This document shows positions 1-64,000 of a DNA stretch of 64,000 nt, one piece after another; within the stretch, counting starts at the first letter, position 1; each line of letters begins with the position of its first letter. The notes below the pieces were generated by a model, which was not told the origin of the DNA, ran no database searches, and saw nothing but the letters and a program-made list of their open reading frames with translations. Origin of the DNA: Faecalibacterium sp. I4-1-79 (GTDB lineage Bacteria > Bacillota > Clostridia > Oscillospirales > Ruminococcaceae); contig NZ_CP094467.1 in the NCBI RefSeq assembly GCF_023347235.1, forward strand, positions 992,001 to 1,056,000. Direction: 5' to 3'. The translations under genes and the position numbers were made by a program.

Positions 1-1262
1 TTGTCGGCAACGGCCTTGGCAACGCCGCCGGACTGTGCAAAGCCGCGGCCTGCAGCAGAAGCGTAGCACAGATCCATCTCGGCGGGATCCACTTCCAAAC
101 TGTCCAGATCCAGATCCTTTGCCTCGATGATACCGGCCAGCTCCTCAAAGGTCAGCACGAAGTCAACGTCAGAGCGGACGGTGCGGCGGGAGGCCTCCAG
201 CTTCTTGGCGGCGCAGGGTCCGATGAAGCACATACGGGCCTCGGGGTCGGCCTGCTTCATCATGCGGGCGGTGAACACCATGGGGGTCATGGTCATGGAG
301 ATGTTTTTGGCAAGGCCGGGGAAAGCGGTCTTTGCCATCATGCTCCATGCCGGGCAGCAGGAGGTAGCCATAAAGTCCAGCTTCTCGGGCACTTCCTCAA
401 GGAAGTCGTGTGCCTCGTCCACGGTGCACAGGTCGGCGCCGATGGCAACCTCCACCACGTCACAGAAGCCGATGGCCTTCAAGGCAGCCTTCAGCTTGCC
501 GGTGGAAGCCAGAGAGGGGAACTGGTTGATAAAAGCGGGAGCGACCAGTGCATAGATGCGGTCGCCGCGGTTGAAGCCCTGAATGAGCTGATAGATCTGG
601 CCCTTGTCGGCAATGGCACCGAAGGGGCAGTTCACCAGACACTGACCGCAGGATACGCACTTGCTGTAATCGATCTCGGCACGGCCCAGCTCGTCAGAGT
701 GGATAGCGCCCATGCCGCAGGCAGCGGCGCAGGGGCGCTCGGTCTTGACGATGGCATTGTAGGGGCAGACAGTGACGCAGCGGCCGCACTTGATGCACTT
801 ATCCTGATCGATGGTGGAACGTCCGCTCTCCCAAGTGATGGCCTTCTTGGGGCACACTTCCATACAGGGGTGTGCAAGGCAGCCCTGACACAGGTCGGAC
901 ACCTTGACCAGCTTTTCCGGGCAGCGGTTGCAGGCAAACTTGATCACGTTGACCAGCGGGGGATCATAGTACTTATCGGCGATGGAGGCGTCCTCCAGAC
1001 CGGAGACCACGCTGTTGTGCTCGTCCATGCGGCGGGTGGGCAGACCCATAGCCAGACGCACGCGCTCCTCAACGATGGCACGCTCGAGGAAGATATCCTT
1101 GCGCAGTTTGCCCTCCTCACCGGGGATGATGGTATAGGGGATCTTGCGCATCAGGTGGTTGGCCTGCTCGCCCTTGACGTTGGCGTAAGCCATGCGGGCG
1201 ACCTCGGTAAACACCTGACGGCGGATCTGGATGACCGTGGTATTGATTCCTCTGAAACTCAT
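1..1262 (-). CDS. Monomeric [FeFe] hydrogenase (group B type), 3' end outside window
   Basis: Reversible proton reduction or H2 oxidation with ferredoxin-type electron transfer, presumably cytoplasmic. The visible 420 residues contain several 4Fe-4S motifs: Cys pairs at about 111-128, CxxCxxCxxxCP near 156-166 and a second at about 202-212. An H-cluster domain follows. Its first signature is TSCCPAW at about 300-306 and its second is GPCAAKK at about 348-354. The GPC form (rather than MPC) and the N-terminal extension resemble the Clostridia monomeric group B family. The ATG at 1262 is preceded by a good AAGGAGAG ribosome site. The gene runs off the left edge, so the third H-cluster motif cannot be checked. 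It suits a fermentative anaerobe. Family call is firm; the subgroup is inference. Confidence 0.88.
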   Translation of the reverse strand, partial: MSFRGINTTVIQIRRQVFTEVARMAYANVKGEQANHLMRKIPYTIIPGEEGKLRKDIFLERAIVEERVRLAMGLPTRRMDEHNSVVSGLEDASIADKYYDPPLVNVIKFACNRCPEKLVKVSDLCQGCLAHPCMEVCPKKAITWESGRSTIDQDKCIKCGRCVTVCPYNAIVKTERPCAAACGMGAIHSDELGRAEIDYSKCVSCGQCLVNCPFGAIADKGQIYQLIQGFNRGDRIYALVAPAFINQFPSLASTGKLKAALKAIGFCDVVEVAIGADLCTVDEAHDFLEEVPEKLDFMATSCCPAWSMMAKTAFPGLAKNISMTMTPMVFTARMMKQADPEARMCFIGPCAAKKLEASRRTVRSDVDFVLTFEELAGIIEAKDLDLDSLEVDPAEMDLCYASAAGRGFAQSGGVAKAVAD

Positions 1263-1507
1263 TCCAATCTCTCCTTGCTCAGAAACAGCCAAAAAACGGA
1301 GCCGCCTGCCCTGTGTGCAGAGCATAAAAACGGCGCTATACGGGCGCGGATGGTACCGTGCTGGTTGCTTACAGCACGCCGGACCCGATAAATCCATCTT
1401 CATTTTAACATAAAGACGTGCGTATGAAAAGGGCAAAACACAAAATTTGTTAAAAATTTATTGTATTCATTCGGATGCACAGAATGTATAAGTAAAATGA
1501 AAAATTT

Positions 1508-2803
1508 TCAGCAAAGTGCTGCACGCACCCGCTCGCCGTCGTAGCGGCCAAGTTTTACCCGCACGATCTGCCCGCTCTCGCAGCCTGGGGCAGAGACCAC
1601 CACCGGGATGTACAGCCGGGTGTAGCCGGTAAACAGCGTGCCGGACAGGGGGGTCTCCAGCAGTACCTCGTCCTCGGTGCCCTCAAAGGCGGCCAGCGTC
1701 TCGCAGCGCACCTGTTCGGCTACGGCGTTCATGCGGCGGCTGCGCTCCTGCTTTTCCCGCTCGTGGATCTGATCCGGGAAATCATAAGCCGGGGTGCCGC
1801 TGCGGCGGGAGTAGGGGAACACATGCACTTTGAGGAAGCCGATCTTTTTCAGAAATTCGCAGCTTTCCTCAAAGTCGTCTGCTGTCTCGCCGGGGAAGCC
1901 GCAGATACAGTCGGTGGTAAAGCTGACCGGTCGGCTGCCGTAGGCGGCGCGGATCTGCTCCACCACCTGTGCATACTCCTGCGCGGTGTACACCCGGCGC
2001 ATCCGGCGCAAGGTGGCGGTGCAGCCGCTCTGCAAACTCAGGTGGAACTGGGGGCAAAGCTTGTCCACCGCTGCCAAGCGGGAGATGAATTCCGGGGTGA
2101 GCATATCGGGGTCAAGGCTGCCCAGACGGATGCGCTCGATGCCCGGCACCTGTGCGCACTTTTCCACCAGCTCCACAAGGTTCGTGCCAGTGTCCAGCCC
2201 GTAGCTGGGCAGGGAGATGGCGCTGAGCACCACCTCGCGGTAGCCTGCAGCGGCCAGCTGGTGCAGCTCGGCCAGAATGCTCTCCTCGGCACGGCTGCGC
2301 ACCGGCCCGCGGGCGCGGGGGATGACGCAGTAGGCGCACTGCCGGTTGCAGCCGTCCTCTACCTTGATAAAGGCGCGGGTGTGGGTCTCGAACCGCTCCA
2401 CCGGCAGCTCCTCGAACTGCTCGCCGCGCTGGTGCGGGGCGATGGCCACAATGCGCTCGTGGCCGTCCAGCAGCTTTTGTACGTTCTCCAAGATGGCCTT
2501 GCGGTCGCCGTTGCCGCACACAAGGTCGGCTTCCATGAACTGTGCGGCCTCCTCCGGGAAGGCCTGCGGGTAGCAGCCGGTCAGCACCGTCACCGCACCC
2601 GGATTCTCGCGCTTTTTGCGGCGCAGCCACTTGCGGCTCTTCTGGTCGCCGAAGTTGGTCACGGTGCAGCTGTTCACAATGAACACGTCCGCTGCTTCGC
2701 CTTCCTGCGCAATGGTAAAGCCGTGGGCGCGGAACAGCTGTTCCAGCGCGCCGGTCTCGTTCAGGTTGACCTTGCAGCCCAAGGTATAAAAACAAACTCG
2801 CAT
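1508..2803 (-). CDS. mtaB: tRNA t6A37 methylthiotransferase MtaB
   Basis: Radical-SAM methylthiotransferase that converts t6A37 to ms2t6A37 in tRNAs reading ANN codons. Seen in 431 residues: an N-terminal UPF0004 domain with cluster cysteines C10, C46 and C77, then the radical-SAM motif CNRQCAYC (C152, C156, C159), and a C-terminal TRAM-like stretch. I chose ATG 2803 because GGAAAGGA lies about 9 bases upstream. The longer frame from 2824 would place that ribosome site inside the coding sequence. MtaB rather than MiaB or RimO is inferred from the start MRVCFYTLGCKVNLNETG and the short C-terminus. It stands alone on the minus strand. Confidence 0.92.
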   Translation of the reverse strand: MRVCFYTLGCKVNLNETGALEQLFRAHGFTIAQEGEAADVFIVNSCTVTNFGDQKSRKWLRRKKRENPGAVTVLTGCYPQAFPEEAAQFMEADLVCGNGDRKAILENVQKLLDGHERIVAIAPHQRGEQFEELPVERFETHTRAFIKVEDGCNRQCAYCVIPRARGPVRSRAEESILAELHQLAAAGYREVVLSAISLPSYGLDTGTNLVELVEKCAQVPGIERIRLGSLDPDMLTPEFISRLAAVDKLCPQFHLSLQSGCTATLRRMRRVYTAQEYAQVVEQIRAAYGSRPVSFTTDCICGFPGETADDFEESCEFLKKIGFLKVHVFPYSRRSGTPAYDFPDQIHEREKQERSRRMNAVAEQVRCETLAAFEGTEDEVLLETPLSGTLFTGYTRLYIPVVVSAPGCESGQIVRVKLGRYDGERVRAALC

Positions 2804-2927
2804 GAGAGGGGTTCCTTTCCACAAAATGGGATAAAATAGGGTCTACTCTTCATTATATAACAAAACAACGGCAGCACGCAAGACCGGAATTGCACCGCCC
2901 GGCGGCAGCGGGTGGAAAAACGGCAGC

Positions 2928-2956
2928 AAAAAAGGGATGGACAAATGTCCATCCCC
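2928..2956 (-). terminator. Factor-independent terminator of the Tat lipoprotein gene
   Basis: A perfect 10-bp inverted repeat (GGGATGGACA / TGTCCATCCC, 2934-2943 and 2946-2955) with a 2-base loop is followed on the minus strand by a run of six T. It lies 16 bases after the stop of the gene at 2972. Confidence 0.9.
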
Positions 2957-2971
2957 GGGAAAACCAGAATA

Positions 2972-3565
2972 TCAGCCCTTGAGGGCAAGCAGCGCAATGG
3001 TAACCTTGCCATTTACGACGGTCAGGTTGTCGGTATAAGCCTTATCGATCTCAAGCTTAACTTGATTGTACGGCGGGTAGTTCAGCTTACTGTTGGCCAG
3101 CTCCAGTGCATCCTCTTCGGGAATCTTCGTCACGCCATTGGGGAACTTCTGCTTGCCGGAGCTGACGCTCTTGCCGTTAACCAATACTTCGTAATCGACC
3201 TCGACCATGGCAAGCTTGACGGCGATGATCAGGCTCTCCTTGCCGGTCTTTTCGTCTTTGATAAAGGTGAGGGAGTTCGGGTAGCTGCTGTCAACAGACA
3301 CATCGGCGCCGCGGTAATCCTCGGGGCCGTACTTCTTGGCCAGATCCAGAGCCAGATTGATGTTGCCCTTTACAAAGTTGACTGCAATGCGAGGCAGAGT
3401 CTTGTGGAAAACCTCGTTATAGGTTTTGCCATCATCAACGCTGCCCATGATCACCAGCTCAATATTATCAAACCAGGAGCAGCCAGTCAGCATAGAAGCA
3501 CCGGCGGTGGCAACCGCAGTAGCGCCAGCCAGCTTCAGGAAAGAACGGCGAGAAATCGTGCTCAT
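2972..3565 (-). CDS. Tat-exported lipoprotein of unknown function
   Basis: 197 residues. The N-terminus has a twin-arginine signal (SRRSFLK, residues 5-11), a hydrophobic stretch and a lipobox LTGC ending at Cys29, so the product should be exported folded and lipid-anchored. The remainder is rich in Val, Lys and Asp with a probable beta-sandwich character; I recognise no family. Single-gene unit: strong terminator at 2928-2956 and its own promoter at 3625-3653, which shares its -35 box with the divergent carboxypeptidase gene. Export is well supported; function is unknown. Confidence 0.85.
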   Translation of the reverse strand: MSTISRRSFLKLAGATAVATAGASMLTGCSWFDNIELVIMGSVDDGKTYNEVFHKTLPRIAVNFVKGNINLALDLAKKYGPEDYRGADVSVDSSYPNSLTFIKDEKTGKESLIIAVKLAMVEVDYEVLVNGKSVSSGKQKFPNGVTKIPEEDALELANSKLNYPPYNQVKLEIDKAYTDNLTVVNGKVTIALLALKG

Positions 3566-3624
3566 AAAAATCCCTCCAAAATAAAATCAATACATCCAAA
3601 ATGCAGAAGGTCTCTGCTACATAC

Positions 3625-3676
3625 AGAATACCGCAGAATAAAGCGTTTTGCAACGGACGTGTTCACACTTTGTATA
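3625..3676. promoter_or_regulatory. Divergent promoters sharing a palindromic TTGCAA -35 box
   Basis: TTGCAA at 3648-3653 is its own reverse complement. Rightward it is followed after 17 bases by TGTATA (3671-3676) towards the carboxypeptidase. Leftward it is followed after 17 bases by TATTCT (complement of 3625-3630) towards the lipoprotein. The two promoters would compete for one polymerase footprint. Confidence 0.6.
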
Positions 3677-3783
3677 TAAACACAGAATTCATGCGCCAAA
3701 ACTGAACAAAATGCCTAGCGGCATACCGGCGCGGGCGGCGGCATACACTGCAAAAAGAGAGTTTGCGCGGGGAGGTATGAGGA

Positions 3784-5016
3784 ATGGAACGGAGAAATCT
3801 GGCGCTGCTGTGCGCGGGGGTGGTCTGCTTCTGGTTGTTTGCACTGGCCTTTGGCACGGCGCAGGGCAAGGGACTGCGCATCCAACCGGCGGTGCAGGCG
3901 CAGGCGGAACCGGCAGTGCAGACCCTGACAGTCACCCCGCCGCAGCTTACCCTGCCCTGCCGCGCGGCGATGCTCATTGACCAGACCAGCGGCGCGGTGC
4001 TTTACGAGATGAATGCAGACCAGACTATGCCCATTGCCTCCATTACCAAGGTGATGACCCTGCTGCTCACCTTTGAGGCGGTGCACGCCGGGCGGCTGAC
4101 TATGGACACCGCCGTGCCGGTCAGTGAGCACGCCTACCACATGGGTGGCAGTCAGATCTGGCTGGAGCCCGGGGAGCAGTTCACGCTGGACGAGATGCTC
4201 AAGGCCATCTGTGTGTCCTCGGCCAATGACGCAGCGGTGGCGGTGGCGGAGCTGGTGGGCGGCAGCGAGCCCGCCTTTGTGCAGCAGATGAACGCCCGCG
4301 CCGCAGAGCTGGGCATGGAACACACCACTTTCCGCAACGCCTGCGGGCTGGACACCGAGGGACATCTTTCCACCGCACGGGATGTTGCCATCATGAGCCG
4401 CACTATCCTGAACACCTGCCCGGAGGTGCTGCACTATACCGGCATCTGGACGGACACTTTGCGGGGCGGGCAGACCCAGCTGGTGAACACCAATAAGCTG
4501 CTGCGGCGTTACAACGGCATCACCGGGCTCAAGACCGGCACCACCGGCGGAGCGGGCGTGTGCATTACCGCCAGCGCCACCCGGGACGGGCTGAACCTCA
4601 TCGCCGTGGTGCTGGGTGCACCTTCCAGTAAGGAACGGTTCGAAGCCGCCACCACCCTGCTGGACTACGGCTTTGCGGCTTACCGCGCCGCACCGGTGCC
4701 CCTGCCGCAGGAGCGTCCGCTGCAATTAAAAGTAAAGGGCAGCACGGAGGAGACTGTTCCGCTGGATTACGCTGCCCTGCCGCAGACCGCGTTGCTGCCC
4801 GCCGAAAGCGCCGGACAGCTGACCGTGCAACTGGAATTGCCCGACACGCTGGAAGCCCCGGTGACCCGGGGGCAGACGGTGGGCAAGGCACAGCTGCTGT
4901 GCGGCGAAGCCGTACAGGGGGAGTACCCGGTGTGCGCCGCCGCCGATGCGCCGTGCATGGATTTTGGCACCGCCTTGCGGCTGCTGTGGGACAGCCTGCG
5001 GGGAACAGCAGCCTGA
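3784..5016 (+). CDS. D-alanyl-D-alanine carboxypeptidase (DacF/PBP5 type)
   Basis: Low-molecular-weight penicillin-binding protein that trims the terminal D-Ala of peptidoglycan stem peptides. 410 residues: an N-terminal hydrophobic signal (about 5-25), then the serine peptidase S11 triad SITK (86-89), SAN (146-148) and KTG (250-252), all intact, and a C-terminal beta-domain of about 110 residues. DacF-like enzymes act in spore cortex and growth; which applies here is not visible. ATG 3784 follows GGAGG at a normal distance. A promoter with TTGCAA/TGTATA lies about 110 bases upstream. Confidence 0.92.
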   Translation: MERRNLALLCAGVVCFWLFALAFGTAQGKGLRIQPAVQAQAEPAVQTLTVTPPQLTLPCRAAMLIDQTSGAVLYEMNADQTMPIASITKVMTLLLTFEAVHAGRLTMDTAVPVSEHAYHMGGSQIWLEPGEQFTLDEMLKAICVSSANDAAVAVAELVGGSEPAFVQQMNARAAELGMEHTTFRNACGLDTEGHLSTARDVAIMSRTILNTCPEVLHYTGIWTDTLRGGQTQLVNTNKLLRRYNGITGLKTGTTGGAGVCITASATRDGLNLIAVVLGAPSSKERFEAATTLLDYGFAAYRAAPVPLPQERPLQLKVKGSTEETVPLDYAALPQTALLPAESAGQLTVQLELPDTLEAPVTRGQTVGKAQLLCGEAVQGEYPVCAAADAPCMDFGTALRLLWDSLRGTAA

Positions 5017-5151
5017 CCCTGCACCGAAAAAGGCGCTTCAGCGCACAAAAGTGCGCCGGACGCCCGGCGGGACTGTTGGATACCTGAACAAATCTGGATG
5101 AAGAAACAAAAAAACACTATTAAAATTGTATGAAATCTAAGGAATTTGACC

Positions 5152-5180
5152 TTGACTTTACCCGGAGGGAACGGTACACT
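5152..5180 (+). promoter_or_regulatory. Promoter of pgi
   Basis: TTGACT (5152-5157), 17-base spacer, TACACT (5175-5180). The start codon at 5242 gives a leader of about 55 bases. Confidence 0.75.
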
Positions 5181-5241
5181 TATACCAAGATATTTCCTCG
5201 CAGGGCAAAGGCCCGGCAGATCGTTTGGAGGTTTTAATAAA

Positions 5242-6573
5242 ATGAGTGTCGCACTGAACACGAAACACCTCTCCAGCTTCATCAGCGAAGAGGAATATGC
5301 AGCCATCTACCCGCAGGTGGAAGCCGCCCACAAGCAACTGGAAGCCAAGAACGGCCCCGGCAGCGATTTTCTGGGCTGGATGACCCTGCCCCGGGATTAC
5401 GACAAGGAAGAGTTCGCCCGCATCAAGGCAGCTGCTGCCAAGATCCGCGAGGACTCCGACGTTCTGGTCGTGGCCGGTATCGGCGGCAGCTATCTGGGCG
5501 CACGCGCTGTTGTGGAAGCCGTTAAGGGTATGTACCACAATGAGCTGGAGGATGGTCTGAAGATCTACTTCTGCGGCAACAGCATCAGCCCCACCTACCT
5601 GAACAATATCATCAGCCTGTGCAAGGGCAAGCGCTTCTCCATCAACGTCATCTCCAAGTCCGGCACCACCACCGAGACCTCTCTGGCCTTCCGTGTGCTG
5701 CGCGAGCTGCTGGAAAAGGAGATGGGCGTGGAGGAAGCCAACAAGCGCATCTACGCCACTACCGACCGTGCCAAGGGCACCCTGAAGCAGCTGGCTGACG
5801 CACAGGGCTGGCCTACCTTTGTAGTTCCCGATGACGTGGGCGGCCGCTACTCCGTGCTGAGCGCCGTGGGTCTGCTGCCCATCGCCGCTGCCGGCATCGA
5901 CATCGACGCTTTGATGCAGGGCGCTGCCGACGCTATGGAGCGCTTCTCCGTACTGAGCCCCGACAATGACGCCTACAAGTACGCCGCTATCCGCAACATC
6001 CTGTACCGCAAGGGCAAGGCTGTGGAGATCCTGGAGTGCTACGAGCCGGACTTCACCCTGATGAACGAGTGGTACAAGCAGCTGTTCGGCGAGAGCGAGG
6101 GTAAGGACAACAAGGGTCTGTTCCCCGCAAGCTGCATCTTCTCTACCGACCTGCACTCCATGGGTCAGTTCATTCAGGAAGGTGCCCGCATCATGTTCGA
6201 GACCATCGTGGACGTGAAGAAGCCCGCACAGGATCTGTTCATCGACCCGCTGGAGGGCAATTTTGACGGCCTGAACTTCCTTGCAAACCAGAACATGAGC
6301 GTGGTCAACCGCAAGGCTATGGAAGGCACCATTCTGGCACACACCGACGGCGGCGTGCCCGAGGTGCTGATCGAGGTGGACGACCTGTCTGCCTATAATG
6401 TGGGCTACCTGATCTACTTCTTCTGGCGTGCCTGCGCCTGCAGCGGCTATCTGCTGAGCGTGAACCCCTTCAACCAGCCCGGTGTGGAAAGCTACAAGAA
6501 GAACATGTTCGCCCTGCTGGGCAAGCCCGGCTACGAGGGTTTGACCGCAGAGCTGGAAGCAAAGCTGAAGTAA
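5242..6573 (+). CDS. pgi: Glucose-6-phosphate isomerase
   Basis: Interconverts glucose-6-phosphate and fructose-6-phosphate in glycolysis. 443 residues, the usual bacterial Firmicutes length. Visible family motifs: GIGGSYLGA phosphate-binding loop, SKSGTTTE, the [14 protein letters not shown] region, FLANQN, and the C-terminal GVESYKKN lysine region. The start at 5242 follows TTGGAGG. The longer open frame beginning at 5146 includes the promoter and is not used. Transcribed from the promoter at 5152-5180. Confidence 0.97.
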
Positions 6574-6634
6574 AAGCTGAACGTAAAAAATGATCTCCCG
6601 CCGCAAGGCGTGGAAAATACAGGAGGACTGAACT

Positions 6635-7039
6635 ATGATTAAACTGATTGTTGGTACCAAGGGCTCCGGCAAGACCAAGGCTATGATCGACCAGATCAAC
6701 GACGCGGTCAAGACCTCCAAAGGCAACGTGGTCGTCGTGGAAAAGGGCATGAAGCTCACCTACGACATCGCTCCTGCAGCACGTCTGATCGATCTGGACG
6801 AGTACAAGATCTCTGGCGGCGAAATGCTGTACGGCTTTGTGGCCGGCCTGATGGCAAGCAACTACGACATCACCGACCTGTACATTGACGGCATCCTGAA
6901 GGTGCTGGATCACGATATCAACCGTCTGGGCGTTGTACTGGACGAGATGGCAGCCATTGCCGGCGACAGCGTCAAGGTCACCGTGACCGTCAGCGCAGAC
7001 GAGGCCGCACTGCCCCATGATGTGAAGAAGTACCTGTAA
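6635..7039 (+). CDS. Conserved P-loop protein, function unknown
   Basis: 134 residues beginning with a Walker A motif GTKGSGKT (residues 7-14) directly after the first beta-strand. The middle part has an alternating alpha/beta pattern, LDEMAAI may be a Walker B-like strand, and the protein ends DVKKYL. It resembles small ATP-binding proteins found in Clostridia, but I cannot name a function. It is 62 bases after pgi with its own ribosome site (AGGAGG) and ends at a strong terminator, so it is probably co-transcribed with pgi. Confidence 0.85.
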   Translation: MIKLIVGTKGSGKTKAMIDQINDAVKTSKGNVVVVEKGMKLTYDIAPAARLIDLDEYKISGGEMLYGFVAGLMASNYDITDLYIDGILKVLDHDINRLGVVLDEMAAIAGDSVKVTVTVSADEAALPHDVKKYL

Positions 7040-7071
7040 TTTGATAAAAGAACAGGGCTAAAGGCTTTTCC

Positions 7072-7124
7072 AACAGGCAGAAGACCGGAGAAAAATAAAT
7101 TTTTTCGGTTTTCTGCCTGTTTTG
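7072..7124 (+). terminator. Long-stem terminator after the P-loop gene
   Basis: 16-base arms (7072-7087 and 7106-7121) pair with a single G-U wobble around an A/T-rich loop, followed by TTTT. It overlaps the start of the next promoter at 7128. Confidence 0.85.
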
Positions 7125-7127
7125 GTG

Positions 7128-7156
7128 TTGACAAAGGGTTGCTTTGGCGCTATACT
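7128..7156 (+). promoter_or_regulatory. Near-consensus promoter of DUF177-rpmF
   Basis: TTGACA (7128-7133), 17-base spacer, TATACT (7151-7156). The start codon at 7185 leaves a leader of only about 22 bases. This is one of the strongest promoters in the window, fitting a ribosomal protein operon. Confidence 0.88.
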
Positions 7157-7184
7157 AACAAAGCAGCCTTTTCAGAGGTGTACT

Positions 7185-7688
7185 ATGCAATTTGACCTGA
7201 GAAAGTTTATCACGACCGGCGTAAAACCGTACCATGCAGAGTTTCAGTGTGATTTATCTGCGTACGATTATGCCGGTGCAAGGATCCCGCAGCCGGTCAC
7301 AGCCGTCTTTGATGCGCAGACCGATGGCGACGAGGTCCAGATAACGTTGCGGGCAAAGGCATCGGTGCACGGAGAGTGCGCCCGCTGTCTGGACCCGGTC
7401 ATCCGGGAAGAGACAGTCGATACGGAGTGGATCGTCAAGGAGCGGGATCTGGATGACCCGGATTTCGATCTTCCGCTGGATGAAAAAGGGCGTTTGGATG
7501 TAGACGAATGGCTTAATCAGGAGTTTATGTTCCAGATCCCTACGGTGCTGCTTTGCAGCCCCGACTGCACAGGGCTTTGCCCGCAGTGCGGTAAGAAAAA
7601 AGCGGAATGCACCTGCCCACCGGCAGAGCAGACCGATGCCCCCGTAGACACTAGGCTCGCGATCCTTAAATCACTGCTGAACAGATAA
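7185..7688 (+). CDS. DUF177 family protein (YceD-like)
   Basis: 167 residues. The N-terminus MQFDLRKF, the central CARCLDP and the C-terminal zinc-ribbon-like CSPDCTGLCPQCGK (two CxxC-type pairs) are those of the DUF177/YceD family, whose gene commonly precedes rpmF; it is linked to 23S rRNA accumulation in other organisms. Start at 7185 follows AGAGGTG; the longer frame from 7122 would overlap the promoter. It lies 23 bases before rpmF in the same unit. Confidence 0.9.
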   Translation: MQFDLRKFITTGVKPYHAEFQCDLSAYDYAGARIPQPVTAVFDAQTDGDEVQITLRAKASVHGECARCLDPVIREETVDTEWIVKERDLDDPDFDLPLDEKGRLDVDEWLNQEFMFQIPTVLLCSPDCTGLCPQCGKKKAECTCPPAEQTDAPVDTRLAILKSLLNR

Positions 7689-7711
7689 ACCCATCAAGGA
7701 GGTGCAAAAAT

Positions 7712-7891
7712 ATGGCAGTACCTAAGAGACATCTTTCCAAGGCCCGCCGCGACAAGCGTCGCAGCAATGTTTGGAAGCTGGAGGCCCCCGCACTGGTGAA
7801 GTGCAGCAACTGCGGCTCTCTGAAGCTCCCCCACCAGGCATGTGGCAACTGCGGTTACTACAAGGGCGAGGAAGTCATCAAGAAGGCCTAA
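7712..7891 (+). CDS. rpmF: 50S ribosomal protein L32
   Basis: 59 residues starting MAVPKRHLSKARRDKRRS, with the zinc-ribbon pairs CSNC and CGNC typical of the cysteine-containing (C+) form of L32. Strong ribosome site AAGGAGG upstream of 7712. Second gene of the DUF177-rpmF unit. Confidence 0.97.
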   Translation: MAVPKRHLSKARRDKRRSNVWKLEAPALVKCSNCGSLKLPHQACGNCGYYKGEEVIKKA

Positions 7892-7928
7892 TTTGCGCGT
7901 AATTGGTGGCATAATGGTGTTATGTACA

Positions 7929-7962
7929 GAAGGGGAGGGCGCAAAGCCTTCCCCTTCTTGTG
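7929..7962 (+). terminator. Probable terminator after rpmF
   Basis: 12-base arms (7929-7940, 7946-7957) with one wobble pair and a GCAAA loop. The T tract is short (TTGTGCTTT), so some readthrough into the next gene is likely. Confidence 0.6.
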
Positions 7963-7983
7963 CTTTAAAGGAGGTGGATGCAG

Positions 7984-9321
7984 ATGGCGATTCGGATCGA
8001 GCAGGTGGATGCCGGCAGCGAGGCCGAGGCTCTTGGCCTTGCCCCCGGTGACGAGCTGCTGAGCGTGGACGACAACGAGCTGAACGACACGCTGGATTAC
8101 GATTTTTATACCGACAGCAGCAGCTTCCACCTGAAAGCCCGGGTAGCGGACGGCATCCGGGAGTGGGAGGTGCAGCGGCCGCAGCGCGGCCCCTTTGGCT
8201 GCGGGTTCAAGACCTATCTGGGCGATGCAAAGCATTCCTGCTCCAACCACTGTATGTTCTGCTTCATCGACCAGCTGCCCCCGGGTATGCGCGAGAGCCT
8301 GTATTTCAAGGATGATGACGAGCGGCTGAGCTTTTTGTTCGGCAACTACATCACCATGACCAATATGCAGGATCACGAGATCGACCGCATCATCAAGATG
8401 CACATCTCGCCGATCAACATCTCGGTGCACACCACCAACCCCCAACTGCGGGTGCGCATGCTGGCCAATAAGCGCGGCGGCGAGGTGCTCAAGTACCTGC
8501 CCCGTCTGGTGGAGGGCGGCATTGCCGTCAACTGCCAGCTGGTGCTCTGCCGCGGCGTGAACGACGGCAACGAGCTGCGCCGCACCCTTGCCGACCTGCT
8601 GGAGCTGACCCCCATGGTGCAAAGCATTGCAGCCGTGCCCTGCGGCATTACGGATTACCGCAAAAATCTGTACCCGCAGGTGCCCTACGATGCAAAGACC
8701 AGTGCCGAGGTCATCGACATTATGGAAGAGTTTGGCGATGAATGCAAGCGCCGCCACGGCAAGCGCATCATCTACCCCAGCGATGAATGGTACCTCAAGG
8801 CAGGCCGCCCCATCCCTGCGGCGGCGTTCTACGAGGACTACGACCAGCTGGAAAACGGCGTGGGCATGATGCGCCTGTTCGAGGAAGAGTTTCTGGCAGA
8901 GCTGGACAAGCCCCACCGGATCTACGGCACCAAGGAACTGGACGTGGTCACCGGCACCATGGCAGCGCCCCTCATCACCCGCATGATGGAGGAGCTGCAC
9001 CGGCAGTACCCCATGATCACTGTGCACGTCCACACCATCCAGAACCGCTTTTTCGGCGGCAATGTGGGTGTGACCGGCCTGATTACCGCCACCGATATCA
9101 TCGCTCAGTGCGATGGCAGGCTTGCCACCAAAACGCTGGGCATCCCGGCTGTGATGCTGCGGGAGGAAAAGGATACCTTCCTTGACGATATCACGGTGGA
9201 GCAGCTGGGAGAGCGGCTGGGCGTAAAGGTGGAGGTGCTGCCCACGGCAGGCGGGGACGAAGCCCGCGCCTTGCTGCGCAGCGGCCTGCACATTGCCCGC
9301 AGAAGAAAGAGCGGCAGCTGA
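7984..9321 (+). CDS. DUF512 family radical-SAM-like protein with PDZ domain
   Basis: 445 residues. It starts with a PDZ-like domain (about 1-65), followed by a CxxxCxxC motif CSNHCMFC (C86, C90, C93) and the FIDQLPPGMRESLYFKDDD block, then the DUF512 C-terminal domain. Proteins of this family are predicted radical-SAM enzymes of unknown substrate and are almost always found directly upstream of der, as here (51 bases). Start: AGGAGG lies 9 bases before ATG 7984. The ATG at 7978 is too close to it. Confidence 0.85.
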   Translation: MAIRIEQVDAGSEAEALGLAPGDELLSVDDNELNDTLDYDFYTDSSSFHLKARVADGIREWEVQRPQRGPFGCGFKTYLGDAKHSCSNHCMFCFIDQLPPGMRESLYFKDDDERLSFLFGNYITMTNMQDHEIDRIIKMHISPINISVHTTNPQLRVRMLANKRGGEVLKYLPRLVEGGIAVNCQLVLCRGVNDGNELRRTLADLLELTPMVQSIAAVPCGITDYRKNLYPQVPYDAKTSAEVIDIMEEFGDECKRRHGKRIIYPSDEWYLKAGRPIPAAAFYEDYDQLENGVGMMRLFEEEFLAELDKPHRIYGTKELDVVTGTMAAPLITRMMEELHRQYPMITVHVHTIQNRFFGGNVGVTGLITATDIIAQCDGRLATKTLGIPAVMLREEKDTFLDDITVEQLGERLGVKVEVLPTAGGDEARALLRSGLHIARRRKSGS

Positions 9322-9371
9322 TAGCGCCATTTTTGTTGTATTTTACCCCTTTTAAGAAAGGAGGAGACCCC

Positions 9372-10715
9372 ATGAGCAAACCGATCGTAGCAGTGGTGGG
9401 ACGCCCCAACGTGGGCAAATCCACCCTGTTCAATAAGCTGTGCGGCCAGCGCCTTGCCATTGTGGAGGATACCCCGGGCATTACCCGCGACCGCATTTTC
9501 GCCAACTGCGAGTGGAACGGCCACGAGTTTTTGCTGGTGGATACCGGCGGCATTGAGCCAAAGGCTACCGAGGGCATTCTGGCCCACATGCGTGAGCAGG
9601 CGCAGATCGCCATTGACACCGCCGACTGCATCATCATGGTCACGGACGTGCGCAACGGCCTGACCGCAGCGGACGAGGATGTGGCGCACATGCTGCGCCG
9701 CAGCCACAAGCCCATCATTCTGGCTGTGAACAAGTGCGACAAGGTGGGCGAGGCTCCCATGGAGCTGTACGAGTTCTACAACCTCGGCTTTGACGAGGTG
9801 ATGCCCATTTCTTCCGTGCACGGTCACGGCACGGGTGATCTGCTGGATGCCGTGTGCGCCCATCTGGACTTCAGCGAGACCGTGGTGGAGGAGGATCGCA
9901 TCCCCGTTGCCATCATCGGCCGTCCCAACGTGGGCAAGTCCAGCCTGACCAACCGCATTCTGGGCGAGAACCGCATGATCGTGGCTAATGAAGCCGGCAC
10001 CACCCGTGATGCCATCGACACCCCGGTGGACAACGCCTACGGCAAGTTCATCTTTACCGATACCGCCGGTCTGCGCAAGCGCAGCAACATCAGCGATGGT
10101 CTGGAGCGCTACATGGTGGTGCGTGCACTGGCCGCTGTGGAGCGCAGCCGCGTGGCGCTGATCCTTGTGGATGCCACCGTCGGCTTTACCGAGCAGGACA
10201 GCAAGGTGGCAGGCTACGCCCACGAGCAGGGCAAGGCCTGCATTATTGTGGTGAACAAGTGGGATGCCGTGGAAGGCAAGGAGACCAACACCATGGAGCT
10301 GCAGCGCCGCGGCTATGCCGAGTGTTTCAGCTTTATGGGCTACGCACCCATCATCTTCATCTCTGCCCAGACCGGCTACAATGTGAACAAGCTGATGCAG
10401 CTGATCCGGGATGTGGATGCCGAGAACGGCGCCCGCGTGCCCACCGGCGTTTTGAACGAGATGCTGGCCCGCGCTACCGCCCGGATGCAGCCCCCCAGCG
10501 ACAAGGGCCGCCGCCTGAAGATCTACTACCTGACGCAGGCCTCCACCCGTCCCCCTACGTTCGTGGCCTTCGTCAACGCAAAGCACCTGTTCCACTTCAG
10601 CTATCAGCGGTATCTCATTAACCAGATCCGCGAAAACTTTGGTCTGGAGCATACGCCCATCCGTCTGGTCGTGCGGGAGCGCGGCTCCGGCGAAGTGGGT
10701 GCCAAGGACGTATAA
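9372..10715 (+). CDS. der: Ribosome biogenesis GTPase Der (EngA)
   Basis: 447 residues with two tandem GTPase domains, each with a perfect G1 (GRPNVGKS near residues 10 and 180), G4 NKCD/NKWD and G3 DTGG/DTAG, and a C-terminal KH-like domain. It assembles the 50S subunit. Start at 9372 follows AAAGGAGG; the frame before it is not coding. The next gene, plsY, begins 18 bases after the stop. Confidence 0.97.
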   Translation: MSKPIVAVVGRPNVGKSTLFNKLCGQRLAIVEDTPGITRDRIFANCEWNGHEFLLVDTGGIEPKATEGILAHMREQAQIAIDTADCIIMVTDVRNGLTAADEDVAHMLRRSHKPIILAVNKCDKVGEAPMELYEFYNLGFDEVMPISSVHGHGTGDLLDAVCAHLDFSETVVEEDRIPVAIIGRPNVGKSSLTNRILGENRMIVANEAGTTRDAIDTPVDNAYGKFIFTDTAGLRKRSNISDGLERYMVVRALAAVERSRVALILVDATVGFTEQDSKVAGYAHEQGKACIIVVNKWDAVEGKETNTMELQRRGYAECFSFMGYAPIIFISAQTGYNVNKLMQLIRDVDAENGARVPTGVLNEMLARATARMQPPSDKGRRLKIYYLTQASTRPPTFVAFVNAKHLFHFSYQRYLINQIRENFGLEHTPIRLVVRERGSGEVGAKDV

Positions 10716-10733
10716 CACGTCAGGGAGGCTCAG

Positions 10734-11405
10734 ATGATGAAATCTGTTCTCATCGCGGTGGTGTCCGCTGTGCAGGCGTATCTGCTGGGCAGCATCGACA
10801 CCGGTATCCTCGTCAGCAAGTTTTTGTACCACGATGACGTGCGCAAGTACGGCAGCGGCGCTGCAGGCATGACCAATATGCTGCGCACCTTCGGTAAAAA
10901 GGCAGCGGCACTTACCGCCTTTGGTGATGTGCTCAAGGGCGTGCTGGCGGTGTGCATCGGTCGTTGGCTGTTCACCCAGATGCCGGAAAGCACCACGCTC
11001 TCGCCGTATCTGGCGGTGTACCTTGCCGCCATCTTTGCCATTATCGGCCATTTGAAGCCCCTGTATTTCGGTTTCAAGGGCGGCAAGGGTGTGCTGGTGG
11101 CGGGCGGCACCATTCTGGCCATCCAGCCGGTGCTGATCCCCTTTCTGGCGGTCATCTTTCTGGCCTGCCTGCTGCCCACCGGCATGGTATCGCTGGGCAG
11201 CGTGACCATGGCAGCACTCTACCCGGTGCTCACCATCCTGTACGGTGTGTTCCGGGGCTACTCTGCCGCCGACCTTACCGTGTGCACCATCGGCTCGGTG
11301 ATCATGGGTGCGATGGTCATTTACATGCACCGCTCCAACATCCAGCGCATCCGCGAGGGCAAGGAGTACCGCTTTGGCCGTCACGGCAAAAAACAGGACA
11401 AATAA
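10734..11405 (+). CDS. plsY: Acyl-phosphate glycerol-3-phosphate acyltransferase
   Basis: 223 residues, integral membrane. Transfers acyl groups from acyl-phosphate to glycerol-3-phosphate, the first step of phospholipid synthesis. Motif 1 GSGAAGMTNMLR matches the family GSGNxGxTNxxR with Ala for Asn. Motif 2 (GHLKPLYFGFKGGKGV) and several hydrophobic spans are present. The charged C-terminal extension of about 20 residues (HRSNIQRIREGKEYRF) is also family-typical. Order DUF512-der-plsY is conserved in Clostridia. Confidence 0.92.
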   Translation: MMKSVLIAVVSAVQAYLLGSIDTGILVSKFLYHDDVRKYGSGAAGMTNMLRTFGKKAAALTAFGDVLKGVLAVCIGRWLFTQMPESTTLSPYLAVYLAAIFAIIGHLKPLYFGFKGGKGVLVAGGTILAIQPVLIPFLAVIFLACLLPTGMVSLGSVTMAALYPVLTILYGVFRGYSAADLTVCTIGSVIMGAMVIYMHRSNIQRIREGKEYRFGRHGKKQDK

Positions 11406-11416
11406 CACAAAACAAC

Positions 11417-11465
11417 AAACCACCCTGCAACAGCCTTTTACCGGCTGCTGCGGGGTGGTTTTTGT
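11417..11465 (+). terminator. Terminator of the der-plsY operon
   Basis: AAACCACCC pairs with GGGTGGTTT and the inner GCAACAGCC/GGCTGCTGC extends the stem. A T run follows (to 11464). Confidence 0.92.
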
Positions 11466-11471
11466 ATATGC

Positions 11472-12002
11472 TTATTCCTTTGTCTCGGTCTCTTCCTCAG
11501 GCTTTGCTTCGGAATGCCGCCGACGGAACCAGTCGGCGGGGATGCCGCTCTGGGCGGGGGTAAGATCCGGCGCAGGATGACCGTCCGGCAGGTGCGCGCC
11601 AAAGGCCGGGACAAAGAAGAACTTGCGCACGATGAAGATCAGCGCGATGGCGCCCACGCTGAGCAGGTTCTCCACGGCGGAATCGTGTCCCACCACCAGA
11701 TGGCGGGCAATGGCGTAAAGCAGCACCTCAAGGCTGCTGCCGGGGCTGTGCTTGGCCAGCATCTTGATGAACTCAATGCCGATCACAATGTCCAAGCTGC
11801 GCTCCAGAAAGGTGCGGATCTCTGCCTCGTTGCCATCGAACAGCAGGCCGGGCATCCAGCGGATCAGAGGCACAACGCTGAGCAGCAGACCAATCAGCAC
11901 CAGCCCGGATAACAGCACTTCCAGTAGACTGGAAGCCTGAATAATGCGGTTGCGCAGGGAGGTACGCCAGTGGCTTTCTACCGGGTGAGAGGGATGTTCC
12001 AT
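11472..12002 (-). CDS. PsiE-like membrane protein
   Basis: 176 residues with four probable membrane spans (about 25-50, 67-85 weak, 90-110, 122-140) and a charged tail ending ETETKE. The pattern IGIEFIKMLAKHS... LLYAIARHLVV resembles the phosphate-starvation-inducible PsiE family; function is unknown there too. It sits downstream of a PstS-like gene on the same strand, which would suit a phosphate link, but it has its own strong promoter at 12059-12087. Family call is moderate. Confidence 0.6.
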   Translation of the reverse strand: MEHPSHPVESHWRTSLRNRIIQASSLLEVLLSGLVLIGLLLSVVPLIRWMPGLLFDGNEAEIRTFLERSLDIVIGIEFIKMLAKHSPGSSLEVLLYAIARHLVVGHDSAVENLLSVGAIALIFIVRKFFFVPAFGAHLPDGHPAPDLTPAQSGIPADWFRRRHSEAKPEEETETKE

Positions 12003-12058
12003 AGTAAGACCTTCCTTTCGGCATTCTGCTAAACAGGATTCGACAAACTTCTGGTTAG

Positions 12059-12087
12059 ATTGTAGCAGAATGCGGGCGGGCTGTCAA
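12059..12087 (-). promoter_or_regulatory. Promoter of the PsiE-like gene
   Basis: Minus strand TTGACA (12087-12082), 17-base spacer, TACAAT (12064-12059). Near-consensus. One arm of an 11-bp inverted repeat (12063-12073) overlaps the -10 edge and spacer; the other arm is at 12021-12031 in the leader. Confidence 0.8.
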
Positions 12088-12099
12088 TTCATGGAAAAA

Positions 12100-13095
12100 T
12101 CAATTCTCCTTGGCGGCAGACTGTGCCGGAACGTACCCGGCCTTCTGGATGCAGGCGATGCCGTCAGCGGTGTCCAGCCAGTCGTACAGGCGGCGCTCCG
12201 GGCTGTCGGCGGCGGTATCCGGGTGGATGACGGCGTAAAAATCGTTGCACAGGGGGTAGCTGCCATCGGCAAGGGTGTCGTTGCTGGGGGTCACGCCGTC
12301 CACCGCCAGCAGCCGCAGCCCGGGCTTGGAATACATCTGGTCGATGTAGTAATACACGGAAAAGCCGATGGCGTTGGCGCTGTTGTTGTAATCGGCAATG
12401 CTGTCCACCAGCTCACCCATGGCAGCAGGTGCCAGCTCAGAGGGCGGGGTCATCAGTTCGCCGCCCTGAATGAGCAGTTTTTTGAACAGGGTCTGACTGC
12501 CAGAGTCCTCGCCGCGCTGGAAGGCAACGATGGCCTGATCTTTGCCGCCCACATCCTTCCAGTTGGTGATCTTTCCGGCATAGATGTCCCGCAGTTGCTG
12601 CCGGGTAAGCGCCTGCACGGGGTTGTCCTCGTTGACGATGAACACCAGCGCGTCCACCCCGATGGGTTTCTGTTCCAGCTGCACATTGGCCTTTTGCAGC
12701 TCTTCCTTTACATAGTCCGGCGCTTCGTATACCACCAGCATCCGGGTGGTGGTGTCGTACAGGCCAAAGTTCTCCCATGCGTAGGCGGTGGTGCTCACCG
12801 TAATGCTGCTGCGGGCTTCCTCCAGGTCCATGCCAGTGGTATCGGCCAGCATCTGCGCCATCAGCGGGATGCAGGCGGTGCTGCCGTCCAGCGGGGGAAA
12901 CTCCTCCACGGTCAAAAACGGCTCTGCCTGCTGCACAGCCGAGGATGCCGCAGAGGATGCGGGCTGTTCTACCACAGAGGAAGCGGTGCTGCCGGAGGGC
13001 GCATCCGTGCCCTTGCAGGCGGTCAGCACCCCGGCAGCGGAGCAGGCAGCCAGCCCCAGCAGAAAGCTGCGGCGGGAAATTTTAGTGTTTTTCAT
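12100..13095 (-). CDS. PstS-like substrate-binding lipoprotein
   Basis: 331 residues. Twin-arginine-like SRRSFLL, hydrophobic core and lipobox LTAC, then a Ser/Ala-rich linker and a periplasmic-binding-protein fold with PstS signatures: DGSTACIPL phosphate loop, LTRQQLRDIYAGKITNWKDVGG, and R-GEDSGSQTLF. It should bind phosphate (or a related oxyanion) outside the membrane. No pstCAB genes are adjacent; its partner here is the upstream lipoprotein, 17 bases away, so a sensing role is as likely as transport. Start 13095 follows AGGAGGG. Confidence 0.8.
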   Translation of the reverse strand: MKNTKISRRSFLLGLAACSAAGVLTACKGTDAPSGSTASSVVEQPASSAASSAVQQAEPFLTVEEFPPLDGSTACIPLMAQMLADTTGMDLEEARSSITVSTTAYAWENFGLYDTTTRMLVVYEAPDYVKEELQKANVQLEQKPIGVDALVFIVNEDNPVQALTRQQLRDIYAGKITNWKDVGGKDQAIVAFQRGEDSGSQTLFKKLLIQGGELMTPPSELAPAAMGELVDSIADYNNSANAIGFSVYYYIDQMYSKPGLRLLAVDGVTPSNDTLADGSYPLCNDFYAVIHPDTAADSPERRLYDWLDTADGIACIQKAGYVPAQSAAKEN

Positions 13096-13112
13096 AAAAA
13101 AGCCCTCCTAAC

Positions 13113-14741
13113 TCAATAGCCGTAACTCGGTTCATCGTCCGCAGCGGCAGACGAGAAAATGCTCTGGCAGTACAGCCAGTTGCCGCTTGTGTCCATCCAG
13201 CCCACATAGAAGCCCCGTTGTGCGGCAAACACATGGTCGGGCAGGGCGTTCAGGCTGTTGGAATAGTACCCGGCGCAGCTGGCAAGTCCTTGTAATACTA
13301 CCTTGCCGTCTGCATCCAGCACATCGCATACGTTGCCGTAGGCGCTGCCCGCAGCATCGCGGCTGCCGTAGAACATGGGTCTGCCGTCAGGGTCGGTGGT
13401 CAGGTAGTTGACGTAACTGTATTTGCCTTGCAGGGCGGTCAGGTCACTGACAAGCCCCTGCGGGCCGTACAGTCGGGTGGCGGTGGTCTCGTAGCGGTCG
13501 TTATCCTGCAATTTCAGCCAGACATAGCCACTGCCGCAGTTGCTCATCCGTACCCGCTGCTGGTGCTCCACCGGCTCTACGGTGGTTTCGGTCAGCAGCT
13601 TGCCGTTATCCTTGCTGTAAACCCGCAGGCTGCCGTCCAGCGCGTAGACGGCTATGGTGCTGTCGGTGGCGTCCACATCATACAGCGGGGTCTTTGTACC
13701 GGTCTCCAGATCATAGAGTTCGTAGCCATGATCCTCGCCGCTGTGCCATGTTACCACATAGCCCGGGAAATATTGGCTGGGCTGCTCGTCAAAGGCGGCG
13801 ATCAGCCCGCGGTCCTCGGTGGTCATATCCCGCAGCTCGTACCGGCCGTCGCCGGTGGAAAAGCTGACAAGACCGCCCGGGTAGACCTGTAAAAAGCCTG
13901 TGCACTGCTCGCCGGTCAGGACGTTGTACAAAATCCGGTCGGTGGTTTCTTCCCCGGTGGCAACGTCCAGCTCCACCCAGTCGCTCAGGGTGTCGCTGTC
14001 GTAGAAAAGGCGGTAGGCCGAGGCGGCATCGGCGCGGTAGACAGGGGTGCCGTCCTTTTCCTGCACCACCACCCAGCTGTTCTGTTGGTAATCCGTATCC
14101 CAGTCGTAATCGTCCAGCCCTTCCGGGCGGGCGTAGCAGCTGAACACCAGTTTATCGCCGCATAGGGTGCAGCTGTATGCGCCCTCCGGCACCGGCAGTG
14201 CTGCGCCGGTGGCAAGGTCGATGACCTGACAGGTGCCGTAGCCGGACTCCGGGACGTATCCGCCGTCGATCAGGCGGCTTTCCTGCAGCACCAGCAGGCC
14301 GTTTTGCAGGGTGGCGTTCTGCTCGCCCTCAAAGGACATCACTTCGGTGCCGGTCTTATCGTACAGGGCGGTGCGGCGCCCGCCCCGGCCGGTGGGGTCG
14401 GACCAGCTGCGCAGCCAGTAGTCTGCGGTGCCGGTAGTGCTGTCCTGCACCAGCGAGACGTTTTCGCTGCGGGCAGACTGGTGCAGCGGGGTGCTGCCGC
14501 ACAGGATGGTGGTGCTGCTCCCGGAACGGCCATAGCAGTACAGCACCCGCAGACGGCCATCGTTCAGCACGGCGGGGTCGTACAGGGGCTTGCCGCTGTC
14601 GTCCGTGGGCACGGAAACGGCAGAGCTTGCAGCGCCCGGCACGCCGGTGGCGGGCGGCAGCAGGGCACAGCCGCAGCCTAAAGTAAGGGCAAGGGCTGCG
14701 CAGGCCGCCCCGCAGCCGATACGCAAGACAACACGCTTCAT
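13113..14741 (-). CDS. Large lipoprotein, probable beta-propeller, function unknown
   Basis: 542 residues. Signal with a lipobox-like LGCGCALL stretch, then a long Tyr/Asp/Gly-rich region with regularly spaced GLLVLQ, VISFSTGDGRYEL, HGYELYDLETGTKT and SLRVYSKDNGKLL strands, which look like WD40/PQQ-type blades. I cannot assign a function. It is the first gene of a two-gene unit with the PstS-like lipoprotein, suggesting a shared surface role. Start 14741 follows AAAGGAG; the frame upstream of it is not supported. Confidence 0.75.
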   Translation of the reverse strand: MKRVVLRIGCGAACAALALTLGCGCALLPPATGVPGAASSAVSVPTDDSGKPLYDPAVLNDGRLRVLYCYGRSGSSTTILCGSTPLHQSARSENVSLVQDSTTGTADYWLRSWSDPTGRGGRRTALYDKTGTEVMSFEGEQNATLQNGLLVLQESRLIDGGYVPESGYGTCQVIDLATGAALPVPEGAYSCTLCGDKLVFSCYARPEGLDDYDWDTDYQQNSWVVVQEKDGTPVYRADAASAYRLFYDSDTLSDWVELDVATGEETTDRILYNVLTGEQCTGFLQVYPGGLVSFSTGDGRYELRDMTTEDRGLIAAFDEQPSQYFPGYVVTWHSGEDHGYELYDLETGTKTPLYDVDATDSTIAVYALDGSLRVYSKDNGKLLTETTVEPVEHQQRVRMSNCGSGYVWLKLQDNDRYETTATRLYGPQGLVSDLTALQGKYSYVNYLTTDPDGRPMFYGSRDAAGSAYGNVCDVLDADGKVVLQGLASCAGYYSNSLNALPDHVFAAQRGFYVGWMDTSGNWLYCQSIFSSAAADDEPSYGY

Positions 14742-14802
14742 AAAAAACACTCCTTTGCAAAAACAGGGAGGAAAATTTTTCCGTTCACTCAGAATACGAA
14801 AC

Positions 14803-14843
14803 AGCCGCATTTTTCATTGCAGAGTTTGCAGAAAAATGCGGCT
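14803..14843 (-). terminator. 13-bp hairpin between the MATE gene and the lipoprotein operon
   Basis: AGCCGCATTTTTC (14803-14815) pairs perfectly with 14831-14843. It lies after the MATE stop on the minus strand. No clear T tract follows, so it may be a weak terminator or a leader structure of the lipoprotein operon. Confidence 0.45.
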
Positions 14844-14862
14844 AAAAATGGTTACAATTGCA

Positions 14863-16251
14863 TTACAGCTGTGCCGGGGCATGGGACGCTTCTGCCTTGT
14901 TCATCTGCTCCAGCTGCCGCAGAAAGGCCAGCAAAAAGGGCAGAGAAATGAAGAAGGTGAGCGCATCCGCAATGGGCTGGCAGAGCTCCACGCCCACAAG
15001 ACCCAGCACCCGGGGCAGTACAAGGATCAGCGGGATAAAGCACACGCCCTGCCGGCAACAAGCCAGAAAGGTGGCGCGCCCGGCCTTGCCCACGCTTTGA
15101 AAGGTCATATTGGCCACTACGATCACTGGCTGCAAAAGGACGGCAAAGCACTGGTAGCGGAAGGCAGGCAGCGCCACGGCGGTGACTTCCGGGTCGTCCC
15201 GGAACAGCCGGATCAGAGCCTCATCGTTCCACCAGCACACCGCGATCAGCACCACCAGCAGCGCAAAGGCGGCTTTCAGGGTAAAGATGGCAGCCTGCCG
15301 TACCCGGTGGTATTTGCGTGCACCGTAGTTAAAGGACGCCACCGGCTGCAAGCCCTGTCCCACGCCGATGGCCACCGAGAGGATGAACATAAAAATGCGG
15401 GACACGATGCTCATGCCCGCCACGGCGGCATCGCCGTAGCTGCGGGCGGCAATGTTCAGCAGCATCCCGCCGATGCTGTTCAGCCCCTGACGGCCAAAGC
15501 TGGGCGCGCCGCCTGCAAGGATCTGCAAAAACTCGCGCGGCTCCCGGGTGACGGCAGAAAGCCGGAACTGGCTGACCGTTTTGCCCCGCAGGAACATATA
15601 CAGCAGAATGCCAAAGCTGATGGTCTGGCTGAGGGCGGTGGCAATGCCGGCACCGGCAGTGCCCAGCCCTAAAGCGAACATGAACAGCGGGTCCAGCGCG
15701 ATGTTCAGCAGTCCGCCGGTGACCAGCCCGACCATGGCAAGGTTCGCCTTGCCCTCATACCGCAGGATGTTGTTCATCACCAGACTGGAGATCATCAGCG
15801 GGGCGGCAAGCAGGATAGGCCGGGCGTAGGCGCAGGCGTGGGGCAGAATGGTCTCGGTGCTGCCCAGCAGCATCATGAAGTCCGGCAGGGTGGCAAGACC
15901 GACCACTGCCAGCACTACGCCAAAGGCCAGCGCCGTAAAAAAGCTGGTGGAAGCAAAGCGGGTGGCGGCGTGGGTATCCTGACTGCCCAAGCGGCGGCTG
16001 ATGATGGTGCCGGAGCCGTGCCCCAGCATAAAGCCCAGCGCCTGTATGATAGCCATCAGGCTGGAAACGACACCCACCGCGCCGGAAGCGCTGGTGGAAA
16101 TGCGCCCCACAAAAAAGGTATCGGCCAGATTATAGATGCTGGTGATCAGCATACTTAAAATCGTGGGCGCGGCCAGACTGAGGATCAGCCGGGGGATAGG
16201 GGTCTCGGTCATTTTGTGATACTGCACCGCAGTGCGGTCCTGCTGGGTCAT
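14863..16251 (-). CDS. MATE family efflux transporter
   Basis: 462 residues with about twelve hydrophobic spans in two similar halves, starting MTQQDRTAVQYHKMTETPIPRL... The segment 'PRLILSLAAPTILSMLITSIYNLADTFFVG' region is the typical MATE N-terminus. Exports cationic drugs or other small molecules by Na+ or H+ antiport; the substrate is not predictable. Start at 16251 follows AAGGAGGATA. A short GC hairpin followed by T-rich sequence (about 16270-16301, minus strand) lies in the leader and could attenuate transcription; this is weak. Confidence 0.9.
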   Translation of the reverse strand: MTQQDRTAVQYHKMTETPIPRLILSLAAPTILSMLITSIYNLADTFFVGRISTSASGAVGVVSSLMAIIQALGFMLGHGSGTIISRRLGSQDTHAATRFASTSFFTALAFGVVLAVVGLATLPDFMMLLGSTETILPHACAYARPILLAAPLMISSLVMNNILRYEGKANLAMVGLVTGGLLNIALDPLFMFALGLGTAGAGIATALSQTISFGILLYMFLRGKTVSQFRLSAVTREPREFLQILAGGAPSFGRQGLNSIGGMLLNIAARSYGDAAVAGMSIVSRIFMFILSVAIGVGQGLQPVASFNYGARKYHRVRQAAIFTLKAAFALLVVLIAVCWWNDEALIRLFRDDPEVTAVALPAFRYQCFAVLLQPVIVVANMTFQSVGKAGRATFLACCRQGVCFIPLILVLPRVLGLVGVELCQPIADALTFFISLPFLLAFLRQLEQMNKAEASHAPAQL

Positions 16252-16447
16252 GGGCAAATATCCTCCTTCAAAAACGAGAAAGCCGCCCCTTCCAGAGCGG
16301 CAGATAGTCCTGATAGAAACAGTATAACGCAGTTGCGGCAAAATGTCGAGAGAAAGAAAAAACGGCCTTTCTCCCCTGCGAAGGGGCGAAAAAGCAGGCG
16401 AAAACAGGGTGCTTTCTATATAAAATGCTAAAGAATTGTCGAATTGC

Positions 16448-16476
16448 TTGTGAAAAATCACGATATGTGGTATTCT
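16448..16476 (+). promoter_or_regulatory. Promoter of the ricin-lectin gene
   Basis: TTGTGA (16448-16453), 17-base spacer, TATTCT (16471-16476). Confidence 0.65.
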
Positions 16477-16531
16477 TTATAAGAAGGAATTGGAAAAATC
16501 TGTGCATTTTATGATTGGGAGGGATTTATAC

Positions 16532-17350
16532 ATGAAATCCGTAGCACAAACCGTGATCGAGGCCGACCGCTTTTATACCATTGCCGCACACACCGGCAAT
16601 GTCATTCAGGCAGTGGAAGGCAGCAAGGACGGCGGTACTGTCCGTCTGGGCAAGTATGACCACAAGCCCGAGCAGGAGTGGAGCTTTGTCCGCGAGGGCG
16701 ATGGTGTGTACCGCATCCGCAACCGTGCTTCCGGCAAGTTACTGGATCTGACCATGACCGGCACTGCCAACGGCACCTGGCTGCACCTGTGGGAGGACGT
16801 GGGTGGCACGTCCCAGATGTGGAAGGTGGAGCACACCCCGGAGGGCACTGTGCGTCTGCGCTCCTCCTGGGCAGGCGGCAAGTGCGTGGACACCGTGGGC
16901 ATCGGTGCTGAGGTGGGCGCTGTGCTGCAGATCTGGCAGGAAGTACCCGGCGGTGGCGACCAGCTGTGGGTCATCTCTGAGGTAAAGGATCGCGTAAAGC
17001 GTGCTGCTAAGGTCGAGGAAGCACCCGCTGCTGAGACTACGGCAGCACCGGCCAAGGAAGCCGCTCCCGCCAAGAAGCCCACAGCCCGCAAGCCCAGCAC
17101 CACCAAGAAGGTGGAGGAGAAGCCCGCTGCGCCCGCAGTAAAGGCCGCAGAGCCGGTCAAGGAAGAAAAGCCCGCTGCGAAGAAGGCTGCTAAGGCAAAG
17201 GCTGAGCCTGCTGCCCCCGCCGCAGAGGTGAAGGCTGCCCCCGCCGTGGAGACCAAGACCGAGACTGCTGTCCCTGCAACTAAGGCCGCACCTGCCGCCG
17301 CAAAGCCCAAGGCAAAGCGTGCACCCTGCAAAAAGACCGCAAAGAAGTAA
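16532..17350 (+). CDS. Ricin-type beta-trefoil lectin protein with Lys/Ala/Pro-rich histone-H1-like tail
   Basis: 272 residues. Residues about 10-150 form a ricin B-like domain with three QxW-type repeats (EQEWSF, SQMWKV, DQLWVI). Residues about 150-272 are an unstructured, strongly basic tail built of KPAA/AKK/PAKKA units like bacterial histone-H1 or nucleoid proteins. No signal peptide or membrane span is visible, so the lectin would be cytoplasmic, which is odd. The ATG at 16532 follows GGGAGGG; the ATG-like frame at 16490 lies in the leader. Single gene with its own promoter and perfect terminator. It could bind nucleic acid through the tail or cell wall if exported non-classically; function unknown. 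Confidence 0.85.
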   Translation: MKSVAQTVIEADRFYTIAAHTGNVIQAVEGSKDGGTVRLGKYDHKPEQEWSFVREGDGVYRIRNRASGKLLDLTMTGTANGTWLHLWEDVGGTSQMWKVEHTPEGTVRLRSSWAGGKCVDTVGIGAEVGAVLQIWQEVPGGGDQLWVISEVKDRVKRAAKVEEAPAAETTAAPAKEAAPAKKPTARKPSTTKKVEEKPAAPAVKAAEPVKEEKPAAKKAAKAKAEPAAPAAEVKAAPAVETKTETAVPATKAAPAAAKPKAKRAPCKKTAKK

Positions 17351-17365
17351 AAAGCTTTAAACAGC

Positions 17366-17401
17366 AAAAAATCGGACAGACCGCAGTCTGTCCGATTTTT
17401 T
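17366..17401. terminator. Bidirectional terminator between convergent genes
   Basis: 15-base perfect arms (17367-17381, 17386-17400) with loop CGCA, ending in a T run on either strand. It serves the lectin gene (plus) and the gene at 17419 (minus). Confidence 0.93.
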
Positions 17402-17418
17402 GCGTTTATAGAAGCTTT

Positions 17419-18309
17419 TTATGCAGCAGGGGCGGCAGCATCGTCGCTCTGGGCGGCGGTCTGCACGAACTGCACAATGCTCTCGATGGTCTTGCGCAGC
17501 TGCACAAGGCTTTCCACGTCAGAGTCCTGCATCCGGGAGGTGGGCGCGGTCACCTCGGTTTGGGCGGCAGTCACGGTGCCGGAAAGCTCCGCATGGATAT
17601 GGTGGGCGGGCACGTCCAGAAGGATGTGCACCTTAGGGGACTGGGTCTTGAGCAGACCCTGCTTTTCGATGCCCAGAATCAGCTGCGGCGCATCCTCACC
17701 GGCGGCGAGGTTCGGCAGCTGAAGGTAAAGGTAGCCTTCCTTGGCGTTGGCGGGCTGCACGGTTTTGAGCTGCTTGAGATCCAGCTGAAAGTCGTTTACC
17801 TGCTGCAAGCTGGTGGCAGTGGGGTCTACCCCCAGCAGGGTAGCCAGCTGGTCTTGGGAGATGTAGCTGCCCAGCGACCAGCCCGGCAGCAGCAGGCTTG
17901 CCAGCGGATACTCGGCTACAACCGTGCTGCGCAGCTTGTTGTACAGCTGTCCGGCGTCGTACAGGGTCTCTTCCTCGCTGATGTACATCCGGGTCAGAGG
18001 GGCATCGTTGACGGTGCTGGTGCCCGTTGGGTACAGCGCCAGCTGCACCGCCCGGGGGGTGTACTGGCCGGTCAGACTGCCGGTGGTGCCGCCGAACTTG
18101 TCCAGCAGGGCGTAAAGGGCAGGGGGCTCGGCCTCGGTGGAGGTGATGGTGTAGTCCAGCGCAAAGCTGGCACCGCTCTGGAATGCCTTGATCTTGCGGC
18201 TGACGAAGCTGTACAGCACTGCCGCAACCACCGCGCACACCAAAACCAGACACAGCAGAACGATCAGCGCCGCCCGCAGACCAGTGCGCTTTTTGTGGGA
18301 AGATGCCAT
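17419..18309 (-). CDS. Single-pass membrane protein, function unknown
   Basis: 296 residues. Short basic N-terminus, one membrane span at about 13-37, then an extracellular domain with beta-rich sequence. I recognise no family. Start 18309 (ATGGCATCT) follows AAGGAGAG; the upstream open frame contains the promoter TTGACA-N17-TATGCT (18374-18346). Terminator shared with the lectin gene. Confidence 0.75.
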   Translation of the reverse strand: MASSHKKRTGLRAALIVLLCLVLVCAVVAAVLYSFVSRKIKAFQSGASFALDYTITSTEAEPPALYALLDKFGGTTGSLTGQYTPRAVQLALYPTGTSTVNDAPLTRMYISEEETLYDAGQLYNKLRSTVVAEYPLASLLLPGWSLGSYISQDQLATLLGVDPTATSLQQVNDFQLDLKQLKTVQPANAKEGYLYLQLPNLAAGEDAPQLILGIEKQGLLKTQSPKVHILLDVPAHHIHAELSGTVTAAQTEVTAPTSRMQDSDVESLVQLRKTIESIVQFVQTAAQSDDAAAPAA

Positions 18310-18345
18310 GGGAAACCTCTCCTTCCGGTAAAACGTATTTGTTTC

Positions 18346-18374
18346 AGCATAACGGAACTGCACGCAAATGTCAA
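18346..18374 (-). promoter_or_regulatory. Promoter of the membrane protein gene
   Basis: Minus strand TTGACA (18374-18369), 17-base spacer, TATGCT (18351-18346). Confidence 0.78.
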
Positions 18375-18390
18375 GCGCCGCAAACTGCGG

Positions 18391-18428
18391 ACAAAACAAA
18401 AAACCTGAAACATTTCTGTTTCAGGTTT
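18391..18428 (-). terminator. Terminator of tRNA-Ser
   Basis: Perfect 12-bp stem (18401-18412 / 18417-18428) with a GAAA tetraloop when read on the minus strand, followed by TTTTTTGTTTTGT. It starts one base after the tRNA CCA end. Confidence 0.93.
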
Positions 18429-18429
18429 C

Positions 18430-18521
18430 TGGCGGAAAGATGGGGATTCGAACCCCAGAACGCTTTTGACACGTTACACGATTTCCAGTCGTGCGCCTTA
18501 GACCAACTCAGCCATCTTTCC
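18430..18521 (-). tRNA. tRNA-Ser(GGA)
   Basis: 92 bases with encoded CCA. Acceptor GGAAAGA pairs with TCTTTCC. Anticodon arm CACGA-CTGGAAA-TCGTG gives anticodon GGA. A long variable arm (type II tRNA) and a TTCGAAT T-loop are present. Discriminator is G, as in tRNA-Ser. Confidence 0.97.
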
Positions 18522-18686
18522 ACATCTTTTGTTCTGCCTTTGGGCGGGTGCCCTTGGCGCTCCACTATAATACCTGAAAGCAGGCTTTTTGTCAAGGATT
18601 TTTTTGAAAAAAATCAGACTTTTTTAAAAATGACGAAAAAACGCGAGAAAGTATTCTGCCGCATGGATGGAAAGCACAAAAAGCCC

Positions 18687-18715
18687 TTGACGCACCTTAA
18701 AAATAGGTCTATATT
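18687..18715 (+). promoter_or_regulatory. Promoter of the hydroxy-acid dehydrogenase gene
   Basis: TTGACG (18687-18692), 17-base spacer, TATATT (18710-18715). Confidence 0.75.
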
Positions 18716-18783
18716 GAGGGCAAAGAGCACTGCGGTGGGTCATTTTGTGCCGCAGCGGCGGGAAATATAAGGAGGATGCTTTT

Positions 18784-19803
18784 ATGACTTATCCTGAAGT
18801 GCTTGCCAATGCCCGTACCTGCATTGGTCAATACTGCAAGGCCTGCCCGGTGTGCAACGGCGTGGCCTGTAAAAACCAGATCCCCGGCCCGGGTGCCAAG
18901 GGCGTGGGCGATACCGCTATCCGCAATTATAATAAGTGGGCCGATATCCGGGTGAACATGGATACCCTGTGCCCCGGCGGTGCACCGGACACTACGCTGG
19001 AGCTGTTCGGCAAAAGCTTCCGCTATCCCTTCTTTGCAGGCCCTGTGGGCGCAGTGAACCTGCACTACTCCGATACTTACACCGACATGACCTATAATGA
19101 CGTGCTGGTGCGCGCCTGTGCCGAAAACGGCATTGCGGCCTTTACCGGCGACGGCACCAACCCCACCGTGATGGAGATGGCTACCCGCGCCATCGGCGCT
19201 GCGGGCGGCTGCGGTGTGCCCACCATCAAGCCGTGGAACATCGACACCATCCGCGAGAAAATGGCACAGGCCAAGGCCAGCGGCTGCTTTGCCGTGGCTA
19301 TGGATGTGGATGCGGCGGGTCTGCCCTTCCTGAAAAACATGACCCCGCCCGCCGGCAGCAAGAGCGTGGAGGAACTGACCGAGATCGTGCAGTTGGCCGA
19401 GCGTCCCTTCATCGTCAAGGGCGTGATGACCGTTAAGGGCGCACTGAAGGCGAAGCAGGCCGGTGCCGCCGCCATCGTGGTGTCCAACCACGGCGGTCGT
19501 GTGCTGGATCAGTGCCCCGCCACCGCCGAGGTGCTGCCAGAGATCGCCGCAGCCCTCAAGGGCACCGGCGTGAAGGTACTGGTAGACGGCGGCATCCGCA
19601 CCGGTGTGGATGTGTTCAAGGCGCTGGCGCTGGGCGCAGACGGCGTTCTGATCTGCCGCCCCTTCGTGACCGCAGTTTACGGCGGCGGCGCAGAGGGCGT
19701 GAAGTGCTACATCGATAAGCTTGCCGGGGAACTGACCGACACCATGCAGATGTGCGGTGCCCATACGCTGGCGGAGATCACCCCGGATATGGTGCGGGTC
19801 TGA
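18784..19803 (+). CDS. FMN-dependent alpha-hydroxy-acid oxidizing protein
   Basis: 339 residues. TIM-barrel of the glycolate oxidase / lactate dehydrogenase / IDI-2 superfamily: the catalytic signature SNHGGRVLDQ (His acting as base, Arg binding the carboxylate) and the phosphate-binding DGGIRTGVDVFKALALGA with a following GRPF-like CRPF are present. The N-terminus carries CKACPVCNGVACKN, a Cys-rich segment of the kind in Clostridia homologues that might hold a metal or respond to redox. Substrate probably lactate or a similar 2-hydroxy acid; not certain. ATG 18784 follows AAGGAGG. Confidence 0.85.
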   Translation: MTYPEVLANARTCIGQYCKACPVCNGVACKNQIPGPGAKGVGDTAIRNYNKWADIRVNMDTLCPGGAPDTTLELFGKSFRYPFFAGPVGAVNLHYSDTYTDMTYNDVLVRACAENGIAAFTGDGTNPTVMEMATRAIGAAGGCGVPTIKPWNIDTIREKMAQAKASGCFAVAMDVDAAGLPFLKNMTPPAGSKSVEELTEIVQLAERPFIVKGVMTVKGALKAKQAGAAAIVVSNHGGRVLDQCPATAEVLPEIAAALKGTGVKVLVDGGIRTGVDVFKALALGADGVLICRPFVTAVYGGGAEGVKCYIDKLAGELTDTMQMCGAHTLAEITPDMVRV

Positions 19804-19819
19804 GCGTTCTATTGTAAGT

Positions 19820-19859
19820 AACAAAAAGGAGATGCCCTGCAGGGCATCTCCTTTTTGTT
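19820..19859. terminator. Perfect 40-base palindrome, bidirectional terminator
   Basis: Arms 19820-19839 and 19840-19859 are exact complements, with A run on the left and T run on the right. It terminates the dehydrogenase (plus) and the pseudouridine synthase, whose stop lies in its last bases (minus). Confidence 0.92.
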
Positions 19860-20808
19860 ACTTCAAAGTGCCGTCCAGCACCTGCTGGTAATACCACGGC
19901 TTCGGGGCGTGGAAGGTCTTGCCGCTGAGGAAGGCAAAGTCCGGCTGGGTGAAGCGGGGCATGGTCAGCTCCCATGCGCACAGCGCCTGATACTTCAGCT
20001 TCAGCTCCCGGTTGGCGCTGTTATTGCCGTACTTGCTGTCGCCAAGGATGGGGCAGCCGATGCTTGCCATGTGGGCGCGGATCTGGTGGGTGCGTCCGGT
20101 GATCAGCTGCACCTTCAGCAGGGCCAGACGGCCGGAGACGGCGATGGTCTCGTACCGGGTCTCCACCTCCTTGGCACCGGGCTGCTTGTCCTCCACGATC
20201 TTCACGATGCCGCGGTCAGCATCCTTCAGCAGATAGCCGCCCAAGGTGGCGTCCGGCGGCATGGGACGGCCAAAGGTGACGCAGAGGTAGGTCTTTTGCA
20301 CCTCGCGGTTCTTGATGGCAGAAAGGAACAGCTCCTCGGCCTCCGGGGTCTTGGCAATGATCACAAGGCCGCTGGTGCCGGTGTCCAGCCGGTGGCACAA
20401 GGCGGGGGTGTACAGGTCGTTCTCCTTGTACTCGCCCTGCTTGTTCAGGTACAGCAGCGCACGGTTCAGCAGGGTGTCGTCCTCCGGGCCGTCCACCGCA
20501 ACGCCGGCGGGCTTGTTCACGATCAGGATCTGCGGGCAGTCGTATACCACCTGCGCCGGGGTGCGGGCGTTCTTCCACGCGGGGCCTTCCACCCGGCGGT
20601 CGGCGTCCAGCACGTCATCCAGAATGAACAGCTTGATCTCGTCGCCTGCCATCACGCGGGTGGAAAGCGGCTGCTTTTTGCCGTTCAGCTTGATCTTGTT
20701 CTCCCGCAGTGCCTTGTTCAGGCGGCCGGGGGTCAGGGCGGGGTACTGCTGGGTCAGATAATTGTCCAGCCGGGTAGGGGCAAGACACTTTACTTTTAAA
20801 ATTTTCAC
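19858..20808 (-). CDS. RluA family pseudouridine synthase
   Basis: 316 residues with an S4-like N-terminal RNA-binding region (TRLDNYLTQQYPALTPGRLNKALREN) and the catalytic motif HRLDTGTSG, the Asp being the nucleophile. Modifies rRNA or tRNA uridines; whether RluC, RluD or another specificity cannot be told. The start is a GTG at 20808 (VKILKVK), chosen because GAGAGGAA lies 6-7 bases before it. An in-frame ATG far upstream (21021) lies beyond the promoter at 20860-20888. The stop falls inside the shared terminator. Confidence 0.9.
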   Translation of the reverse strand: MKILKVKCLAPTRLDNYLTQQYPALTPGRLNKALRENKIKLNGKKQPLSTRVMAGDEIKLFILDDVLDADRRVEGPAWKNARTPAQVVYDCPQILIVNKPAGVAVDGPEDDTLLNRALLYLNKQGEYKENDLYTPALCHRLDTGTSGLVIIAKTPEAEELFLSAIKNREVQKTYLCVTFGRPMPPDATLGGYLLKDADRGIVKIVEDKQPGAKEVETRYETIAVSGRLALLKVQLITGRTHQIRAHMASIGCPILGDSKYGNNSANRELKLKYQALCAWELTMPRFTQPDFAFLSGKTFHAPKPWYYQQVLDGTLK

Positions 20809-20859
20809 GGGAAATTCCTCTCTATACGCGATAATAAGAATAAGCTTTACGTTGTTTTT

Positions 20860-20888
20860 ATTGTAACGGAAGTAAAACCGCGCGTCAA
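20860..20888 (-). promoter_or_regulatory. Promoter of the pseudouridine synthase gene
   Basis: Minus strand TTGACG (20888-20883), 17-base spacer, TACAAT (20865-20860). Confidence 0.78.
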
Positions 20889-21023
20889 GCACAGAAAATC
20901 TTATTTTTATGGCAGAACAGAAAGGGGGTAAAAAGCAACAACGAAAGCTTGAATGAAAAAATACAGTAGTAAGGTCAGCAACTCCGCTAAAGGGCAACTG
21001 CAAGACAAAAAGGAGAAACAAAA

Positions 21024-21452
21024 ATGATTTTTAAACAGGATACGGAAAAAAATGAACTGAATCTGATTTTTACGGAAACGGATGAAGTGGGCACTGTGAA
21101 GCTTGTAGAGGATTTCTGCGATGGAATGGCATGGTTTTTTATCATGTTTGCGGCGAGAGTGGGCTGTCAGTCTGAAAATGCAAAGGTACTGAAAAAAGTT
21201 TGCATGGAACAGATCGAAAAGACTGTTGATGCTGTCATCGATGACGGAAATCTGGAGAAGTTGCAGAAAGTGCTGGAGGAAAGCATCCCGGAGGAATATG
21301 CTGAACTCGCGCAGAAGATGGAAGAGGAAGGCTTTGATGAGGACTGGATTCGGGGAGCGATCCGTTTGGCTCAAGAATGCGGCAGCGTGGAGAATGCAAT
21401 CGATTTTCTGAAGGATGAGTTCGGAGAGCTGGGGTGTGAAGATGATGAATGA
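21024..21452 (+). CDS. Small acidic helical protein, function unknown
   Basis: 142 residues, mostly helical and very acidic (many Glu/Asp, ending GCEDDE). No recognised family and no membrane span. Good ribosome site AAAGGAG. Base composition is more A/T-rich than the neighbouring core genes, so it may be a recent arrival. It ends just before the alaS leader promoter. Confidence 0.7.
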   Translation: MIFKQDTEKNELNLIFTETDEVGTVKLVEDFCDGMAWFFIMFAARVGCQSENAKVLKKVCMEQIEKTVDAVIDDGNLEKLQKVLEESIPEEYAELAQKMEEEGFDEDWIRGAIRLAQECGSVENAIDFLKDEFGELGCEDDE

Positions 21453-21478
21453 CCGCGATGCGGCGTGTTAAACAGGTC

Positions 21479-21506
21479 TTGACAAACGTTTTGCGTATGC
21501 TATAAT
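21479..21506 (+). promoter_or_regulatory. Promoter of the alaS T-box leader
   Basis: TTGACA (21479-21484), 16-base spacer, TATAAT (21501-21506), a near-perfect sigma-A promoter. Confidence 0.88.
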
Positions 21507-21512
21507 TTAGCT

Positions 21513-21808
21513 GTACGCAAAGAGACATTGTGTCTGCTTTGCGGAATGTAAAATTATGACAGATGGCAATGATGGGGTCAGAAATGCACACACCACCGTC
21601 CAGAGAGAGCGCCCACGGCTGTAAGGTGCTCCGGTCGGGATCATTTCGCGCCACCCCGGAGCTTCCGGCGAATGTAAACCGGACGCTGCGCAGCGTTAAC
21701 GCGCCGAAAGCGGCAGGGGACACGTAATCCTTTGCAATTTGGGTGGTACCACGGAGTTTGATGCACAAGCAGCCTTCGTCCCTTTTGGGATGAGGGCTGT
21801 TTTTTGTT
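21513..21808 (+). ncRNA. T-box riboswitch leader of alaS
   Basis: About 300-base leader. The T-box sequence GGGTGGTACCACGG at 21741-21754 contains TGGT, which would pair with an ACCA tRNA 3' end (A73, as in tRNA-Ala). The terminator follows at 21771-21806: 12-bp stem AGCCTTCGTCCC / GGGATGAGGGCT, then a T run. Uncharged tRNA-Ala would stabilise the antiterminator and allow alaS expression. Stem I lies in about 21513-21640; I did not fix the specifier codon by eye, though GCA occurs at about 21567. Confidence 0.92.
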
Positions 21809-21888
21809 TTTTCTCCGTGCCGCCCCTCTGCCATAACAGCATAAAAACGGCGCCTGAGCGCCAAAGACGATTGAGGAGAGAAAGATCT

Positions 21889-24549
21889 ATGCAATGGACC
21901 GGTTTGAATGAACTGCGCGAAAAGTACCTGAGCTTCTTTGAAAGCAAGGGTCATCTGCGTCTGGACAGCTTCCCCCTGGTACCCAAGAACGACCCCAGCC
22001 TGCTGCTGATCAACAGCGGTATGGCACCCATGAAGAAGTGGTTTCTGGCACAGGAGGAGCCGCCCCGTCATCGCGTGACCACCTGCCAGAAGTGCATCCG
22101 CACCCCGGATATCGAGCGCGTGGGCATCACTGCCCGCCACGGCACCTTCTTTGAGATGCTGGGCAACTTCTCCTTCCAGGATTACTTCAAGGAGGAGGTC
22201 ATCCCTTGGGCATGGGAGTTCCTGACCAGCGATGAGTGGATGGCGATTCCCAAGGATCGTCTGCACATCTCTGTCTATGAGGAGGACGACGAGGCCTACG
22301 ATATCTGGACCAAGAAGGTTGGCATCGCCCCGGACCACATGGTGCGTCTGGGCAAGGAGGACAACTTCTGGGAGCACGGCTCCGGCCCGTGCGGCCCCTG
22401 CTCCGAGATCTACTTTGACCGCGGCCCCGAGTACGGCTGCGGCAAGCCGACCTGCGGCGTGGGCTGCGACTGCGACCGCTATATGGAGATCTGGAACCTC
22501 GTGTTCAGCCAGTTCGATGCCGATGGCAAGGGCCACTACGAGCGTCTGGCACGCCCCAACATTGATACCGGCATGGGTCTGGAGCGTCTGGCCTGCGTGA
22601 TGCAGAACGTGGGCAACCTGTTCGAGGTAGATACCGTGCAGAGCGTGCTGCACCATGTGGAGCATATTGCAGGCAAGACCTACAAGCAGGACCCCAAGAC
22701 CGATATCTCCATCCGCGTCATCACTGACCATATCCGCAGCTGCACCTTTATGGTGTCTGACGGCATCCTGCCTTCCAACGAGGGCCGCGGCTATGTGCTG
22801 CGCCGTCTGCTGCGCCGTGCCGCCCGCCATGGCCGGATGCTGGGCATCGACCACCCCTTCCTCGTGGATCTGGTGGAGACCGTCATCCAGTCCAGCGAGT
22901 CCGCTTACCCCGAGCTGCGCGAGCATGACGCCTACATCAAGAAGGTCATCGGCACCGAGGAAGCAAACTTTGCCCGCACCATCGATGCCGGCATGAACAT
23001 CCTGAACAACATGATCGACCGTCTGGAGAAGGCACACCAGAAGCTGCTGAGCGGCATGGACGCCTTCAAGCTGAACGATACCTTCGGCTTCCCGCTGGAT
23101 CTGACCAAGGAAATCGCCGCCGAGCAGGGTCTGGAGATCGACGAGGACGGCTTCCACGCAGAGATGAAGAAGCAGAAGGAGCGCGCCCGTGCTGAGCGTC
23201 TGAAGAAGAACATCTCCGGCTGGAGCGAGGATCTGTTCGGCGCACTGGAAGCCGAGCCTACCGTCTTTACCGGCTACGACACCCTGACCGACAAGGGCAC
23301 CGTTGTGGCGCTGAGCGATGAAGAGACCCTGACCGATGCCATTGCCACCGATGAGGAGGCAAAGGACGGCGTGCTGGTGGTGCTGGATAAGACTCCCTTC
23401 TACGCCGAGATGGGCGGTCAGGCTGCCGACCATGGTGTGCTGAACGGTGCTGAGTGCAGCCTGCGCGTGCTGGACGTGAAAAAGACCCCCAAGGGCTACT
23501 ACGTCCACACCTGCGTGCTGGAAAGCGGCATCGTGAAGGTTGGCGATGTGCTGACCGCACAGGTGGACAAGGGCTACCGCATGGCCATTGCCCGCAACCA
23601 CACCGCTACCCACCTGCTGCAGGCTGCCCTGCGTGAGGTTCTGGGCGACCATGTGCATCAGGCAGGCTCCTATCAGGATGCCTCCATCACCCACTTCGAC
23701 TTTACCCACTTCAGCGCCGTGACCCCCGAGGAGCTGGCACGGGTGCAGAAGATCGTCAATGATAAGATCTTCGACTCCATGAACGTCACCGTGCAGGAGA
23801 TGCCGGTGGAGGAAGCCAAGAAGCTGGGCGCAATGGCTCTGTTTGGCGAAAAGTACGGCAAGGTGGTCCGCGTGGTGGATATCGAGGGCTGGTCTACCGA
23901 GTTCTGCGGCGGCACCCATGTCAAGAACACCGCCCAGATCGGCGGCTTCAAGATCGTCAGCGAGTCCTCTGTGGCTGCCGGCATCCGCCGTATCGAGGCT
24001 GTCACCGGCCGCAACCTGCTGATCCGTGCAAACCTGCAGGAGGCCATGCTGCATGATGTGGCCAGCACCCTCAAGGCCAACAACGTGGCTGCTCTGCCCG
24101 CCCGCGCCGAGGCTGTGATGGCTGAGAACAAGGCCATGAGCCGCGAGCTGGAGGAGATGAAGGCCAAAATCGCCGCCTCCAAGGTGGACAGCCTGTTCGA
24201 CAATGCCGAGGAAGCAGACGGCGTGAAGATCGCTTCTGCATACTTTACCGGTACCACCGGCGACACCCTGCGCGGCATGTGCGACAGCATCCGCGACAAG
24301 GCCGTGAACCCCGTGGTGGCTGTTCTGGTGGGCAAGGCCGAGGATAAGATCACCATGGCTGTTACCGTGAACAAGCTGGCACAGGAAAAGGGCCTCAAGG
24401 CCGGTGTGCTGGTCAAGGAATTGTCCGCTATCGCAGGCGGCAAGGGCGGCGGCAAGCCGGACTTTGCAATGGCCGGTCTGAAGGACGAGACCAAGATCGA
24501 CGAGGCACTGGCTGCTGTGAGCGCCATCGTCAAGAAGGCTCTGGGCTAA
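21889..24549 (+). CDS. alaS: Alanyl-tRNA synthetase
   Basis: 886 residues. Class II catalytic core from the N-terminus (MQWTGLNELREKYLSFFESKGH), editing domain with HTATHLL, the zinc-associated CGGTHVKNT and a C-terminal C-Ala domain with the glycine-rich GGKGGGKPDFAMAGL. All usual domains are present. Start 21889 follows GAGGAGAG; the longer open frame from 21739 includes the T-box terminator. Controlled by the leader above. Confidence 0.98.
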   Translation: MQWTGLNELREKYLSFFESKGHLRLDSFPLVPKNDPSLLLINSGMAPMKKWFLAQEEPPRHRVTTCQKCIRTPDIERVGITARHGTFFEMLGNFSFQDYFKEEVIPWAWEFLTSDEWMAIPKDRLHISVYEEDDEAYDIWTKKVGIAPDHMVRLGKEDNFWEHGSGPCGPCSEIYFDRGPEYGCGKPTCGVGCDCDRYMEIWNLVFSQFDADGKGHYERLARPNIDTGMGLERLACVMQNVGNLFEVDTVQSVLHHVEHIAGKTYKQDPKTDISIRVITDHIRSCTFMVSDGILPSNEGRGYVLRRLLRRAARHGRMLGIDHPFLVDLVETVIQSSESAYPELREHDAYIKKVIGTEEANFARTIDAGMNILNNMIDRLEKAHQKLLSGMDAFKLNDTFGFPLDLTKEIAAEQGLEIDEDGFHAEMKKQKERARAERLKKNISGWSEDLFGALEAEPTVFTGYDTLTDKGTVVALSDEETLTDAIATDEEAKDGVLVVLDKTPFYAEMGGQAADHGVLNGAECSLRVLDVKKTPKGYYVHTCVLESGIVKVGDVLTAQVDKGYRMAIARNHTATHLLQAALREVLGDHVHQAGSYQDASITHFDFTHFSAVTPEELARVQKIVNDKIFDSMNVTVQEMPVEEAKKLGAMALFGEKYGKVVRVVDIEGWSTEFCGGTHVKNTAQIGGFKIVSESSVAAGIRRIEAVTGRNLLIRANLQEAMLHDVASTLKANNVAALPARAEAVMAENKAMSRELEEMKAKIAASKVDSLFDNAEEADGVKIASAYFTGTTGDTLRGMCDSIRDKAVNPVVAVLVGKAEDKITMAVTVNKLAQEKGLKAGVLVKELSAIAGGKGGGKPDFAMAGLKDETKIDEALAAVSAIVKKALG

Positions 24550-24605
24550 AAAAGATCCATGTCCCGCGCCCGGTGCCGGATGCGCGCCGGGGCGGCGGGC
24601 TTTTG
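24550..24605 (+). terminator. Possible GC-rich terminator after alaS
   Basis: CCCGCGCCCGG can pair imperfectly with the CCGGGGCGGCGGG block, followed by CTTTT. Weak T tract; readthrough into the HIT gene is plausible. Confidence 0.4.
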
Positions 24606-24631
24606 TAGAAGCAGGAAGGAGTGTTTCCCCC

Positions 24632-24964
24632 ATGGAAGATTGTCTGTTTTGCATGATCGCAGAGGGCAAGATCCCCTCTAAAAAGCTGTACGAGGATGAC
24701 CAGGTAGTGGCATTCTACGACATCAATCCGCAGGCAAAGGTGCATTTCCTTGTGGTTCCCCGCAAGCACATCTCCTCTGCCGCTGTGCTGACCGAGGAGG
24801 ATGGTGCCCTGCTGGGCCACATCTTTACCGTTATCGCAAAGCTGGCCAAGGAGCAGGGACTGGAAAACGGCTACCGCATCATCTCCAACGTGGGCGAGGA
24901 CGCAGGCCAGACCGTGAAGCATCTGCATTTCCATGTTCTGGGCGGCGAAAAACTGCCTGTCTGA
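24632..24964 (+). CDS. HIT family nucleotide-binding hydrolase
   Basis: 110 residues. The histidine triad HLHFH (His97, 99, 101) plus CxxC pair (Cys4, Cys7) mark a HINT-type protein that hydrolyses aminoacyl- or AMP-linked adenosine derivatives. Ribosome site AGGAGTG. It lies between alaS and a phosphoribosyltransferase in the same direction. Confidence 0.95.
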   Translation: MEDCLFCMIAEGKIPSKKLYEDDQVVAFYDINPQAKVHFLVVPRKHISSAAVLTEEDGALLGHIFTVIAKLAKEQGLENGYRIISNVGEDAGQTVKHLHFHVLGGEKLPV

Positions 24965-24991
24965 TTCCAATACGAAAGGGAGATTTTGATT

Positions 24992-25531
24992 ATGGCTGAA
25001 ACTTATACCCTGCATGTTGCAGGCCTGACCCGTGAGCTGACCATCTGCAAGGTGAACGACCACATGGACATTGCCGCATTCATCATGCTGGGCGATGCCG
25101 AGCTGACCGTAGCTGCTGCTGCGGAGCTGCTGAAGAAGTGCCCGGATTTTGATATCCTGCTCACCGCCGAGGCCAAGGGCATTCCGCTGGCACACGAGAT
25201 GAGCCGCCAGAGCGGCAAGCCCTATATCTGCGCCCGCAAGGGTGTCAAGCTGTATATGCCGGACCCCGTTGTGGTGGAGGACCAGTCCATTACCACTGCC
25301 GGTAAGCAGAAGCTGGTCATCGACCGCAAGGAGCTGGAAAAAATGAGCGGCAAGCGGGTGCTGGTGGTAGACGATGTCATCTCCACCGGCGGCTCTCTGA
25401 AGGCGCTGGATGCGCTGGCTGAAAAGACCCAGTGCACCATCGTGGGTCAGGCCGCTGTTCTGGCCGAGGGCGACGCTTCTGAGCGCAAGGATATCATCTT
25501 CCTTGAGCCGCTGCCCCTGTTCTTCCACTAA
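24992..25531 (+). CDS. Adenine phosphoribosyltransferase-like protein
   Basis: 179 residues with the PRPP-binding motif VLVVDDVISTGGS and an N-terminal segment (residues 1-60) that is longer than in Apt. It belongs to the type I phosphoribosyltransferases; purine salvage (adenine or xanthine) is the best guess. Start ATG 24992 has GGGAG 9-10 bases upstream; a TTG two codons earlier is possible. Confidence 0.85.
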   Translation: MAETYTLHVAGLTRELTICKVNDHMDIAAFIMLGDAELTVAAAAELLKKCPDFDILLTAEAKGIPLAHEMSRQSGKPYICARKGVKLYMPDPVVVEDQSITTAGKQKLVIDRKELEKMSGKRVLVVDDVISTGGSLKALDALAEKTQCTIVGQAAVLAEGDASERKDIIFLEPLPLFFH

Positions 25532-25537
25532 GCTGGG

Positions 25538-27661
25538 ATGCGCCGCCCGCTCTGCGCGTTCTGCGCCGGAATGATGGGCCTTAGTTTCCTGTGGACTTTT
25601 TTGCCGCAAACGGAGCTTTTTATGCCGTTTGCGGCATTTTTTGTTGCCTTTTTGCTGCTGCTTTGCATCCCGCGCCGCAGCCGCAAGCTGGCGGTCCGCC
25701 TGCTGCTGGGCGCGCTGGCCGGACTTTGCGCGGTGTACACTACAAACGCCCGGCTGGAGCGTACCCGGGCAAACTACGCTGGGCGCACCGTGCTGCTGAC
25801 CGCCGAGGTGGAGCGCGCGGACAGCACCTATTTTTCGGACACAGTGGACGCGACCCTGTGGGTGGAAAGCGTGAACGGTAGCCCGGCGGGCTTCCGCATC
25901 ACCTGTGCAGAACTGCCCACCTGTGCGGCAGGGCAGCGGGTGCAGGGCTGGTTCACGCTGCAACACCCGGACATGGAAGAACGGACGGCGCAGTACGCTG
26001 ACGGCATCGCCTTGCAGGCAGAGCCCTTGGCCGAAAAGCCGCAGCTCACCGTACTGGGCGAGAGCGGCAGCTTCCGCGCCCGCACCCACCGCTTGCAGCA
26101 AAAACTGAGTGAGAGCCTGCGCCGGGAGATGCACCGGGACACCGGCGGCGTGCTGGCTGCCATGACGGTGGGCGACCGCAGCGGGCTTTCGGCGCAGCTG
26201 CGCAGCGCCTACCGGGGCGCAGGGCTTTCCCATGTGCTGGTGGTCAGCGGCATGCACGTTTCCATCCTGTGCGGGGATATCCTGAGCGTTTTGCTGCCCT
26301 ATCGCTGGGAGCAGAGCTACCGCCGCCGCAGACGGCGCACAGTCTGGAAAAGCCTGCTGGCGCTGGTGCTGATGGGCGTGACCGGCTTTACGCCCTCGGT
26401 GCGCCGCGCCGCCGTGGCGGTGTGGGTCAGCGCCTTGGGCGTGTGGGTGTGGGGACCTCCGGACGCCCTCACCTCGCTGGCGGCGGCAGGTATCCTGATG
26501 ACTGCTGCCAACAGCTATGCGGTGTGGGATATCGGCTTTGAACTCTCTTTTGCGGCAGTGGTGGGCACGGTGGCGGGTTCTGCCTGCATCCGCCGGATGC
26601 GGGACGCCCGGGACAGGCGCTTCTGGGGCAAAGCAGGGGAGAACCGGCAAAGGCCGGTCAGACGTCCGTGGTACAGCAAATTGCCGAAGGGGGTGCAAGG
26701 TCTTGCAGAAAGCGCCTGCATTGCCGCCTGCGCCTCGGCAGCTACCTTCCCGGTGCTGGTGCTGCGGGGGTTGAGTGTCAGTGCGTGGGCGGTGGTTTCC
26801 AGTATCGCAGTGCTGTGGATGGTGCAGCCGCTGCTTTTGCTGGGGCTGGCGGTAGCTTTTGTGGGACTGGTGCCGTGGCTGGCACCGGTGCATGGGGTGC
26901 TTTCCCGGGCGGCAGACCTGCTCACCGGGCTATTGAATGGCTGGGCGGTCTGGCTCAGCACAAAGCCCGGGGCGTCCATCTACTTTGACACCGCCTACGC
27001 GGCGCTGGTCTGTCTGCTGCTGTGCGGGCTTGGGGTGCTTGCCTTCCGCTGGCGGGTGCGTCTGCGGGTGGCAGTGCCGGGCATTCTGCTGGCAGCAGCG
27101 GTGGGCATCGGGCTGGGCAACGCCCTCAGCCGGGACGTGGTGCACATCGACCTTGTGGGCAGCGCACAGGCACCTGCGGTAGTGGTTGCCCAGAACGACC
27201 GGGCAGTGGTGCTGTTCCGGGGCGGCAGCGCTGCCCGGCGTGCGGTGGAAAACCAGCTGGCGCGGCGGGGCGTGCGCACCGTGGAGCTGGTGGTAGACCT
27301 GCGCATGAACGCAAAAACCGCCTGCACCCTGCCCGCGCAGCAGGGTATACGGGCAGAGCGTCTGCCGGTCAATGCCAGCCGTAAGCTGCGCTGCACCCCG
27401 GCGGCGGTGGAGCTGCTGCGCACCCGGGAAGGGTGTCTTGTACGGCTGAGCATTGGCAACCGGCAGTTTGTGACCTTAAGCGGAAAGGCAGAGCTGGTAC
27501 AGCCGCTGCAAACGGAGTGGCTGATTGCCACACCGAAAAAGCCGGAGGTGGTGCAGTACCAAAAGCTGCTGGCGCTGCGCAGTTACAGCTGGATGACGCC
27601 GGAAACGCAGTACACTGCCTCCCTCAGTCTGCGCCGCACCGGCGGTGAAAGGCTTGAGTGA
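25538..27661 (+). CDS. comEC: ComEC/Rec2 family competence membrane protein
   Basis: 707 residues. N-terminal DUF4131-like domain, then the competence domain starting at MTVGDRSGLSAQLRSAYRGAGLSHVLVVSGMHVSI, with many membrane spans. The C-terminal beta-lactamase-like region (from VVHIDLVGSAQ) is short and lacks HxHxDH, so the nuclease centre is not present. DNA uptake channel in competent bacteria. Six bases separate it from the gene before it; the ribosome site is weak, suggesting coupling. Confidence 0.88.
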   Translation: MRRPLCAFCAGMMGLSFLWTFLPQTELFMPFAAFFVAFLLLLCIPRRSRKLAVRLLLGALAGLCAVYTTNARLERTRANYAGRTVLLTAEVERADSTYFSDTVDATLWVESVNGSPAGFRITCAELPTCAAGQRVQGWFTLQHPDMEERTAQYADGIALQAEPLAEKPQLTVLGESGSFRARTHRLQQKLSESLRREMHRDTGGVLAAMTVGDRSGLSAQLRSAYRGAGLSHVLVVSGMHVSILCGDILSVLLPYRWEQSYRRRRRRTVWKSLLALVLMGVTGFTPSVRRAAVAVWVSALGVWVWGPPDALTSLAAAGILMTAANSYAVWDIGFELSFAAVVGTVAGSACIRRMRDARDRRFWGKAGENRQRPVRRPWYSKLPKGVQGLAESACIAACASAATFPVLVLRGLSVSAWAVVSSIAVLWMVQPLLLLGLAVAFVGLVPWLAPVHGVLSRAADLLTGLLNGWAVWLSTKPGASIYFDTAYAALVCLLLCGLGVLAFRWRVRLRVAVPGILLAAAVGIGLGNALSRDVVHIDLVGSAQAPAVVVAQNDRAVVLFRGGSAARRAVENQLARRGVRTVELVVDLRMNAKTACTLPAQQGIRAERLPVNASRKLRCTPAAVELLRTREGCLVRLSIGNRQFVTLSGKAELVQPLQTEWLIATPKKPEVVQYQKLLALRSYSWMTPETQYTASLSLRRTGGERLE

Positions 27662-27665
27662 TGCT

Positions 27666-27693
27666 TTGCAATCCAAGCCGAGTGTGGTACAAT
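27666..27693 (+). promoter_or_regulatory. Promoter of holA
   Basis: TTGCAA (27666-27671), 16-base spacer, TACAAT (27688-27693), 37 bases before the start codon. Confidence 0.65.
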
Positions 27694-27729
27694 ACAAGGA
27701 GCAATTTATAACAGGAAAGGGGCATTTGC

Positions 27730-28758
27730 ATGGCCACGGAAGCAAAACTCCGGCAGCTGGCCGACAAGGGCTGCCCGGTCTACTATTTTTATTCCAGCGA
27801 GCGGTATCTGGTGCGGCAGGCAGTGGCGGCGGCGGTGCGGGTGCTGTCGGCAGACAGCGACGAGGACGCTACCATCCTGGACGGTGCCGCCCCGGAGCTG
27901 GAACAGCTCATCATGGCAGCGGGCACCATCTCTTTTTTCGGCACCCGGCGCGTGGTGGTGCTGCCGGAAATAGACCCCGCTGCCTACGGCAGCAAGGATT
28001 TGGACGAGCTGTGCAGCACCCTTTCCAGCTTGGAAAACGCCGTGGCAGTGCTGGGCAGTGTGTTCCCGCTGGAGCGCAGCAAGCTCAAGCTGGGCAAGCA
28101 GGCGCAAAAGCTGCAAGCCCAGTGCAAGGCCATTGGCTACACGGAAGAACTGGCAAAGCCTCGCCCCTTTGAACTGAAAAATCTGATGATGGAGCGCGCA
28201 AAGGCGCAGGGCGCAACCCTGCCGGACGGCGCAGCCACCGCATTGCTGGAGCGCTGCGGCGAGGACCCGTTTCTGCTGGAAAACGAGGTGGACAAGCTCT
28301 GTGCTCTGTCCGGCTACCAGACCGTGAGCGCCTCCATGGTGGCAGAGATGGGCACGGTGAGCCTTGAAGCGGATGTGTTCGAGATGATCCGCATGATCAC
28401 AGCCAAAAACGCCACCGGAGCCTGCAAAAAGTTACAGACTCTGCTGCGGCTGCAGCAGGAGCCCATTGCCATTACAGCGGCGATGATCGGCAGCTATGTA
28501 GATTTGTACCGGGTCAAATTGGGGGTGGCAAAACGGAAAAATTACAGTGCAGTGCACAAGGATTTTGGCTATAAGGGCAGTGACTACCGGCTGAAGCGCT
28601 CGGCAGAGACTGCCGCCCACTACACCCTGCCCCAGCTAGAGGCCTGCTTGCAGGTGCTGCTGGAGCTGGACCAGAGCCTGAAAAGCCAGCCTGTGGCGGC
28701 GCAGACACTGCTGGAAACAGCACTGTGCCGTCTGGCGCTGGCGGGGAGCGGAAGATGA
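27730..28758 (+). CDS. holA: DNA polymerase III subunit delta
   Basis: 342 residues. Clamp-loader subunit with an N-terminal AAA+-like fold that lacks a functional Walker A, the LLENEVDKL lid region and a C-terminal collar domain (LLELDQSLKSQP). Position after comEC is the usual Firmicutes arrangement. Ribosome site AAAGGGG. The last codons overlap the start of the next gene (ATGA). Confidence 0.92.
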   Translation: MATEAKLRQLADKGCPVYYFYSSERYLVRQAVAAAVRVLSADSDEDATILDGAAPELEQLIMAAGTISFFGTRRVVVLPEIDPAAYGSKDLDELCSTLSSLENAVAVLGSVFPLERSKLKLGKQAQKLQAQCKAIGYTEELAKPRPFELKNLMMERAKAQGATLPDGAATALLERCGEDPFLLENEVDKLCALSGYQTVSASMVAEMGTVSLEADVFEMIRMITAKNATGACKKLQTLLRLQQEPIAITAAMIGSYVDLYRVKLGVAKRKNYSAVHKDFGYKGSDYRLKRSAETAAHYTLPQLEACLQVLLELDQSLKSQPVAAQTLLETALCRLALAGSGR

Positions 28759-29369
28759 TGCAAAGCGAGATGATCCATACCGACCGGGTGCTGATCGTGG
28801 AGGGCAAATACGATGCCGTCCGTCTGGCGCACCTGACCGATGCCATGATCCTGCTGACGGATGGTTTTGGCATTTATAAAGACAAACAGCGCCAGCAACT
28901 GTTCCGGGCGCTGGCGCAGAAAAACGGCCTGATCTTGCTCACGGATTCAGACGCGGCAGGCTTCCGCATCCGCAACTACATCACCAATATGGTGGGCGCG
29001 GAGAACGTGGTTCAGGCCTATGTGCCCGCCATCCACGGCAAGGAAAAGCGCAAGGCGCAGCCCGGCAAGGAGGGTCTGCTGGGGGTAGAGGGCGTGGATG
29101 ACGCCCTTGTGCGGCAGGCACTGCTGGACGCCTTGGGCGCAGAAGCCGGAGCCGCGCCGGTGCGCCCGGCGGGGCGGCAGATCACCTATACCGATTTATA
29201 CGAGTGGGGGCTTTCCGGTAAGCCCGGCAGCGCCGAGCGCAAGACTAGACTCTTGAATGCACTGGGGCTGCCGCCGCGCCTTTCCAAAAAGGAACTGGTG
29301 GAGGCCTTCAACCGGCTATACACTTTTGAACAACTGGACGAATTACAGTTGAAAATTTTGCGGGAGTAA
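28755..29369 (+). CDS. Toprim protein with DUF4093 (RNase M5-like)
   Basis: 204 residues. Toprim domain at the N-terminus: LIVEGKYDAV (Glu) and ILLTDSDAAG (DxD), both conserved. The C-terminal part (GRQITYTDLYEWGLSGKPGSAERK) is the DUF4093 domain, found next to RNase M5-type toprim in Clostridia. Probably acts on structured RNA such as 5S rRNA precursor, but RNase M5 itself is usually beside rsmA, so the substrate is unsure. Start ATG 28755 overlaps the holA stop and has GGAG upstream. Confidence 0.85.
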   Translation: MMQSEMIHTDRVLIVEGKYDAVRLAHLTDAMILLTDGFGIYKDKQRQQLFRALAQKNGLILLTDSDAAGFRIRNYITNMVGAENVVQAYVPAIHGKEKRKAQPGKEGLLGVEGVDDALVRQALLDALGAEAGAAPVRPAGRQITYTDLYEWGLSGKPGSAERKTRLLNALGLPPRLSKKELVEAFNRLYTFEQLDELQLKILRE

Positions 29370-29372
29370 AAC

Positions 29373-30056
29373 CTAGCCGTTTTTGCCCCACGCTTGCCGT
29401 AGCAGTTCCAGCGCGTGGGTCTCCAGCCGGGAAACATAGCTGCGGCTGATGCCCAGCAGCCCGGCGGTCTCCAGCTGGGTCAGGGGCGGCTGCCCTGCCA
29501 GCCCGTACCGCAACAGTAAGATCTGCCTCTCCCGGGCAGGCAGAGTGTCCAGCAGCTGCCGAAGCCGTCGGACATCCTCCTGCCGCTCACAGCTGTCCTC
29601 CATGCAAAAGCCGTCCTGTATTACGTCCGCTAAGGTCAGCGCCGAGTCCCCGTCTGCCTCCAAGGCTTCTTGCAGGGAGACGGTCTGCCCGCTCTTGCGC
29701 TCCCGCCGGAACTGCATACGGATCTCGTTTTCAATGCAGCGGCTTGCATAAGTGGAAAACCGCGCCTTGCGTGTGGCATCAAAGGTATCTACCGCTTTCA
29801 TCAGCCCGATGGTGCCGATGGAAACAAGATCCTCTTGGTCGCCCGGCAGGGCGTAATATTTTTTTACGATGTGCGCCACCAGCCGCAGATTGTGGCGGAT
29901 CAGCTTTTCCCGGGCGGCGGCATCTCCGGCGCGCAGGGCGCTGAAGGCGGCGGCTTCCTCCCGGGCTGTGAGCGGACGCGGAAAGCAGCCGCTTTCCAGA
30001 TGGAGCGCCAGAAACAGAAATTTTGTGGCGAAAAATTGCAGTAAGGTCAGCAGCAC
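29373..30056 (-). CDS. sigK: Sporulation sigma factor SigK (with pro-like N-terminus)
   Basis: 227 residues. Region 2 (LVAHIVKKYYALPGDQEDLVSIGTIGLMKAVDTFDA...YASRCIENEIR) and region 4 (LPARERQILLLRYGL...QLETAGLLGISRSYVSRLE) are those of the SigE/SigK sigma-70 group. The hydrophobic N-terminus (VLLTLLQFFATKFLFLAL) resembles the B. subtilis SigK pro-sequence that tethers the precursor to membrane. I chose GTG 30056 because GGGAGGG lies about 8 bases upstream; ATG 30077 is possible but has no ribosome site. The gene is unsplit (no skin element). Its presence suggests sporulation genes are at least partly retained. Confidence 0.85.
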   Translation of the reverse strand: MLLTLLQFFATKFLFLALHLESGCFPRPLTAREEAAAFSALRAGDAAAREKLIRHNLRLVAHIVKKYYALPGDQEDLVSIGTIGLMKAVDTFDATRKARFSTYASRCIENEIRMQFRRERKSGQTVSLQEALEADGDSALTLADVIQDGFCMEDSCERQEDVRRLRQLLDTLPARERQILLLRYGLAGQPPLTQLETAGLLGISRSYVSRLETHALELLRQAWGKNG

Positions 30057-30204
30057 ACGATATCCCTCCCGGTACATAGTTGTTAGATTGTATGAGCCGG
30101 GGCGCGGATAGTTGCCGGAGAAGCCTTTTGTGCGCAGCAGCTTTTCTGCGAGGGAAAAGCGTGGTATACTGAGGGGGATAACTCGGAAGTTATGGAGGTA
30201 CTTT

Positions 30205-30624
30205 ATGAACGAGAGAGAAAAAATTATCCGATTATGGTTTGATATGTGGATTAAGAAAGCAGATTTAGGAATTGACAATATTTTTACAGATGATGTTGTA
30301 TATACTGAGAGTTGGAGTCCTAAATATGAAAACCGCAAAACGGTAAAGCACTGGTTTGACGAATGGAATACACGCGGAAGTGTTCTTGTTTGGGAGATTA
30401 AGCAATTTTTTCATCAAGGCAATCAAACAATCGTGGAGTGGTATTTTAAAAACAAAATGAATAATGGAAATGTTGAAGAATTTGACGGAATATCTTTAAT
30501 TGTATGGACACAGGATAACAAAATAAAATCATTAAAAGAGTTTGGTTGCAATCTTCATAATTACAATCCATATCGAGATAGTGATATTCCCGTATTTCAA
30601 GAAGAAAAAGCAAATTGGTTTTGA
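30205..30624 (+). CDS. NTF2/SnoaL-like protein
   Basis: 139 residues, AT-rich unlike the preceding genes. MNEREKIIRLWFDMWIKKADLGIDNIFTDDVVYTESW and EWYFKNKMNNGNVEEFDGISLIVW match the cone-shaped NTF2/SnoaL fold used by small ligand-binding proteins and some isomerases; function is unknown. Strong ribosome site GGAGG. It lies at the edge of the mobile region and may have come with it. Confidence 0.7.
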   Translation: MNEREKIIRLWFDMWIKKADLGIDNIFTDDVVYTESWSPKYENRKTVKHWFDEWNTRGSVLVWEIKQFFHQGNQTIVEWYFKNKMNNGNVEEFDGISLIVWTQDNKIKSLKEFGCNLHNYNPYRDSDIPVFQEEKANWF

Positions 30625-30674
30625 GAGGACTATAAATTCCCATTTATCGAGTGACGAAAACAATACATCCTTCT

Positions 30675-30707
30675 GCGGACAACCCCAAAACGGTTGTCCG
30701 CTTTTTT
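30675..30707 (+). terminator. Terminator of the NTF2-like gene
   Basis: 10-bp perfect stem GCGGACAACC / GGTTGTCCGC (30675-30684, 30692-30701), then six T. Confidence 0.92.
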
Positions 30708-30821
30708 ATACGCTGAAATCCGAAAAAAGACAAAATGCCAAGCAAAACTGAAAAATATCTCATCCTTGCCCGTTACTTTTGGTAGCACAACATGCTTTTA
30801 AATATGTACGTTTTTCAATGA

Positions 30822-31454
30822 ATGCAAAGTGAGCAACAATTTCTCACTCTAGTTGACTTGTCCACCGATGCAAAGACGCTGTACGGCATCCTGTTGGACC
30901 GCATGGGGCTGTCGGTGAAAAACGGATGGCTGGATGAGCAGGGAAGGGTGTATATCATTTTTCCTGTGCAGGAAGTGATGGATGCACTGGGCTGCGCAGA
31001 CAACAAGGCAACCAAACTGTTCCGGGAATTGGAAAAGTTTGGACTGATTGAGCGCAAACGGCGCGGGCTGGGAAAACCCAATCTGATTTACGTCAAAAAC
31101 TTTGCAGACCCACGATGCCGCAATCGTGGAAAGAACGATTCTGGGAACGCTGATTCCGAGGTACAGGATGCGGCAAAACAACGAAGAAATAAGACTGAGT
31201 GGAATAAAACCGAGGGGAGTGAACCTGATCCTTTCTCTTCCGACGCGGAGGACGAACCGGATGAGCGCACACGGCTGGAAGCGTATTTTATGCAGTCGTT
31301 AGAGGTGGGCTTGCTGCTCCGGGTCTGCCCGGATGAGGAGGACACTATCGATCAAATCGTGAATCTTCTCTGGACGAGGCTCAATAGCGGGATTTTTTGC
31401 AGGCCATGGACGAGACCCAAAACGCGCCGTCCCTGTCGCAGGCGCAGCGAATGA
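30822..31454 (+). pseudogene. RepA-N replication initiator, truncated at both ends
   Basis: Residues from LSTDAKTLYGILLDRMGLS to IERKRRGLGKPNLIYVK are the conserved RepA-N initiator domain. The usual N-terminal 25-30 residues (the 'lpKaLF' segment) are missing; here the frame opens with an unrelated MQSEQQFLTL. After 'IDQIVNLL' (about 31365) homology ends and the frame runs into the parB remnant in a different frame. This marks a deletion joining repA to parB. Not expected to be functional. Confidence 0.8.
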
Positions 31455-31666
31455 AAAAGCTGGCGCAGGAAGGAAAGCTCACCTATGAAGCCGCCTTTGC
31501 CATTATGGGGGAAACCAAAAAGGATGAACTGGACAAGGTGGTCATCAAAAACGATACCCTGAAAAAGTATTTTCCCCGCAGCTACACGCCCCGGCAGATG
31601 GAAGATGTCATCATCAAGCTGCTAGAACAGTGGCAGCGCAGACAACAGCGTCAGAACGAACGCTGA
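31370..31666 (+). pseudogene. C-terminal remnant of an ICE ParB-like protein
   Basis: The frame from 31370 reads LDEAQ, then TAG (31385-31387), then RDFLQAMDE...; the block NDTLKKYFPRSYTPRQMEDVIIKLLEQWQ at the end is the conserved C-terminus of ParB/RepB proteins of Clostridia ICEs. The N-terminal nuclease/partition domain is absent and the in-frame TAG interrupts what remains. An internal start at 31406 could still give an 86-residue fragment. Confidence 0.8.
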
Positions 31667-31731
31667 CAAAATCGGAACCGGAAGACCCATGAGGTCTTTT
31701 CTTTTTTGCAAAATTTTGGAGGACAACGACT

Positions 31732-32202
31732 ATGAATACCACGATTGATTTCAAGACCGCAAAGACCATTGAGAACATGAGCCGCAAAATCGACGGCATG
31801 GAGCGTGCCGTTTCCGGCTTCTTCAACAAGATGAGCGACATTGCAGAGCGCAAGTACGGTGACCCGCAGGTTTATCTGGCGGCAGTCGGCCCGGCGAGGG
31901 ACCTGAGCGCCATTCTGCTGGAAGAAGCGCCCGGCATTCTGCCCTGCTTTGACGAGACGGATGACACCTTCGGCATTTCCAAGGAGCTGCCCGTGGCGGG
32001 CTGCTACAACCCCAAGCAGGTGCTGGAGCTGTCGGGCAAGCGCTACCTGACCGGTCCGGTCGTCTTCGTCCGCTTCAACATGGAAGGCGGGTATGTCTCC
32101 CTGACGATGGGCGACCTGCACTGCATTCAGGAGTATCTGGAACAGCACAGCACGGCGCTTATGGCCGACGGCAAGAACCTGAACTGCATCTGCCTGGACT
32201 GA
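31732..32202 (+). CDS. ICE-associated protein, function unknown
   Basis: 156 residues. MNTTIDFKTAKTIENMSRKIDGMERAVSGFFNKM start suggests a helix-rich N-terminus; the C-terminal half is mixed alpha/beta. No family recognised. It is the first intact gene after parB and has ribosome site GGAGG. Position suggests an ICE accessory gene. Confidence 0.65.
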   Translation: MNTTIDFKTAKTIENMSRKIDGMERAVSGFFNKMSDIAERKYGDPQVYLAAVGPARDLSAILLEEAPGILPCFDETDDTFGISKELPVAGCYNPKQVLELSGKRYLTGPVVFVRFNMEGGYVSLTMGDLHCIQEYLEQHSTALMADGKNLNCICLD

Positions 32203-32212
32203 GGAGGCCGCA

Positions 32213-32404
32213 ATGATGAGCTTTTTTGTGGGCTTTGCTTTCTTTGAACTGGGCGTTTTCTGCGGTTTTTTTGCCGCTTCCCTGATGCAGGCGGCACGAA
32301 CCGGAGAAATTGTGATTACGGTAAAGGAGGATACGGATGGAACAGGAAAAGAATACCCTTTCGGTGCTGCAAATCGCACCGGGGCAGCATCCGAAGCCGA
32401 TTGA
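32213..32404 (+). CDS. DUF3789-like small membrane protein
   Basis: 63 residues: one membrane span (residues 3-24) followed by Met-Gln and Ala-Arg, as in DUF3789 proteins of ICEs. Those are usually about 40 residues; here the frame overlaps the next gene by 68 bases, so its last 25 or so residues may not be native. Ribosome site GAGGAGG. Function unknown. Confidence 0.6.
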   Translation: MMSFFVGFAFFELGVFCGFFAASLMQAARTGEIVITVKEDTDGTGKEYPFGAANRTGAASEAD

Positions 32405-32777
32405 GATTGACAATGACCTGAAAGCGCTGCAGCAGGCGGTTGGCGGCTCGATTGGTGCAAGCTATCCCTTTGAAGACCCGGTGGCTATCGTTTACAACGA
32501 TGACGGCAAGCTCATGGGGCTGCCGCTGAACCGCGCTCTGCGGGATGAAAGCGGCGAGGCCTATGATGTGGTTGCCGGAACGTTTCTGGTGGTGGGTCTG
32601 GGCGAGGAGGATTTTGCATCCCTCTCCCCGGAGCTGACGCAGAAATACGAAGAGCTCTTTCATCAGCCGGAAACTTTTATGCGCCTGGGCCGTCAAATGC
32701 TGGTGCTGCCCGTTCCGGACGAAAATGTGCGGACGGAAACGGCAAAAGCAAAGCCCCCGGCGGCGCACGAACGATGA
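32337..32777 (+). CDS. DUF3846 domain protein
   Basis: 146 residues. VLQIAPGQHPKPIEIDNDLKALQQAVGG, YPFEDPVAIVYNDDGKLMGLPLNRALRDE and FLVVGLGEEDFASL match the DUF3846 family of ICEs and phages. Ribosome site AAGGAGG. Function unknown. Confidence 0.88.
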   Translation: MEQEKNTLSVLQIAPGQHPKPIEIDNDLKALQQAVGGSIGASYPFEDPVAIVYNDDGKLMGLPLNRALRDESGEAYDVVAGTFLVVGLGEEDFASLSPELTQKYEELFHQPETFMRLGRQMLVLPVPDENVRTETAKAKPPAAHER

Positions 32778-32807
32778 GGAGATATTCCTGCAGAGGGGGT
32801 GGTATAA

Positions 32808-33266
32808 ATGCAGGAGGAAGTTGAACACAAGACAGTCAACTTTGCCATTTCAACCACAAAGCTGACGGCCCGGACTTTCCTGAAAGGTGCGCAGTTTCTG
32901 CTGCGGCAGTACGACAAGAATGCTTCGCAGGGAAAACAGAGCATGAAGCGCCTGATTCGGCAGAACCGGGGTGTGACCAATGTGGAAATCGAGAAAACCG
33001 GCATCAAAGGCTTTGCGAAATATGCCAAGCGTTGCCACATTGACTATGCGGTTCAAAAGGATATTTCCTGCACACCGCCCCGCTATATGGTCTATTTCAA
33101 GGCGCAGGACACGGATGCGTTGAGCGCGGCATTCAAAGAATATTCGGCTTCGGTTTTGAACAAAACCAAGCGGCCTTCTGTGCTGGCAAAACTGCAGGAA
33201 CTGGTGCAGGCGGTGGCGGCGATTCCCGATAAAGTCCGCAACAAAGATCAGGAGCTTGGCCTATGA
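32808..33266 (+). CDS. PcfB family (DUF3801) conjugation accessory protein
   Basis: 152 residues: VNFAISTTKLTARTFLKGAQFLLRQYDK... and GIKGFAKYAKRCHIDYAVQKD match PcfB, which helps bring the relaxosome to the VirD4-type coupling protein. It overlaps the next gene (virD4 remnant) by 4 bases, as in intact ICEs. Confidence 0.88.
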   Translation: MQEEVEHKTVNFAISTTKLTARTFLKGAQFLLRQYDKNASQGKQSMKRLIRQNRGVTNVEIEKTGIKGFAKYAKRCHIDYAVQKDISCTPPRYMVYFKAQDTDALSAAFKEYSASVLNKTKRPSVLAKLQELVQAVAAIPDKVRNKDQELGL

Positions 33267-33820
33267 AAAAGAATTTTTCCAAGCTGCTGGCTCTGTATCT
33301 GCCCTACCTTCTGCTGGGACTTGCGGCAACGAATTTCGGTGAGGCATGGCGGCTGGCTGAAGGCAAAGAGATGGGAGATAGGATTCTGTCTCTGATGGGC
33401 ACGATTCCGGTGGCCTTTGCAAATCCGCTGCCGAGCCTTCATCCGCTGGACATTCTGGTGGGCATCTGCTGCGGTGCCGGGCTTCGGCTTGCAGTTTACC
33501 TGAAAAGCAAGAATGCAAAGAAATACCGGCATGGCATGGAGTACGGTTCAGCCCGGTGGGGCAATGCCAAGGACATTGAGCCGTTTCAGGCTCCGAAGTT
33601 CGAGGACAACATCATTCTGACGAAAACTGAACGTCTGATGATGAGCAACCGTCCGCCCGACCCCAAGAATGCGCGGAACAAAAATGTTCTGGTAGTGGGA
33701 GGTTCCGGCAGTGGTAAGACGAGATTTTTTATTAAGCCGAACCTGCTGCAGTGTGATTCCAAGGCCTTTCCGGTTTCATTCGTGGTTACGGACCCGAAGG
33801 GTTATAATTATCGAGGATAA
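33263..33820 (+). pseudogene. VirD4 coupling ATPase, truncated by the transposon
   Basis: 185 residues. Two N-terminal spans, then the Walker A GGSGSGKTR (about 149-157) and VTDPKG. Homology to type IV coupling proteins stops at about 33800 (TDPKG); the last residues (YNYRG, stop) are read from the inserted transposon. Walker B and the rest (about 400 residues) are missing, so no coupling function remains. Confidence 0.88.
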
Positions 33821-33905
33821 AGCAAAGATGCGTTTACAAAATCAGAAAAGTATCGTATCTTTGTTACATATCGTATTCCTACTAAAAATAAAAGAAGGTG
33901 AAACT

Positions 33906-35834
33906 ATGGCAAAATCCAACCAAGGAAAAATCACGGCACTGTACGAAAGGCTTTCCAGAGATGATGAGCTGCAAGGTGAATCTAACAGCATTCTGAATCA
34001 GAAAAAGTATCTGGAAGATTACGCTCGCAAAAACGGCTTTAACAACATCCAGCATTTTACGGACGATGGATACAGCGGAACGAATTTCAATCGTCCCGGC
34101 TTCCAGTCCATGATTGCCGAAATTGAAGCCGGGCATATTGCAACTGTCATTGTAAAGGACATGAGCCGCTTTGGAAGAAACTATCTGGAAGTTGGATTTT
34201 ACACGGAAATTCAGTTTCCATCAAAGGGTGTTCGGTTCATCGCTATCAACAATAATGTTGACAGTGCCAATCCCACGGACAATGACTTTACTCCGTTCCT
34301 GAACATCATGAACGAGTGGTACGCCAAGGATACCAGCAATAAAATCCGTGCCGTTTTCAAATCGCGGATGCAGGATGGCAAACGGTGCAGCGGCAGTATT
34401 CACTACGGTTATAAGCGGGTTCCCGGTGATAAGCAAACCCTTCATATAGATGCGGAAGCCGCTGCCGTTGTCCGCAGGATCTTCGATATGGCAGCCAGCG
34501 GTGCCAGTCTTGCGCAAATCGGTCAGACGCTTTCGGACGAAAAAGTGCTGATTCCGTCTGCATACGAAGAACGGCATCATCCCGAAGCTGCCCGAAACCA
34601 TTCGTACCACGACCCCTATCGGTGGAATACGACCACCTTGACCTATATTCTTGACCGGCAGGAATACCTCGGCCATACAGTGCTATGTAAAAGTATCCGT
34701 GAGAACTTCAAGTTGAAAAAGCGCCGTGCTGCAACCCCGGAAGAAAGGATTATATTCAAAAACACTCATGAGGCTATCATCGACCAAGAAACATGGGATA
34801 AAGCACAGAGGCTGCGCAAGAGGAATCCGAAAAAACTTCCGAGCGGAACATACTCGCACCGGTTAGCCGGAATGGTATTCTGTGCTGACTGTGGCTCCCG
34901 AATGAGCTTTTCCAGCCCCGAATCCAAACATCGGGATTCTGATGTAGTGTATGATTCGGATTCTTCATGGCAGTGCAGCAAATACCGTAATATGTACGTT
35001 TCCTGCACATCCCATTTTATCAAGACCTCAACCATTGAAACCGCTATTCTCAATGCAATCAAAGCGATGACAAAAGAAATTATTGAAAATGAGGATGAAT
35101 TTGCCAAGCAGCTTCAAGCTGCATGGGAAAACCAAAACACACAGGTATCTTCCGAGAGTAAAAAAGAACTGCATTCAGTTCAAAAAAGAATGGACGAGTT
35201 GGACGCTTTGATTCGGAGCCTATATGAAAACAGCGTCTTAGGAAAAATCCCCGAACGACAGTATCAACGTTTGATGGCGCAATATGATGATGAACAAACT
35301 GTCTGCGAAGCTCGCATTGCCGAGTTGAAGAAAGAACTGGACAACGCTGAAACAACGAAGGTTGATCTGAAACGCTTTATCAAACTGATTCGGAAATACA
35401 AGGACTGTGACACGCTGACAGATGAAATGCTGTACGAACTGGTAGAAAAAGTGGTGATTCATTCCGCATCCGGCGGACGGACGATCTACCGTCAGCAGCA
35501 AATCGACATCTACTTCAATTTTATTGGTGATACGTTCCCTAGTCAAATTGAGATCAGCCGCAGCGACAAGAAAAATCTTACAGAACAGCAGCTTGCCAAG
35601 CGTAAGAAATATCAGAAAACTGCCGGGGAAAACCGCAAAAAGAAACGTGCTGCTCTGCGTGAAGCAGCTAAAACCGATCCACAGGCGGCAGCAGAGTATG
35701 AAGCCCTCTTACAGAAAGGCCGTGAACGATGCCGCAAGTATGCCCAAAATAAAAAGCTGGCTCAACAGGAGCCTGCTGATACAGTCCCCATTCAATTTGA
35801 ACCATCTGAAGAAATGAAAGGAGAATCCGCATGA
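33906..35834 (+). CDS. Large serine recombinase (TndX/TnpX type)
   Basis: 642 residues. Resolvase domain at the N-terminus (TALYERLSRDDELQGES, with the catalytic Ser in RLS), the recombinase domain (YGYKRVPGDK...), zinc ribbon CADCGSR and a long coiled coil (about 430-520). It excises and integrates the transposon through a GA-type crossover, by analogy with TnpX/TndX. I start at 33906 after AAGGTGA; the frame before it reads out of virD4. Confidence 0.93.
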   Translation: MAKSNQGKITALYERLSRDDELQGESNSILNQKKYLEDYARKNGFNNIQHFTDDGYSGTNFNRPGFQSMIAEIEAGHIATVIVKDMSRFGRNYLEVGFYTEIQFPSKGVRFIAINNNVDSANPTDNDFTPFLNIMNEWYAKDTSNKIRAVFKSRMQDGKRCSGSIHYGYKRVPGDKQTLHIDAEAAAVVRRIFDMAASGASLAQIGQTLSDEKVLIPSAYEERHHPEAARNHSYHDPYRWNTTTLTYILDRQEYLGHTVLCKSIRENFKLKKRRAATPEERIIFKNTHEAIIDQETWDKAQRLRKRNPKKLPSGTYSHRLAGMVFCADCGSRMSFSSPESKHRDSDVVYDSDSSWQCSKYRNMYVSCTSHFIKTSTIETAILNAIKAMTKEIIENEDEFAKQLQAAWENQNTQVSSESKKELHSVQKRMDELDALIRSLYENSVLGKIPERQYQRLMAQYDDEQTVCEARIAELKKELDNAETTKVDLKRFIKLIRKYKDCDTLTDEMLYELVEKVVIHSASGGRTIYRQQQIDIYFNFIGDTFPSQIEISRSDKKNLTEQQLAKRKKYQKTAGENRKKKRAALREAAKTDPQAAAEYEALLQKGRERCRKYAQNKKLAQQEPADTVPIQFEPSEEMKGESA

Positions 35835-36217
35835 ACGAACTGAAGAAATCCATCCATGACAACACTACCGGCCTGGACTACACCCTTGTCAATGACCACT
35901 ATCTGCCGAACCTGACCGCAGCAGCCCCGGCAGAGCACCCCACCGGGCGGTGGGGCCGCTTACATAAGACGTACCTGAAGGAGCAGCACCCTGTCCGGTA
36001 CAACCAACTGCTCCTGTCCGGTGAACTGGACGGCTATCTTGCCAAGCTAGACAAGCAGGTCGAGGAACAGCTTGCATTGACCATCCGGCAGATGCAGGAA
36101 GCCGAGGGCGTGACCGAAGCCCTGAAAGCTGCCGATCAACTGGAGTGGGTGCGCCGGATGAACAGCATCCGCAACCGTGCCGAGAAAATCATCAAGTCTG
36201 AGCTGATTTTTGTCTAA
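35831..36217 (+). CDS. Transposon-encoded protein TnpV
   Basis: 128 residues. GRWGRLHKTYLKEQHPVRYNQLLLSGEL and the C-terminal helical part are those of the TnpV family. It overlaps the recombinase stop by 4 bases. Function unknown; typically found beside serine recombinases in Clostridia. Confidence 0.9.
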   Translation: MNELKKSIHDNTTGLDYTLVNDHYLPNLTAAAPAEHPTGRWGRLHKTYLKEQHPVRYNQLLLSGELDGYLAKLDKQVEEQLALTIRQMQEAEGVTEALKAADQLEWVRRMNSIRNRAEKIIKSELIFV

Positions 36218-36235
36218 TACAATATCGCATCTCTG

Positions 36236-36267
36236 ACCGCCCTGCACAACGCACGGCGGTCTTTTTT
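36236..36267 (+). terminator. Terminator after tnpV
   Basis: ACCGCC (36236-36241) pairs with GGCGGT (36255-36260), followed by CTTTTTT. Confidence 0.75.
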
Positions 36268-36321
36268 GTTACATCGGGTCTGCACAGGGCAGGCCCTTTT
36301 TTGATACGGAGGAACAAGCCT

Positions 36322-36639
36322 ATGAAACTGACGTTTGAAGAAAAGAAGCTGCTCTACACCTATGGCTGCGCCGATCTGGAGCTGACCCGCAAGCGGCTGT
36401 ACGGAGTCGCCGGGCTGACGGTTGACCCAGACCAGAACAAGCAGGTGTATGACTTCTGCCGGAAGCTGGAGAACGAAACGCTGGCAGACTGGTACGGCCA
36501 GATGTTCTACTTCGTCCGTTCCGAGATGGAGCATTACACCATGATGCAGAAAATGTCACGGGACATCGAGGAGGACGAGGACTGGGGCCCGACCATCTTT
36601 GACGAATCCGAGGAGGAAGAACTGATTGACGATGTTTAA
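36322..36639 (+). CDS. Transposon-transfer assisting-like small protein
   Basis: 105 residues, acidic at the end (EEDEDWGPTIFDESEEEELIDD). The start MKLTFEEKKLLYTYG resembles the TTRAP (transposon-transfer assisting) family of Tn1549-like elements; moderate confidence. Ribosome site GGAGG. It overlaps the next gene by 8 bases. Confidence 0.6.
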   Translation: MKLTFEEKKLLYTYGCADLELTRKRLYGVAGLTVDPDQNKQVYDFCRKLENETLADWYGQMFYFVRSEMEHYTMMQKMSRDIEEDEDWGPTIFDESEEEELIDDV

Positions 36640-36838
36640 GCTGGAAACCATGATCTACGCCAGCGAGGACGGAACAAGCAGCGTGTTTACGCTGAATCCC
36701 GCCTTGCAGAAAAAGCTTGACGCCCTTGCTACACAGCACCCGGAGGTGTGCCAGAGAAAAGCAAGGGGTGAAGCTGGCGGGGTGACGTATCAGATCAGGG
36801 GTGCTGCGCTGGCTATCCAGCCCGTGCGGGTCTCCTGA
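36632..36838 (+). CDS. Small transposon protein, function unknown
   Basis: 68 residues: MFKLETMIYASEDGTSSVFTLN then a Lys/Arg-rich C-terminus. Similar short proteins are common in Clostridia transposons, without known role. Start ATG 36632 lies in the end of the gene before it, with GAGGAGGA about 15 bases upstream, so translation is probably coupled. Confidence 0.6.
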   Translation: MFKLETMIYASEDGTSSVFTLNPALQKKLDALATQHPEVCQRKARGEAGGVTYQIRGAALAIQPVRVS

Positions 36839-36908
36839 AAACGATAACTGATCTGCTATGGTAAAACAACTTCCAATCGGCTACCGTATCCCTGCAAGTC
36901 ATCATTGG

Positions 36909-36953
36909 TTTGTGTAAACACAAAGAAGCGGCGGCTCTGAAAATTGAGCCGCC
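36909..36953. terminator. Hairpins between the transposon genes and the Bce module
   Basis: GGCGGCTC (36930-36937) pairs with GAGCCGCC (36946-36953); a smaller TTTGTG-TAAA-CACAAA hairpin lies at 36909-36924. Terminator for the minus-strand peptide/ABC operon is the best reading. 36839-37026 holds no gene. Confidence 0.5.
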
Positions 36954-37026
36954 GGTTCAAAATGGGCGCGCGGATATGTCTGCTGTACGACGGCTTTTTT
37001 CTTTTGCCGTCGTGCGGCAGGTGTTT

Positions 37027-37161
37027 TTACTTTTTATTCTTTTGTGCTACATGGACGATTATAGCAACTAAAATAATTCCGGCGACCATACCAATTAAAG
37101 GGAGCCATGTGTCGGTGATGCTTTGCAATACGGCATTCCAGTTTACATTTTCGGGCAACAT
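37027..37161 (-). CDS. 44-residue single-span membrane peptide downstream of the ABC permease
   Basis: Not a long frame but well supported: GGAGG lies 8 bases before ATG 37161 and the gene begins 3 bases after the permease stop. The product starts MLPENVNWNAVLQSITDTW, followed by a membrane span of about 18 residues (LIGMVAGIILVAIIVHV) and the basic tail AQKNKK. It lies in the same operon as the BceAB-like transporter. It may be a small transporter or kinase partner, or an immunity-like peptide; I know of no named family. Confidence 0.7.
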   Translation of the reverse strand: MLPENVNWNAVLQSITDTWLPLIGMVAGIILVAIIVHVAQKNKK

Positions 37162-37164
37162 AGT

Positions 37165-39189
37165 TTAGACCTCCAATTCTCGCTGTTCTGTGACAATACG
37201 TTTACAGGAAAGATACGTTGCAAGGAAATAGCTTCCGTAGACAAGCAGAAAAAGAACGATTGTCAGTCCGATATTGGTTGCGATATGGATATTCATAAAT
37301 TCTTCTACCACAGCCATTGCTTTGTCAATCAGGAAAGCAGAATACACGCCAGCGACGACTAGCGGAATGGCAAAGAACACGGCTGTCTGCACAAAAAGCG
37401 TATGATCGATTTGCCAGCGGCCTGCACCCAGCTTTTGCAGCAAGCCATAACGATACACATTGTCGGTCGTTTCGGTAAGCTGTTTTAACGCTAGAAGTGC
37501 GGCGCAAATCAGCAAAAAGACCAACCCGGTATAGCAGCAAAGGAAGCTCACCAAGGCATCAAGGCCGTAGAACGTCTCATACATCATGTTCTTCTCGGCA
37601 TACCGATAGCCGTGTGTACTATCCAATCCAATCGGAATCATCTTTTGCAGAACTTCATTGGAATCTGCATCTGGTTTATATTGCACCAAAAGCACATTTA
37701 CGTCTTTTTCAAGAGAAGCGGTGACGAAATCGGGAACGATCAAGGTGCCGCGGTCATTATTGCCAACCGAAGTCATAACGTATGTTTCCTGCAAAACGTT
37801 ATCTTCTGCACGCTGTAAAGTCGCCCCGCCAACCGTGATTTCCGGGTGGCTCTGCAATGCAGCAGCAACATACTGATACGTTCCATTGTAGTTGCAGTTC
37901 AACAGGTATTGGCCATCGTTCAGCGTGATGGGTGCTTTGTTCTGCATGGATAAGGCACGATTCAAGTCCGAAATGGAGATTACGGAAACCTTGCTGTCAG
38001 GAACTTTTTCATCAATCGGCCAAAATTTGACTTTCTGTCCTTCAAATAGTTCAGAGTAGGTCATATCGGCCTCGTAAACACTGATTTGTTCTGTGACTTT
38101 GGCGTAGTTGCTTATGGTAATATCGTGTGCGGCGAGGTAGGCAGCAATATCGCTGTCCCCATCAACAGAAACATTGGAAAGCACGTTCAAATCATAGGGC
38201 GTTGCAGATTGGGACATTTTGTTCATAGCAAGCGCTGTGCTTGCGCCAATTGACACGGCGCAGATCGTAATGGTCAGCAATCCGCATACAACCGTTACCA
38301 CAAGATAATTGGTTCGGATTTTGCTGCCAATCTGACGGACAAGGAACGTATTCAGACCTTTCAGGTAAAAGCATTTCCTTGCACTTGCTGCTTGCATGAA
38401 AACGGCTGACAGCGAGTAGAACAGCAGAAAAGTTCCCGCGACCAATGCCGCCGCTGCCAACTGGAACAGATTATTTTCGTGAGATGGCAGAATCCCGTTT
38501 TTGTTGAACAGCGCGGCAGAAATTCCGATGCAAAGCAGCGAGAGCAGGAACAGACAAACCGGCAAGATACGGTTTTCAGTCTGCATACTTTCGTTTTTTC
38601 TGCTGTCCGTCAATAGGTCGATCAATTTAACATTGGTGACAGACCGAATATTGAAAAGCATGACGATAAAAAAGATGATTGTGAAACACAACACGGTCTG
38701 GCGAAGCGCTCCGGCTGAAAACACGATCCGAAACTTTTCAAGATTGATTGCAAAAAGCCGCAATGCAATCAAAGAAAACCCTTGCGAAAAGAAAAAGCCC
38801 AAAAGCAATCCTGTGCCCAGCGCAATGATGCCAACACAAAGCGTTTCGCCTGCAAACAACCGGGAAATACGCCCTTTTTTCATGCCGAGCATCATATACA
38901 CGCCTAATTCCTTTTTGCGACGTTTCAATAAAAACTGATTGGCATAAAGAATCAGAAAAGCCAGAACAACCGCAATCATAGTGGAAAGCGTAGAAAGCAT
39001 AATGCCGAGCTGACGATATAAGAGCGTGCCGGTCATGCCCATGTTGGAAAAAGCCGGCTGGTCAGAAATGGAATTGAACGCATAGAACAAACTGACCGAA
39101 AGGGTCAGCGTAAGAAAGTAAATCAGATAGTCACGAATGTTCTTGCACACATTTCGGAAAATCAGCTTACATGTGTTCACTCTGTTCAC
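37165..39189 (-). CDS. BceB-like ABC transporter permease (FtsX family)
   Basis: 674 residues. Ten predicted spans: a first span with the segment YLIYFLTLTLSVSLFYAFNS, a block of spans near 55-130, an FtsX-like core and a large extracellular domain of about 200 residues (about 310-525) between spans 7 and 8, as in BceB/VraG detoxification permeases. These remove bacitracin, lantibiotics or other cell-wall antibiotics from their lipid targets and signal to a partner kinase. It overlaps the ATPase gene by 23 bases. Confidence 0.85.
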   Translation of the reverse strand: MNRVNTCKLIFRNVCKNIRDYLIYFLTLTLSVSLFYAFNSISDQPAFSNMGMTGTLLYRQLGIMLSTLSTMIAVVLAFLILYANQFLLKRRKKELGVYMMLGMKKGRISRLFAGETLCVGIIALGTGLLLGFFFSQGFSLIALRLFAINLEKFRIVFSAGALRQTVLCFTIIFFIVMLFNIRSVTNVKLIDLLTDSRKNESMQTENRILPVCLFLLSLLCIGISAALFNKNGILPSHENNLFQLAAAALVAGTFLLFYSLSAVFMQAASARKCFYLKGLNTFLVRQIGSKIRTNYLVVTVVCGLLTITICAVSIGASTALAMNKMSQSATPYDLNVLSNVSVDGDSDIAAYLAAHDITISNYAKVTEQISVYEADMTYSELFEGQKVKFWPIDEKVPDSKVSVISISDLNRALSMQNKAPITLNDGQYLLNCNYNGTYQYVAAALQSHPEITVGGATLQRAEDNVLQETYVMTSVGNNDRGTLIVPDFVTASLEKDVNVLLVQYKPDADSNEVLQKMIPIGLDSTHGYRYAEKNMMYETFYGLDALVSFLCCYTGLVFLLICAALLALKQLTETTDNVYRYGLLQKLGAGRWQIDHTLFVQTAVFFAIPLVVAGVYSAFLIDKAMAVVEEFMNIHIATNIGLTIVLFLLVYGSYFLATYLSCKRIVTEQRELEV

Positions 39190-39937
39190 CTCCCAAGACG
39201 GAAACTACTTCCAGAATTTTTGTAAAAAATTCTTTGCGCGTATCCGTCCCACGATGCAGTTCGTTGAACACCTGCCCATCTTTGATAAACAAAATGCGAT
39301 TGCAATAGCTGGCAGAAAAAGCGTCATGCGTTACCATGAGAATCGTTGCTGAAAGCCGTTCATTCAATTCGGTCAACATTGTCAACAGCATTCGGGAAGA
39401 ATTGGAATCCAGTGCGCCGGTCGGTTCATCTGCCAGTACGATGGCGGGATTTGTCACCATTGCTCTTGCGGCCGCTACTCTCTGCTGCTGACCGCCGGAC
39501 ATCTGATAAGGATATTTCCCCAATACATCCTGAATGTTCAGCGCTTGGGCAATCTGTGGAATACGCTGCTCTATTTCACTGGGTTTGGCACCTGCGATGG
39601 AAAGGGCCAGAGAGATATTTTCATAGGCGGTCAAGGTGTCCAGAAGATTGAAATTCTGGAAAATAAACCCCAGCTTTTTTCCTCGAAAGTCTGCAAGCTG
39701 TGCCCCGTGAAGCGCCGTGATGTCCTTTTCTTCTACATAGATATGACCGCTGGTGACGGTATCAATCGTGGAAATGCAGTTCAGCAAGGTGGTTTTGCCA
39801 GAGCCGGAAGCACCCATGATGCCGAGAAATTCTCCTTTGCGAACAGAAAAAGAAATGTGGTCGATGGCTTTTGTCAGGTTGCCTTTGTTACCGTAAAATT
39901 TTTGGATGTCATCCACCCGTAAGATCGTATCGCCCAT
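39167..39937 (-). CDS. BceA-like ABC transporter ATPase
   Basis: 256 residues with Walker A GASGSGKTT, Q-loop, signature MSGGQQQRVAAARAM and Walker B VLADEPTGALD. Energises the permease at 37165. Ribosome site AAAGGAG. Its promoter region holds the inverted repeat at 40020-40044. Confidence 0.92.
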   Translation of the reverse strand: MGDTILRVDDIQKFYGNKGNLTKAIDHISFSVRKGEFLGIMGASGSGKTTLLNCISTIDTVTSGHIYVEEKDITALHGAQLADFRGKKLGFIFQNFNLLDTLTAYENISLALSIAGAKPSEIEQRIPQIAQALNIQDVLGKYPYQMSGGQQQRVAAARAMVTNPAIVLADEPTGALDSNSSRMLLTMLTELNERLSATILMVTHDAFSASYCNRILFIKDGQVFNELHRGTDTRKEFFTKILEVVSVLGGEQSEHM

Positions 39938-40019
39938 AGGTCAGGCTCCTTTCTCAAAAGCGCCTTGCTTTTGTGCTTTTACTCTACCACAAGGAATTTT
40001 CCGATGCCATTAAGTTAGA

Positions 40020-40044
40020 TTACATTTGTATTACCAAAATGTAA
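40020..40044 (-). promoter_or_regulatory. Inverted repeat upstream of the ABC operon, candidate response-regulator site
   Basis: TTACATTT (40020-40027) and AAATGTAA (40037-40044) are perfect complements spaced by 9 bases, 83 bases upstream of the ATPase start. It resembles the TTACA/TGTAA half-sites bound by BceR-type regulators. Confidence 0.55.
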
Positions 40045-40063
40045 GGTTGAAAAAAGCGAGGCT

Positions 40064-41080
40064 TTACAGCCCCGCCGCCTGCAAATAGCTTTCCGTAGGA
40101 AAAACCATCGTCACAGTCGTTCCCTGTCCCGGAACGCTGGAAATAGAAAGTGAGATATTCATTTTTCGACACAGCCTTTGGCTCAAGTACAAACCAATGC
40201 CGGTTGATTTGGAATAACGGCGGCCGTTTTCACCGGTAAAGCCTTTGTCGAACACGCGCGGCAAGTCAGCAGCAGAAATACCAATGCCATTATCGGAAAT
40301 GAAAAGAGATACCGTGTTTTTCTCTGCTCTGGCTGAAAATTCAACTTGTAAATTATCTTTCCGATACTTAATGGCGTTGGACAGAATCTGTCCGATCACA
40401 AAGGTGCAGCTTTTGCTGTCTGCGGACACAGGAATATCCAGTTCCTTTAGAACCGGCTTTCCACCGACCTGAATCAACGACTTTGAGTACGTTTTTAGCG
40501 CAGCGTACACCAATGCCTGCAAGGTGGTTTTCTCCACCTTAAAGTCCTTTTCCACATCGGTACTGCGGGCGTAATATAGCACCTGCTCCACATAAGCATC
40601 AATTTTCCGCAGTTCATCGTCAATTCGCAGTGTGGTGGGATTCTTTTCATTTTCAACGATCAGCCGGGCAGAGGTGATAGGCGTTTTGATTTCATGCACC
40701 CATGAATCAAGGTATTCCCGATATTCACGGTTCTCCTGTTCTGCACAGGCAAGCTGGTCGTTCTGGTATTTGTTGCAGCACCGCAGAACGTCCACCAAAA
40801 TCTGCCCCTCTAAAAAATGAGGCGGCACCATTAACTCGCCTAAAAGAGTTTTTATGTCCATCTGCTCTGTCATTTTTTGAAGCAGATTATAAAAACTCTG
40901 CTTGCGGAAAAAATCATACAGCAGCGCTGTACTGTACGCTGCAAGTAAAATCACCTCGGCAAACAGAATAAACACAGCAGGTGTTTCAATCAGCCAGAGG
41001 AGCGCAAGCAGCACGAGTGCAGCCACCAGCATACAAATCAGGGAAAAGATACGGTCAAGCAGATACTCGGATAACTTCAT
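40064..41080 (-). CDS. BceS-like intramembrane-sensing histidine kinase
   Basis: 338 residues. Two closely spaced spans (about 11-55) with hardly any extracellular loop, then the H-box SWVHEIKTPITSARL, N-box LSNAIKY and G-boxes DNGIGI and STGIGLYLS. Kinases of this design receive the stimulus from the BceAB transporter itself. ATG 41080 overlaps the regulator stop (ATGA). Confidence 0.9.
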   Translation of the reverse strand: MKLSEYLLDRIFSLICMLVAALVLLALLWLIETPAVFILFAEVILLAAYSTALLYDFFRKQSFYNLLQKMTEQMDIKTLLGELMVPPHFLEGQILVDVLRCCNKYQNDQLACAEQENREYREYLDSWVHEIKTPITSARLIVENEKNPTTLRIDDELRKIDAYVEQVLYYARSTDVEKDFKVEKTTLQALVYAALKTYSKSLIQVGGKPVLKELDIPVSADSKSCTFVIGQILSNAIKYRKDNLQVEFSARAEKNTVSLFISDNGIGISAADLPRVFDKGFTGENGRRYSKSTGIGLYLSQRLCRKMNISLSISSVPGQGTTVTMVFPTESYLQAAGL

Positions 41081-41739
41081 ACGCAATACCCTAAACCACG
41101 TTTCGTTTCCAGATAGTCCGGCAGACCGATTTCGGTCAGTGCTTTCCGTAACCGAACGATGTTGACATTCAATGTGTTTTCGTCTATAAATTGTTCACTC
41201 TGCCAGAGTTCATCAATAATAGCGTCACGGGGAATAATGTTGCCCTTATTCACCATAAGCAGGCGCAAAATTCCAAGTTCATTTTTGGTAAGTGATTTTT
41301 TGTTCCCTTGATAGCTGATTTCCGCCTTGAGCAAATTTAAGGTCAAGCCTTTGTGCGTGAGAACGATGTTGTCCTGTACTTCATAGGTCCGAGCCAGAAG
41401 TTTTTGGATTCGCGCCAAAAGAATCTGTGCATTGTACGGCTTTGCAATATAATCATCTGCGCCGATGTTCAAGCTCATCAACTCGTCAAAATCGCTGTTT
41501 CTGCTGGTAAGTACAATGATAGGAAGATTGGATTTCTGTCGGATTTCTCTGCATACTTGGAAACCATCCTGATAGGGCAGATTGATGTCTAAGAGAATCA
41601 AGTTGGCTCCTGATGAAAGAGCAGCTTGCACAATGTGGTGAAAATCATCGCTGCTGTCGCATTGGTAGCCGTACTTTTGAAGAAGCTGAACAAGTTCCTC
41701 GCGGATTGCCGGTTCATCTTCTATAATGAAGATTTTCAT
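41077..41739 (-). CDS. BceR-like OmpR family response regulator
   Basis: 220 residues. Receiver domain with the phospho-acceptor in LILLDINLPYQDGFQ, the switch K in AKPYNA, and a C-terminal winged helix (ENTLNVNIVRLRKAL). Activates the ABC operon. Start 41739 follows GGAGGTG. First gene of the regulator-kinase pair; the ABC genes come after it with their own upstream region. Confidence 0.93.
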   Translation of the reverse strand: MKIFIIEDEPAIREELVQLLQKYGYQCDSSDDFHHIVQAALSSGANLILLDINLPYQDGFQVCREIRQKSNLPIIVLTSRNSDFDELMSLNIGADDYIAKPYNAQILLARIQKLLARTYEVQDNIVLTHKGLTLNLLKAEISYQGNKKSLTKNELGILRLLMVNKGNIIPRDAIIDELWQSEQFIDENTLNVNIVRLRKALTEIGLPDYLETKRGLGYCV

Positions 41740-41758
41740 GCTCACACCTCCTAGACGT

Positions 41759-41786
41759 ATTATATTCGTTATCTCAAAGAATACAA
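41759..41786 (-). promoter_or_regulatory. Promoter of the regulator-kinase genes
   Basis: Minus strand TTGTAT (41786-41781), 16-base spacer, TATAAT (41764-41759). Confidence 0.7.
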
Positions 41787-41853
41787 GGCGGTAAATATGA
41801 ATTATAAAATGTTTGTAACCGAATAAAAACTTTTGAAAAAGGAGAGCGATGCC

Positions 41854-42171
41854 ATGACCCAACCGAAAACCGATCTTGCCTATCTCCGCAGCGAAAAAGC
41901 CAAAGCGGAGCAGAAGCTGCGCTCTTGTCAGCACCGGGAGAAGTTCCTTGAACGCCAGATGTCAGAGCTGAATCGGAGAGAGCGTGTGCATCGTCTTTGC
42001 ACCCGTGCGGGAATGCTGGAAAGCTTTCTGGTCTGTCCGGGAGAACTGACCGATGATCAGGTGATGGAGCTGCTGAAAATTTCATTCCGTCAGCCGGAAG
42101 TCGTGCTGGCGCTTGCAAAGATGGTGCATGACGTTCACGAACGCAGCAACGTCCAAAACCCTTTAGAATAA
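41854..42171 (+). CDS. DUF3847 family mobilization-accessory protein
   Basis: 105 residues, helical with a coiled-coil start (DLAYLRSEKAKAEQKLRSCQHREKFLERQ) and RRERVHRLCTRAGMLESFL, the mark of DUF3847. These sit directly before MobA/L relaxases and may be relaxosome partners. Ribosome site AAGGAGAG. Confidence 0.85.
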   Translation: MTQPKTDLAYLRSEKAKAEQKLRSCQHREKFLERQMSELNRRERVHRLCTRAGMLESFLVCPGELTDDQVMELLKISFRQPEVVLALAKMVHDVHERSNVQNPLE

Positions 42172-42185
42172 AGGGCGCAATTATA

Positions 42186-42303
42186 CACCGTTCCGGTGAA
42201 ATTGCGGTCTTGCAGACGGCTCGATGAAATCGAAGCTGGCGTTTGTGCGCCAGCCCGATTTCATCCCAAGGAAAACTGTATTTTCCTTGCGCTGCTTTGC
42301 AGC
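42186..42303 (+). other. Candidate origin of transfer (hairpin array)
   Basis: Four hairpins lie between DUF3847 and the relaxase: CACCG/CGGTG (42186-42198), a long interrupted stem 42224-42264 (ATGAAATCG and GCTGGCG with exact partners), AAGGAAAA/TTTTCCTT (42268-42288) and GCTGC/GCAGC (42291-42303). Such arrays directly upstream of MobA/L genes are typical of oriT. The nick site cannot be read. Confidence 0.55.
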
Positions 42304-42384
42304 TATCCTTTTGCGGCTCCCGCCTGAGACCGAAGCGCACAGCACTCCGTTCCAAGGCGGCGAGCACAACCGAATATGATTCCA

Positions 42385-42425
42385 GACCGTTCATCAAGAG
42401 CAATCTTGCTGGGCGGTCTTTTTGT
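42385..42425 (+). terminator. Hairpin before the relaxase gene
   Basis: GACCG (42385-42389) pairs with CGGTC (42414-42418), with an inner AAGA/TCTT, followed by TTTTTG. It may end a leader transcript just before the relaxase start at 42435. Confidence 0.5.
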
Positions 42426-42434
42426 TTGGGGGTG

Positions 42435-44012
42435 ATGCCTATTCCGTGTCCGCATTTCAAAATTACCATCGTGAAACGCAGCCAAGGGCAGTCCGCTGTT
42501 GCCGGGGCCGCTTACCAGAGCGGCGAACGGCTGTTCAGCGAATACGACCAGAAAACAAAATTCTACAACAAGAAAAAAGAACTTGTCCACACCGAAATTA
42601 TGCTTCCACCTAATGCGCTGCCCGGATATGCAGACCGTGCCACCCTCTGGAACGCCGTGGAAGCCGTGGAGAACCAGTGGAACTCCCAGCTTGCCCGGCG
42701 TATCGTGCTGGCGTTTCCGAGAGAAGTTCCAAAAGACCAGTATCTTTCCATGATAAAAGAATTTTGCAATGAGCAGTTCGTTTCCAAAGGTATGATAGCC
42801 GACTTTGCCATCCACGACAAGGGCGATGGCAACCCACACGCCCACATTCTGCTGACGCTCCGGGCAATAGATGAACACGGCAAGTGGCTCCCGAAAGCCC
42901 GAAAGGTTTACGACCTCGACAAAAACGGTGAGCGCATCCAGCTCCCCTCTGGCAACTGGAAGTGCCACAAAGAAAACACGTTGGACTGGAACGACCAGAA
43001 GTACGCCGAGGTCTGGCGGCATGGTTGGGAAACTATCACCAACCGCTATCTGGAAGCCGCTGGCAGACCGGAACGTGTTGACCTCCGCTCGTTTGAGCGT
43101 CAGGGAGTTCAACAGATTCCGACCGTGCATCTCGGCCCCGCTGCACACCAGATGGAAAAGCGTGGAGTGGAAACCTTTCTCGGAAACCTGAACCGGGACA
43201 TTCGAGCCGCCAACAGCCTGATGCAGTCTGTCCGCAGTGCCATCCGTGGTCTGCAACGCTGGATCGCAGACTTGAACGAAAAGAAACAGCTTCTTCTGGA
43301 CGCTCTGGAAAAGTCGAAGGAACCTACGCTGTCCGATCTTCTGGTGGACTATTTCAATCTCCGCAATGAGCAGCGCAGCGATTGGTCTGGCAAGGCAAAA
43401 CTGAAATGCACTGTCCGGGACTTTGAGGAGATTCGGCAGGCGGTGGACTACCTGAAGGCTCATTCTCTGAACACCATCGAGGATTTGGACACCGCAATTT
43501 CTAACTTGAACCAGACTGCCGCCCCTCTCCGCAGACAGTTGAAGCAGAACGAGAACCGGATGCGGGCAATCGCCCAGATCAAGGATGCTGCCGCCGTCCA
43601 TGCCAAGTTGAAGCCCATCCACGATACCTTCATCAAAAAGAACTTCAAGCTGACCAAGGACGCTTATGCCGCCCAGCACAAAGAGGAGCTGGACACCTTT
43701 AATAAAGCTGTCCGCACCCTGATGAAGCTGAACGGCAGCACAGCGGTGGATTTTTCGGCATTGTATGCCGAATTTTCTGCGCTGCAATCTAGCAGCGCAG
43801 AGCTGCGCACCCAACTGGAAACCTTGCAGCCGGACATCTCCGCACTGAAAAATATCCGCAAGTATATCGACATGGTGCTGAATAAGCAGCAGCTTTCCGT
43901 ACCGGGCGGCAAGACCCCGGAAAAGGAATCGGTGCTGAAAAAGCTGGAAGAAGCCAAGACCGCACAGTCTGTAATGAAAACGGAAGCGAAAAAACACACA
44001 CAGGAGCTTTAA
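42435..44012 (+). CDS. MobA/MobL family relaxase
   Basis: 525 residues. MPIPCPHFKITIVKRSQGQSAVAGAAYQSG is the classical MobA/L start; the metal-binding HxH motif is in GNPHAHILLTLR. Nicks oriT and pilots the transposon DNA, using another element's secretion system. The C-terminal part (from about 250) is a long helical region. ATG 42435 follows GGGGGTG. The next gene begins 12 bases after the stop. Confidence 0.93.
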   Translation: MPIPCPHFKITIVKRSQGQSAVAGAAYQSGERLFSEYDQKTKFYNKKKELVHTEIMLPPNALPGYADRATLWNAVEAVENQWNSQLARRIVLAFPREVPKDQYLSMIKEFCNEQFVSKGMIADFAIHDKGDGNPHAHILLTLRAIDEHGKWLPKARKVYDLDKNGERIQLPSGNWKCHKENTLDWNDQKYAEVWRHGWETITNRYLEAAGRPERVDLRSFERQGVQQIPTVHLGPAAHQMEKRGVETFLGNLNRDIRAANSLMQSVRSAIRGLQRWIADLNEKKQLLLDALEKSKEPTLSDLLVDYFNLRNEQRSDWSGKAKLKCTVRDFEEIRQAVDYLKAHSLNTIEDLDTAISNLNQTAAPLRRQLKQNENRMRAIAQIKDAAAVHAKLKPIHDTFIKKNFKLTKDAYAAQHKEELDTFNKAVRTLMKLNGSTAVDFSALYAEFSALQSSSAELRTQLETLQPDISALKNIRKYIDMVLNKQQLSVPGGKTPEKESVLKKLEEAKTAQSVMKTEAKKHTQEL

Positions 44013-44024
44013 GGAGGAAGCAGC

Positions 44025-45890
44025 ATGACCTACACCCAAGCCCAGATCGACAAAGCCAATGCGGTGGATCTGGAAAAGTTTCTCCGGGCACAGGGCGAAA
44101 CGCTGGTGCGCAGCGGAAAAGAATACCGCTGGAAAGCCCACGACAGCCTGACCGTCTGCGGAAACAAATGGTTCCGGCACAGCCAGAGCAAGGGCGGCTT
44201 TCCGGTGGATTTCGTGATGGAATTTTACGGCAAGTCCTTCCCCGAAGCGGTGCAGATGCTGACCGGAGAGCTGAGCGAAGCTCAGCCGGAGGCTGACCCC
44301 GCCCCCTCTCCGGCGTTTCGCTTACCGCTGCGGAACGTCACCAACGCCAACATCTTGAACTATCTGACGCAGGAACGAAAACTCAGCCCGTCACTGGTGA
44401 ACTTCTTCATCGCTGCCGGAGATATTTACGAGGAAGCCGCCCACCACAACGTGGTCTTTGTGGGACGGGATGCGGACGAGCATCCCCGTTACGCAAGCAG
44501 CCGTGGGATTCGGGAGAAGTTTCGGCAGGATGTAGCCTGCGCAGAAAAGGCGTTTGGCTTTGCCCATCGTGGCACCGACAAGCAGTTGCTGGTCTTTGAA
44601 GCGCCCATCGACCTGCTGTCCTTCATTGAGCTGTTCCCGAAAAACTGGCAGCAGCACAATTATCTGTCGCTAGGCGGGGTGTCGGGCAAGGCGCTACAGC
44701 AGTTTCTTTCTGAACGCCCAGACGTGGAGCGGGTGTTCCTCTGTCTGGATGCTGACAAAGCCGGAGAGGACGCCTGCAAGCGTCTGGCTGCTCTGTTGCC
44801 GGACACCGTGAGCGTGACCCGCATCCAGCCCTGCATGAAAGACTGGAACGATGTTCTGGTGCACCGAGCAGAAATCCCGAATCGCAATTATTTCAAGAGC
44901 ATCGTGCTGAAAGAGCCGTCAAAACCGAAAGTGGTGAAGATTATCCGCATGAGCGACGTGGAGCTAACCCCGGTGGAATGGCTTTGGAAGCCGTATCTGC
45001 CCTTTGGAAAGCTCAGTGTTCTGCAAGGCAATCCGGGCGAGGGCAAGACTTATTTTGCCATGCACCTTGCAGCTGCCTGCACCAATGGAAAGCTGCTGCC
45101 CAACATGGAGCGCATGGAACCTTTCAACGTGATCTACCAGACTGCCGAGGACGGTCTGGGCGATACGGTCAAGCCCCGCCTGATCGAAGCCGGAGCAGAC
45201 CTTGACCGGGTGCTGGTCATTGATGACAGCGATGTGCAGCTGACGCTCTCCGATGAACGAATTGAAAAAGCCATTGTCGAGAACAACGCCCGACTGGTCA
45301 TCATCGACCCGATCCAGGCGTATCTCGGTGCCGATGTGGACATGAACCGGGCAAACGAAGTGCGCCCCATCTTCATGCGGCTGGGACAGGTAGCGCAGCG
45401 AACAGGCTGCGCTATTTTGCTGATTGGGCACCTGAACAAAGCCGCCGGAATGCAGAGCCTGCAGCGGGGCCTCGGCTCCATCGACATTGCCGCCGCCGTG
45501 CGTAGCGTCATGTTCATCGGCAAGCTGAAGCACGACCCCACCATGCGCATCCTGACCCACGAAAAAAGTTCCCTTGCCCCGCCGGGCGTGTCGTTGGCGT
45601 TCTCTCTGGGGGACGAGAGCGGCTTCCGCTGGGTCGGCGAGTACGACATTACCGCAGACGAAATGCTGTCCGGCATCGAACCGCAGCGTGAAACCAAGAC
45701 CCAGCAAGCCAAAGATCTGATCTGCACCCTGCTTGCCGGAGGAAAACAGGTGCTCAGCGAGGACATCGACAAGGCGGCGCTGGAAAGGGGCATCCCCGGT
45801 AGAACTGTCCGGGATGCCAAGCGGGAACTGGGCGATGCCCTGAAAAGCAAGATCGTGGAAGGCCGCAAGAAGGTCTTTTGGATGGAATAA
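44025..45890 (+). CDS. Primase-helicase (toprim-like plus RepA/AAA ATPase)
   Basis: 621 residues. N-terminal DUF3991/CHC2-like domain (VDLEKFLRAQGE...GFPVDFVMEFYG), a toprim-like middle (FLCLDADKAGEDA) and a RecA-like ATPase with Walker A GNPGEGKT and Walker B LVIIDPIQAYL. The end resembles a winged helix. Replicates single-stranded transposon DNA after transfer. Ribosome site AAGGAGG. Confidence 0.88.
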   Translation: MTYTQAQIDKANAVDLEKFLRAQGETLVRSGKEYRWKAHDSLTVCGNKWFRHSQSKGGFPVDFVMEFYGKSFPEAVQMLTGELSEAQPEADPAPSPAFRLPLRNVTNANILNYLTQERKLSPSLVNFFIAAGDIYEEAAHHNVVFVGRDADEHPRYASSRGIREKFRQDVACAEKAFGFAHRGTDKQLLVFEAPIDLLSFIELFPKNWQQHNYLSLGGVSGKALQQFLSERPDVERVFLCLDADKAGEDACKRLAALLPDTVSVTRIQPCMKDWNDVLVHRAEIPNRNYFKSIVLKEPSKPKVVKIIRMSDVELTPVEWLWKPYLPFGKLSVLQGNPGEGKTYFAMHLAAACTNGKLLPNMERMEPFNVIYQTAEDGLGDTVKPRLIEAGADLDRVLVIDDSDVQLTLSDERIEKAIVENNARLVIIDPIQAYLGADVDMNRANEVRPIFMRLGQVAQRTGCAILLIGHLNKAAGMQSLQRGLGSIDIAAAVRSVMFIGKLKHDPTMRILTHEKSSLAPPGVSLAFSLGDESGFRWVGEYDITADEMLSGIEPQRETKTQQAKDLICTLLAGGKQVLSEDIDKAALERGIPGRTVRDAKRELGDALKSKIVEGRKKVFWME

Positions 45891-45997
45891 GCCATTTGAC
45901 TGGCAGAAAAAATTTGGCTGGCAAGAAAATCATGGTACACCCACAGTTGCCAGTCTGCCAGCCAAATTCAAAAAGTGACGATAAAAGGAGAAATTCA

Positions 45998-46186
45998 ATG
46001 GAAAATCAGAATTCGAGTTATTCGGTGCAGATTGGTAAAACCACCTTTATTGTGTGCGTGAAGCAGTCCGAAACTGCAAAAAAGCCGATTGAAAAGATGT
46101 TCAAGGATATGTGCAGACACGAAATTACAAGGGACTTCCTTGCGGACAACCTGATGAATTTAGAAAAATTACCGAAAACCTCTTGA
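45998..46186 (+). CDS. Transposon-encoded protein TnpW
   Basis: 62 residues. SYSVQIGKTTFIVCVKQSETAKKPIEKMFKDM is the TnpW signature. Ribosome site AAAGGAG. It is the last intact gene of the transposon; its stop lies at the junction with the ICE helicase remnant. Confidence 0.85.
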   Translation: MENQNSSYSVQIGKTTFIVCVKQSETAKKPIEKMFKDMCRHEITRDFLADNLMNLEKLPKTS

Positions 46187-47876
46187 CGAAGTCCAGCCCG
46201 AGGGCACGGGCTACCGTGCACGCACCCGGTTTGCCAAGTTTTTTAACCTCCCGGAGCTGATGGCCATGTTCAAGGAGGTTGCGGACATTAAAACCTCTGA
46301 CCAGCTTCATCTGCCTGTGCCCGAAGCAAGGTTTGAAACCGTGGTGGCAAAACCCTCGGAGATTCAAAAGGAAATGGTGCAGGAACTGAGCAAACGTGCT
46401 GAAGAAATCCACTCCGGCGCCGTGGATGCCTCCGTGGACAATATGCTCTGCGTCACCAACGATGGGCGCAAGATTGGCTTGGATGTTCGTTTGATGAATC
46501 CCATGCTGCCAGACGACCCCAACAGCAAGTTGAACGTCTGTGTGCAGAACGTGTTGAAGATCTGGGAGGAGGGCAAAGACCAGAAGCTGACCCAACTTTT
46601 GTTCTGCGACCTCTCGACGCCGAAAAACGATGGGCAGTTCAATGTTTATGATGACATCAAAACAAAGCTGCTGGCCGCAGGCGTGCCGGAAAGTGAGGTG
46701 GCCTTTATCCATTCGGCGGACACTGAAGCAAAAAAGACGGCACTGTTCTCCAAAGTGCGCTCCGGCGATATGCGGATTCTGCTGGGCAGCACTGCAAAGA
46801 TGGGTGCAGGCACCAATGTGCAGGACCGGCTTGTGGCGGTGCATCATCTGGATGTTGGCTGGAAGCCCAGCGACATGACCCAGCGCAACGGTCGTATCAT
46901 CCGGCAGGGAAACCGCAACAAAGAGGTGAAGGTGTTCAACTACGTCACGGAAGGAACTTTTGACGCGTACCTTTGGCAGACACTGGAAAATAAACAGCGA
47001 TTTATCTCGCAGATTATGACCAGCAAATCCCCGGTGCGTTCCTGCGATGATGTGGATGAGCAGGCGCTCTCTTACGCCGAAGTCAAGGCGCTGTGTGCCG
47101 GAAACCCGCTGATTAAGGAAAAGATGGACCTTGATGTGCAGGTGGCTAAGCTGAAAGTTCTGAAAGCTGACCATCAGAGCCAGAAATATCGTCTGGAAGA
47201 CAAATTGCTGACGCAGTTCCCGGCAGATATTCAGCAGCAGAGAGCGCATATTTCCGCACTGAAAACCGATGCGGAAACGGCTGCGGCCCATCCGCAGGAC
47301 AAGGAAAACTTCTGCGGGATGACCATCAAGGGCATGATGTTCGATGACAAAAAGACTGCCGGTGAACGGTTGATTCTGGCGGCAAAAGAACTTCCCGACA
47401 CAGAGCCAGTTGTGCTGGGCGAGTACCGCGGCTTTGAGCTTTCGGTGCGCTATGAACCGGTCCGGAACGAGCAGCAGGCGGTGCTGAAAGGCAAGGCGAT
47501 TTATCCGGTGGCACTTGGTGCCGACCCGCACGGCAATATCACCCGACTGGACAACCTGCTGGCCGGTTTTGATGAGCGCATTGCCAATGCAGAAAACCGA
47601 CTGGAGAATCTGCTGCAGCAACAGACGGCAGCGCAGGCAGAAGTGGAAAAGCCCTTTCCGCAGGAAGAAGAACTGGCACAAAAATCTGCACGGCTGGCTG
47701 AACTGAATGCACAGCTGGATGTGGACGAAAAACATCACGAGCCGGAGATGGAAGAAACGCCGGATGAGGAATCTGCGCGCCCTTCCGTGCTGGCCGCCCT
47801 GAACGAAAAGTCGGATAAGGAGGAACCGGTCAAGCCGTTCCGCAGCTACTCGGACCGGGATGGTGATGCCCGATGA
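46187..47876 (+). pseudogene. ICE SNF2-type helicase/methylase, C-terminal remnant
   Basis: In-frame coding from about 46180 (LDEVQPEGTGYRARTRF...) gives about 565 residues with the helicase C-terminal domain: DIKTKLLAAGVPE, ILLGSTAKMGAGTNVQDRLVAVHHLDVGWKPSDMTQRNGRIIRQGN (motifs V-VI). A start at 46260 could yield 538 residues. The intact protein in ICEs exceeds 2000 residues and has N-terminal methylase and ATPase domains, all missing here. The stop overlaps mobC (ATGA). Confidence 0.85.
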
Positions 47877-48205
47877 GAGAAAAGAGGGACGAGATTTTGA
47901 TCCTGCGCATCACAAAAACCGAAAAGAATCGGATTTACGAAAAGATGTATGGCATGGGCATCCGCAGTCTGAGTGCGTATATCCGCAAAATGGCATTGGA
48001 TGGTTATTGTCTGAACCTTGACCTGCCGCAGTTGCGCCGGATGTCGTACCTGCTTCAGAATTGCAGCAACAATCTGAATCAGGTGACAAAACGTGTGAAT
48101 GAAAGCAATCAGCTTTATGCTGCAGACATTGAAGATTTGCGGCATCGGCTGGACGAGCTGATTGGCATCGGAAAACAGATTCTTTCCAAACTGTCTGAAC
48201 TTTAA
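47873..48205 (+). CDS. MobC-like relaxosome accessory protein
   Basis: 110 residues. REKRDEILILRITKTEKNRIYEKMYGMGIRSLSAYIRKMALDG is a ribbon-helix-helix start and the C-terminus (LLQNCSNNLNQVTKRVNE) is typical of MobC, which assists nicking at oriT. Overlaps the helicase remnant by 4 bases, the normal ICE arrangement. Confidence 0.9.
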   Translation: MREKRDEILILRITKTEKNRIYEKMYGMGIRSLSAYIRKMALDGYCLNLDLPQLRRMSYLLQNCSNNLNQVTKRVNESNQLYAADIEDLRHRLDELIGIGKQILSKLSEL

Positions 48206-48306
48206 CTTTTTTCCGCAGAGGGGAGCTGCGGATTACATATCGATTGACATCCTTGCAATGGATGCGGAGATACCTTTATAATAAGGGCGAAAGGCAGGTG
48301 CTCGAT

Positions 48307-48582
48307 ATGAGGTTCATTTTTAAGATGGTCATTCTTCCGTTTTCGCTGCTTACGGCTTTCCTTGCACTGATGCTGAAATTGACATTGAATCTGTCGGCAT
48401 TTGTGCTTGCGCTGCCGATGCTGTATATTTTTGGCTGCGGACTTTATACTCTTTATTATAGGGAATGGACGCAGTTCCTGATCCTTTTTGTGGCAGAGTT
48501 CGGGTGCTTTTTGCTCATCGTGGCAGGAACGGCGATTGTGGAAGCCGTCAAGCGATTCAGCGAATGGCTTACGGAACTGTAA
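48307..48582 (+). CDS. CD1845-like small membrane protein
   Basis: 91 residues with three hydrophobic spans, starting MRFIFKMVILPFSLLTAFLAL. Matches a small membrane protein found in this ICE position; function unknown. ATG 48307; its TAA shares bases with the next start (TAATG). Confidence 0.75.
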   Translation: MRFIFKMVILPFSLLTAFLALMLKLTLNLSAFVLALPMLYIFGCGLYTLYYREWTQFLILFVAEFGCFLLIVAGTAIVEAVKRFSEWLTEL

Positions 48583-48857
48583 TGGAGAAAACGATGGATA
48601 AAGATAAAATGCTGGATTATTTCAATGACCGTGAGGCAACGCTTTTTCGGGATGAATTGGGAAGCAATGCACGGTATCACGAACTCCTGCGGAAAAAACT
48701 GGCAGCGGAAGACGCACACCGGAAAATGGTGGGCGAAGCAGCATGGAAGCAGTATCTTCAGCTGGATGAGATCTGCAATGAGCTGGAAAGCGTACGATAT
48801 CAGGCAATGTATCTGGCCGGTGCCGCTGATTTTGAAAAGTTGTTCCGTCAATCCTGA
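48582..48857 (+). CDS. ICE-associated helical protein, function unknown
   Basis: 91 residues starting MEKTMDKDKMLDYFNDREATLF; entirely helical and charged, no recognised family. Translationally coupled to the gene before it (TAATG). A second ATG at 48594 is possible. Confidence 0.65.
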   Translation: MEKTMDKDKMLDYFNDREATLFRDELGSNARYHELLRKKLAAEDAHRKMVGEAAWKQYLQLDEICNELESVRYQAMYLAGAADFEKLFRQS

Positions 48858-48908
48858 TGGATGATGTGCCGCCTTCGGGCGGCTTTTTCTTTATGGGGGT
48901 GATTTGAG

Positions 48909-49281
48909 GTGGCAGCAACACGGCTGATTGCGCTGCATAAAAACAAGGGAAAGTCTGTTGCGGTCTGTTTGAAGAGCCGCACGGACTATGCACAAAACCC
49001 GGATAAAACGGAGCAGGGGCAGCTTGTAAGCAGTTATAAATGCAGTTCCTTGACTGTAGACGAAGAATTTATGCTGTCCAAGCGGCAGTACGAACTTGTG
49101 AACGGACGCAGACAGAAAAATGACGTGATTGCATCATCAATTATGCCAAGACCCGTCCGGTCTATGATGCCTACCGCAAGGCACGGAACGAGATGCAGGA
49201 GTTGATGAAAGCACAGAGAAAAATGTGGAGTTGTTCTTTGCGGAGGACAAGAGCAATCTCCGACCGCAGCATACCCGATAA
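48909..49281 (+). pseudogene. ICE relaxase, internally deleted and frameshifted
   Basis: GTG start: AATRLIALHKNKGKSVAVCLKSRTDYAQNPDKT is the N-terminus of the MobP-like ICE relaxase. Homology stops at QKNDVIA (about 49130). The continuation in other frames (YAKTRPVYDAYRKARNE, then EKNVELFFAEDKSNLRPQHTR) is from the C-terminal region. So about 250 or more codons, including the HxH metal site, are deleted and at least one frameshift follows. Not functional. Confidence 0.85.
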
Positions 49282-49284
49282 GCG

Positions 49285-49350
49285 AATACCGTCGAGGACT
49301 CTTCCCATTGTGGAGGTGTCCTCGGCGGCTTTTTTGTATATAGGGCAGCA
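49285..49350 (+). repeat. Left copy of a terminator-containing repeat
   Basis: Contains a CCG-CGAGGAC / GTCCTCG-CGG stem and a T run, then TATATAGGGCAGC. Closely similar to 56029-56090, in the same orientation. It lies right after the relaxase remnant and bounds the cargo island on the left. Confidence 0.75.
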
Positions 49351-49394
49351 ATTCTTGACCGTTTTTTATGGAAGAGTTTCTGAAAATTAATCTG

Positions 49395-49838
49395 TCATAA
49401 ACGCTGCAAGGGCATCCCTTCTAACTTCATGTGATATTGTTTCAGCACATCTTTCAGCGTGATCTCTTGCATTCTTTGTTCCGCTGTTTTTTGAATGTCC
49501 AAGTAAAAATCCCGCAGCACCAGTTGGATATTTACGCCCACGCCACAAGCGGGGTTGGTGTGGATGTCCTGATGGAGCAGGGGCTTGTTGCCCTCTACTG
49601 CCCGATAGGCATCCAGCAGAGTGATTTTCTCCGGCTCACGAGCCAGAGCGGGTCGAGGATGTCCCTTCACGCTGACCAGCAGTCCACCCTTCCGCAGGGC
49701 GGACATGAGCTGGCGCACATAGGCAGGATTCGTCTGAATGCTCTCTGCCAGTTTGTTACTGGTCAGGTCGCAGTCTGGGTACAGAGCGATAAAAGCCAGA
49801 ATATGAACAGCATCGCTAAGGCGGGTGGGATATTTCAT
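49395..49838 (-). CDS. Rrf2 family transcriptional regulator
   Basis: 147 residues. Winged helix at the start (MKYPTRLSDAVHILAFIALYP... ESIQTNPAYVRQLMSALRKGGLL), then KITLLDAYRAVEG, typical of Rrf2. Only one Cys (NPACGVG) in the region that holds the three cluster Cys in IscR/NsrR, so a 4Fe-4S/2Fe-2S cluster of the usual kind is unlikely. It is divergent from the sirtuin genes with two operator-like repeats between, so it very probably controls them. Ribosome site AGGAGAT. Confidence 0.92.
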   Translation of the reverse strand: MKYPTRLSDAVHILAFIALYPDCDLTSNKLAESIQTNPAYVRQLMSALRKGGLLVSVKGHPRPALAREPEKITLLDAYRAVEGNKPLLHQDIHTNPACGVGVNIQLVLRDFYLDIQKTAEQRMQEITLKDVLKQYHMKLEGMPLQRL

Positions 49839-49864
49839 GGCCTGATCTCCTTTTTTGCTTTGAT

Positions 49865-49941
49865 GTTATTTTTATTATAACAGCATATTGACATTGACGC
49901 AAGAGGATGCTAAAATGTTTTGAAGTAAGAATAAAAATAAC
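49865..49941 (+). promoter_or_regulatory. Sirtuin operon promoter with paired Rrf2 operator candidates
   Basis: Promoter TTGACA (49888-49893), 17-base spacer, TAAAAT (49911-49916). On its left GTTATTTTTATTATAAC (49865-49881) and on its right the inverted copy GTAAGAATAAAAATAAC (49925-49941) share a 12-base core. Repression by the divergent Rrf2 protein is inferred. Confidence 0.7.
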
Positions 49942-49965
49942 ACCCGCTCGAAAGGAATGGTGACA

Positions 49966-50943
49966 ATGAACTTCTATGATGATCTGGTCATGCAGACCCA
50001 GATGAATTATTCCAGGCACTATCCTATCTATGCTTCCGGCAGTACGCCTTATCAGCTGACTGACAAAAAGCCGCTGCCGTATAGTGAACAGATTCATCGT
50101 TTGGTACAGGAGGTAAAGGAAGTTGACTGTGTGGTAGTGGGCGGGGCCTCCGGCCTGTCCGCTGCCGGTGGTGGAGATTTTTACTACGAGGACAACGACT
50201 CCTACCGCAAATACTTCCGGCCTTTTGCTGAGAAGTACCACTTCAAAGGTGCTTTTGCAGGGATGATGCACCCCTGGAAGACAAGGGAAGAGTATTGGGG
50301 GTATCTCGCCACCTTCCTTCACACCACCCAGACCGCACCGGTGCGTCATCCCTATCTGGATTTAGACGCTTTGCTGAAGGGCAAGGACTTCTTCATCCTC
50401 ACCACGAACCAGGATACCCAGTTTGTCAAACTCTACCCGGAGAAGGTGGCAGAGATTCAGGGGGATCACCGCTTCTTCCAGTGTGCCGCCTGTTGTACCG
50501 ATGACACTTGGGATGCGGTAAAGCCGGTGGCTGATATGGTAGCCGCTATGGGGAGTGACACGAAGATTCCCACGGATCTCATTCCCCGGTGCCCCCACTG
50601 CGGCGGAGAGGCATTCCCTTGGGTGCGAGGATATGGGAATTTTCTGCAAGGAAAGAAATACGAAGAACAGTACGAAAAAATTTCTCGCTATGTGCTGGAA
50701 CACAAAGACAGCAAAATTCTGTTTCTGGAGTTGGGCGTTGGTCGAATGACTCCCATGTTTATCCAAGAACCTTTCTGGAACATGACCCTCAGCTTTCCCC
50801 ATGCTCGATATATTGCTATCAACAACAAGTATGACTTCCTGCCCAAGCAGTTGGAGGACAAGGGCATGACCATTGTGGCCGACATTGCTCAAGTGCTGCG
50901 GGATGCACGGGATACCATGGAAAGCGGAGATAACGATCGATGA
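49966..50943 (+). CDS. Divergent sirtuin 1 (SirTM-like)
   Basis: 325 residues, Sir2 fold. NAD-binding loop is VVVGGASGLSAAGG (56-69) in place of GAGxSxxSGIPDFR. TTNQDTQF (146-153) replaces TQNIDxL. EIQGD (163-167) has Gln165 where the catalytic His normally precedes Gly. A zinc site is kept: CAAC (173-176) and CPHC (209-212). The His-to-Gln change is known in macrodomain-linked sirtuins (SirTM), which ADP-ribosylate rather than deacetylate. Function here is inferred. ATG 49966 has AAAGGA at the right distance. The stop overlaps the next gene (ATGA). Confidence 0.85.
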   Translation: MNFYDDLVMQTQMNYSRHYPIYASGSTPYQLTDKKPLPYSEQIHRLVQEVKEVDCVVVGGASGLSAAGGGDFYYEDNDSYRKYFRPFAEKYHFKGAFAGMMHPWKTREEYWGYLATFLHTTQTAPVRHPYLDLDALLKGKDFFILTTNQDTQFVKLYPEKVAEIQGDHRFFQCAACCTDDTWDAVKPVADMVAAMGSDTKIPTDLIPRCPHCGGEAFPWVRGYGNFLQGKKYEEQYEKISRYVLEHKDSKILFLELGVGRMTPMFIQEPFWNMTLSFPHARYIAINNKYDFLPKQLEDKGMTIVADIAQVLRDARDTMESGDNDR

Positions 50944-51821
50944 GGGGTGGAAACCAAGCGACGCTTCAGAAACTTGCCGAGCGTATTGATCAAGCAGATG
51001 CTGTTGTGATCGGAGGTGGCTCCGGCCTGTCAAGCGCGGCTGGATACGACCACTACCATTGGTCCCCGGCACTTTCGGAGGCATTGGCTCCCTTTCGCGA
51101 ACAGTATGGCTTTACCTCTCCGCTGGCTGGATTCTACCATTGCTTTTCCAGCTATGGAGAGCAGTGGGGATATTACAGTCAATATATCCGCTTCATGTGG
51201 GAAGCCCCTACTGGGCAGCCCTATCTGGACCTGCAAGCGCTTATTGCGGACAAACCTGCTTTTGTTCTGACCACCAATGTGGATCAGCAGTTTTTTCGAG
51301 TATTTTCCCAGAAACAAATTTGCGCCTTTCAGGGAGACTTTAGCTACTGCCAATGCAGCCAGCCCTGCCGGGATGATATTGGGGAAAACCGCGAGCTGGT
51401 GAAGGAACTGACTGGTTGCTTGGTAGGCGTTCGCCTGCCGGAGGAGTCTGTTCCTCGTTGCCCGGATTGCGGACGGATGCTGGTGCCCTGGGTACGAGAT
51501 GATACCTTCCTGGAGGGAACCTTCTGGCAGGATAGTCTGCATCGCTACCATAGATTCCTGCGACACTGGATAATGGATCAGTCCGACAAAAAAGTCCTGC
51601 TGTTGGAACTTGGCGTGGGTGAGATGACACCCAGCATCATCAAATTGCCCTTCTGGGAACTTACTGCCAAAAACGAAAACGTCTTTTATGCATGTCTTAA
51701 TCGAGAGGCATCTCATAGTCCAGAGCATCTGCGGGAACGCAGCCTGTATCTGCAAGGAGATTTGGCGGAAACCCTAGCTGCCCTCCGACAGGTGCGATCC
51801 ATCGCAGCAACCATAAAATAG
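50940..51821 (+). CDS. Divergent sirtuin 2 (SirTM-like)
   Basis: 293 residues, clearly a paralogue of the gene before it and overlapping it by 4 bases. GGGSGLSSAAG (25-35), TTNVDQQF (111-118), FQGDF with Gln131 in the catalytic-His place, and cysteines CQC-C (137-143) and CPDC. Same strand and spacing as a coupled operon. Possibly forms a hetero-oligomer with its neighbours or acts on different targets. Confidence 0.85.
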   Translation: MRGGNQATLQKLAERIDQADAVVIGGGSGLSSAAGYDHYHWSPALSEALAPFREQYGFTSPLAGFYHCFSSYGEQWGYYSQYIRFMWEAPTGQPYLDLQALIADKPAFVLTTNVDQQFFRVFSQKQICAFQGDFSYCQCSQPCRDDIGENRELVKELTGCLVGVRLPEESVPRCPDCGRMLVPWVRDDTFLEGTFWQDSLHRYHRFLRHWIMDQSDKKVLLLELGVGEMTPSIIKLPFWELTAKNENVFYACLNREASHSPEHLRERSLYLQGDLAETLAALRQVRSIAATIK

Positions 51822-51837
51822 AAAGGAGCGAACGAAT

Positions 51838-52675
51838 ATGATTGATTGGAACCCTATTGCGGAAAAATTCAGAGAAGCGGACGCTATCTTGATCGGGGCC
51901 AGTAACGGCCTGTCCATCACCGAAGGATTGCATTTGTTTGCAGATAATGCAGCCTTTGATGAATTGTTTGGAGATTTCAAACAAAAATACGGCTTACGTT
52001 GTATTTTGCAGGGCATGATGGCCGGATGGCCCAGCGAGGAGGAAAAGTGGGCCTTCTGGGCCCGGCTCATCCATCATTACTGCGGGCAGTACCAGCCTAC
52101 GCCGGTGATGAACGATTTGAAGGCCATTGTGGGAGAGAAAGATTACTTTGTCGTCACATCAAACGGAGAAGGTCACTTTGAACTGTGTGGCTTCGATCCG
52201 ACGAAAATCTATGAGATTGAGGGCAACTGGTTTACGATGCAGTGTGCCCGCCCCTGCCACGGCACCCTCTATTCAAGTTTAGAGGTGGCCGAAAAATTAT
52301 CGGCTGCCGAACAGGGCGGCCATGTGCCTACAGAGTTGGTGCCGCGCTGTCCCAAGTGCGGAAGTCCCATGGATATCCACATGGGCGCGGGTCAGAGAAT
52401 GATTCTGGATACCGCTGCTCAGGCACGGTTCCAAAACTTTCTGAAAACCTACCACGGGAAGAAACTGGTGGTTCTGGAGCTGGGCATTGGCTGGCGTAAT
52501 CAGGCTGATCAAGGCTCCGATGATGCGCTTGGTGGCCAGCGAGCCAAACGCCACTTATGTGACCATCAATCTGGGGGAGATCTACATTGTGGACAATATC
52601 AAAGAGAAGTCCTTCGGACTGGACGGGCGGCTGGATGAGCTACTGCCTGCTCTCCGGGAGGCGTGCGAGGCATGA
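51838..52675 (+). pseudogene. Divergent sirtuin 3, frameshifted near the C-terminus
   Basis: Third paralogue. NAD loop GASNGLSITEG (20-30), TSNGEGHF (107-114), YEIEGN with Glu128 in the catalytic-His place, zinc Cys pairs in CARPC and CPKC. The frame is intact to about 52500 (LGIGWRNQ); there one extra base (probably the G of CAGG) shifts it. The rest (LIKAPMMRLVASEPNATYVTINLGEIYIVDN... to 52675) continues in another frame. If unshifted it would have about 278 residues. It could be a real inactivation or a sequencing error. The shifted product ends at 52638. Confidence 0.8.
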
Positions 52676-52813
52676 CGATTTCGGAGCAGGTTCAAAATGA
52701 CTATGAAGTTTGTGGGGACCATAATCATCTATGCCTATTTGCAGGCAGTGGGAGTTATCAACTCTCATGAATCAGGTTGCTTCCTGAATCCTTCGCAGCA
52801 GTAGAGAATGCAT

Positions 52814-52856
52814 AAAAAAGCCGGGAAGTTGACTCAAATCGTCAATGCCTCCCGAC
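52814..52856 (-). terminator. Terminator of the HxlR gene
   Basis: On the minus strand GGGAGG..TTGAC pairs with GTCAA..TTCCC (about 52822-52855), followed by TTTTTTATG. The 52676-52813 stretch between the sirtuins and this hairpin shows no gene. Confidence 0.75.
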
Positions 52857-52887
52857 TATTATCATGCAGATATTAATATAGTTAGAA

Positions 52888-53241
52888 TCATGGTATATAT
52901 TTCATTCCCCATTGGGAAATTGCGTAAAAGACCGGCAGCAGGTCCCGCCCTTTCTCGGTGAGGGAGTACTCCACTCGCAGAGGCATTTCATTATATTGGA
53001 TACGCTGAACCAATTCGTCCGCTTCCAGTTCCTTCAGGGCGTTGGTCAGGGCTGTATTGGTAATGGGTTTGAGAACTTTTTTCAGTTCCCCAAACCGCAT
53101 GGGGCACTTGATGCACAGTTCATAGAGAATTTGGAGTTTCCATTTGCCCTGCAGCATTTGAACCACCGGCGTGACCGGGCAGTTTCCCTCGCCGGTTAGA
53201 ATGACACTGCCAACCTTTTCTTTGAATTCTTCATAAGTCAT
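52888..53241 (-). CDS. HxlR family transcriptional regulator
   Basis: 117 residues. CPVTPVVQMLQGKWKLQILYELCIKCPMRFGELKKVL is the HxlR winged helix with the conserved N-terminal Cys (CPV) often used for redox or electrophile sensing. Divergent from the flavin reductase, with palindromes between. Start 53241 has GAGGAAAG 8 bases upstream; ATGs further out are unlikely. Confidence 0.92.
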   Translation of the reverse strand: MTYEEFKEKVGSVILTGEGNCPVTPVVQMLQGKWKLQILYELCIKCPMRFGELKKVLKPITNTALTNALKELEADELVQRIQYNEMPLRVEYSLTEKGRDLLPVFYAISQWGMKYIP

Positions 53242-53286
53242 AATTGGAGCTTTCCTCATCTTTTGCGGTATATTTTTTGATACCAG

Positions 53287-53364
53287 GTACAAATAATTTG
53301 CGTACTTGAACAAAAATTGCTATCAGATATAATAAATATATCACTGGTTGACCATGCAGTCAAC
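53287..53364 (+). promoter_or_regulatory. Flavin reductase promoter with two palindromes
   Basis: TTGAAC (53306-53311), 16-base spacer, TATAAT (53328-53333). GTAC-N11-GTAC (53287-53305) touches the -35 and GTTGAC-N6-GTCAAC (53347-53364) lies just after the start point. Either could be the HxlR operator. Confidence 0.65.
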
Positions 53365-53395
53365 GACTGAAATTTCTTGGAAAGGTCTGAATTTT

Positions 53396-53899
53396 ATGAA
53401 AGAACTGAACATTATGGAGGCTACTGTTCTGACCTCCCCCAATCCGCTGACACTAATCTGCTCTAAAAAGGAGGATGGTTCTACGAACCTGGCTCCCATT
53501 TGCTTTGTGTCTTACCTCTCCTTCAATCCGCCTATGGTGGGCTTCGCCACTGGCAAACAGTCCCACACCGGCAAGCGTGTGCGTGAGACCGGCAAAGTCA
53601 TCGTCACTGTTCCCGGTGAGATTCTGGCTGGCGCAGTAATGGCCTGCGGAGCGTCTACCGGTGCCGAGACCGACAAGGTGGCCGCCAACAACATCGAGAT
53701 GATGGCTGTGGAGGGCAGCGACATCCAGATTCCGGCGGACACCCGGCTGGCGATGGTGGCTACCTTGCAGCAGTCGGTGGAGGTGGGCGACCATATCCTG
53801 CACATCTGTCAGGTGGACAAGTTCCTGGGCGATGAGGACAAGAAGGGCCTGTATGCCTGGAACGGCTTCGGGAAAGTTGCACCTGCGGCAGAAGGCTAA
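53396..53899 (+). CDS. Flavin reductase family protein
   Basis: 167 residues. Split-barrel flavin-binding fold: NIMEATVLTSPNPLTLICSKKEDGSTNLAPICFVSYLSFNPPMVGFATG..., with GVPG-like TVPGEILAGAVMACGAST. Reduces FMN/FAD or uses bound flavin; a possible electron donor for the radical-SAM pair downstream. Ribosome site GAAAGG. It lies 28 bases before the pair and is probably in one operon. Confidence 0.88.
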   Translation: MKELNIMEATVLTSPNPLTLICSKKEDGSTNLAPICFVSYLSFNPPMVGFATGKQSHTGKRVRETGKVIVTVPGEILAGAVMACGASTGAETDKVAANNIEMMAVEGSDIQIPADTRLAMVATLQQSVEVGDHILHICQVDKFLGDEDKKGLYAWNGFGKVAPAAEG

Positions 53900-53927
53900 A
53901 TCTTAAAACGGTAAGGAGGCATCAGCG

Positions 53928-54617
53928 GTGGCTGTTTGTATTAAAGACTGTATTCAGAACATGAATCTGGTGATCGGCTGTACAATCGGCTGCAGCTACT
54001 GCTACGCCAGAAATAATGTCCGCCGGTTTCACATGATCGACGACTTTGAAAAGCCAGAGTTTTTTCCAAATAAGCTGCGGCTGATGGAGAAAAAGCGCCC
54101 ACAGAATTTTCTGCTCACCGGCATGAGCGATTTTTCCCACTGGAATACAGAGTGGCGGGAACAGATATTTACCAAGATGACTGAAAATCCGCAGCATCAA
54201 TATCTGTTTTTGACCAAGCGACCGGAAGATATTGTGTTTTCCACTACCCTGGAGAATGCGTGGTTTGGTGTAACTGTTACCTCCAGTAAAGAGAAAAACC
54301 GTATCCAGACTTTGCGGGAGCATATCCATGGCGGACACTATCATGTGACCTTTGAACCTATGTTTGATGAGGTTGGCATGGTAGACCTTACCGGAATTGA
54401 GTGGATCGTTATTGGGACTGAGACCGGACATAGGAAGGACAAAGCCGTATCGAAACCGGAATGGGTGTGGAACCTGACACATCAGGCCCATGCGCTTGGC
54501 ATCCCTGTATTTATGAAAGAAGATCTGCTACCTATCATGGGAGAGGCACAGATGGTACAAGAATTTCCCCCGGCTTTTTACCGGGTATTGGAGGAGCAGA
54601 AGACATGGCGGAAGTAA
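53928..54617 (+). CDS. Radical SAM mobile pair protein A-like
   Basis: 229 residues. CTIGCSYCYARNNVRRF (CxxxCxxC) near residue 18 is the radical-SAM 4Fe-4S site; YLFLTKRPEDI, VTVTSSKEKNRI and FEPMFDEV resemble the DUF5131/phage Gp37 group. It starts at GTG 53928, with AGGAGG 8 bases upstream, and overlaps the partner gene by 13 bases. NCBI models describe a two-gene 'radical SAM mobile pair' in mobile elements, usually with a MarR-family regulator; here an HxlR regulator is nearby instead. Substrate unknown. Confidence 0.85.
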   Translation: MAVCIKDCIQNMNLVIGCTIGCSYCYARNNVRRFHMIDDFEKPEFFPNKLRLMEKKRPQNFLLTGMSDFSHWNTEWREQIFTKMTENPQHQYLFLTKRPEDIVFSTTLENAWFGVTVTSSKEKNRIQTLREHIHGGHYHVTFEPMFDEVGMVDLTGIEWIVIGTETGHRKDKAVSKPEWVWNLTHQAHALGIPVFMKEDLLPIMGEAQMVQEFPPAFYRVLEEQKTWRK

Positions 54618-55522
54618 AAGAGAGCAGCATTCTGATTCAGGATGCAGAAACCAAAAATATTATGACAAAATCCACCCTGCCGGTGGGAGGCTATTCCGTC
54701 AATCCTTATGTGGGCTGTACCCATGGCTGCAAATACTGCTACGCCTCGTTTATGAAGCGATTTACCGGGCACACCGAACCGTGGGGTACATTCCTGGATG
54801 TGAAACATTGGCCAGCAATCAAAAATCCGCAAAAGTACAAAGGGCAGCGCGTAGTTATCGGTTCAGTGACCGATGGCTATCTGCCCCAGGAGGCTCAGTT
54901 TCAGAACACCCGAAAGCTTCTTGAACAACTCCGGGGCAGTGAGGCAGAAATTCTCATCTGTACCAAGTCGGACTTGGTAATCCGTGACATCGACCTTCTG
55001 AAAAAATTGGGAAAGGTCACGGTCTCTTGGTCGATCAATACATTAGACGAAGGCTTTAAAAATGATATGGACGATGCCGTCAGCATCAAGCGACGGCTGG
55101 AGGCCATGAAGCAGATCTATGATGCGGGCATTCGCACCGTCTGCTTTATTGCCCCTGTCTTTCCGGGTATCACGGATTTTGAGGCTATCTTCCATCAGGT
55201 CAGAAATCAATGCGACCTGATATGGTTAGAAAATCTAAATCTGCGAGGCGGATTCAAAAAAGACATCATGGACTATATTTGTAAAAAATATCCTGACTTG
55301 GTTCCGCTGTACGACGCTATCTACAACAAGGGAGACAGAAGCTACTTCCGTGGTTTGGAGGATCAAGCGGAACGGCTGGCGAAAGAAAACAACTGTCCCT
55401 TCGTGGACAACGAGCTGCCCTACGGACGAGCAGAGCCTGGGCACCCGGTCATTGTGGATTACTTTTACCATGAGGAAGTTCGTGGCTCGGAAAACACCGG
55501 GCGACGCAACCCCAAAAAATAA
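54605..55522 (+). CDS. Radical SAM mobile pair protein B-like (SplB-like)
   Basis: 305 residues. Radical-SAM motif CTHGCKYCYASF (CxxxCxxC) near residue 38. Residues GSVTDGYLPQEAQFQNTRKLLEQL and LICTKSD recall spore photoproduct lyase-like proteins. Partner of the gene before it, with which it overlaps. DNA, RNA or peptide repair/modification are all possible. Start ATG 54605 follows TTGGAGG. The last gene of the island. Confidence 0.85.
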   Translation: MAEVKESSILIQDAETKNIMTKSTLPVGGYSVNPYVGCTHGCKYCYASFMKRFTGHTEPWGTFLDVKHWPAIKNPQKYKGQRVVIGSVTDGYLPQEAQFQNTRKLLEQLRGSEAEILICTKSDLVIRDIDLLKKLGKVTVSWSINTLDEGFKNDMDDAVSIKRRLEAMKQIYDAGIRTVCFIAPVFPGITDFEAIFHQVRNQCDLIWLENLNLRGGFKKDIMDYICKKYPDLVPLYDAIYNKGDRSYFRGLEDQAERLAKENNCPFVDNELPYGRAEPGHPVIVDYFYHEEVRGSENTGRRNPKK

Positions 55523-55562
55523 TTTGTGAAATAAATGGGTTCTGACATGGAGTTGTGCTTCA

Positions 55563-55955
55563 ATGTCAGAACCTTTTTTAGCACTGTTTAAGCATCAACA
55601 TGATCATCATTCAGAGTATGCCATGGTCTATTCCGATGAGATTGAGGACAAGATCGACCAGATCATGTTGGAGCTGAAGCACTGTTGTCCTAATCTGATC
55701 AACTGCCGCTGGCACGCATTGAAACTGCTGGAAGGAGATACCCCAATGCAAAGCTGCTGGTCACCAGCAAAAAAGATTTTGAACCCGGTAATCGCAAAAA
55801 ATTCTGTGCGAGAATTGCGACCGGTGATTATGATGCGGTTACAACATCATTATTGACCTTGCCCGAAAGTACAGCCGCAAGGTGCGGTATTTTGCCTATG
55901 CCAGTGCAACGAAATGCGCGGAACAGGTCGTTGTGGAAGAGGAAAACGCAGTTAA
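55563..55955 (+). pseudogene. Mosaic of FeoB, ICE helicase and unidentified gene fragments
   Basis: 55580-55740 encodes EYAMVYSDEIEDKIDQIMLELKH...RWHALKLLEGD, like the helical part of iron transporter FeoB. 55745-55840 then reads KLLVTSKKDFEP.NRKKFCARIATGDYDAV, as in the ICE helicase. From about 55842 a different frame reads YNIIIDLARKYSRKVRYF to a stop at 55957-55959 and matches nothing I know. Joined remnants, not a gene. Confidence 0.65.
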
Positions 55956-55963
55956 ATGAAAAC

Positions 55964-56005
55964 AGGAGCCAGCTGGCGTAGTGTGATCTACGCTGGCTGG
56001 CTCCT
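55964..56005 (+). terminator. Strong hairpin at the right end of the debris
   Basis: AGGAGCCAGC...GGCGTAG pairs with CTACGC...GCTGGCTCCT over 17-18 bases, followed by TTATTAT. Probably a terminator carried with one of the fragments. Confidence 0.7.
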
Positions 56006-56028
56006 TTATTATATTGTTATAGCGAACC

Positions 56029-56090
56029 GTCGAGGAATCTTCCCGTTTGGGAGGTGTCCTCGGAGGCTTTTTAGTTTATATAGCAGCGGT
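56029..56090 (+). repeat. Right copy of the terminator-containing repeat
   Basis: ACCGTCGAGGA...CTTCCCG...GGAGGTGTCCTCGG-GGCTTTTT then TTTATATAGCAGC. Same orientation and roughly 80% alike (by eye) to 49285-49350. Confidence 0.75.
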
Positions 56091-56265
56091 CCTGTTTTAC
56101 AAGCCAATCTTCACACAGCCGTTGCGCTTCATCCTTTGTGCAGCAGGTGCAGTTGAAAAGCCTGCCACGGAAAGAGCAGTAAGTGTAGTGTACCTTCGGG
56201 ATTCCATTGACATCTCGAAAATTAACGCAGCGTTCCTCACCGGGCAGCAGACAGATCGTATCCAC
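56071..56265 (-). CDS. Small Cys-rich ICE protein (DUF3873-like)
   Basis: 64 residues: MDTICLLPGEERCVNFRDVNGIPKVHYTYCSFRGRLFNCTCCTKDEAQRLCEDWL. Seven Cys suggest metal binding or disulfides. Its 'YTYCSFRGRLFNC' arrangement is like DUF3873 proteins; moderate. It starts in the right copy of the repeat. Confidence 0.5.
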   Translation of the reverse strand: MDTICLLPGEERCVNFRDVNGIPKVHYTYCSFRGRLFNCTCCTKDEAQRLCEDWLVKQDRCYIN

Positions 56266-56500
56266 GTTCAGCAGCTCCTATCTTTTATCTTCGGTCATGT
56301 GCAAACGACACAACGCTTGTTATTGTACCATGTGCTGCCTCAAAAGACCATTGCCTTTTTGACCAAAGATAAGCACAGAAATTTTCTGTCTTAAAAGCGC
56401 CCGACTGGCGTTGAATAAATGCTGACTGATTGTGTATAACAAAAAATGCGACAGGTATGCTATTGGTGTGCAACAAACACAATTAGAATGTGAGGTCGCT

Positions 56501-56833
56501 ATGAATACGCTTTTGGGTCAACGAATACGAGAACAGCGCAAGGAAAAAGGCTGGACGATCGAGCAGTTTGCAGAACGGGTCGATTTGTCAGCAAATTATG
56601 TTGGAGATTTAGAGCGCGGAGTAAAAATCCCCAAACTGGAAACCTTTATCCGAATCGTAGAGGTGTTGGACGTATCCGCAGACGTGCTTATCCGGGATTC
56701 CGTTCCATCCGCATCCCATGTGGCAGATGACGAACTGAGCAAAAAGTTGAGCCAGCTCACGCCGGGGCAGAAGAAAGCCGCTATTGACATCCTGAATGCA
56801 TACACCGACAATATCCCCTATATCACAAAATAA
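56501..56833 (+). CDS. XRE family transcriptional regulator
   Basis: 110 residues with an N-terminal helix-turn-helix: LGQRIREQRKEKGWTIEQFAERVDLSANYVGDLERGVKIPKLETFIRIVEVL. Typical ICE or phage control protein. ATG 56501 follows GAGGTCG. The 56266-56500 stretch before it shows no gene but probably holds its promoter. Confidence 0.9.
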   Translation: MNTLLGQRIREQRKEKGWTIEQFAERVDLSANYVGDLERGVKIPKLETFIRIVEVLDVSADVLIRDSVPSASHVADDELSKKLSQLTPGQKKAAIDILNAYTDNIPYITK

Positions 56834-56953
56834 CACCTATGTCAAGGAGCGCAGCAAACATGCTGACGCTCTTTCTTTTTGCCCTCAAATAGTCTATAAT
56901 CAACACTATAAGCGTGCACATAACGCTAATAGCGAGCATTTGAGGTGAACGAC

Positions 56954-57457
56954 ATGACAATCCTACCCAATATCGAAGAAGCAATGGAAGATGCCCGGAA
57001 TGGAAAGCTGAGTCCGTATTGGCAGAACAATCTAAAACGTGAATGCCTGCATAGGAAGTTATCGGCTGAAGAACGGCAGGCTCTTTCGGAACTGAATCGC
57101 ATTTTGTCTGAGACTCCGCAATGGAGCAGCGAAGAAGAACTGCGCCATGACGTAGAAAATATCGGTGGCAAGGTGCGTTTTTGCCACTTTTGGGATGAGC
57201 ACTACTCCATGGTGCAGTTGACGGAAGATCGCAATGGAAAATACTCTACAGCCTACGTTCTGGATACAGAACCCACCCCGGATGTGCGTAAGGCTGCGGC
57301 ATTGCAGGCGCAGAAAGAACTTGCGGACTGTATGCAGGTGTGGGGCGTTTCGCTTCTGGATACGTCAGTTCCCGAACAGATGAAGTATGCTTCTTTAGCA
57401 GAGGCTGCTTCTCACCTCATGCAAGTTCTGAACGACCCAGAACACGTCACTGGGTAA
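56954..57457 (+). CDS. ICE-associated protein, function unknown
   Basis: 167 residues, mixed alpha/beta: MTILPNIEEAMEDARNGKLSPYWQNNLKRECLHRKL... No recognised family. Start ATG 56954 with GAGG 8 bases upstream; GTG 56945 is in frame but lacks a site. Last ICE gene visible. Confidence 0.6.
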   Translation: MTILPNIEEAMEDARNGKLSPYWQNNLKRECLHRKLSAEERQALSELNRILSETPQWSSEEELRHDVENIGGKVRFCHFWDEHYSMVQLTEDRNGKYSTAYVLDTEPTPDVRKAAALQAQKELADCMQVWGVSLLDTSVPEQMKYASLAEAASHLMQVLNDPEHVTG

Positions 57458-57483
57458 AAAGCGTCCCGCAGGGATGCGCAGCC

Positions 57484-57546
57484 TGCATTGGGAAAAATGC
57501 AGATCATAGGGGCTTGGGGTGTTCCCCAACAAGCGTTTTGCAACGC
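57484..57546 (+). other. Three-hairpin cluster, oriT-like
   Basis: TGCATT/AATGCA (57484-57501), TTGGGG/CCCCAA (57514-57529) and GCGTT/AACGC (57533-57546) follow each other closely. The central TTGGGG-TGTT-CCCCAA is similar to sequences near ICE transfer origins. Function unproven. Confidence 0.35.
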
Positions 57547-57769
57547 AAAATAAGCAGATGTATATACGTCTGCACTGCTTGCACCAGCTATGCGTCCTTT
57601 CAGGCCGTATTCAACTGCTTTCAGTTCTAGTTAAACATGAGTGCTATCAGGAAGAAAATCATAGCAATCCCCACGAGCCAAGAGATAATTTTCTCTTGAT
57701 GAAACTCTCGGAATCCCAATGATCTTATAAACAGAACACCCAATAGTGTTTATCTGGAGATTACCAAAG

Positions 57770-57935
57770 GATAAATACCAGCACGCATTCTACCGCAATG
57801 AACTTCAGAAACACGGAAGCATTCTCCAAAGCTATTGCTGATTATATCGACTATTACAATAACAGCAGGATCCAAGCGAAAACAAAATGGATGCCTCCCT
57901 CTAAATTCAGGGAAGCATCCATGATGGAAGCTTAA
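57770..57935 (+). pseudogene. IS3-family transposase fragment
   Basis: 57770-57830 reads KYQHAFYRNELQKHGSILQS and, after a deletion and frameshift, 57832-57935 reads AIADYIDYYNNSRIQAKTKWMPPSKFREA, the C-terminus of an IS3/IS150-type transposase. Traces may extend left to about 57745. No inverted repeats found; 57547-57745 shows no gene. Confidence 0.8.
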
Positions 57936-57976
57936 TTATTCAATTTTGAACCGGTATCCAGAAAACCGGGTACATA

Positions 57977-58066
57977 TCATTTCATAGAAAGCTCTTTTGC
58001 ATTTTCACAGTCCAGCTGTAAATAATTTTTTCCGTCTTTTTGGAAAAGCATGCTGCTTTGTTCCAT
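57977..58066 (-). CDS. 29-residue peptide or gene-start remnant downstream of the GH28 gene
   Basis: ATG 58066 has AGGAGGG 8 bases upstream and the frame gives MEQSSMLFQKDGKNYLQL then about 11 more residues to TGA at 57979-57977. It lies 51 bases after the GH28 stop on the same strand. Either a real small gene or the first codons of a longer gene lost in the rearrangement near the IS fragment. Confidence 0.4.
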   Translation of the reverse strand: MEQSSMLFQKDGKNYLQLDCENAKELSMK

Positions 58067-58117
58067 AAATACCCTCCTTGCTGCAAGTAATAAAACCATC
58101 TCTATATGGTGATATTC

Positions 58118-59503
58118 TCAGAATTTCATCTGTCTGCATATTCTGGCACCATTGACATAAATGTCATTTGCCAGTTCTGTAACAAGCCGCATATCCTGCC
58201 AGGTTTCACACTTATTCCCCATAAAAGTAATGTTATCAAAATGGACATCATGGACACGTACTTCTTCTGTCGGTGTCTGATACCCCCGGATCATGGAGAC
58301 CGGGATATCTCCGTTCAGCACCTGGATATTATCAAAATAGATATCATTAATCTCTCCTTTGGCAAGCTGTTCCGTATATCTGCAAAGCAGAACCTTAATA
58401 TCGAACAGTTTCTGTTCTGCCTGCTCTACTCTGATATTTTTATAATGTATATCATGAACATGGCCGCCATCTGCCTGATGGATGGAAAGCGCCGCACCAC
58501 CCATGTTTCCTTCATACTGGCAGTGTATAATATCACAATCCTCAAATACTAGGTCGTGGATTTCGCTCTGGAGGGCATAACCAAGCTCTATGGCATTACC
58601 GGGTTCTGCATTCCAGATCACGTTATTGTGAACACGCACTTTTGTTACGTCACGTACCGTTGACGGATCTTCAAACAATCTTTGGGATTTGATGCAGATA
58701 CTGTCGTCCGTGGAACGGATAAAGCAATTTTTTACCTCTACGTCCTGGCTGCTCGTAATATCAATACCGTCTCCCGTTACAATCCTCGACATAATATTCA
58801 TATCATCAATCACAACATGGTCACACGCCGCAGGAACTACATGCCAGGAAGGACCGTCTACAGCAGTAAAGCCTTTTAAGAGTACATTATTACACCACTT
58901 GGCATAGATAAAGAAACGGTCTGCATTACTGTCCGGCAGATGCCAGCAGGCTCCGTTGATAATTCCGTTTCCTACAATGGAAATATTGTCACAATGGTCT
59001 GCGTATACACAACCTGATACAACAGCGCCTTCCTCTATGTAAACCGTATCATTGGACTTTAAGGTAAGAACTCCTACATTATATACCTTGCCCTTTTCAA
59101 AACAGATGGTGGTATCTGCCGGCTTCTCAATCCTGTGCGAGCAAAGCACAAACAATGCATCATGAAGACCACCATCTGTCTCTACAGTAAACTTTCTCGG
59201 TTCATCAAGATGGATATGGACTGTTTCTCCTTTTACAAAAGGAACTATGCCAAAGCTGGACGGACGGATTTCAAGTTTTTCATATGGTGTATGGATTGAA
59301 ATCTCCAGATCATACGCTTCGTTATCTACTACTACAACATAGTCAAACGAATCTGTATGGTATACCACACGCTCTGTTCCATTGCAGGTAACACTGTATT
59401 TTGTTGATTTTTCCAATTCATCTACAGATTTTAAAATAAATCTCGGTTCCTTGACCGGGTCCGGATTAGGATAATAAATCAAATCATTTTCAAAATCCTT
59501 CAT
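58118..59503 (-). CDS. GH28-like polygalacturonase (right-handed beta-helix)
   Basis: 461 residues. N-terminal beta domain (about 1-130), then helix turns with VTGDGIDITSSQDVEVKNCFIRSTDDSICIKS, matching the GH28 blocks NTDG.D and GDD (here STDD keeps both aspartates). GNAIELGY follows. No signal peptide, so a cytoplasmic enzyme acting on imported pectin oligosaccharides is likely. AT-rich compared with the core. Ribosome site AGGAG. The genes around it are broken, so its pathway is incomplete here. Confidence 0.8.
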   Translation of the reverse strand: MKDFENDLIYYPNPDPVKEPRFILKSVDELEKSTKYSVTCNGTERVVYHTDSFDYVVVVDNEAYDLEISIHTPYEKLEIRPSSFGIVPFVKGETVHIHLDEPRKFTVETDGGLHDALFVLCSHRIEKPADTTICFEKGKVYNVGVLTLKSNDTVYIEEGAVVSGCVYADHCDNISIVGNGIINGACWHLPDSNADRFFIYAKWCNNVLLKGFTAVDGPSWHVVPAACDHVVIDDMNIMSRIVTGDGIDITSSQDVEVKNCFIRSTDDSICIKSQRLFEDPSTVRDVTKVRVHNNVIWNAEPGNAIELGYALQSEIHDLVFEDCDIIHCQYEGNMGGAALSIHQADGGHVHDIHYKNIRVEQAEQKLFDIKVLLCRYTEQLAKGEINDIYFDNIQVLNGDIPVSMIRGYQTPTEEVRVHDVHFDNITFMGNKCETWQDMRLVTELANDIYVNGARICRQMKF

Positions 59504-59556
59504 ATCTCTTTTCTCCTCGCTCCATCATAAATACTTATGATTCATACTGCCTATAA

Positions 59557-59800
59557 TCAATTACCAGAGCTATTATTTAATTCTTCGTTAATCTCTTTGA
59601 GAATCTGGTCACCACCCTGATTCTTCCAGTTCTCAACAAAAGTATCAAATTCGCTGATATCTGCTTTTCCCATAATAATCTTTGCAAATGTTTCTTCTTC
59701 CATTTTTTCAGGTTAGCCCATTTTGCCTGCATGGTTTCTGTCTGACCGCTATATGCATTGTAAACCGGTATATATTTATCATTTAATATAAGTATATTCT
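59557..59800 (-). pseudogene. C-terminus of a sugar ABC transporter substrate-binding protein, frameshifted
   Basis: DKYIPVYNAYSGQTETMQAKWANLKK is followed in the next frame by MEEETFAKIIMGKADISEFDTFVENWKNQGGDQILKEINEEL and a stop at 59557-59559. This is the typical end of LplA-type oligosaccharide-binding lipoproteins. The shift is in a run of six A (about 59710). It would have been upstream of the GH28 gene in a sugar-uptake operon. Confidence 0.75.
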
Positions 59801-59832
59801 TTCTGTCTCGAAATGGCAATGCTTTCTTAGAC

Positions 59833-59870
59833 AATAAGAGCGGAGCCTTTTGCAAGGCCCCGCTCTTATT
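59833..59870. terminator. Palindromic hairpin at the edge of the debris
   Basis: AATAAGAGCGG-GCCTT and AAGGC-CCGCTCTTATT are complementary over about 17 bases with one mismatch. It separates the broken binding-protein gene from the CobW fragment. Confidence 0.6.
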
Positions 59871-59983
59871 CATAGAGAAAACCACAAGCTATGCTTGTGG
59901 AAGAAAAGAGCCGTAGCGTTGAAACGGTAGAAAAAGAACCTCCTTTTGCTATAATTAGAAGCGGGTAACGCCAACCGCATAGG

Positions 59984-60244
59984 GCCTTTGGCTCGGCCTA
60001 CTTTTTGGAGCTGGACCTCTCGTGCCAGCAGCTCGAACAGAATATCCCGGCCCTCTTCACCGACCCCGCGTGCGGCCATGTGCTGCGGGCGAAAGGCTTC
60101 GTACAGGACGAGAACGGCTGGGTGGAGCTGAACGCCACCGCCGACGGCCTGACGGCAAACGCTATCCCCAAGGGGCAGGAAGTACTCATCGTGATCGGGG
60201 AGGGGCTGGAGAAAGAACGGATTGAGGTGAGATTAAAGGGGTAA
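59984..60244 (+). pseudogene. C-terminal fragment of a CobW/G3E-type GTPase
   Basis: AFGSAYFLELDL... then HVLRAKGFVQDENGWVELNATADG, LTANAIPKGQEVLIVIGEGLEKERIEVRL is the CobW C-terminal domain. The GTPase domain and start are missing; the frame opens only at 59969 after a TAA. GC-rich, like the chromosome, so the break at about 59970 is probably the right edge of foreign DNA. Confidence 0.7.
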
Positions 60245-60346
60245 GGCGGATCCCCCGTATATCGTTGTATCTTTCCATAAATAGTTTGTCTCCCGCCCAA
60301 AGTAGGCGTATAATAGGGGAAAAGAAACGCTAAAGGAGAATCCCCT

Positions 60347-60985
60347 ATGAACGGCACCGCATTGCGCAAACCGACTGCCCGGCGGGTGGTGGGCATGGTG
60401 GCGGGCATCGTCATCATCGCCCTTGGCATTGCGCTTTTCAAGCAGTCCCACCTCGGCAACGACTCCATCAGCGCCCTGAACATGCGGCTGGCGGAGCTGC
60501 TCGGCATCTCGCTGGGCACCCAGAACCTGTGCACGAACATCCTGTTTTTCCTGTTGGAATTCTGGTTCGGGCGCAAGTACATCGGCCTTGGCACCTTCGT
60601 CAACGGCATCTGCATCGGGTACATCGTCACGGCGTTCTATGACCCCATTCACGCCCACTTCGGCGACGCGCCGTCGCTGGCGGTGCAGTTGGCGTGGGTC
60701 ATCGCGGCGGTGCTGGTCACGGCGCTGGGCGCTTCGCTCTACCAGACCGCCGACCTCGGCATCGCGCCCTACGATTACCTTTCCCTCGGTCTGCGGGACT
60801 ACACACCCTGCCCGTACTTCGGGTGCCGCATCTTCACCGATGCGCTCAGCGCCCTGCTGTGCTGGCTGCTGGGTGGCCTTGTGGGCCTTGGCACCTTGAT
60901 CTGTGCGTTCTGCCTTGGGCCCTTCATCCAGTTCTTCGATCGGACGTTCTCCCAGAAGGTGCTGCAATACAAACCGAACAATTGA
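60347..60985 (+). CDS. YczE/YitT-like membrane protein
   Basis: 212 residues with five to six spans; internal similarity between GIALFKQSHLGNDSISALNM and GASLYQTADLGIAPYDYLSL shows the repeated half of this family. Function unknown in general. Ribosome site AAAGGAGAA. Single-gene unit with terminator at 60988. Confidence 0.85.
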   Translation: MNGTALRKPTARRVVGMVAGIVIIALGIALFKQSHLGNDSISALNMRLAELLGISLGTQNLCTNILFFLLEFWFGRKYIGLGTFVNGICIGYIVTAFYDPIHAHFGDAPSLAVQLAWVIAAVLVTALGASLYQTADLGIAPYDYLSLGLRDYTPCPYFGCRIFTDALSALLCWLLGGLVGLGTLICAFCLGPFIQFFDRTFSQKVLQYKPNN

Positions 60986-60987
60986 GA

Positions 60988-61028
60988 AACCCCGCGGCGT
61001 CAAATCATACGCTGCGGGGGTCTTTTTT
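60988..61028 (+). terminator. Terminator after the YczE-like gene
   Basis: ACCCCGC-GCGT pairs with ACGC-GCGGGGGT, then TCTTTTTT. Confidence 0.92.
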
Positions 61029-61221
61029 ATTGCTGCCGTTAAGCAGAAAATGAAAATGAAGGAGATTTATCTTTCAAAACCGCCTGTGGACTGCTGCGGC
61101 GATGGGGAGCCATAACAAACCCATGAGACAGGCTTTGGAAGAAGTAAATTTTTCGAATCTGCTTGTAGAAAACGGCGGTCTATGGTAGCATGAAATCAAA
61201 GAAAAACAGGAGGGCTTACAC

Positions 61222-61749
61222 ATGGTTTTACTGGTTGTGGATACACAGAAAGGTATCGTGGATGAACGCCTGTATGCGTTTGAAAAGTTTGTCAGCAACA
61301 TCAGGAAACTAATCCGGACTGCCCGCGAACAGGGAATCGAGGTCGTCTATGTCCAGCATGACGATGGGCCCGGTACAGGCTTTTCCATCGGGGACGATGA
61401 ATTTGAGGTCTATTCCGGGTTTGCGCCACTGCTGACTGAAAAACGGTTCGTCAAGACTGTATGCAGTGCGTTCAAAAAAGAAAGCGGTCTGCTGGAATAT
61501 CTGACGGAAAAGGGCGAAAAAGATGTGATGGTCTGCGGCATCATGACCGACTTCTGCATCAATGCAACGGTGGAGGCGGGCTTTGAGCATGGCCTGCACA
61601 TGATCGTTCCTGCCTATGCAAATTCCACGCAGGACAACGAGTATATGACAGGGGAGCAGAGCTACCACTATTACAATGAATTCCTCTGGCCGGACCGCTA
61701 TGCCGATTGTGTGCCCATGGACAAGGCGCTGGAGCTGCTCAAAAAGTGA
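61222..61749 (+). CDS. Isochorismatase-family cysteine hydrolase
   Basis: 175 residues. Candidate triad: Asp7 (VVDTQKG), Lys88 (FVKTVCSAF) and Cys112 ([13 protein letters not shown]). Most such proteins hydrolyse amides such as nicotinamide; the substrate is not evident. Ribosome site GGAGGGC. It lies 10 bases before the macrodomain gene in one operon; a nicotinamidase role would fit NAD metabolism with it. Confidence 0.9.
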
Positions 61750-61759
61750 GGTGTTTACA

Positions 61760-62278
61760 ATGATTTCTGAAAAAGTAAAAAATCAGATTCAAGTGGTGCA
61801 GGGTGATATTACCAAACTGGACTGTGACGGCATCGTGAATGCGGCCAATCGCAGTCTGCTGGGTGGCGGCGGTGTGGATGGTGCCATCCACCGGGCAGCA
61901 GGGCCGGAACTGTTGGCGGAGTGCCGCACGCTGCACGGCTGCCGCACCGGAGAAGCAAAAATCACTAAGGGCTACCGGTTGAAAGCAAAGTATATCATTC
62001 ATACAGTAGGGCCGATTTATTCCGGCACAGCAGAGGATGCCGCGCAGCTGGCGGACTGCTACCGCAATTCGCTGAACCTTGCCAAAGAGCATGATGCCCA
62101 TAGCATTGCGTTCCCGGCAATTTCGATCGGCGTGTATGGCTACCCGCTGGAAGATGCCACGGAGATTGCAGTCAAAACAGTGGCACAGTGGCTGGAAGAT
62201 CACGCGGATTACGCCATGCAGGTGATTTTCTGCTGCTTCGATGCCCGGACGGAGCGGGTGTATCAGGCAAGGCTGTAA
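61760..62278 (+). CDS. Macrodomain ADP-ribose hydrolase
   Basis: 172 residues. Conserved [35 protein letters not shown] and [14 protein letters not shown] match MacroD/YmdB-type enzymes that remove ADP-ribose from proteins or O-acetyl-ADP-ribose. Coupled with the isochorismatase gene. It is 9 kb from the sirtuin array and may or may not work with it. Confidence 0.95.
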
Positions 62279-62296
62279 CCGGAAGAGGTGTGAGAG

Positions 62297-63379
62297 ATGG
62301 GCTTTTTCAAAAAGCTGTTTACAGGGATTGGTTTTGCGGCAGGATTTCTGTTCTTCGGATGCTTGTCAGTGATTGTGTATGCGTCCCGTGGACGGCATAA
62401 ACCCTGCCATCGGCGCAGCAGCTTTTGGAACACATTGGAGCGCTACCTGATTTTTTCGTGGATCTGTGAAGGTGTGCGCAGCAGCCGGAAACGAGCGGAG
62501 ACGTCCTATTATCAGCGCACCGGCAGCGATTTCTGGCAGACTCAGAAACAAGCCCGGCCGGAAAGCGTTAAAAATACTGCTCCTGCGGAGAAAAAGTCAA
62601 AGCCGGAAGCGAAAAACACGAGCACAGGTGCAACGCGGTCGGTAAAACCAAAGAGAACGGAGCGTCCTTCTGCGGCACAGAAAGCATCGGCAGCACAAAG
62701 CGGTGCCAAAAGCGTGTCGGTGCCGACTGTACTAGGGCAAAACGTTTCGGAGGCTGACGCAGAAAAGCACAGCGAATGGTCAAAGCCTAAGCCAGAGCCC
62801 AAGCAGGAGCATGCTGCGCAACAGTCAGAAGCCAAAGAAGTACATCAAAAGTCCGCACAGCAATTGGAAGCAGAACGGCAGCAGAAACTGGAAACTCTGC
62901 GCACTGCGATGCAGAAACAAATTTGCGCCATCCATGCAGATGTAGAACTCCCGGCCAACGGTCAGAATGACAGTAAAGCGGCGGAGCAGAAACTGCATAT
63001 CCTGCTGTATAAATCCACACTGCCTGAGAATGACCTGAATCAAGCGCTGGATGAGCTTCGGACGGAGCGCAGACGGCAAAAGGCAGAGTATCAGGGCGCA
63101 CCGTTCGCAGACGTGTTTTTGGTCAGTCTGATTTTGTCCGATGAGGATAGTGAGCGGGCCTGCATCGTGGATGTGGGGGATACGGGCATGAGCTATGTCA
63201 TTCCGTGGGGCAGCATCCCGAAAGACCTGCAGAAATCGCTGCACCGCTACGTATCGGAAGCGGAAGGAAAACTCTGCGGCTACTGCAAGGAAGAACTCTG
63301 CAACAGTGAAAGCGGCAGGATGGTCGTGGAACTGTATCTTGGTAAACAGGATGGGCATGGCTCCCGAATCCTGTACTGA
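62297..63379 (+). CDS. Membrane-anchored protein with Lys/Ala-rich linker, function unknown
   Basis: 360 residues. One span near 11-30, then a low-complexity Lys/Ala/Ser/Glu region (about 80-210) and a C-terminal domain (about 235-360: LHILLYKSTLPENDLNQALDELRTER...FLVSLILSDEDSERACIVDVGDTGMSYV) with Cys residues CGYCKEELC. No family recognised. Ribosome site AGAGGTG. Confidence 0.75.
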   Translation: MGFFKKLFTGIGFAAGFLFFGCLSVIVYASRGRHKPCHRRSSFWNTLERYLIFSWICEGVRSSRKRAETSYYQRTGSDFWQTQKQARPESVKNTAPAEKKSKPEAKNTSTGATRSVKPKRTERPSAAQKASAAQSGAKSVSVPTVLGQNVSEADAEKHSEWSKPKPEPKQEHAAQQSEAKEVHQKSAQQLEAERQQKLETLRTAMQKQICAIHADVELPANGQNDSKAAEQKLHILLYKSTLPENDLNQALDELRTERRRQKAEYQGAPFADVFLVSLILSDEDSERACIVDVGDTGMSYVIPWGSIPKDLQKSLHRYVSEAEGKLCGYCKEELCNSESGRMVVELYLGKQDGHGSRILY

Positions 63380-63393
63380 AAATGGAGTAAAGA

Positions 63394-64000
63394 TTGAAAT
63401 ACAGAGAAATCGCAGACGGCATTTTTGTTGACCGTCCCAACCGCTTTATTGCCCATGTGGGAGTGAATGGAGCAGTGGAAACCGTTCATGTCAAGAACAC
63501 CGGGCGGTGCAGGGAACTGCTGCTGCCCGGTACGGCGGTTCGGCTGGAAGTGTCAGATAACCCGAAACGCAAAACAAAATACGACCTTGTGGCGGTACAT
63601 AAGCAGGGGCTTGGTTGGGTCAACATGGACAGTCAGGCACCCAATAAGGTGGTAGGGGAGTGGCTTGTAAAACAGGGCTACGACTATATCAAGCCGGAAT
63701 TCACCTATGGGAAGTCCCGCATCGACTTTTATATGGAAAAGGGCGAGCAAAAGTATCTGATGGAAGTCAAGGGCTGCACACTGGAAGTGGACGGTATCGG
63801 CTACTTCCCGGATGCACCTACCGAGCGCGGCGTGAAGCACCTGCACGAGCTGGCGCAGGCACAGCAGGCAGGGTATCGGTGCGCAGTGGCTTTCGTGATT
63901 CAGATGGAAGGCATCACCGAGGTGCGGCCAAATGTCAGCACACAGCCGGAGTTTGGTACGGCACTGGCCGAAGCCAAAGCCGCTGGTGTGCAGGTGCTGT
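63394..64000 (+). CDS. sfsA: SfsA family protein, 3' end outside window
   Basis: First 202 residues: KYREIADGIFVDRPNRFIAHV, VKNTGRCRELLLPG, KVVGEWLVKQG, EVKGCTLEVDG and APTERGVKHLHEL, all SfsA signatures (nuclease-like fold, named for maltose effects in E. coli). Starts at TTG 63394 with GGAG 6-7 bases upstream; no ATG fits. It runs off the window. Confidence 0.93.
   Translation, partial: MKYREIADGIFVDRPNRFIAHVGVNGAVETVHVKNTGRCRELLLPGTAVRLEVSDNPKRKTKYDLVAVHKQGLGWVNMDSQAPNKVVGEWLVKQGYDYIKPEFTYGKSRIDFYMEKGEQKYLMEVKGCTLEVDGIGYFPDAPTERGVKHLHELAQAQQAGYRCAVAFVIQMEGITEVRPNVSTQPEFGTALAEAKAAGVQVL

Follow-up and report, generated by a model that had tools for sequence, protein, structure and literature searches.

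The sirtuin array described here belongs to a conserved family, found from Clostridia to Bacilli, whose members have an altered second sirtuin rather than a macrodomain eraser. Protein-tagging sirtuins are known chiefly alongside such an eraser. The reading that we favour, with middling confidence and on the basis of sequence comparison, is a mobile, stress-induced ADP-ribosylation system of paired class M-like sirtuins, in which the paralogue SirC would replace the macrodomain and a radical-SAM module would be optional. The array thus raises the question whether a sirtuin fold is able to erase or read ADP-ribose.

In the window, i.e. the whole stretch of 64,000 nucleotides of Faecalibacterium sp. 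I4-1-79 DNA that was analysed, three sirtuin genes follow each other on the plus strand: SirA (49957..50943), SirB (50940..51821) and SirC (51838..52675, with an open frame at 51838-52638). MobA/MobL and NikA/MobC-like genes lie upstream of the island, so that the label of a mobile element given in the earlier note fits. The best solved relative of all three sirtuins is S. pyogenes SirTM (5a3a; E values of 4.6e-43, 1.9e-39 and 1.1e-32 for SirA, SirB and SirC, respectively). None of them reaches the Pfam SIR2 cut-off and all carry QG or EG motifs, and a canonical Sir2 deacylase was therefore rejected for the array; the single SIR2 match of this genome is located outside it.

The SirA loci compared are the best 80 of 130, all with at least 67% identity to the window SirA. 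QG replaces the catalytic HG in 81/81 SirA and 20/21 SirB frames, counting only Sir frames longer than 600 bases and above 90 bits, and alignment columns place Gln at the same position in canonical SirTM (20/20). The SpySirTM positions Asn118, Asp120, Gln137, Arg192, Thr-Pro and Asn258 are retained in 18/18 SirA, 14/14 SirB and 20/20 canonical SirTM rows. The suggestion that the sirtuins are SirTM-like holds in the form of a class M-like assignment; all checked catalytic positions are kept in SirA and SirB. Both seem capable of attaching ADP-ribose to proteins, and SirA is by its sequence a probable ADP-ribosyltransferase. The class motif GVGx[NT]TP is not matched by either protein: SirA mostly reads GVGRLTP or GVGRMTP and SirB mostly GVGEMTP, with GVGxNTP present in 42/43 canonical SirTM proteins. 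In the tree SirA, SirB, SirC and canonical SirTM form four clades, each with 97-100 SH-aLRT support; a second clade tree was built without the long-branched SirC of L054 and L070.

SirC differs at the catalytic position itself, where Glu replaces the catalytic Gln (EG) in 62/62 SirC frames and QG occurs in 0/62. In the alignment Glu is found at position 137 in 22/22 sequences and Arg192 is absent, Asn118 and Asn258 are retained in 22/22 and the zinc cysteines in 21/22, and the class-motif position mostly reads GIGWRNQ. The structure predicted for SirC (pLDDT 94.8) has SpySirTM as its closest solved fold, with a TM score of 0.89. Decay as the source of the Glu was rejected because EG is universal in the 62 frames and is also found in three Bacilli pairs. 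Judged from these sequences, SirC is a separate, conserved sirtuin paralogue with its own clade; it was not found in 13/80 SirA loci (best 80 of 130), some of which are cut by contig ends. The gene content given by the earlier note agrees with the Pfam, TIGR and 5a3a matches except in one point: the third sirtuin of the window is not intact but frameshifted near 52,500, homology in the original frame runs to about 52,503, after which the C-terminal part is encoded in a different frame as far as 52,675. All three sirtuins, SirC included, are open in another array of the same genome (88.6-91.2 kb), which shares 93.8% identity with the window across 3,250 bases. The window array is thus half-worn, with SirC broken and an intact array elsewhere in the same genome.

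The absence of a macrodomain from the operon separates these arrays from canonical SirTM. A macrodomain is found near canonical SirTM in 43/43 examined loci (about 1 kb apart in L153), a count that leaves out 18 lower-scoring SirTM-like places of at most 202.3 bits. Just 2/80 SirA loci (best 80 of 130) show a macrodomain match, L002 and L022, in neither case within the operon, and the L022 match is a fragment accompanied by a fragment of canonical SirTM. The sirtuin operon of the window contains no macrodomain gene; one macrodomain lies 6 kb downstream in the window. According to the favoured reading, SirA and SirB would cleave NAD and place ADP-ribose onto a cell target, and SirC, in which fold, zinc cysteines and NAD-contacting Asn residues are all preserved, would fill the macrodomain role as eraser, reader or obligate partner. 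That SirC is an eraser is a guess, and it may instead be a dead scaffold.

QG-EG sirtuin pairs are also found in Bacillales and Lactobacillales, with one pair carried on a Lactiplantibacillus plasmid. In Mesobacillus and Paenibacillus the pairs occur with HD-annotated, nicotinate phosphoribosyltransferase and isochorismatase genes; NAD salvage genes adjoin the pair on two Bacillales plasmids. It would be highly improbable, in our view, that the array is a NAD-depleting anti-phage or abortive unit with SirA and SirB as triggered NADases and SirC as sensor. Known defence systems employ sirtuins as their NADase effectors (PMC9503650), the location is mobile and rSAM-A of the neighbouring operon matches the PADLOC candidate models PDC-M30B and PDC-M41B (rSAM-B is only weakly matched). 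However, PADLOC gave no match for SirA, SirB, SirC (tested with the L002 copy), Rrf2, HxlR or the flavin reductase, and the defence role proposed earlier finds no support there. Also against such a unit, SirA and SirB have the same Gln as the protein ADP-ribosylating SirTM, the regulators are of redox type, NAD salvage genes stand beside the pair on the two plasmids, and only 1/50,697 phage records matched SirA, at 29% identity.

The HD-annotated protein has relatives in 8/80 SirA loci (best 80 of 130), in seven of them directly 3' of SirC, as well as in the Bacillales operons. This arrangement would suit a nucleotide or RNA end repair function, in which the sirtuins put ADP-ribose on phosphate ends or small molecules and the HD gene encodes a phosphohydrolase. 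Macrodomain-free sirtuins together with RNA repair genes have been proposed for phages (PMC9503650), and rSAM-B weakly resembles a family that bears the name DNA repair photolyase. Yet no RNA ligase or end-processing gene was recognised among the ten recurrent neighbours compared with Pfam, and the HD proteins match no Pfam family at 1e-4; we regard end repair as hardly probable at all.

Stress induction in the favoured reading is suggested by the regulator of the array. The Rrf2-family gene (49395..49838, minus strand; PF02082, 101 bits) is divergent from SirA, and its closest curated models are rrf2_super and the redox-sensitive HypR, both under their cut-offs. Cys98 is kept in 59/59 Rrf2 frames, window included. 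The candidate Rrf2 operator TGTTATTTTTATTATAACA at 49864..49882 is a TGTTA-N9-TAACA palindrome, the sole perfect one of three window sites with at most one mismatch, and with this tolerance the palindrome is found in 46/46 Rrf2-SirA regions, again including the window; in a few of these regions (e.g. L002, L036, L038 and L041) a misplaced Rrf2 start makes the region longer. Oxidants or electrophiles may hit Rrf2 at the conserved Cys98 and derepress the sirtuin operon.

The second half of the island has a regulator of its own. The HxlR-family gene (52888..53241, minus strand; PF01638, 94.5 bits) has its preferred, inferred ATG start at 53241 in a frame open to 53313. It matches the RrpA and RrpB redox regulator models with 86 and 70 bits, under cut-off, and retains Cys45 and Cys67 (P0005 numbering) in 9/9 sequences. 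The HxlR operator candidate GTAC-N11-GTAC (53287..53305) is the only such site in the whole window and occurs in exact form in 9/13 HxlR-side regions. On the plus strand follow a flavin reductase-like gene (53396..53899; PF01613, 66.7 bits), the gene of radical SAM mobile pair protein A, rSAM-A, of the DUF5131 family (53928..54617; TIGR04471, 418 bits with a cut-off of 355; PF07505, 113 bits) and that of protein B, rSAM-B (54605..55522; TIGR04470, 593 bits with a cut-off of 410). With the inferred start of rSAM-B the two genes overlap by 13 bases. CxxxCxxC is present in 17/17 rSAM-A and 16/16 rSAM-B sequences.

The differing regulators and boxes of the Rrf2/SirA side and the HxlR/flavin-reductase/radical-SAM side point, within the window, to different regulons for the two halves, a possibility raised in the earlier note against a single system; in L036 and L038, on the other hand, Rrf2 and the radical-SAM genes share a strand and are adjacent or overlapping. 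This bears on the reading, which we hold to be a real if somewhat improbable alternative, that the sirtuin array and the HxlR/flavin-reductase/radical-SAM genes are two unrelated cargo cassettes with mobile elements, and not function, in common. Each half also occurs alone: no radical-SAM pair is present in the DNA stretch examined around the second array of the same genome, and the examined stretches of G013 and G062 carry the HxlR, flavin reductase and radical-SAM genes without a sirtuin array. Radical-SAM genes lie within 8 kb of SirA in 17/80 loci (best 80 of 130), and 63/80 (again the best 80 of 130) have no gene of the pair in the available DNA, up to 8 kb per side; the linked count does not include L044, with a 66-bit piece of rSAM-B where its contig ends, nor L011 and L024, with weaker pieces. 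With these 63 loci and the different regulators and boxes, the idea of one obligatory system of both halves is not supported. DUF3786 genes (21/80) and CooC-like genes (18/80; both among the best 80 of 130) are linked to SirA about equally often, and the radical-SAM genes are therefore not a privileged partner.

L002, a record titled Fusicatenibacter saccharivorans, is collinear with the island in blocks from 49,427 to 55,590 (95.5-97.2% identity, window positions 53,945-54,395 being absent from it), and since it has one block in common with the window, nearby cases of linkage can be taken as copies. The linkage label is also clustered on the SirA tree, in agreement with unrelated cassettes. 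Against them, the linked loci show several arrangements and at least seven changes of linkage are forced on the same tree (77/81 rows, without L009, L042, L046 and L062, of which L009 is a linked locus), and Rrf2, rSAM-A and rSAM-B lie side by side or overlapping in L036 and L038.

Linkage well above chance across genomes, which the earlier note had looked to as support for a system, was found not only in these 17 loci. The genomes of 50 of the 63 unlinked SirA loci carry the radical-SAM pair elsewhere in 13/50 cases versus 4/245 in the background (p 3e-8). A stricter count gives 11/48 versus 4/245 (p 7e-7); G668 and G697 were dropped from it because, judged by contig number and place, they are the pairs already scored in L081 and L022, which share their genomes with L003 and L051. 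In G671 the pair and SirA are on one contig, 14 kb apart. The radical-SAM pair is thus found with SirA arrays more often than by chance, with statistical support. A mobile-element load as the cause of this co-occurrence is weakened, as the marker TnpW is not clearly enriched (16/48 SirA genomes versus 56/245, p 0.14; p 0.21 with 16/50); this control is one marker, with a background from which G711 was excluded (57/246 before), in a set of 50 SirA genomes drawn from several orders. The contrast between the pair and TnpW speaks against unrelated cassettes.

A further point against them comes from canonical SirTM, where a DUF5131 radical-SAM gene lies 3' of the macrodomain-SirTM pair in 3/43 loci (L107, L108 and L109, in L109 in pieces). 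No DUF5131 match was obtained at the remaining 40, and the idea that canonical SirTM regularly has a DUF5131 partner is weakened by these loci and by the broken L109 gene. In L145, one of these 40, an rSAM-B-like gene adjoins the macrodomain; a DUF5131 gene is present in L061, a SirA locus. In the favoured reading of an array with an optional module, the flavin reductase/rSAM-A/rSAM-B operon would be a separate redox-type cassette that has joined such islands repeatedly, a stress or targets in common with the array being the probable reason. A bolder version, speculative and in our estimate rather unlikely, makes the QG and EG sirtuins a two-component ADP-ribosylation system of their own, distinct from the macrodomain-SirTM systems. 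SirA would write the mark, SirC would erase or redirect it with its Glu serving as a new general base in an ADP-ribose pocket, and rSAM-A/B and DUF5131 proteins would act on the marked target as well. If true, one sirtuin would undo the mark of another and the orphan radical-SAM pair A/B would gain a first role. Among the papers that searches of the open PMC literature listed, none describes in its title or abstract opening a QG-EG sirtuin pair or a sirtuin tied to radical-SAM proteins. The co-occurrence gives the orphan mobile pair a statistically supported partner, which was not met with in the papers searched.

GcvH-L, LplA2, OYE and LLM are the known partners of SirTM, GcvH-L and LplA2 in the extended operon only. 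Class M sirtuins with a Zn-macrodomain are described from S. pyogenes and S. aureus (PMC4518038; PMC11490716). The class is also marked by ADP-ribosylation of proteins with no deacylation. The array shares with these systems the fold of SirA and SirB, Gln for His, Asn118, Arg192, Thr-Pro and Asn258, together with a redox context and a flavin enzyme nearby. It differs from them in that the window operon is without macrodomain and has two to three tandem paralogues, one with Glu, in that Rrf2 adjoins the array, and in the GVGR[ML]TP of SirA compared with GVGx[NT]TP and the separate clades. The radical SAM mobile pair A/B (TIGR04471 and TIGR04470, with the MarR regulator TIGR04472) is matched by both proteins above cut-off, by overlapping genes (given the inferred start) and by the mobile element. 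In contrast to that system, the regulator in the window is HxlR and not TIGR04472 (11.8 bits with a cut-off of 240, compared with 287 for the MarR of L072, which has another arrangement), a flavin reductase is added and a sirtuin array is linked. The macrodomain-SirTM-DUF5131 operons of L107, L108 and L109 resemble the island in a class M sirtuin beside a DUF5131 radical-SAM protein, and L108 also in a divergent HxlR-like gene; they differ in that their sirtuin belongs to the canonical SirTM clade and is accompanied by a Zn-macrodomain, and their DUF5131 protein is not TIGR04471.

The island spans 49,395-55,522 of the window. An Rrf2 gene lies divergent from a tight run of SirA, SirB and SirC, with SirA and SirB overlapping by 4 bases, and an HxlR gene (start probably at 53,241) lies divergent from a flavin reductase gene, rSAM-A and rSAM-B, the last of which probably starts at 54,605, within the end of rSAM-A. 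The gene calls thus bear out the layout described in the earlier note, with a correction for SirC, whose frame is not intact but broken near 52,503, the remainder continuing in another frame to 52,675. Upstream lie MobA/MobL, a Toprim/AAA protein, part of a helicase and NikA/MobC-like genes. The same genome carries a second Rrf2-SirA-SirB-SirC array (G000:C1:88600-91182, locus L112), 93.8% identical to that of the window over 3,250 bases and with all three sirtuin genes open; no radical-SAM pair was found in the 14 kb examined around it, and the window's rSAM-A is the single instance above cut-off in the genome. A locus in a record titled Fusicatenibacter saccharivorans (L002) aligns with window 49,427-55,590 at 95.5-97.2% identity and lacks the stretch equivalent to 53,945-54,395, while L006 matches the window in two blocks with about 1.5 kb between them.

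The closest solved relative of the three sirtuins is SpySirTM (5a3a). SirA loci were obtained from a scan of genome contigs, the best 80 of 130 having 67-98% identity to SirA. When 164 sirtuin frames taken from the window and these 80 loci were aligned, the catalytic-position motif was QG in 81/81 SirA and 20/21 SirB frames and EG in 62/62 SirC frames. We then checked the SirTM residues whose roles are described in section 15 of PMC4518038 in a 74-row alignment of 20 canonical SirTM, 18 SirA, 14 SirB and 22 SirC sequences. All checked positions are retained in every canonical SirTM (20/20), SirA (18/18) and SirB (14/14) row. SirC rows retain Asn118 and Asn258 (22/22) and the zinc cysteines (21/22), but carry Glu at the Gln137 position (22/22) and in place of Asp120 (20/22); Arg192 is absent, and Thr-Pro is replaced by Asn-Gln or Asn-Arg. 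SirA, SirB, SirC and canonical SirTM form four separate clades (97-100 SH-aLRT), and the predicted structure of L002 SirC (pLDDT 94.8) matches SpySirTM with a TM score of 0.89, the remaining sirtuins scoring lower. This residue pattern, the separate clade and the SirTM-like model mark SirC as a conserved special paralogue and not a decaying one, despite the broken window copy. Compared with the window, SirB is absent between SirA and SirC in L003 and L004, and is therefore optional.

The QG-EG sirtuin pair is more widespread than the window island. Plasmids of Mesobacillus foraminis and Paenibacillus sp. 37 carry a QG and an EG sirtuin followed by an HD-annotated gene and by genes for nicotinate phosphoribosyltransferase and an isochorismatase-family protein, and have an HxlR gene in the vicinity. 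On a Lactiplantibacillus plasmid (L165:3115-5287) a TetR gene and a QG sirtuin precede an EG sirtuin that is in-frame with a cupin-annotated part; riboflavin synthesis genes lie downstream. When the clade tree was extended by these six proteins, the SirA clade took in the three QG proteins (98) and the SirC clade the three EG proteins (100), the Lactiplantibacillus branches being long. Relatives of the HD-annotated protein occur in 8/80 SirA loci, immediately after SirC in seven, and in L062 isochorismatase and phosphoribosyltransferase pieces adjoin SirC. Nicotinamide recycling next to NAD-consuming enzymes would be compatible with an active writer; the isochorismatase scores under the nicotinamidase cut-off. 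Close SirA relatives also occur under Desulfovibrio, Collinsella, Coriobacteriaceae and Succinivibrionaceae titles (L041, L046, L049, L052, L054, L066, L067), suggesting cross-phylum transfer in the gut or misbinned contigs.

rSAM-A or rSAM-B lies within up to 8 kb on either side of SirA in 17 of the best 80 loci. The cassette is downstream as in the window in L002 (rSAM-A fragmentary), L006, L007 and, with Rrf2 in between, L039, and upstream in the opposite direction in L009 (no flavin reductase match), L012 and L019. Rrf2 is followed by rSAM-A and rSAM-B on the same strand in L034 (rSAM-A short), L035, L036, L038 and, with a 3.5 kb gap, L022; rSAM-A adjoins the Rrf2 end or overlaps it by at most 8 bases in L036 and L038 (starts inferred), and about 400 bases separate the two in L034 and L035. 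In the near-copies L070, L072, L077 and L081, SirA and SirC precede MarR and the pair, with TetR upstream at least in L070; L043, with rSAM-A only, forms its own class. In L010, HxlR and flavin reductase are followed by the contig end. On a SirA tree (77 rows, 17 linked including the window) the linkage label takes 11 changes, 7 of them forced by starred branches, and is clustered (0/500 shuffles as low), so the 17 linked loci are not 17 independent events.

rSAM-A above cut-off is present in 11/295 genomes of the window's order, 6/391 of its class and 5/246 of the order of genome G711, G711 counted. The pair is found in 13/50 genomes of SirA loci without a nearby pair vs 4/245 background genomes (Fisher p 3e-8). 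Two of the 13, G668 and G697, are pairs already counted at L081 and L022, where they sit next to a further SirA copy of that genome; with both genomes left out the enrichment still holds (11/48 vs 4/245, p 7e-7). In G671 the pair is 14 kb from SirA on the same contig. The TnpW control gave 16/50 (16/48) vs 56/245 genomes, p 0.21 (0.14). Four genomes of the order sample have an EG-SirC above 390 bits, and in three of the four its contig also carries rSAM-A, vs 8/291 others (p 1.5e-4); one of these three is the window's and another, G293, is apparently that of L008. All of these tests take genomes as independent, without taxonomic matching. The sirtuin/radical-SAM co-occurrence that the earlier note had proposed to check is thus real and recurrent, by locus as by genome.

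Other neighbours are about as frequent. DUF3786 occurs in 21/80 SirA loci and CooC-like P-loop ATPases in 18/80 (BLAST clusters, representatives named by Pfam), one or the other in 25/80, three of which are also radical-SAM-linked; MoxR and VWA/CobT-type genes occur in 5/80. The radical-SAM pair is therefore one of several accessory contexts. Examples adjoining DUF3786 or CooC-like ATPases, some with MoxR and VWA/CobT-type genes, are L019, L030, L047, L057, L069 and L075. A DUF3786 search of the window's genome gave no match, and its controls were equally without match. NifH-type ATPases are ADP-ribosylation targets, and by analogy CooC-like proteins could be targets.

The two halves of the island also differ in their candidate operators. 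TGTTA-N9-TAACA with at most one mismatch is present in 46/46 Rrf2-SirA regions, the spacing of 9 being seen 74 times vs 4 times for the remaining spacings between 5 and 10 taken together; the sole perfect site in the window is at 49,864-49,882, and near HxlR or flavin reductase the window has none even when one mismatch is allowed. The HxlR-side box is GTAC-N11-GTAC, exact in 9/13 regions and occurring once in the window. Rrf2 Cys98 is retained in 59/59 frames and HxlR Cys45 and Cys67 in 9/9; in HypR (Rrf2 family) and YodB (HxlR family) cysteines of this kind act as oxidant sensors. The joint sirtuin and radical-SAM system that the earlier note had considered is partly supported: the linkage recurs, but the core lies in the sirtuin pair, and the radical-SAM part is optional and has its own regulator and box in the window.

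A Zn-macrodomain is nearby in 40/40 canonical SirTM loci of the order sample (about 1 kb away in L153) and, with L107-L109 included, in 43/43 examined, a count that leaves out 18 lower-scoring SirTM-like places (at most 202.3 bits). In L107:10277-12774, L108:2436-4904 and L109, a Zn-macrodomain gene is followed by those for canonical SirTM and a DUF5131 radical-SAM protein, with a divergent HxlR-like gene in L108 and the DUF5131 gene in pieces in L109. In L145:1634-4159 an rSAM-B-like gene immediately precedes a Zn-macrodomain-SirTM pair; its genome, G036, has no rSAM-A match. Among the 80 SirA loci, two have a macrodomain match: in L002 it lies 3.5 kb beyond the island in a context unlike the window's, and in L022 it is a fragment next to a canonical SirTM fragment. 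The one match in the window's genome (window 61,835-62,170), MacroD-like as judged by eye, lies 6 kb past the island, immediately behind an isochorismatase gene; it is a neighbour by position and at most a putative member. The isochorismatase-family and macrodomain genes overlap (61222-62278). The most novel component of the system is the EG sirtuin. Residues, clades and neighbours point to a model in which stress would release the array, the sirtuins would ADP-ribosylate their targets, and SirC may take the place that the macrodomain has beside canonical SirTM.
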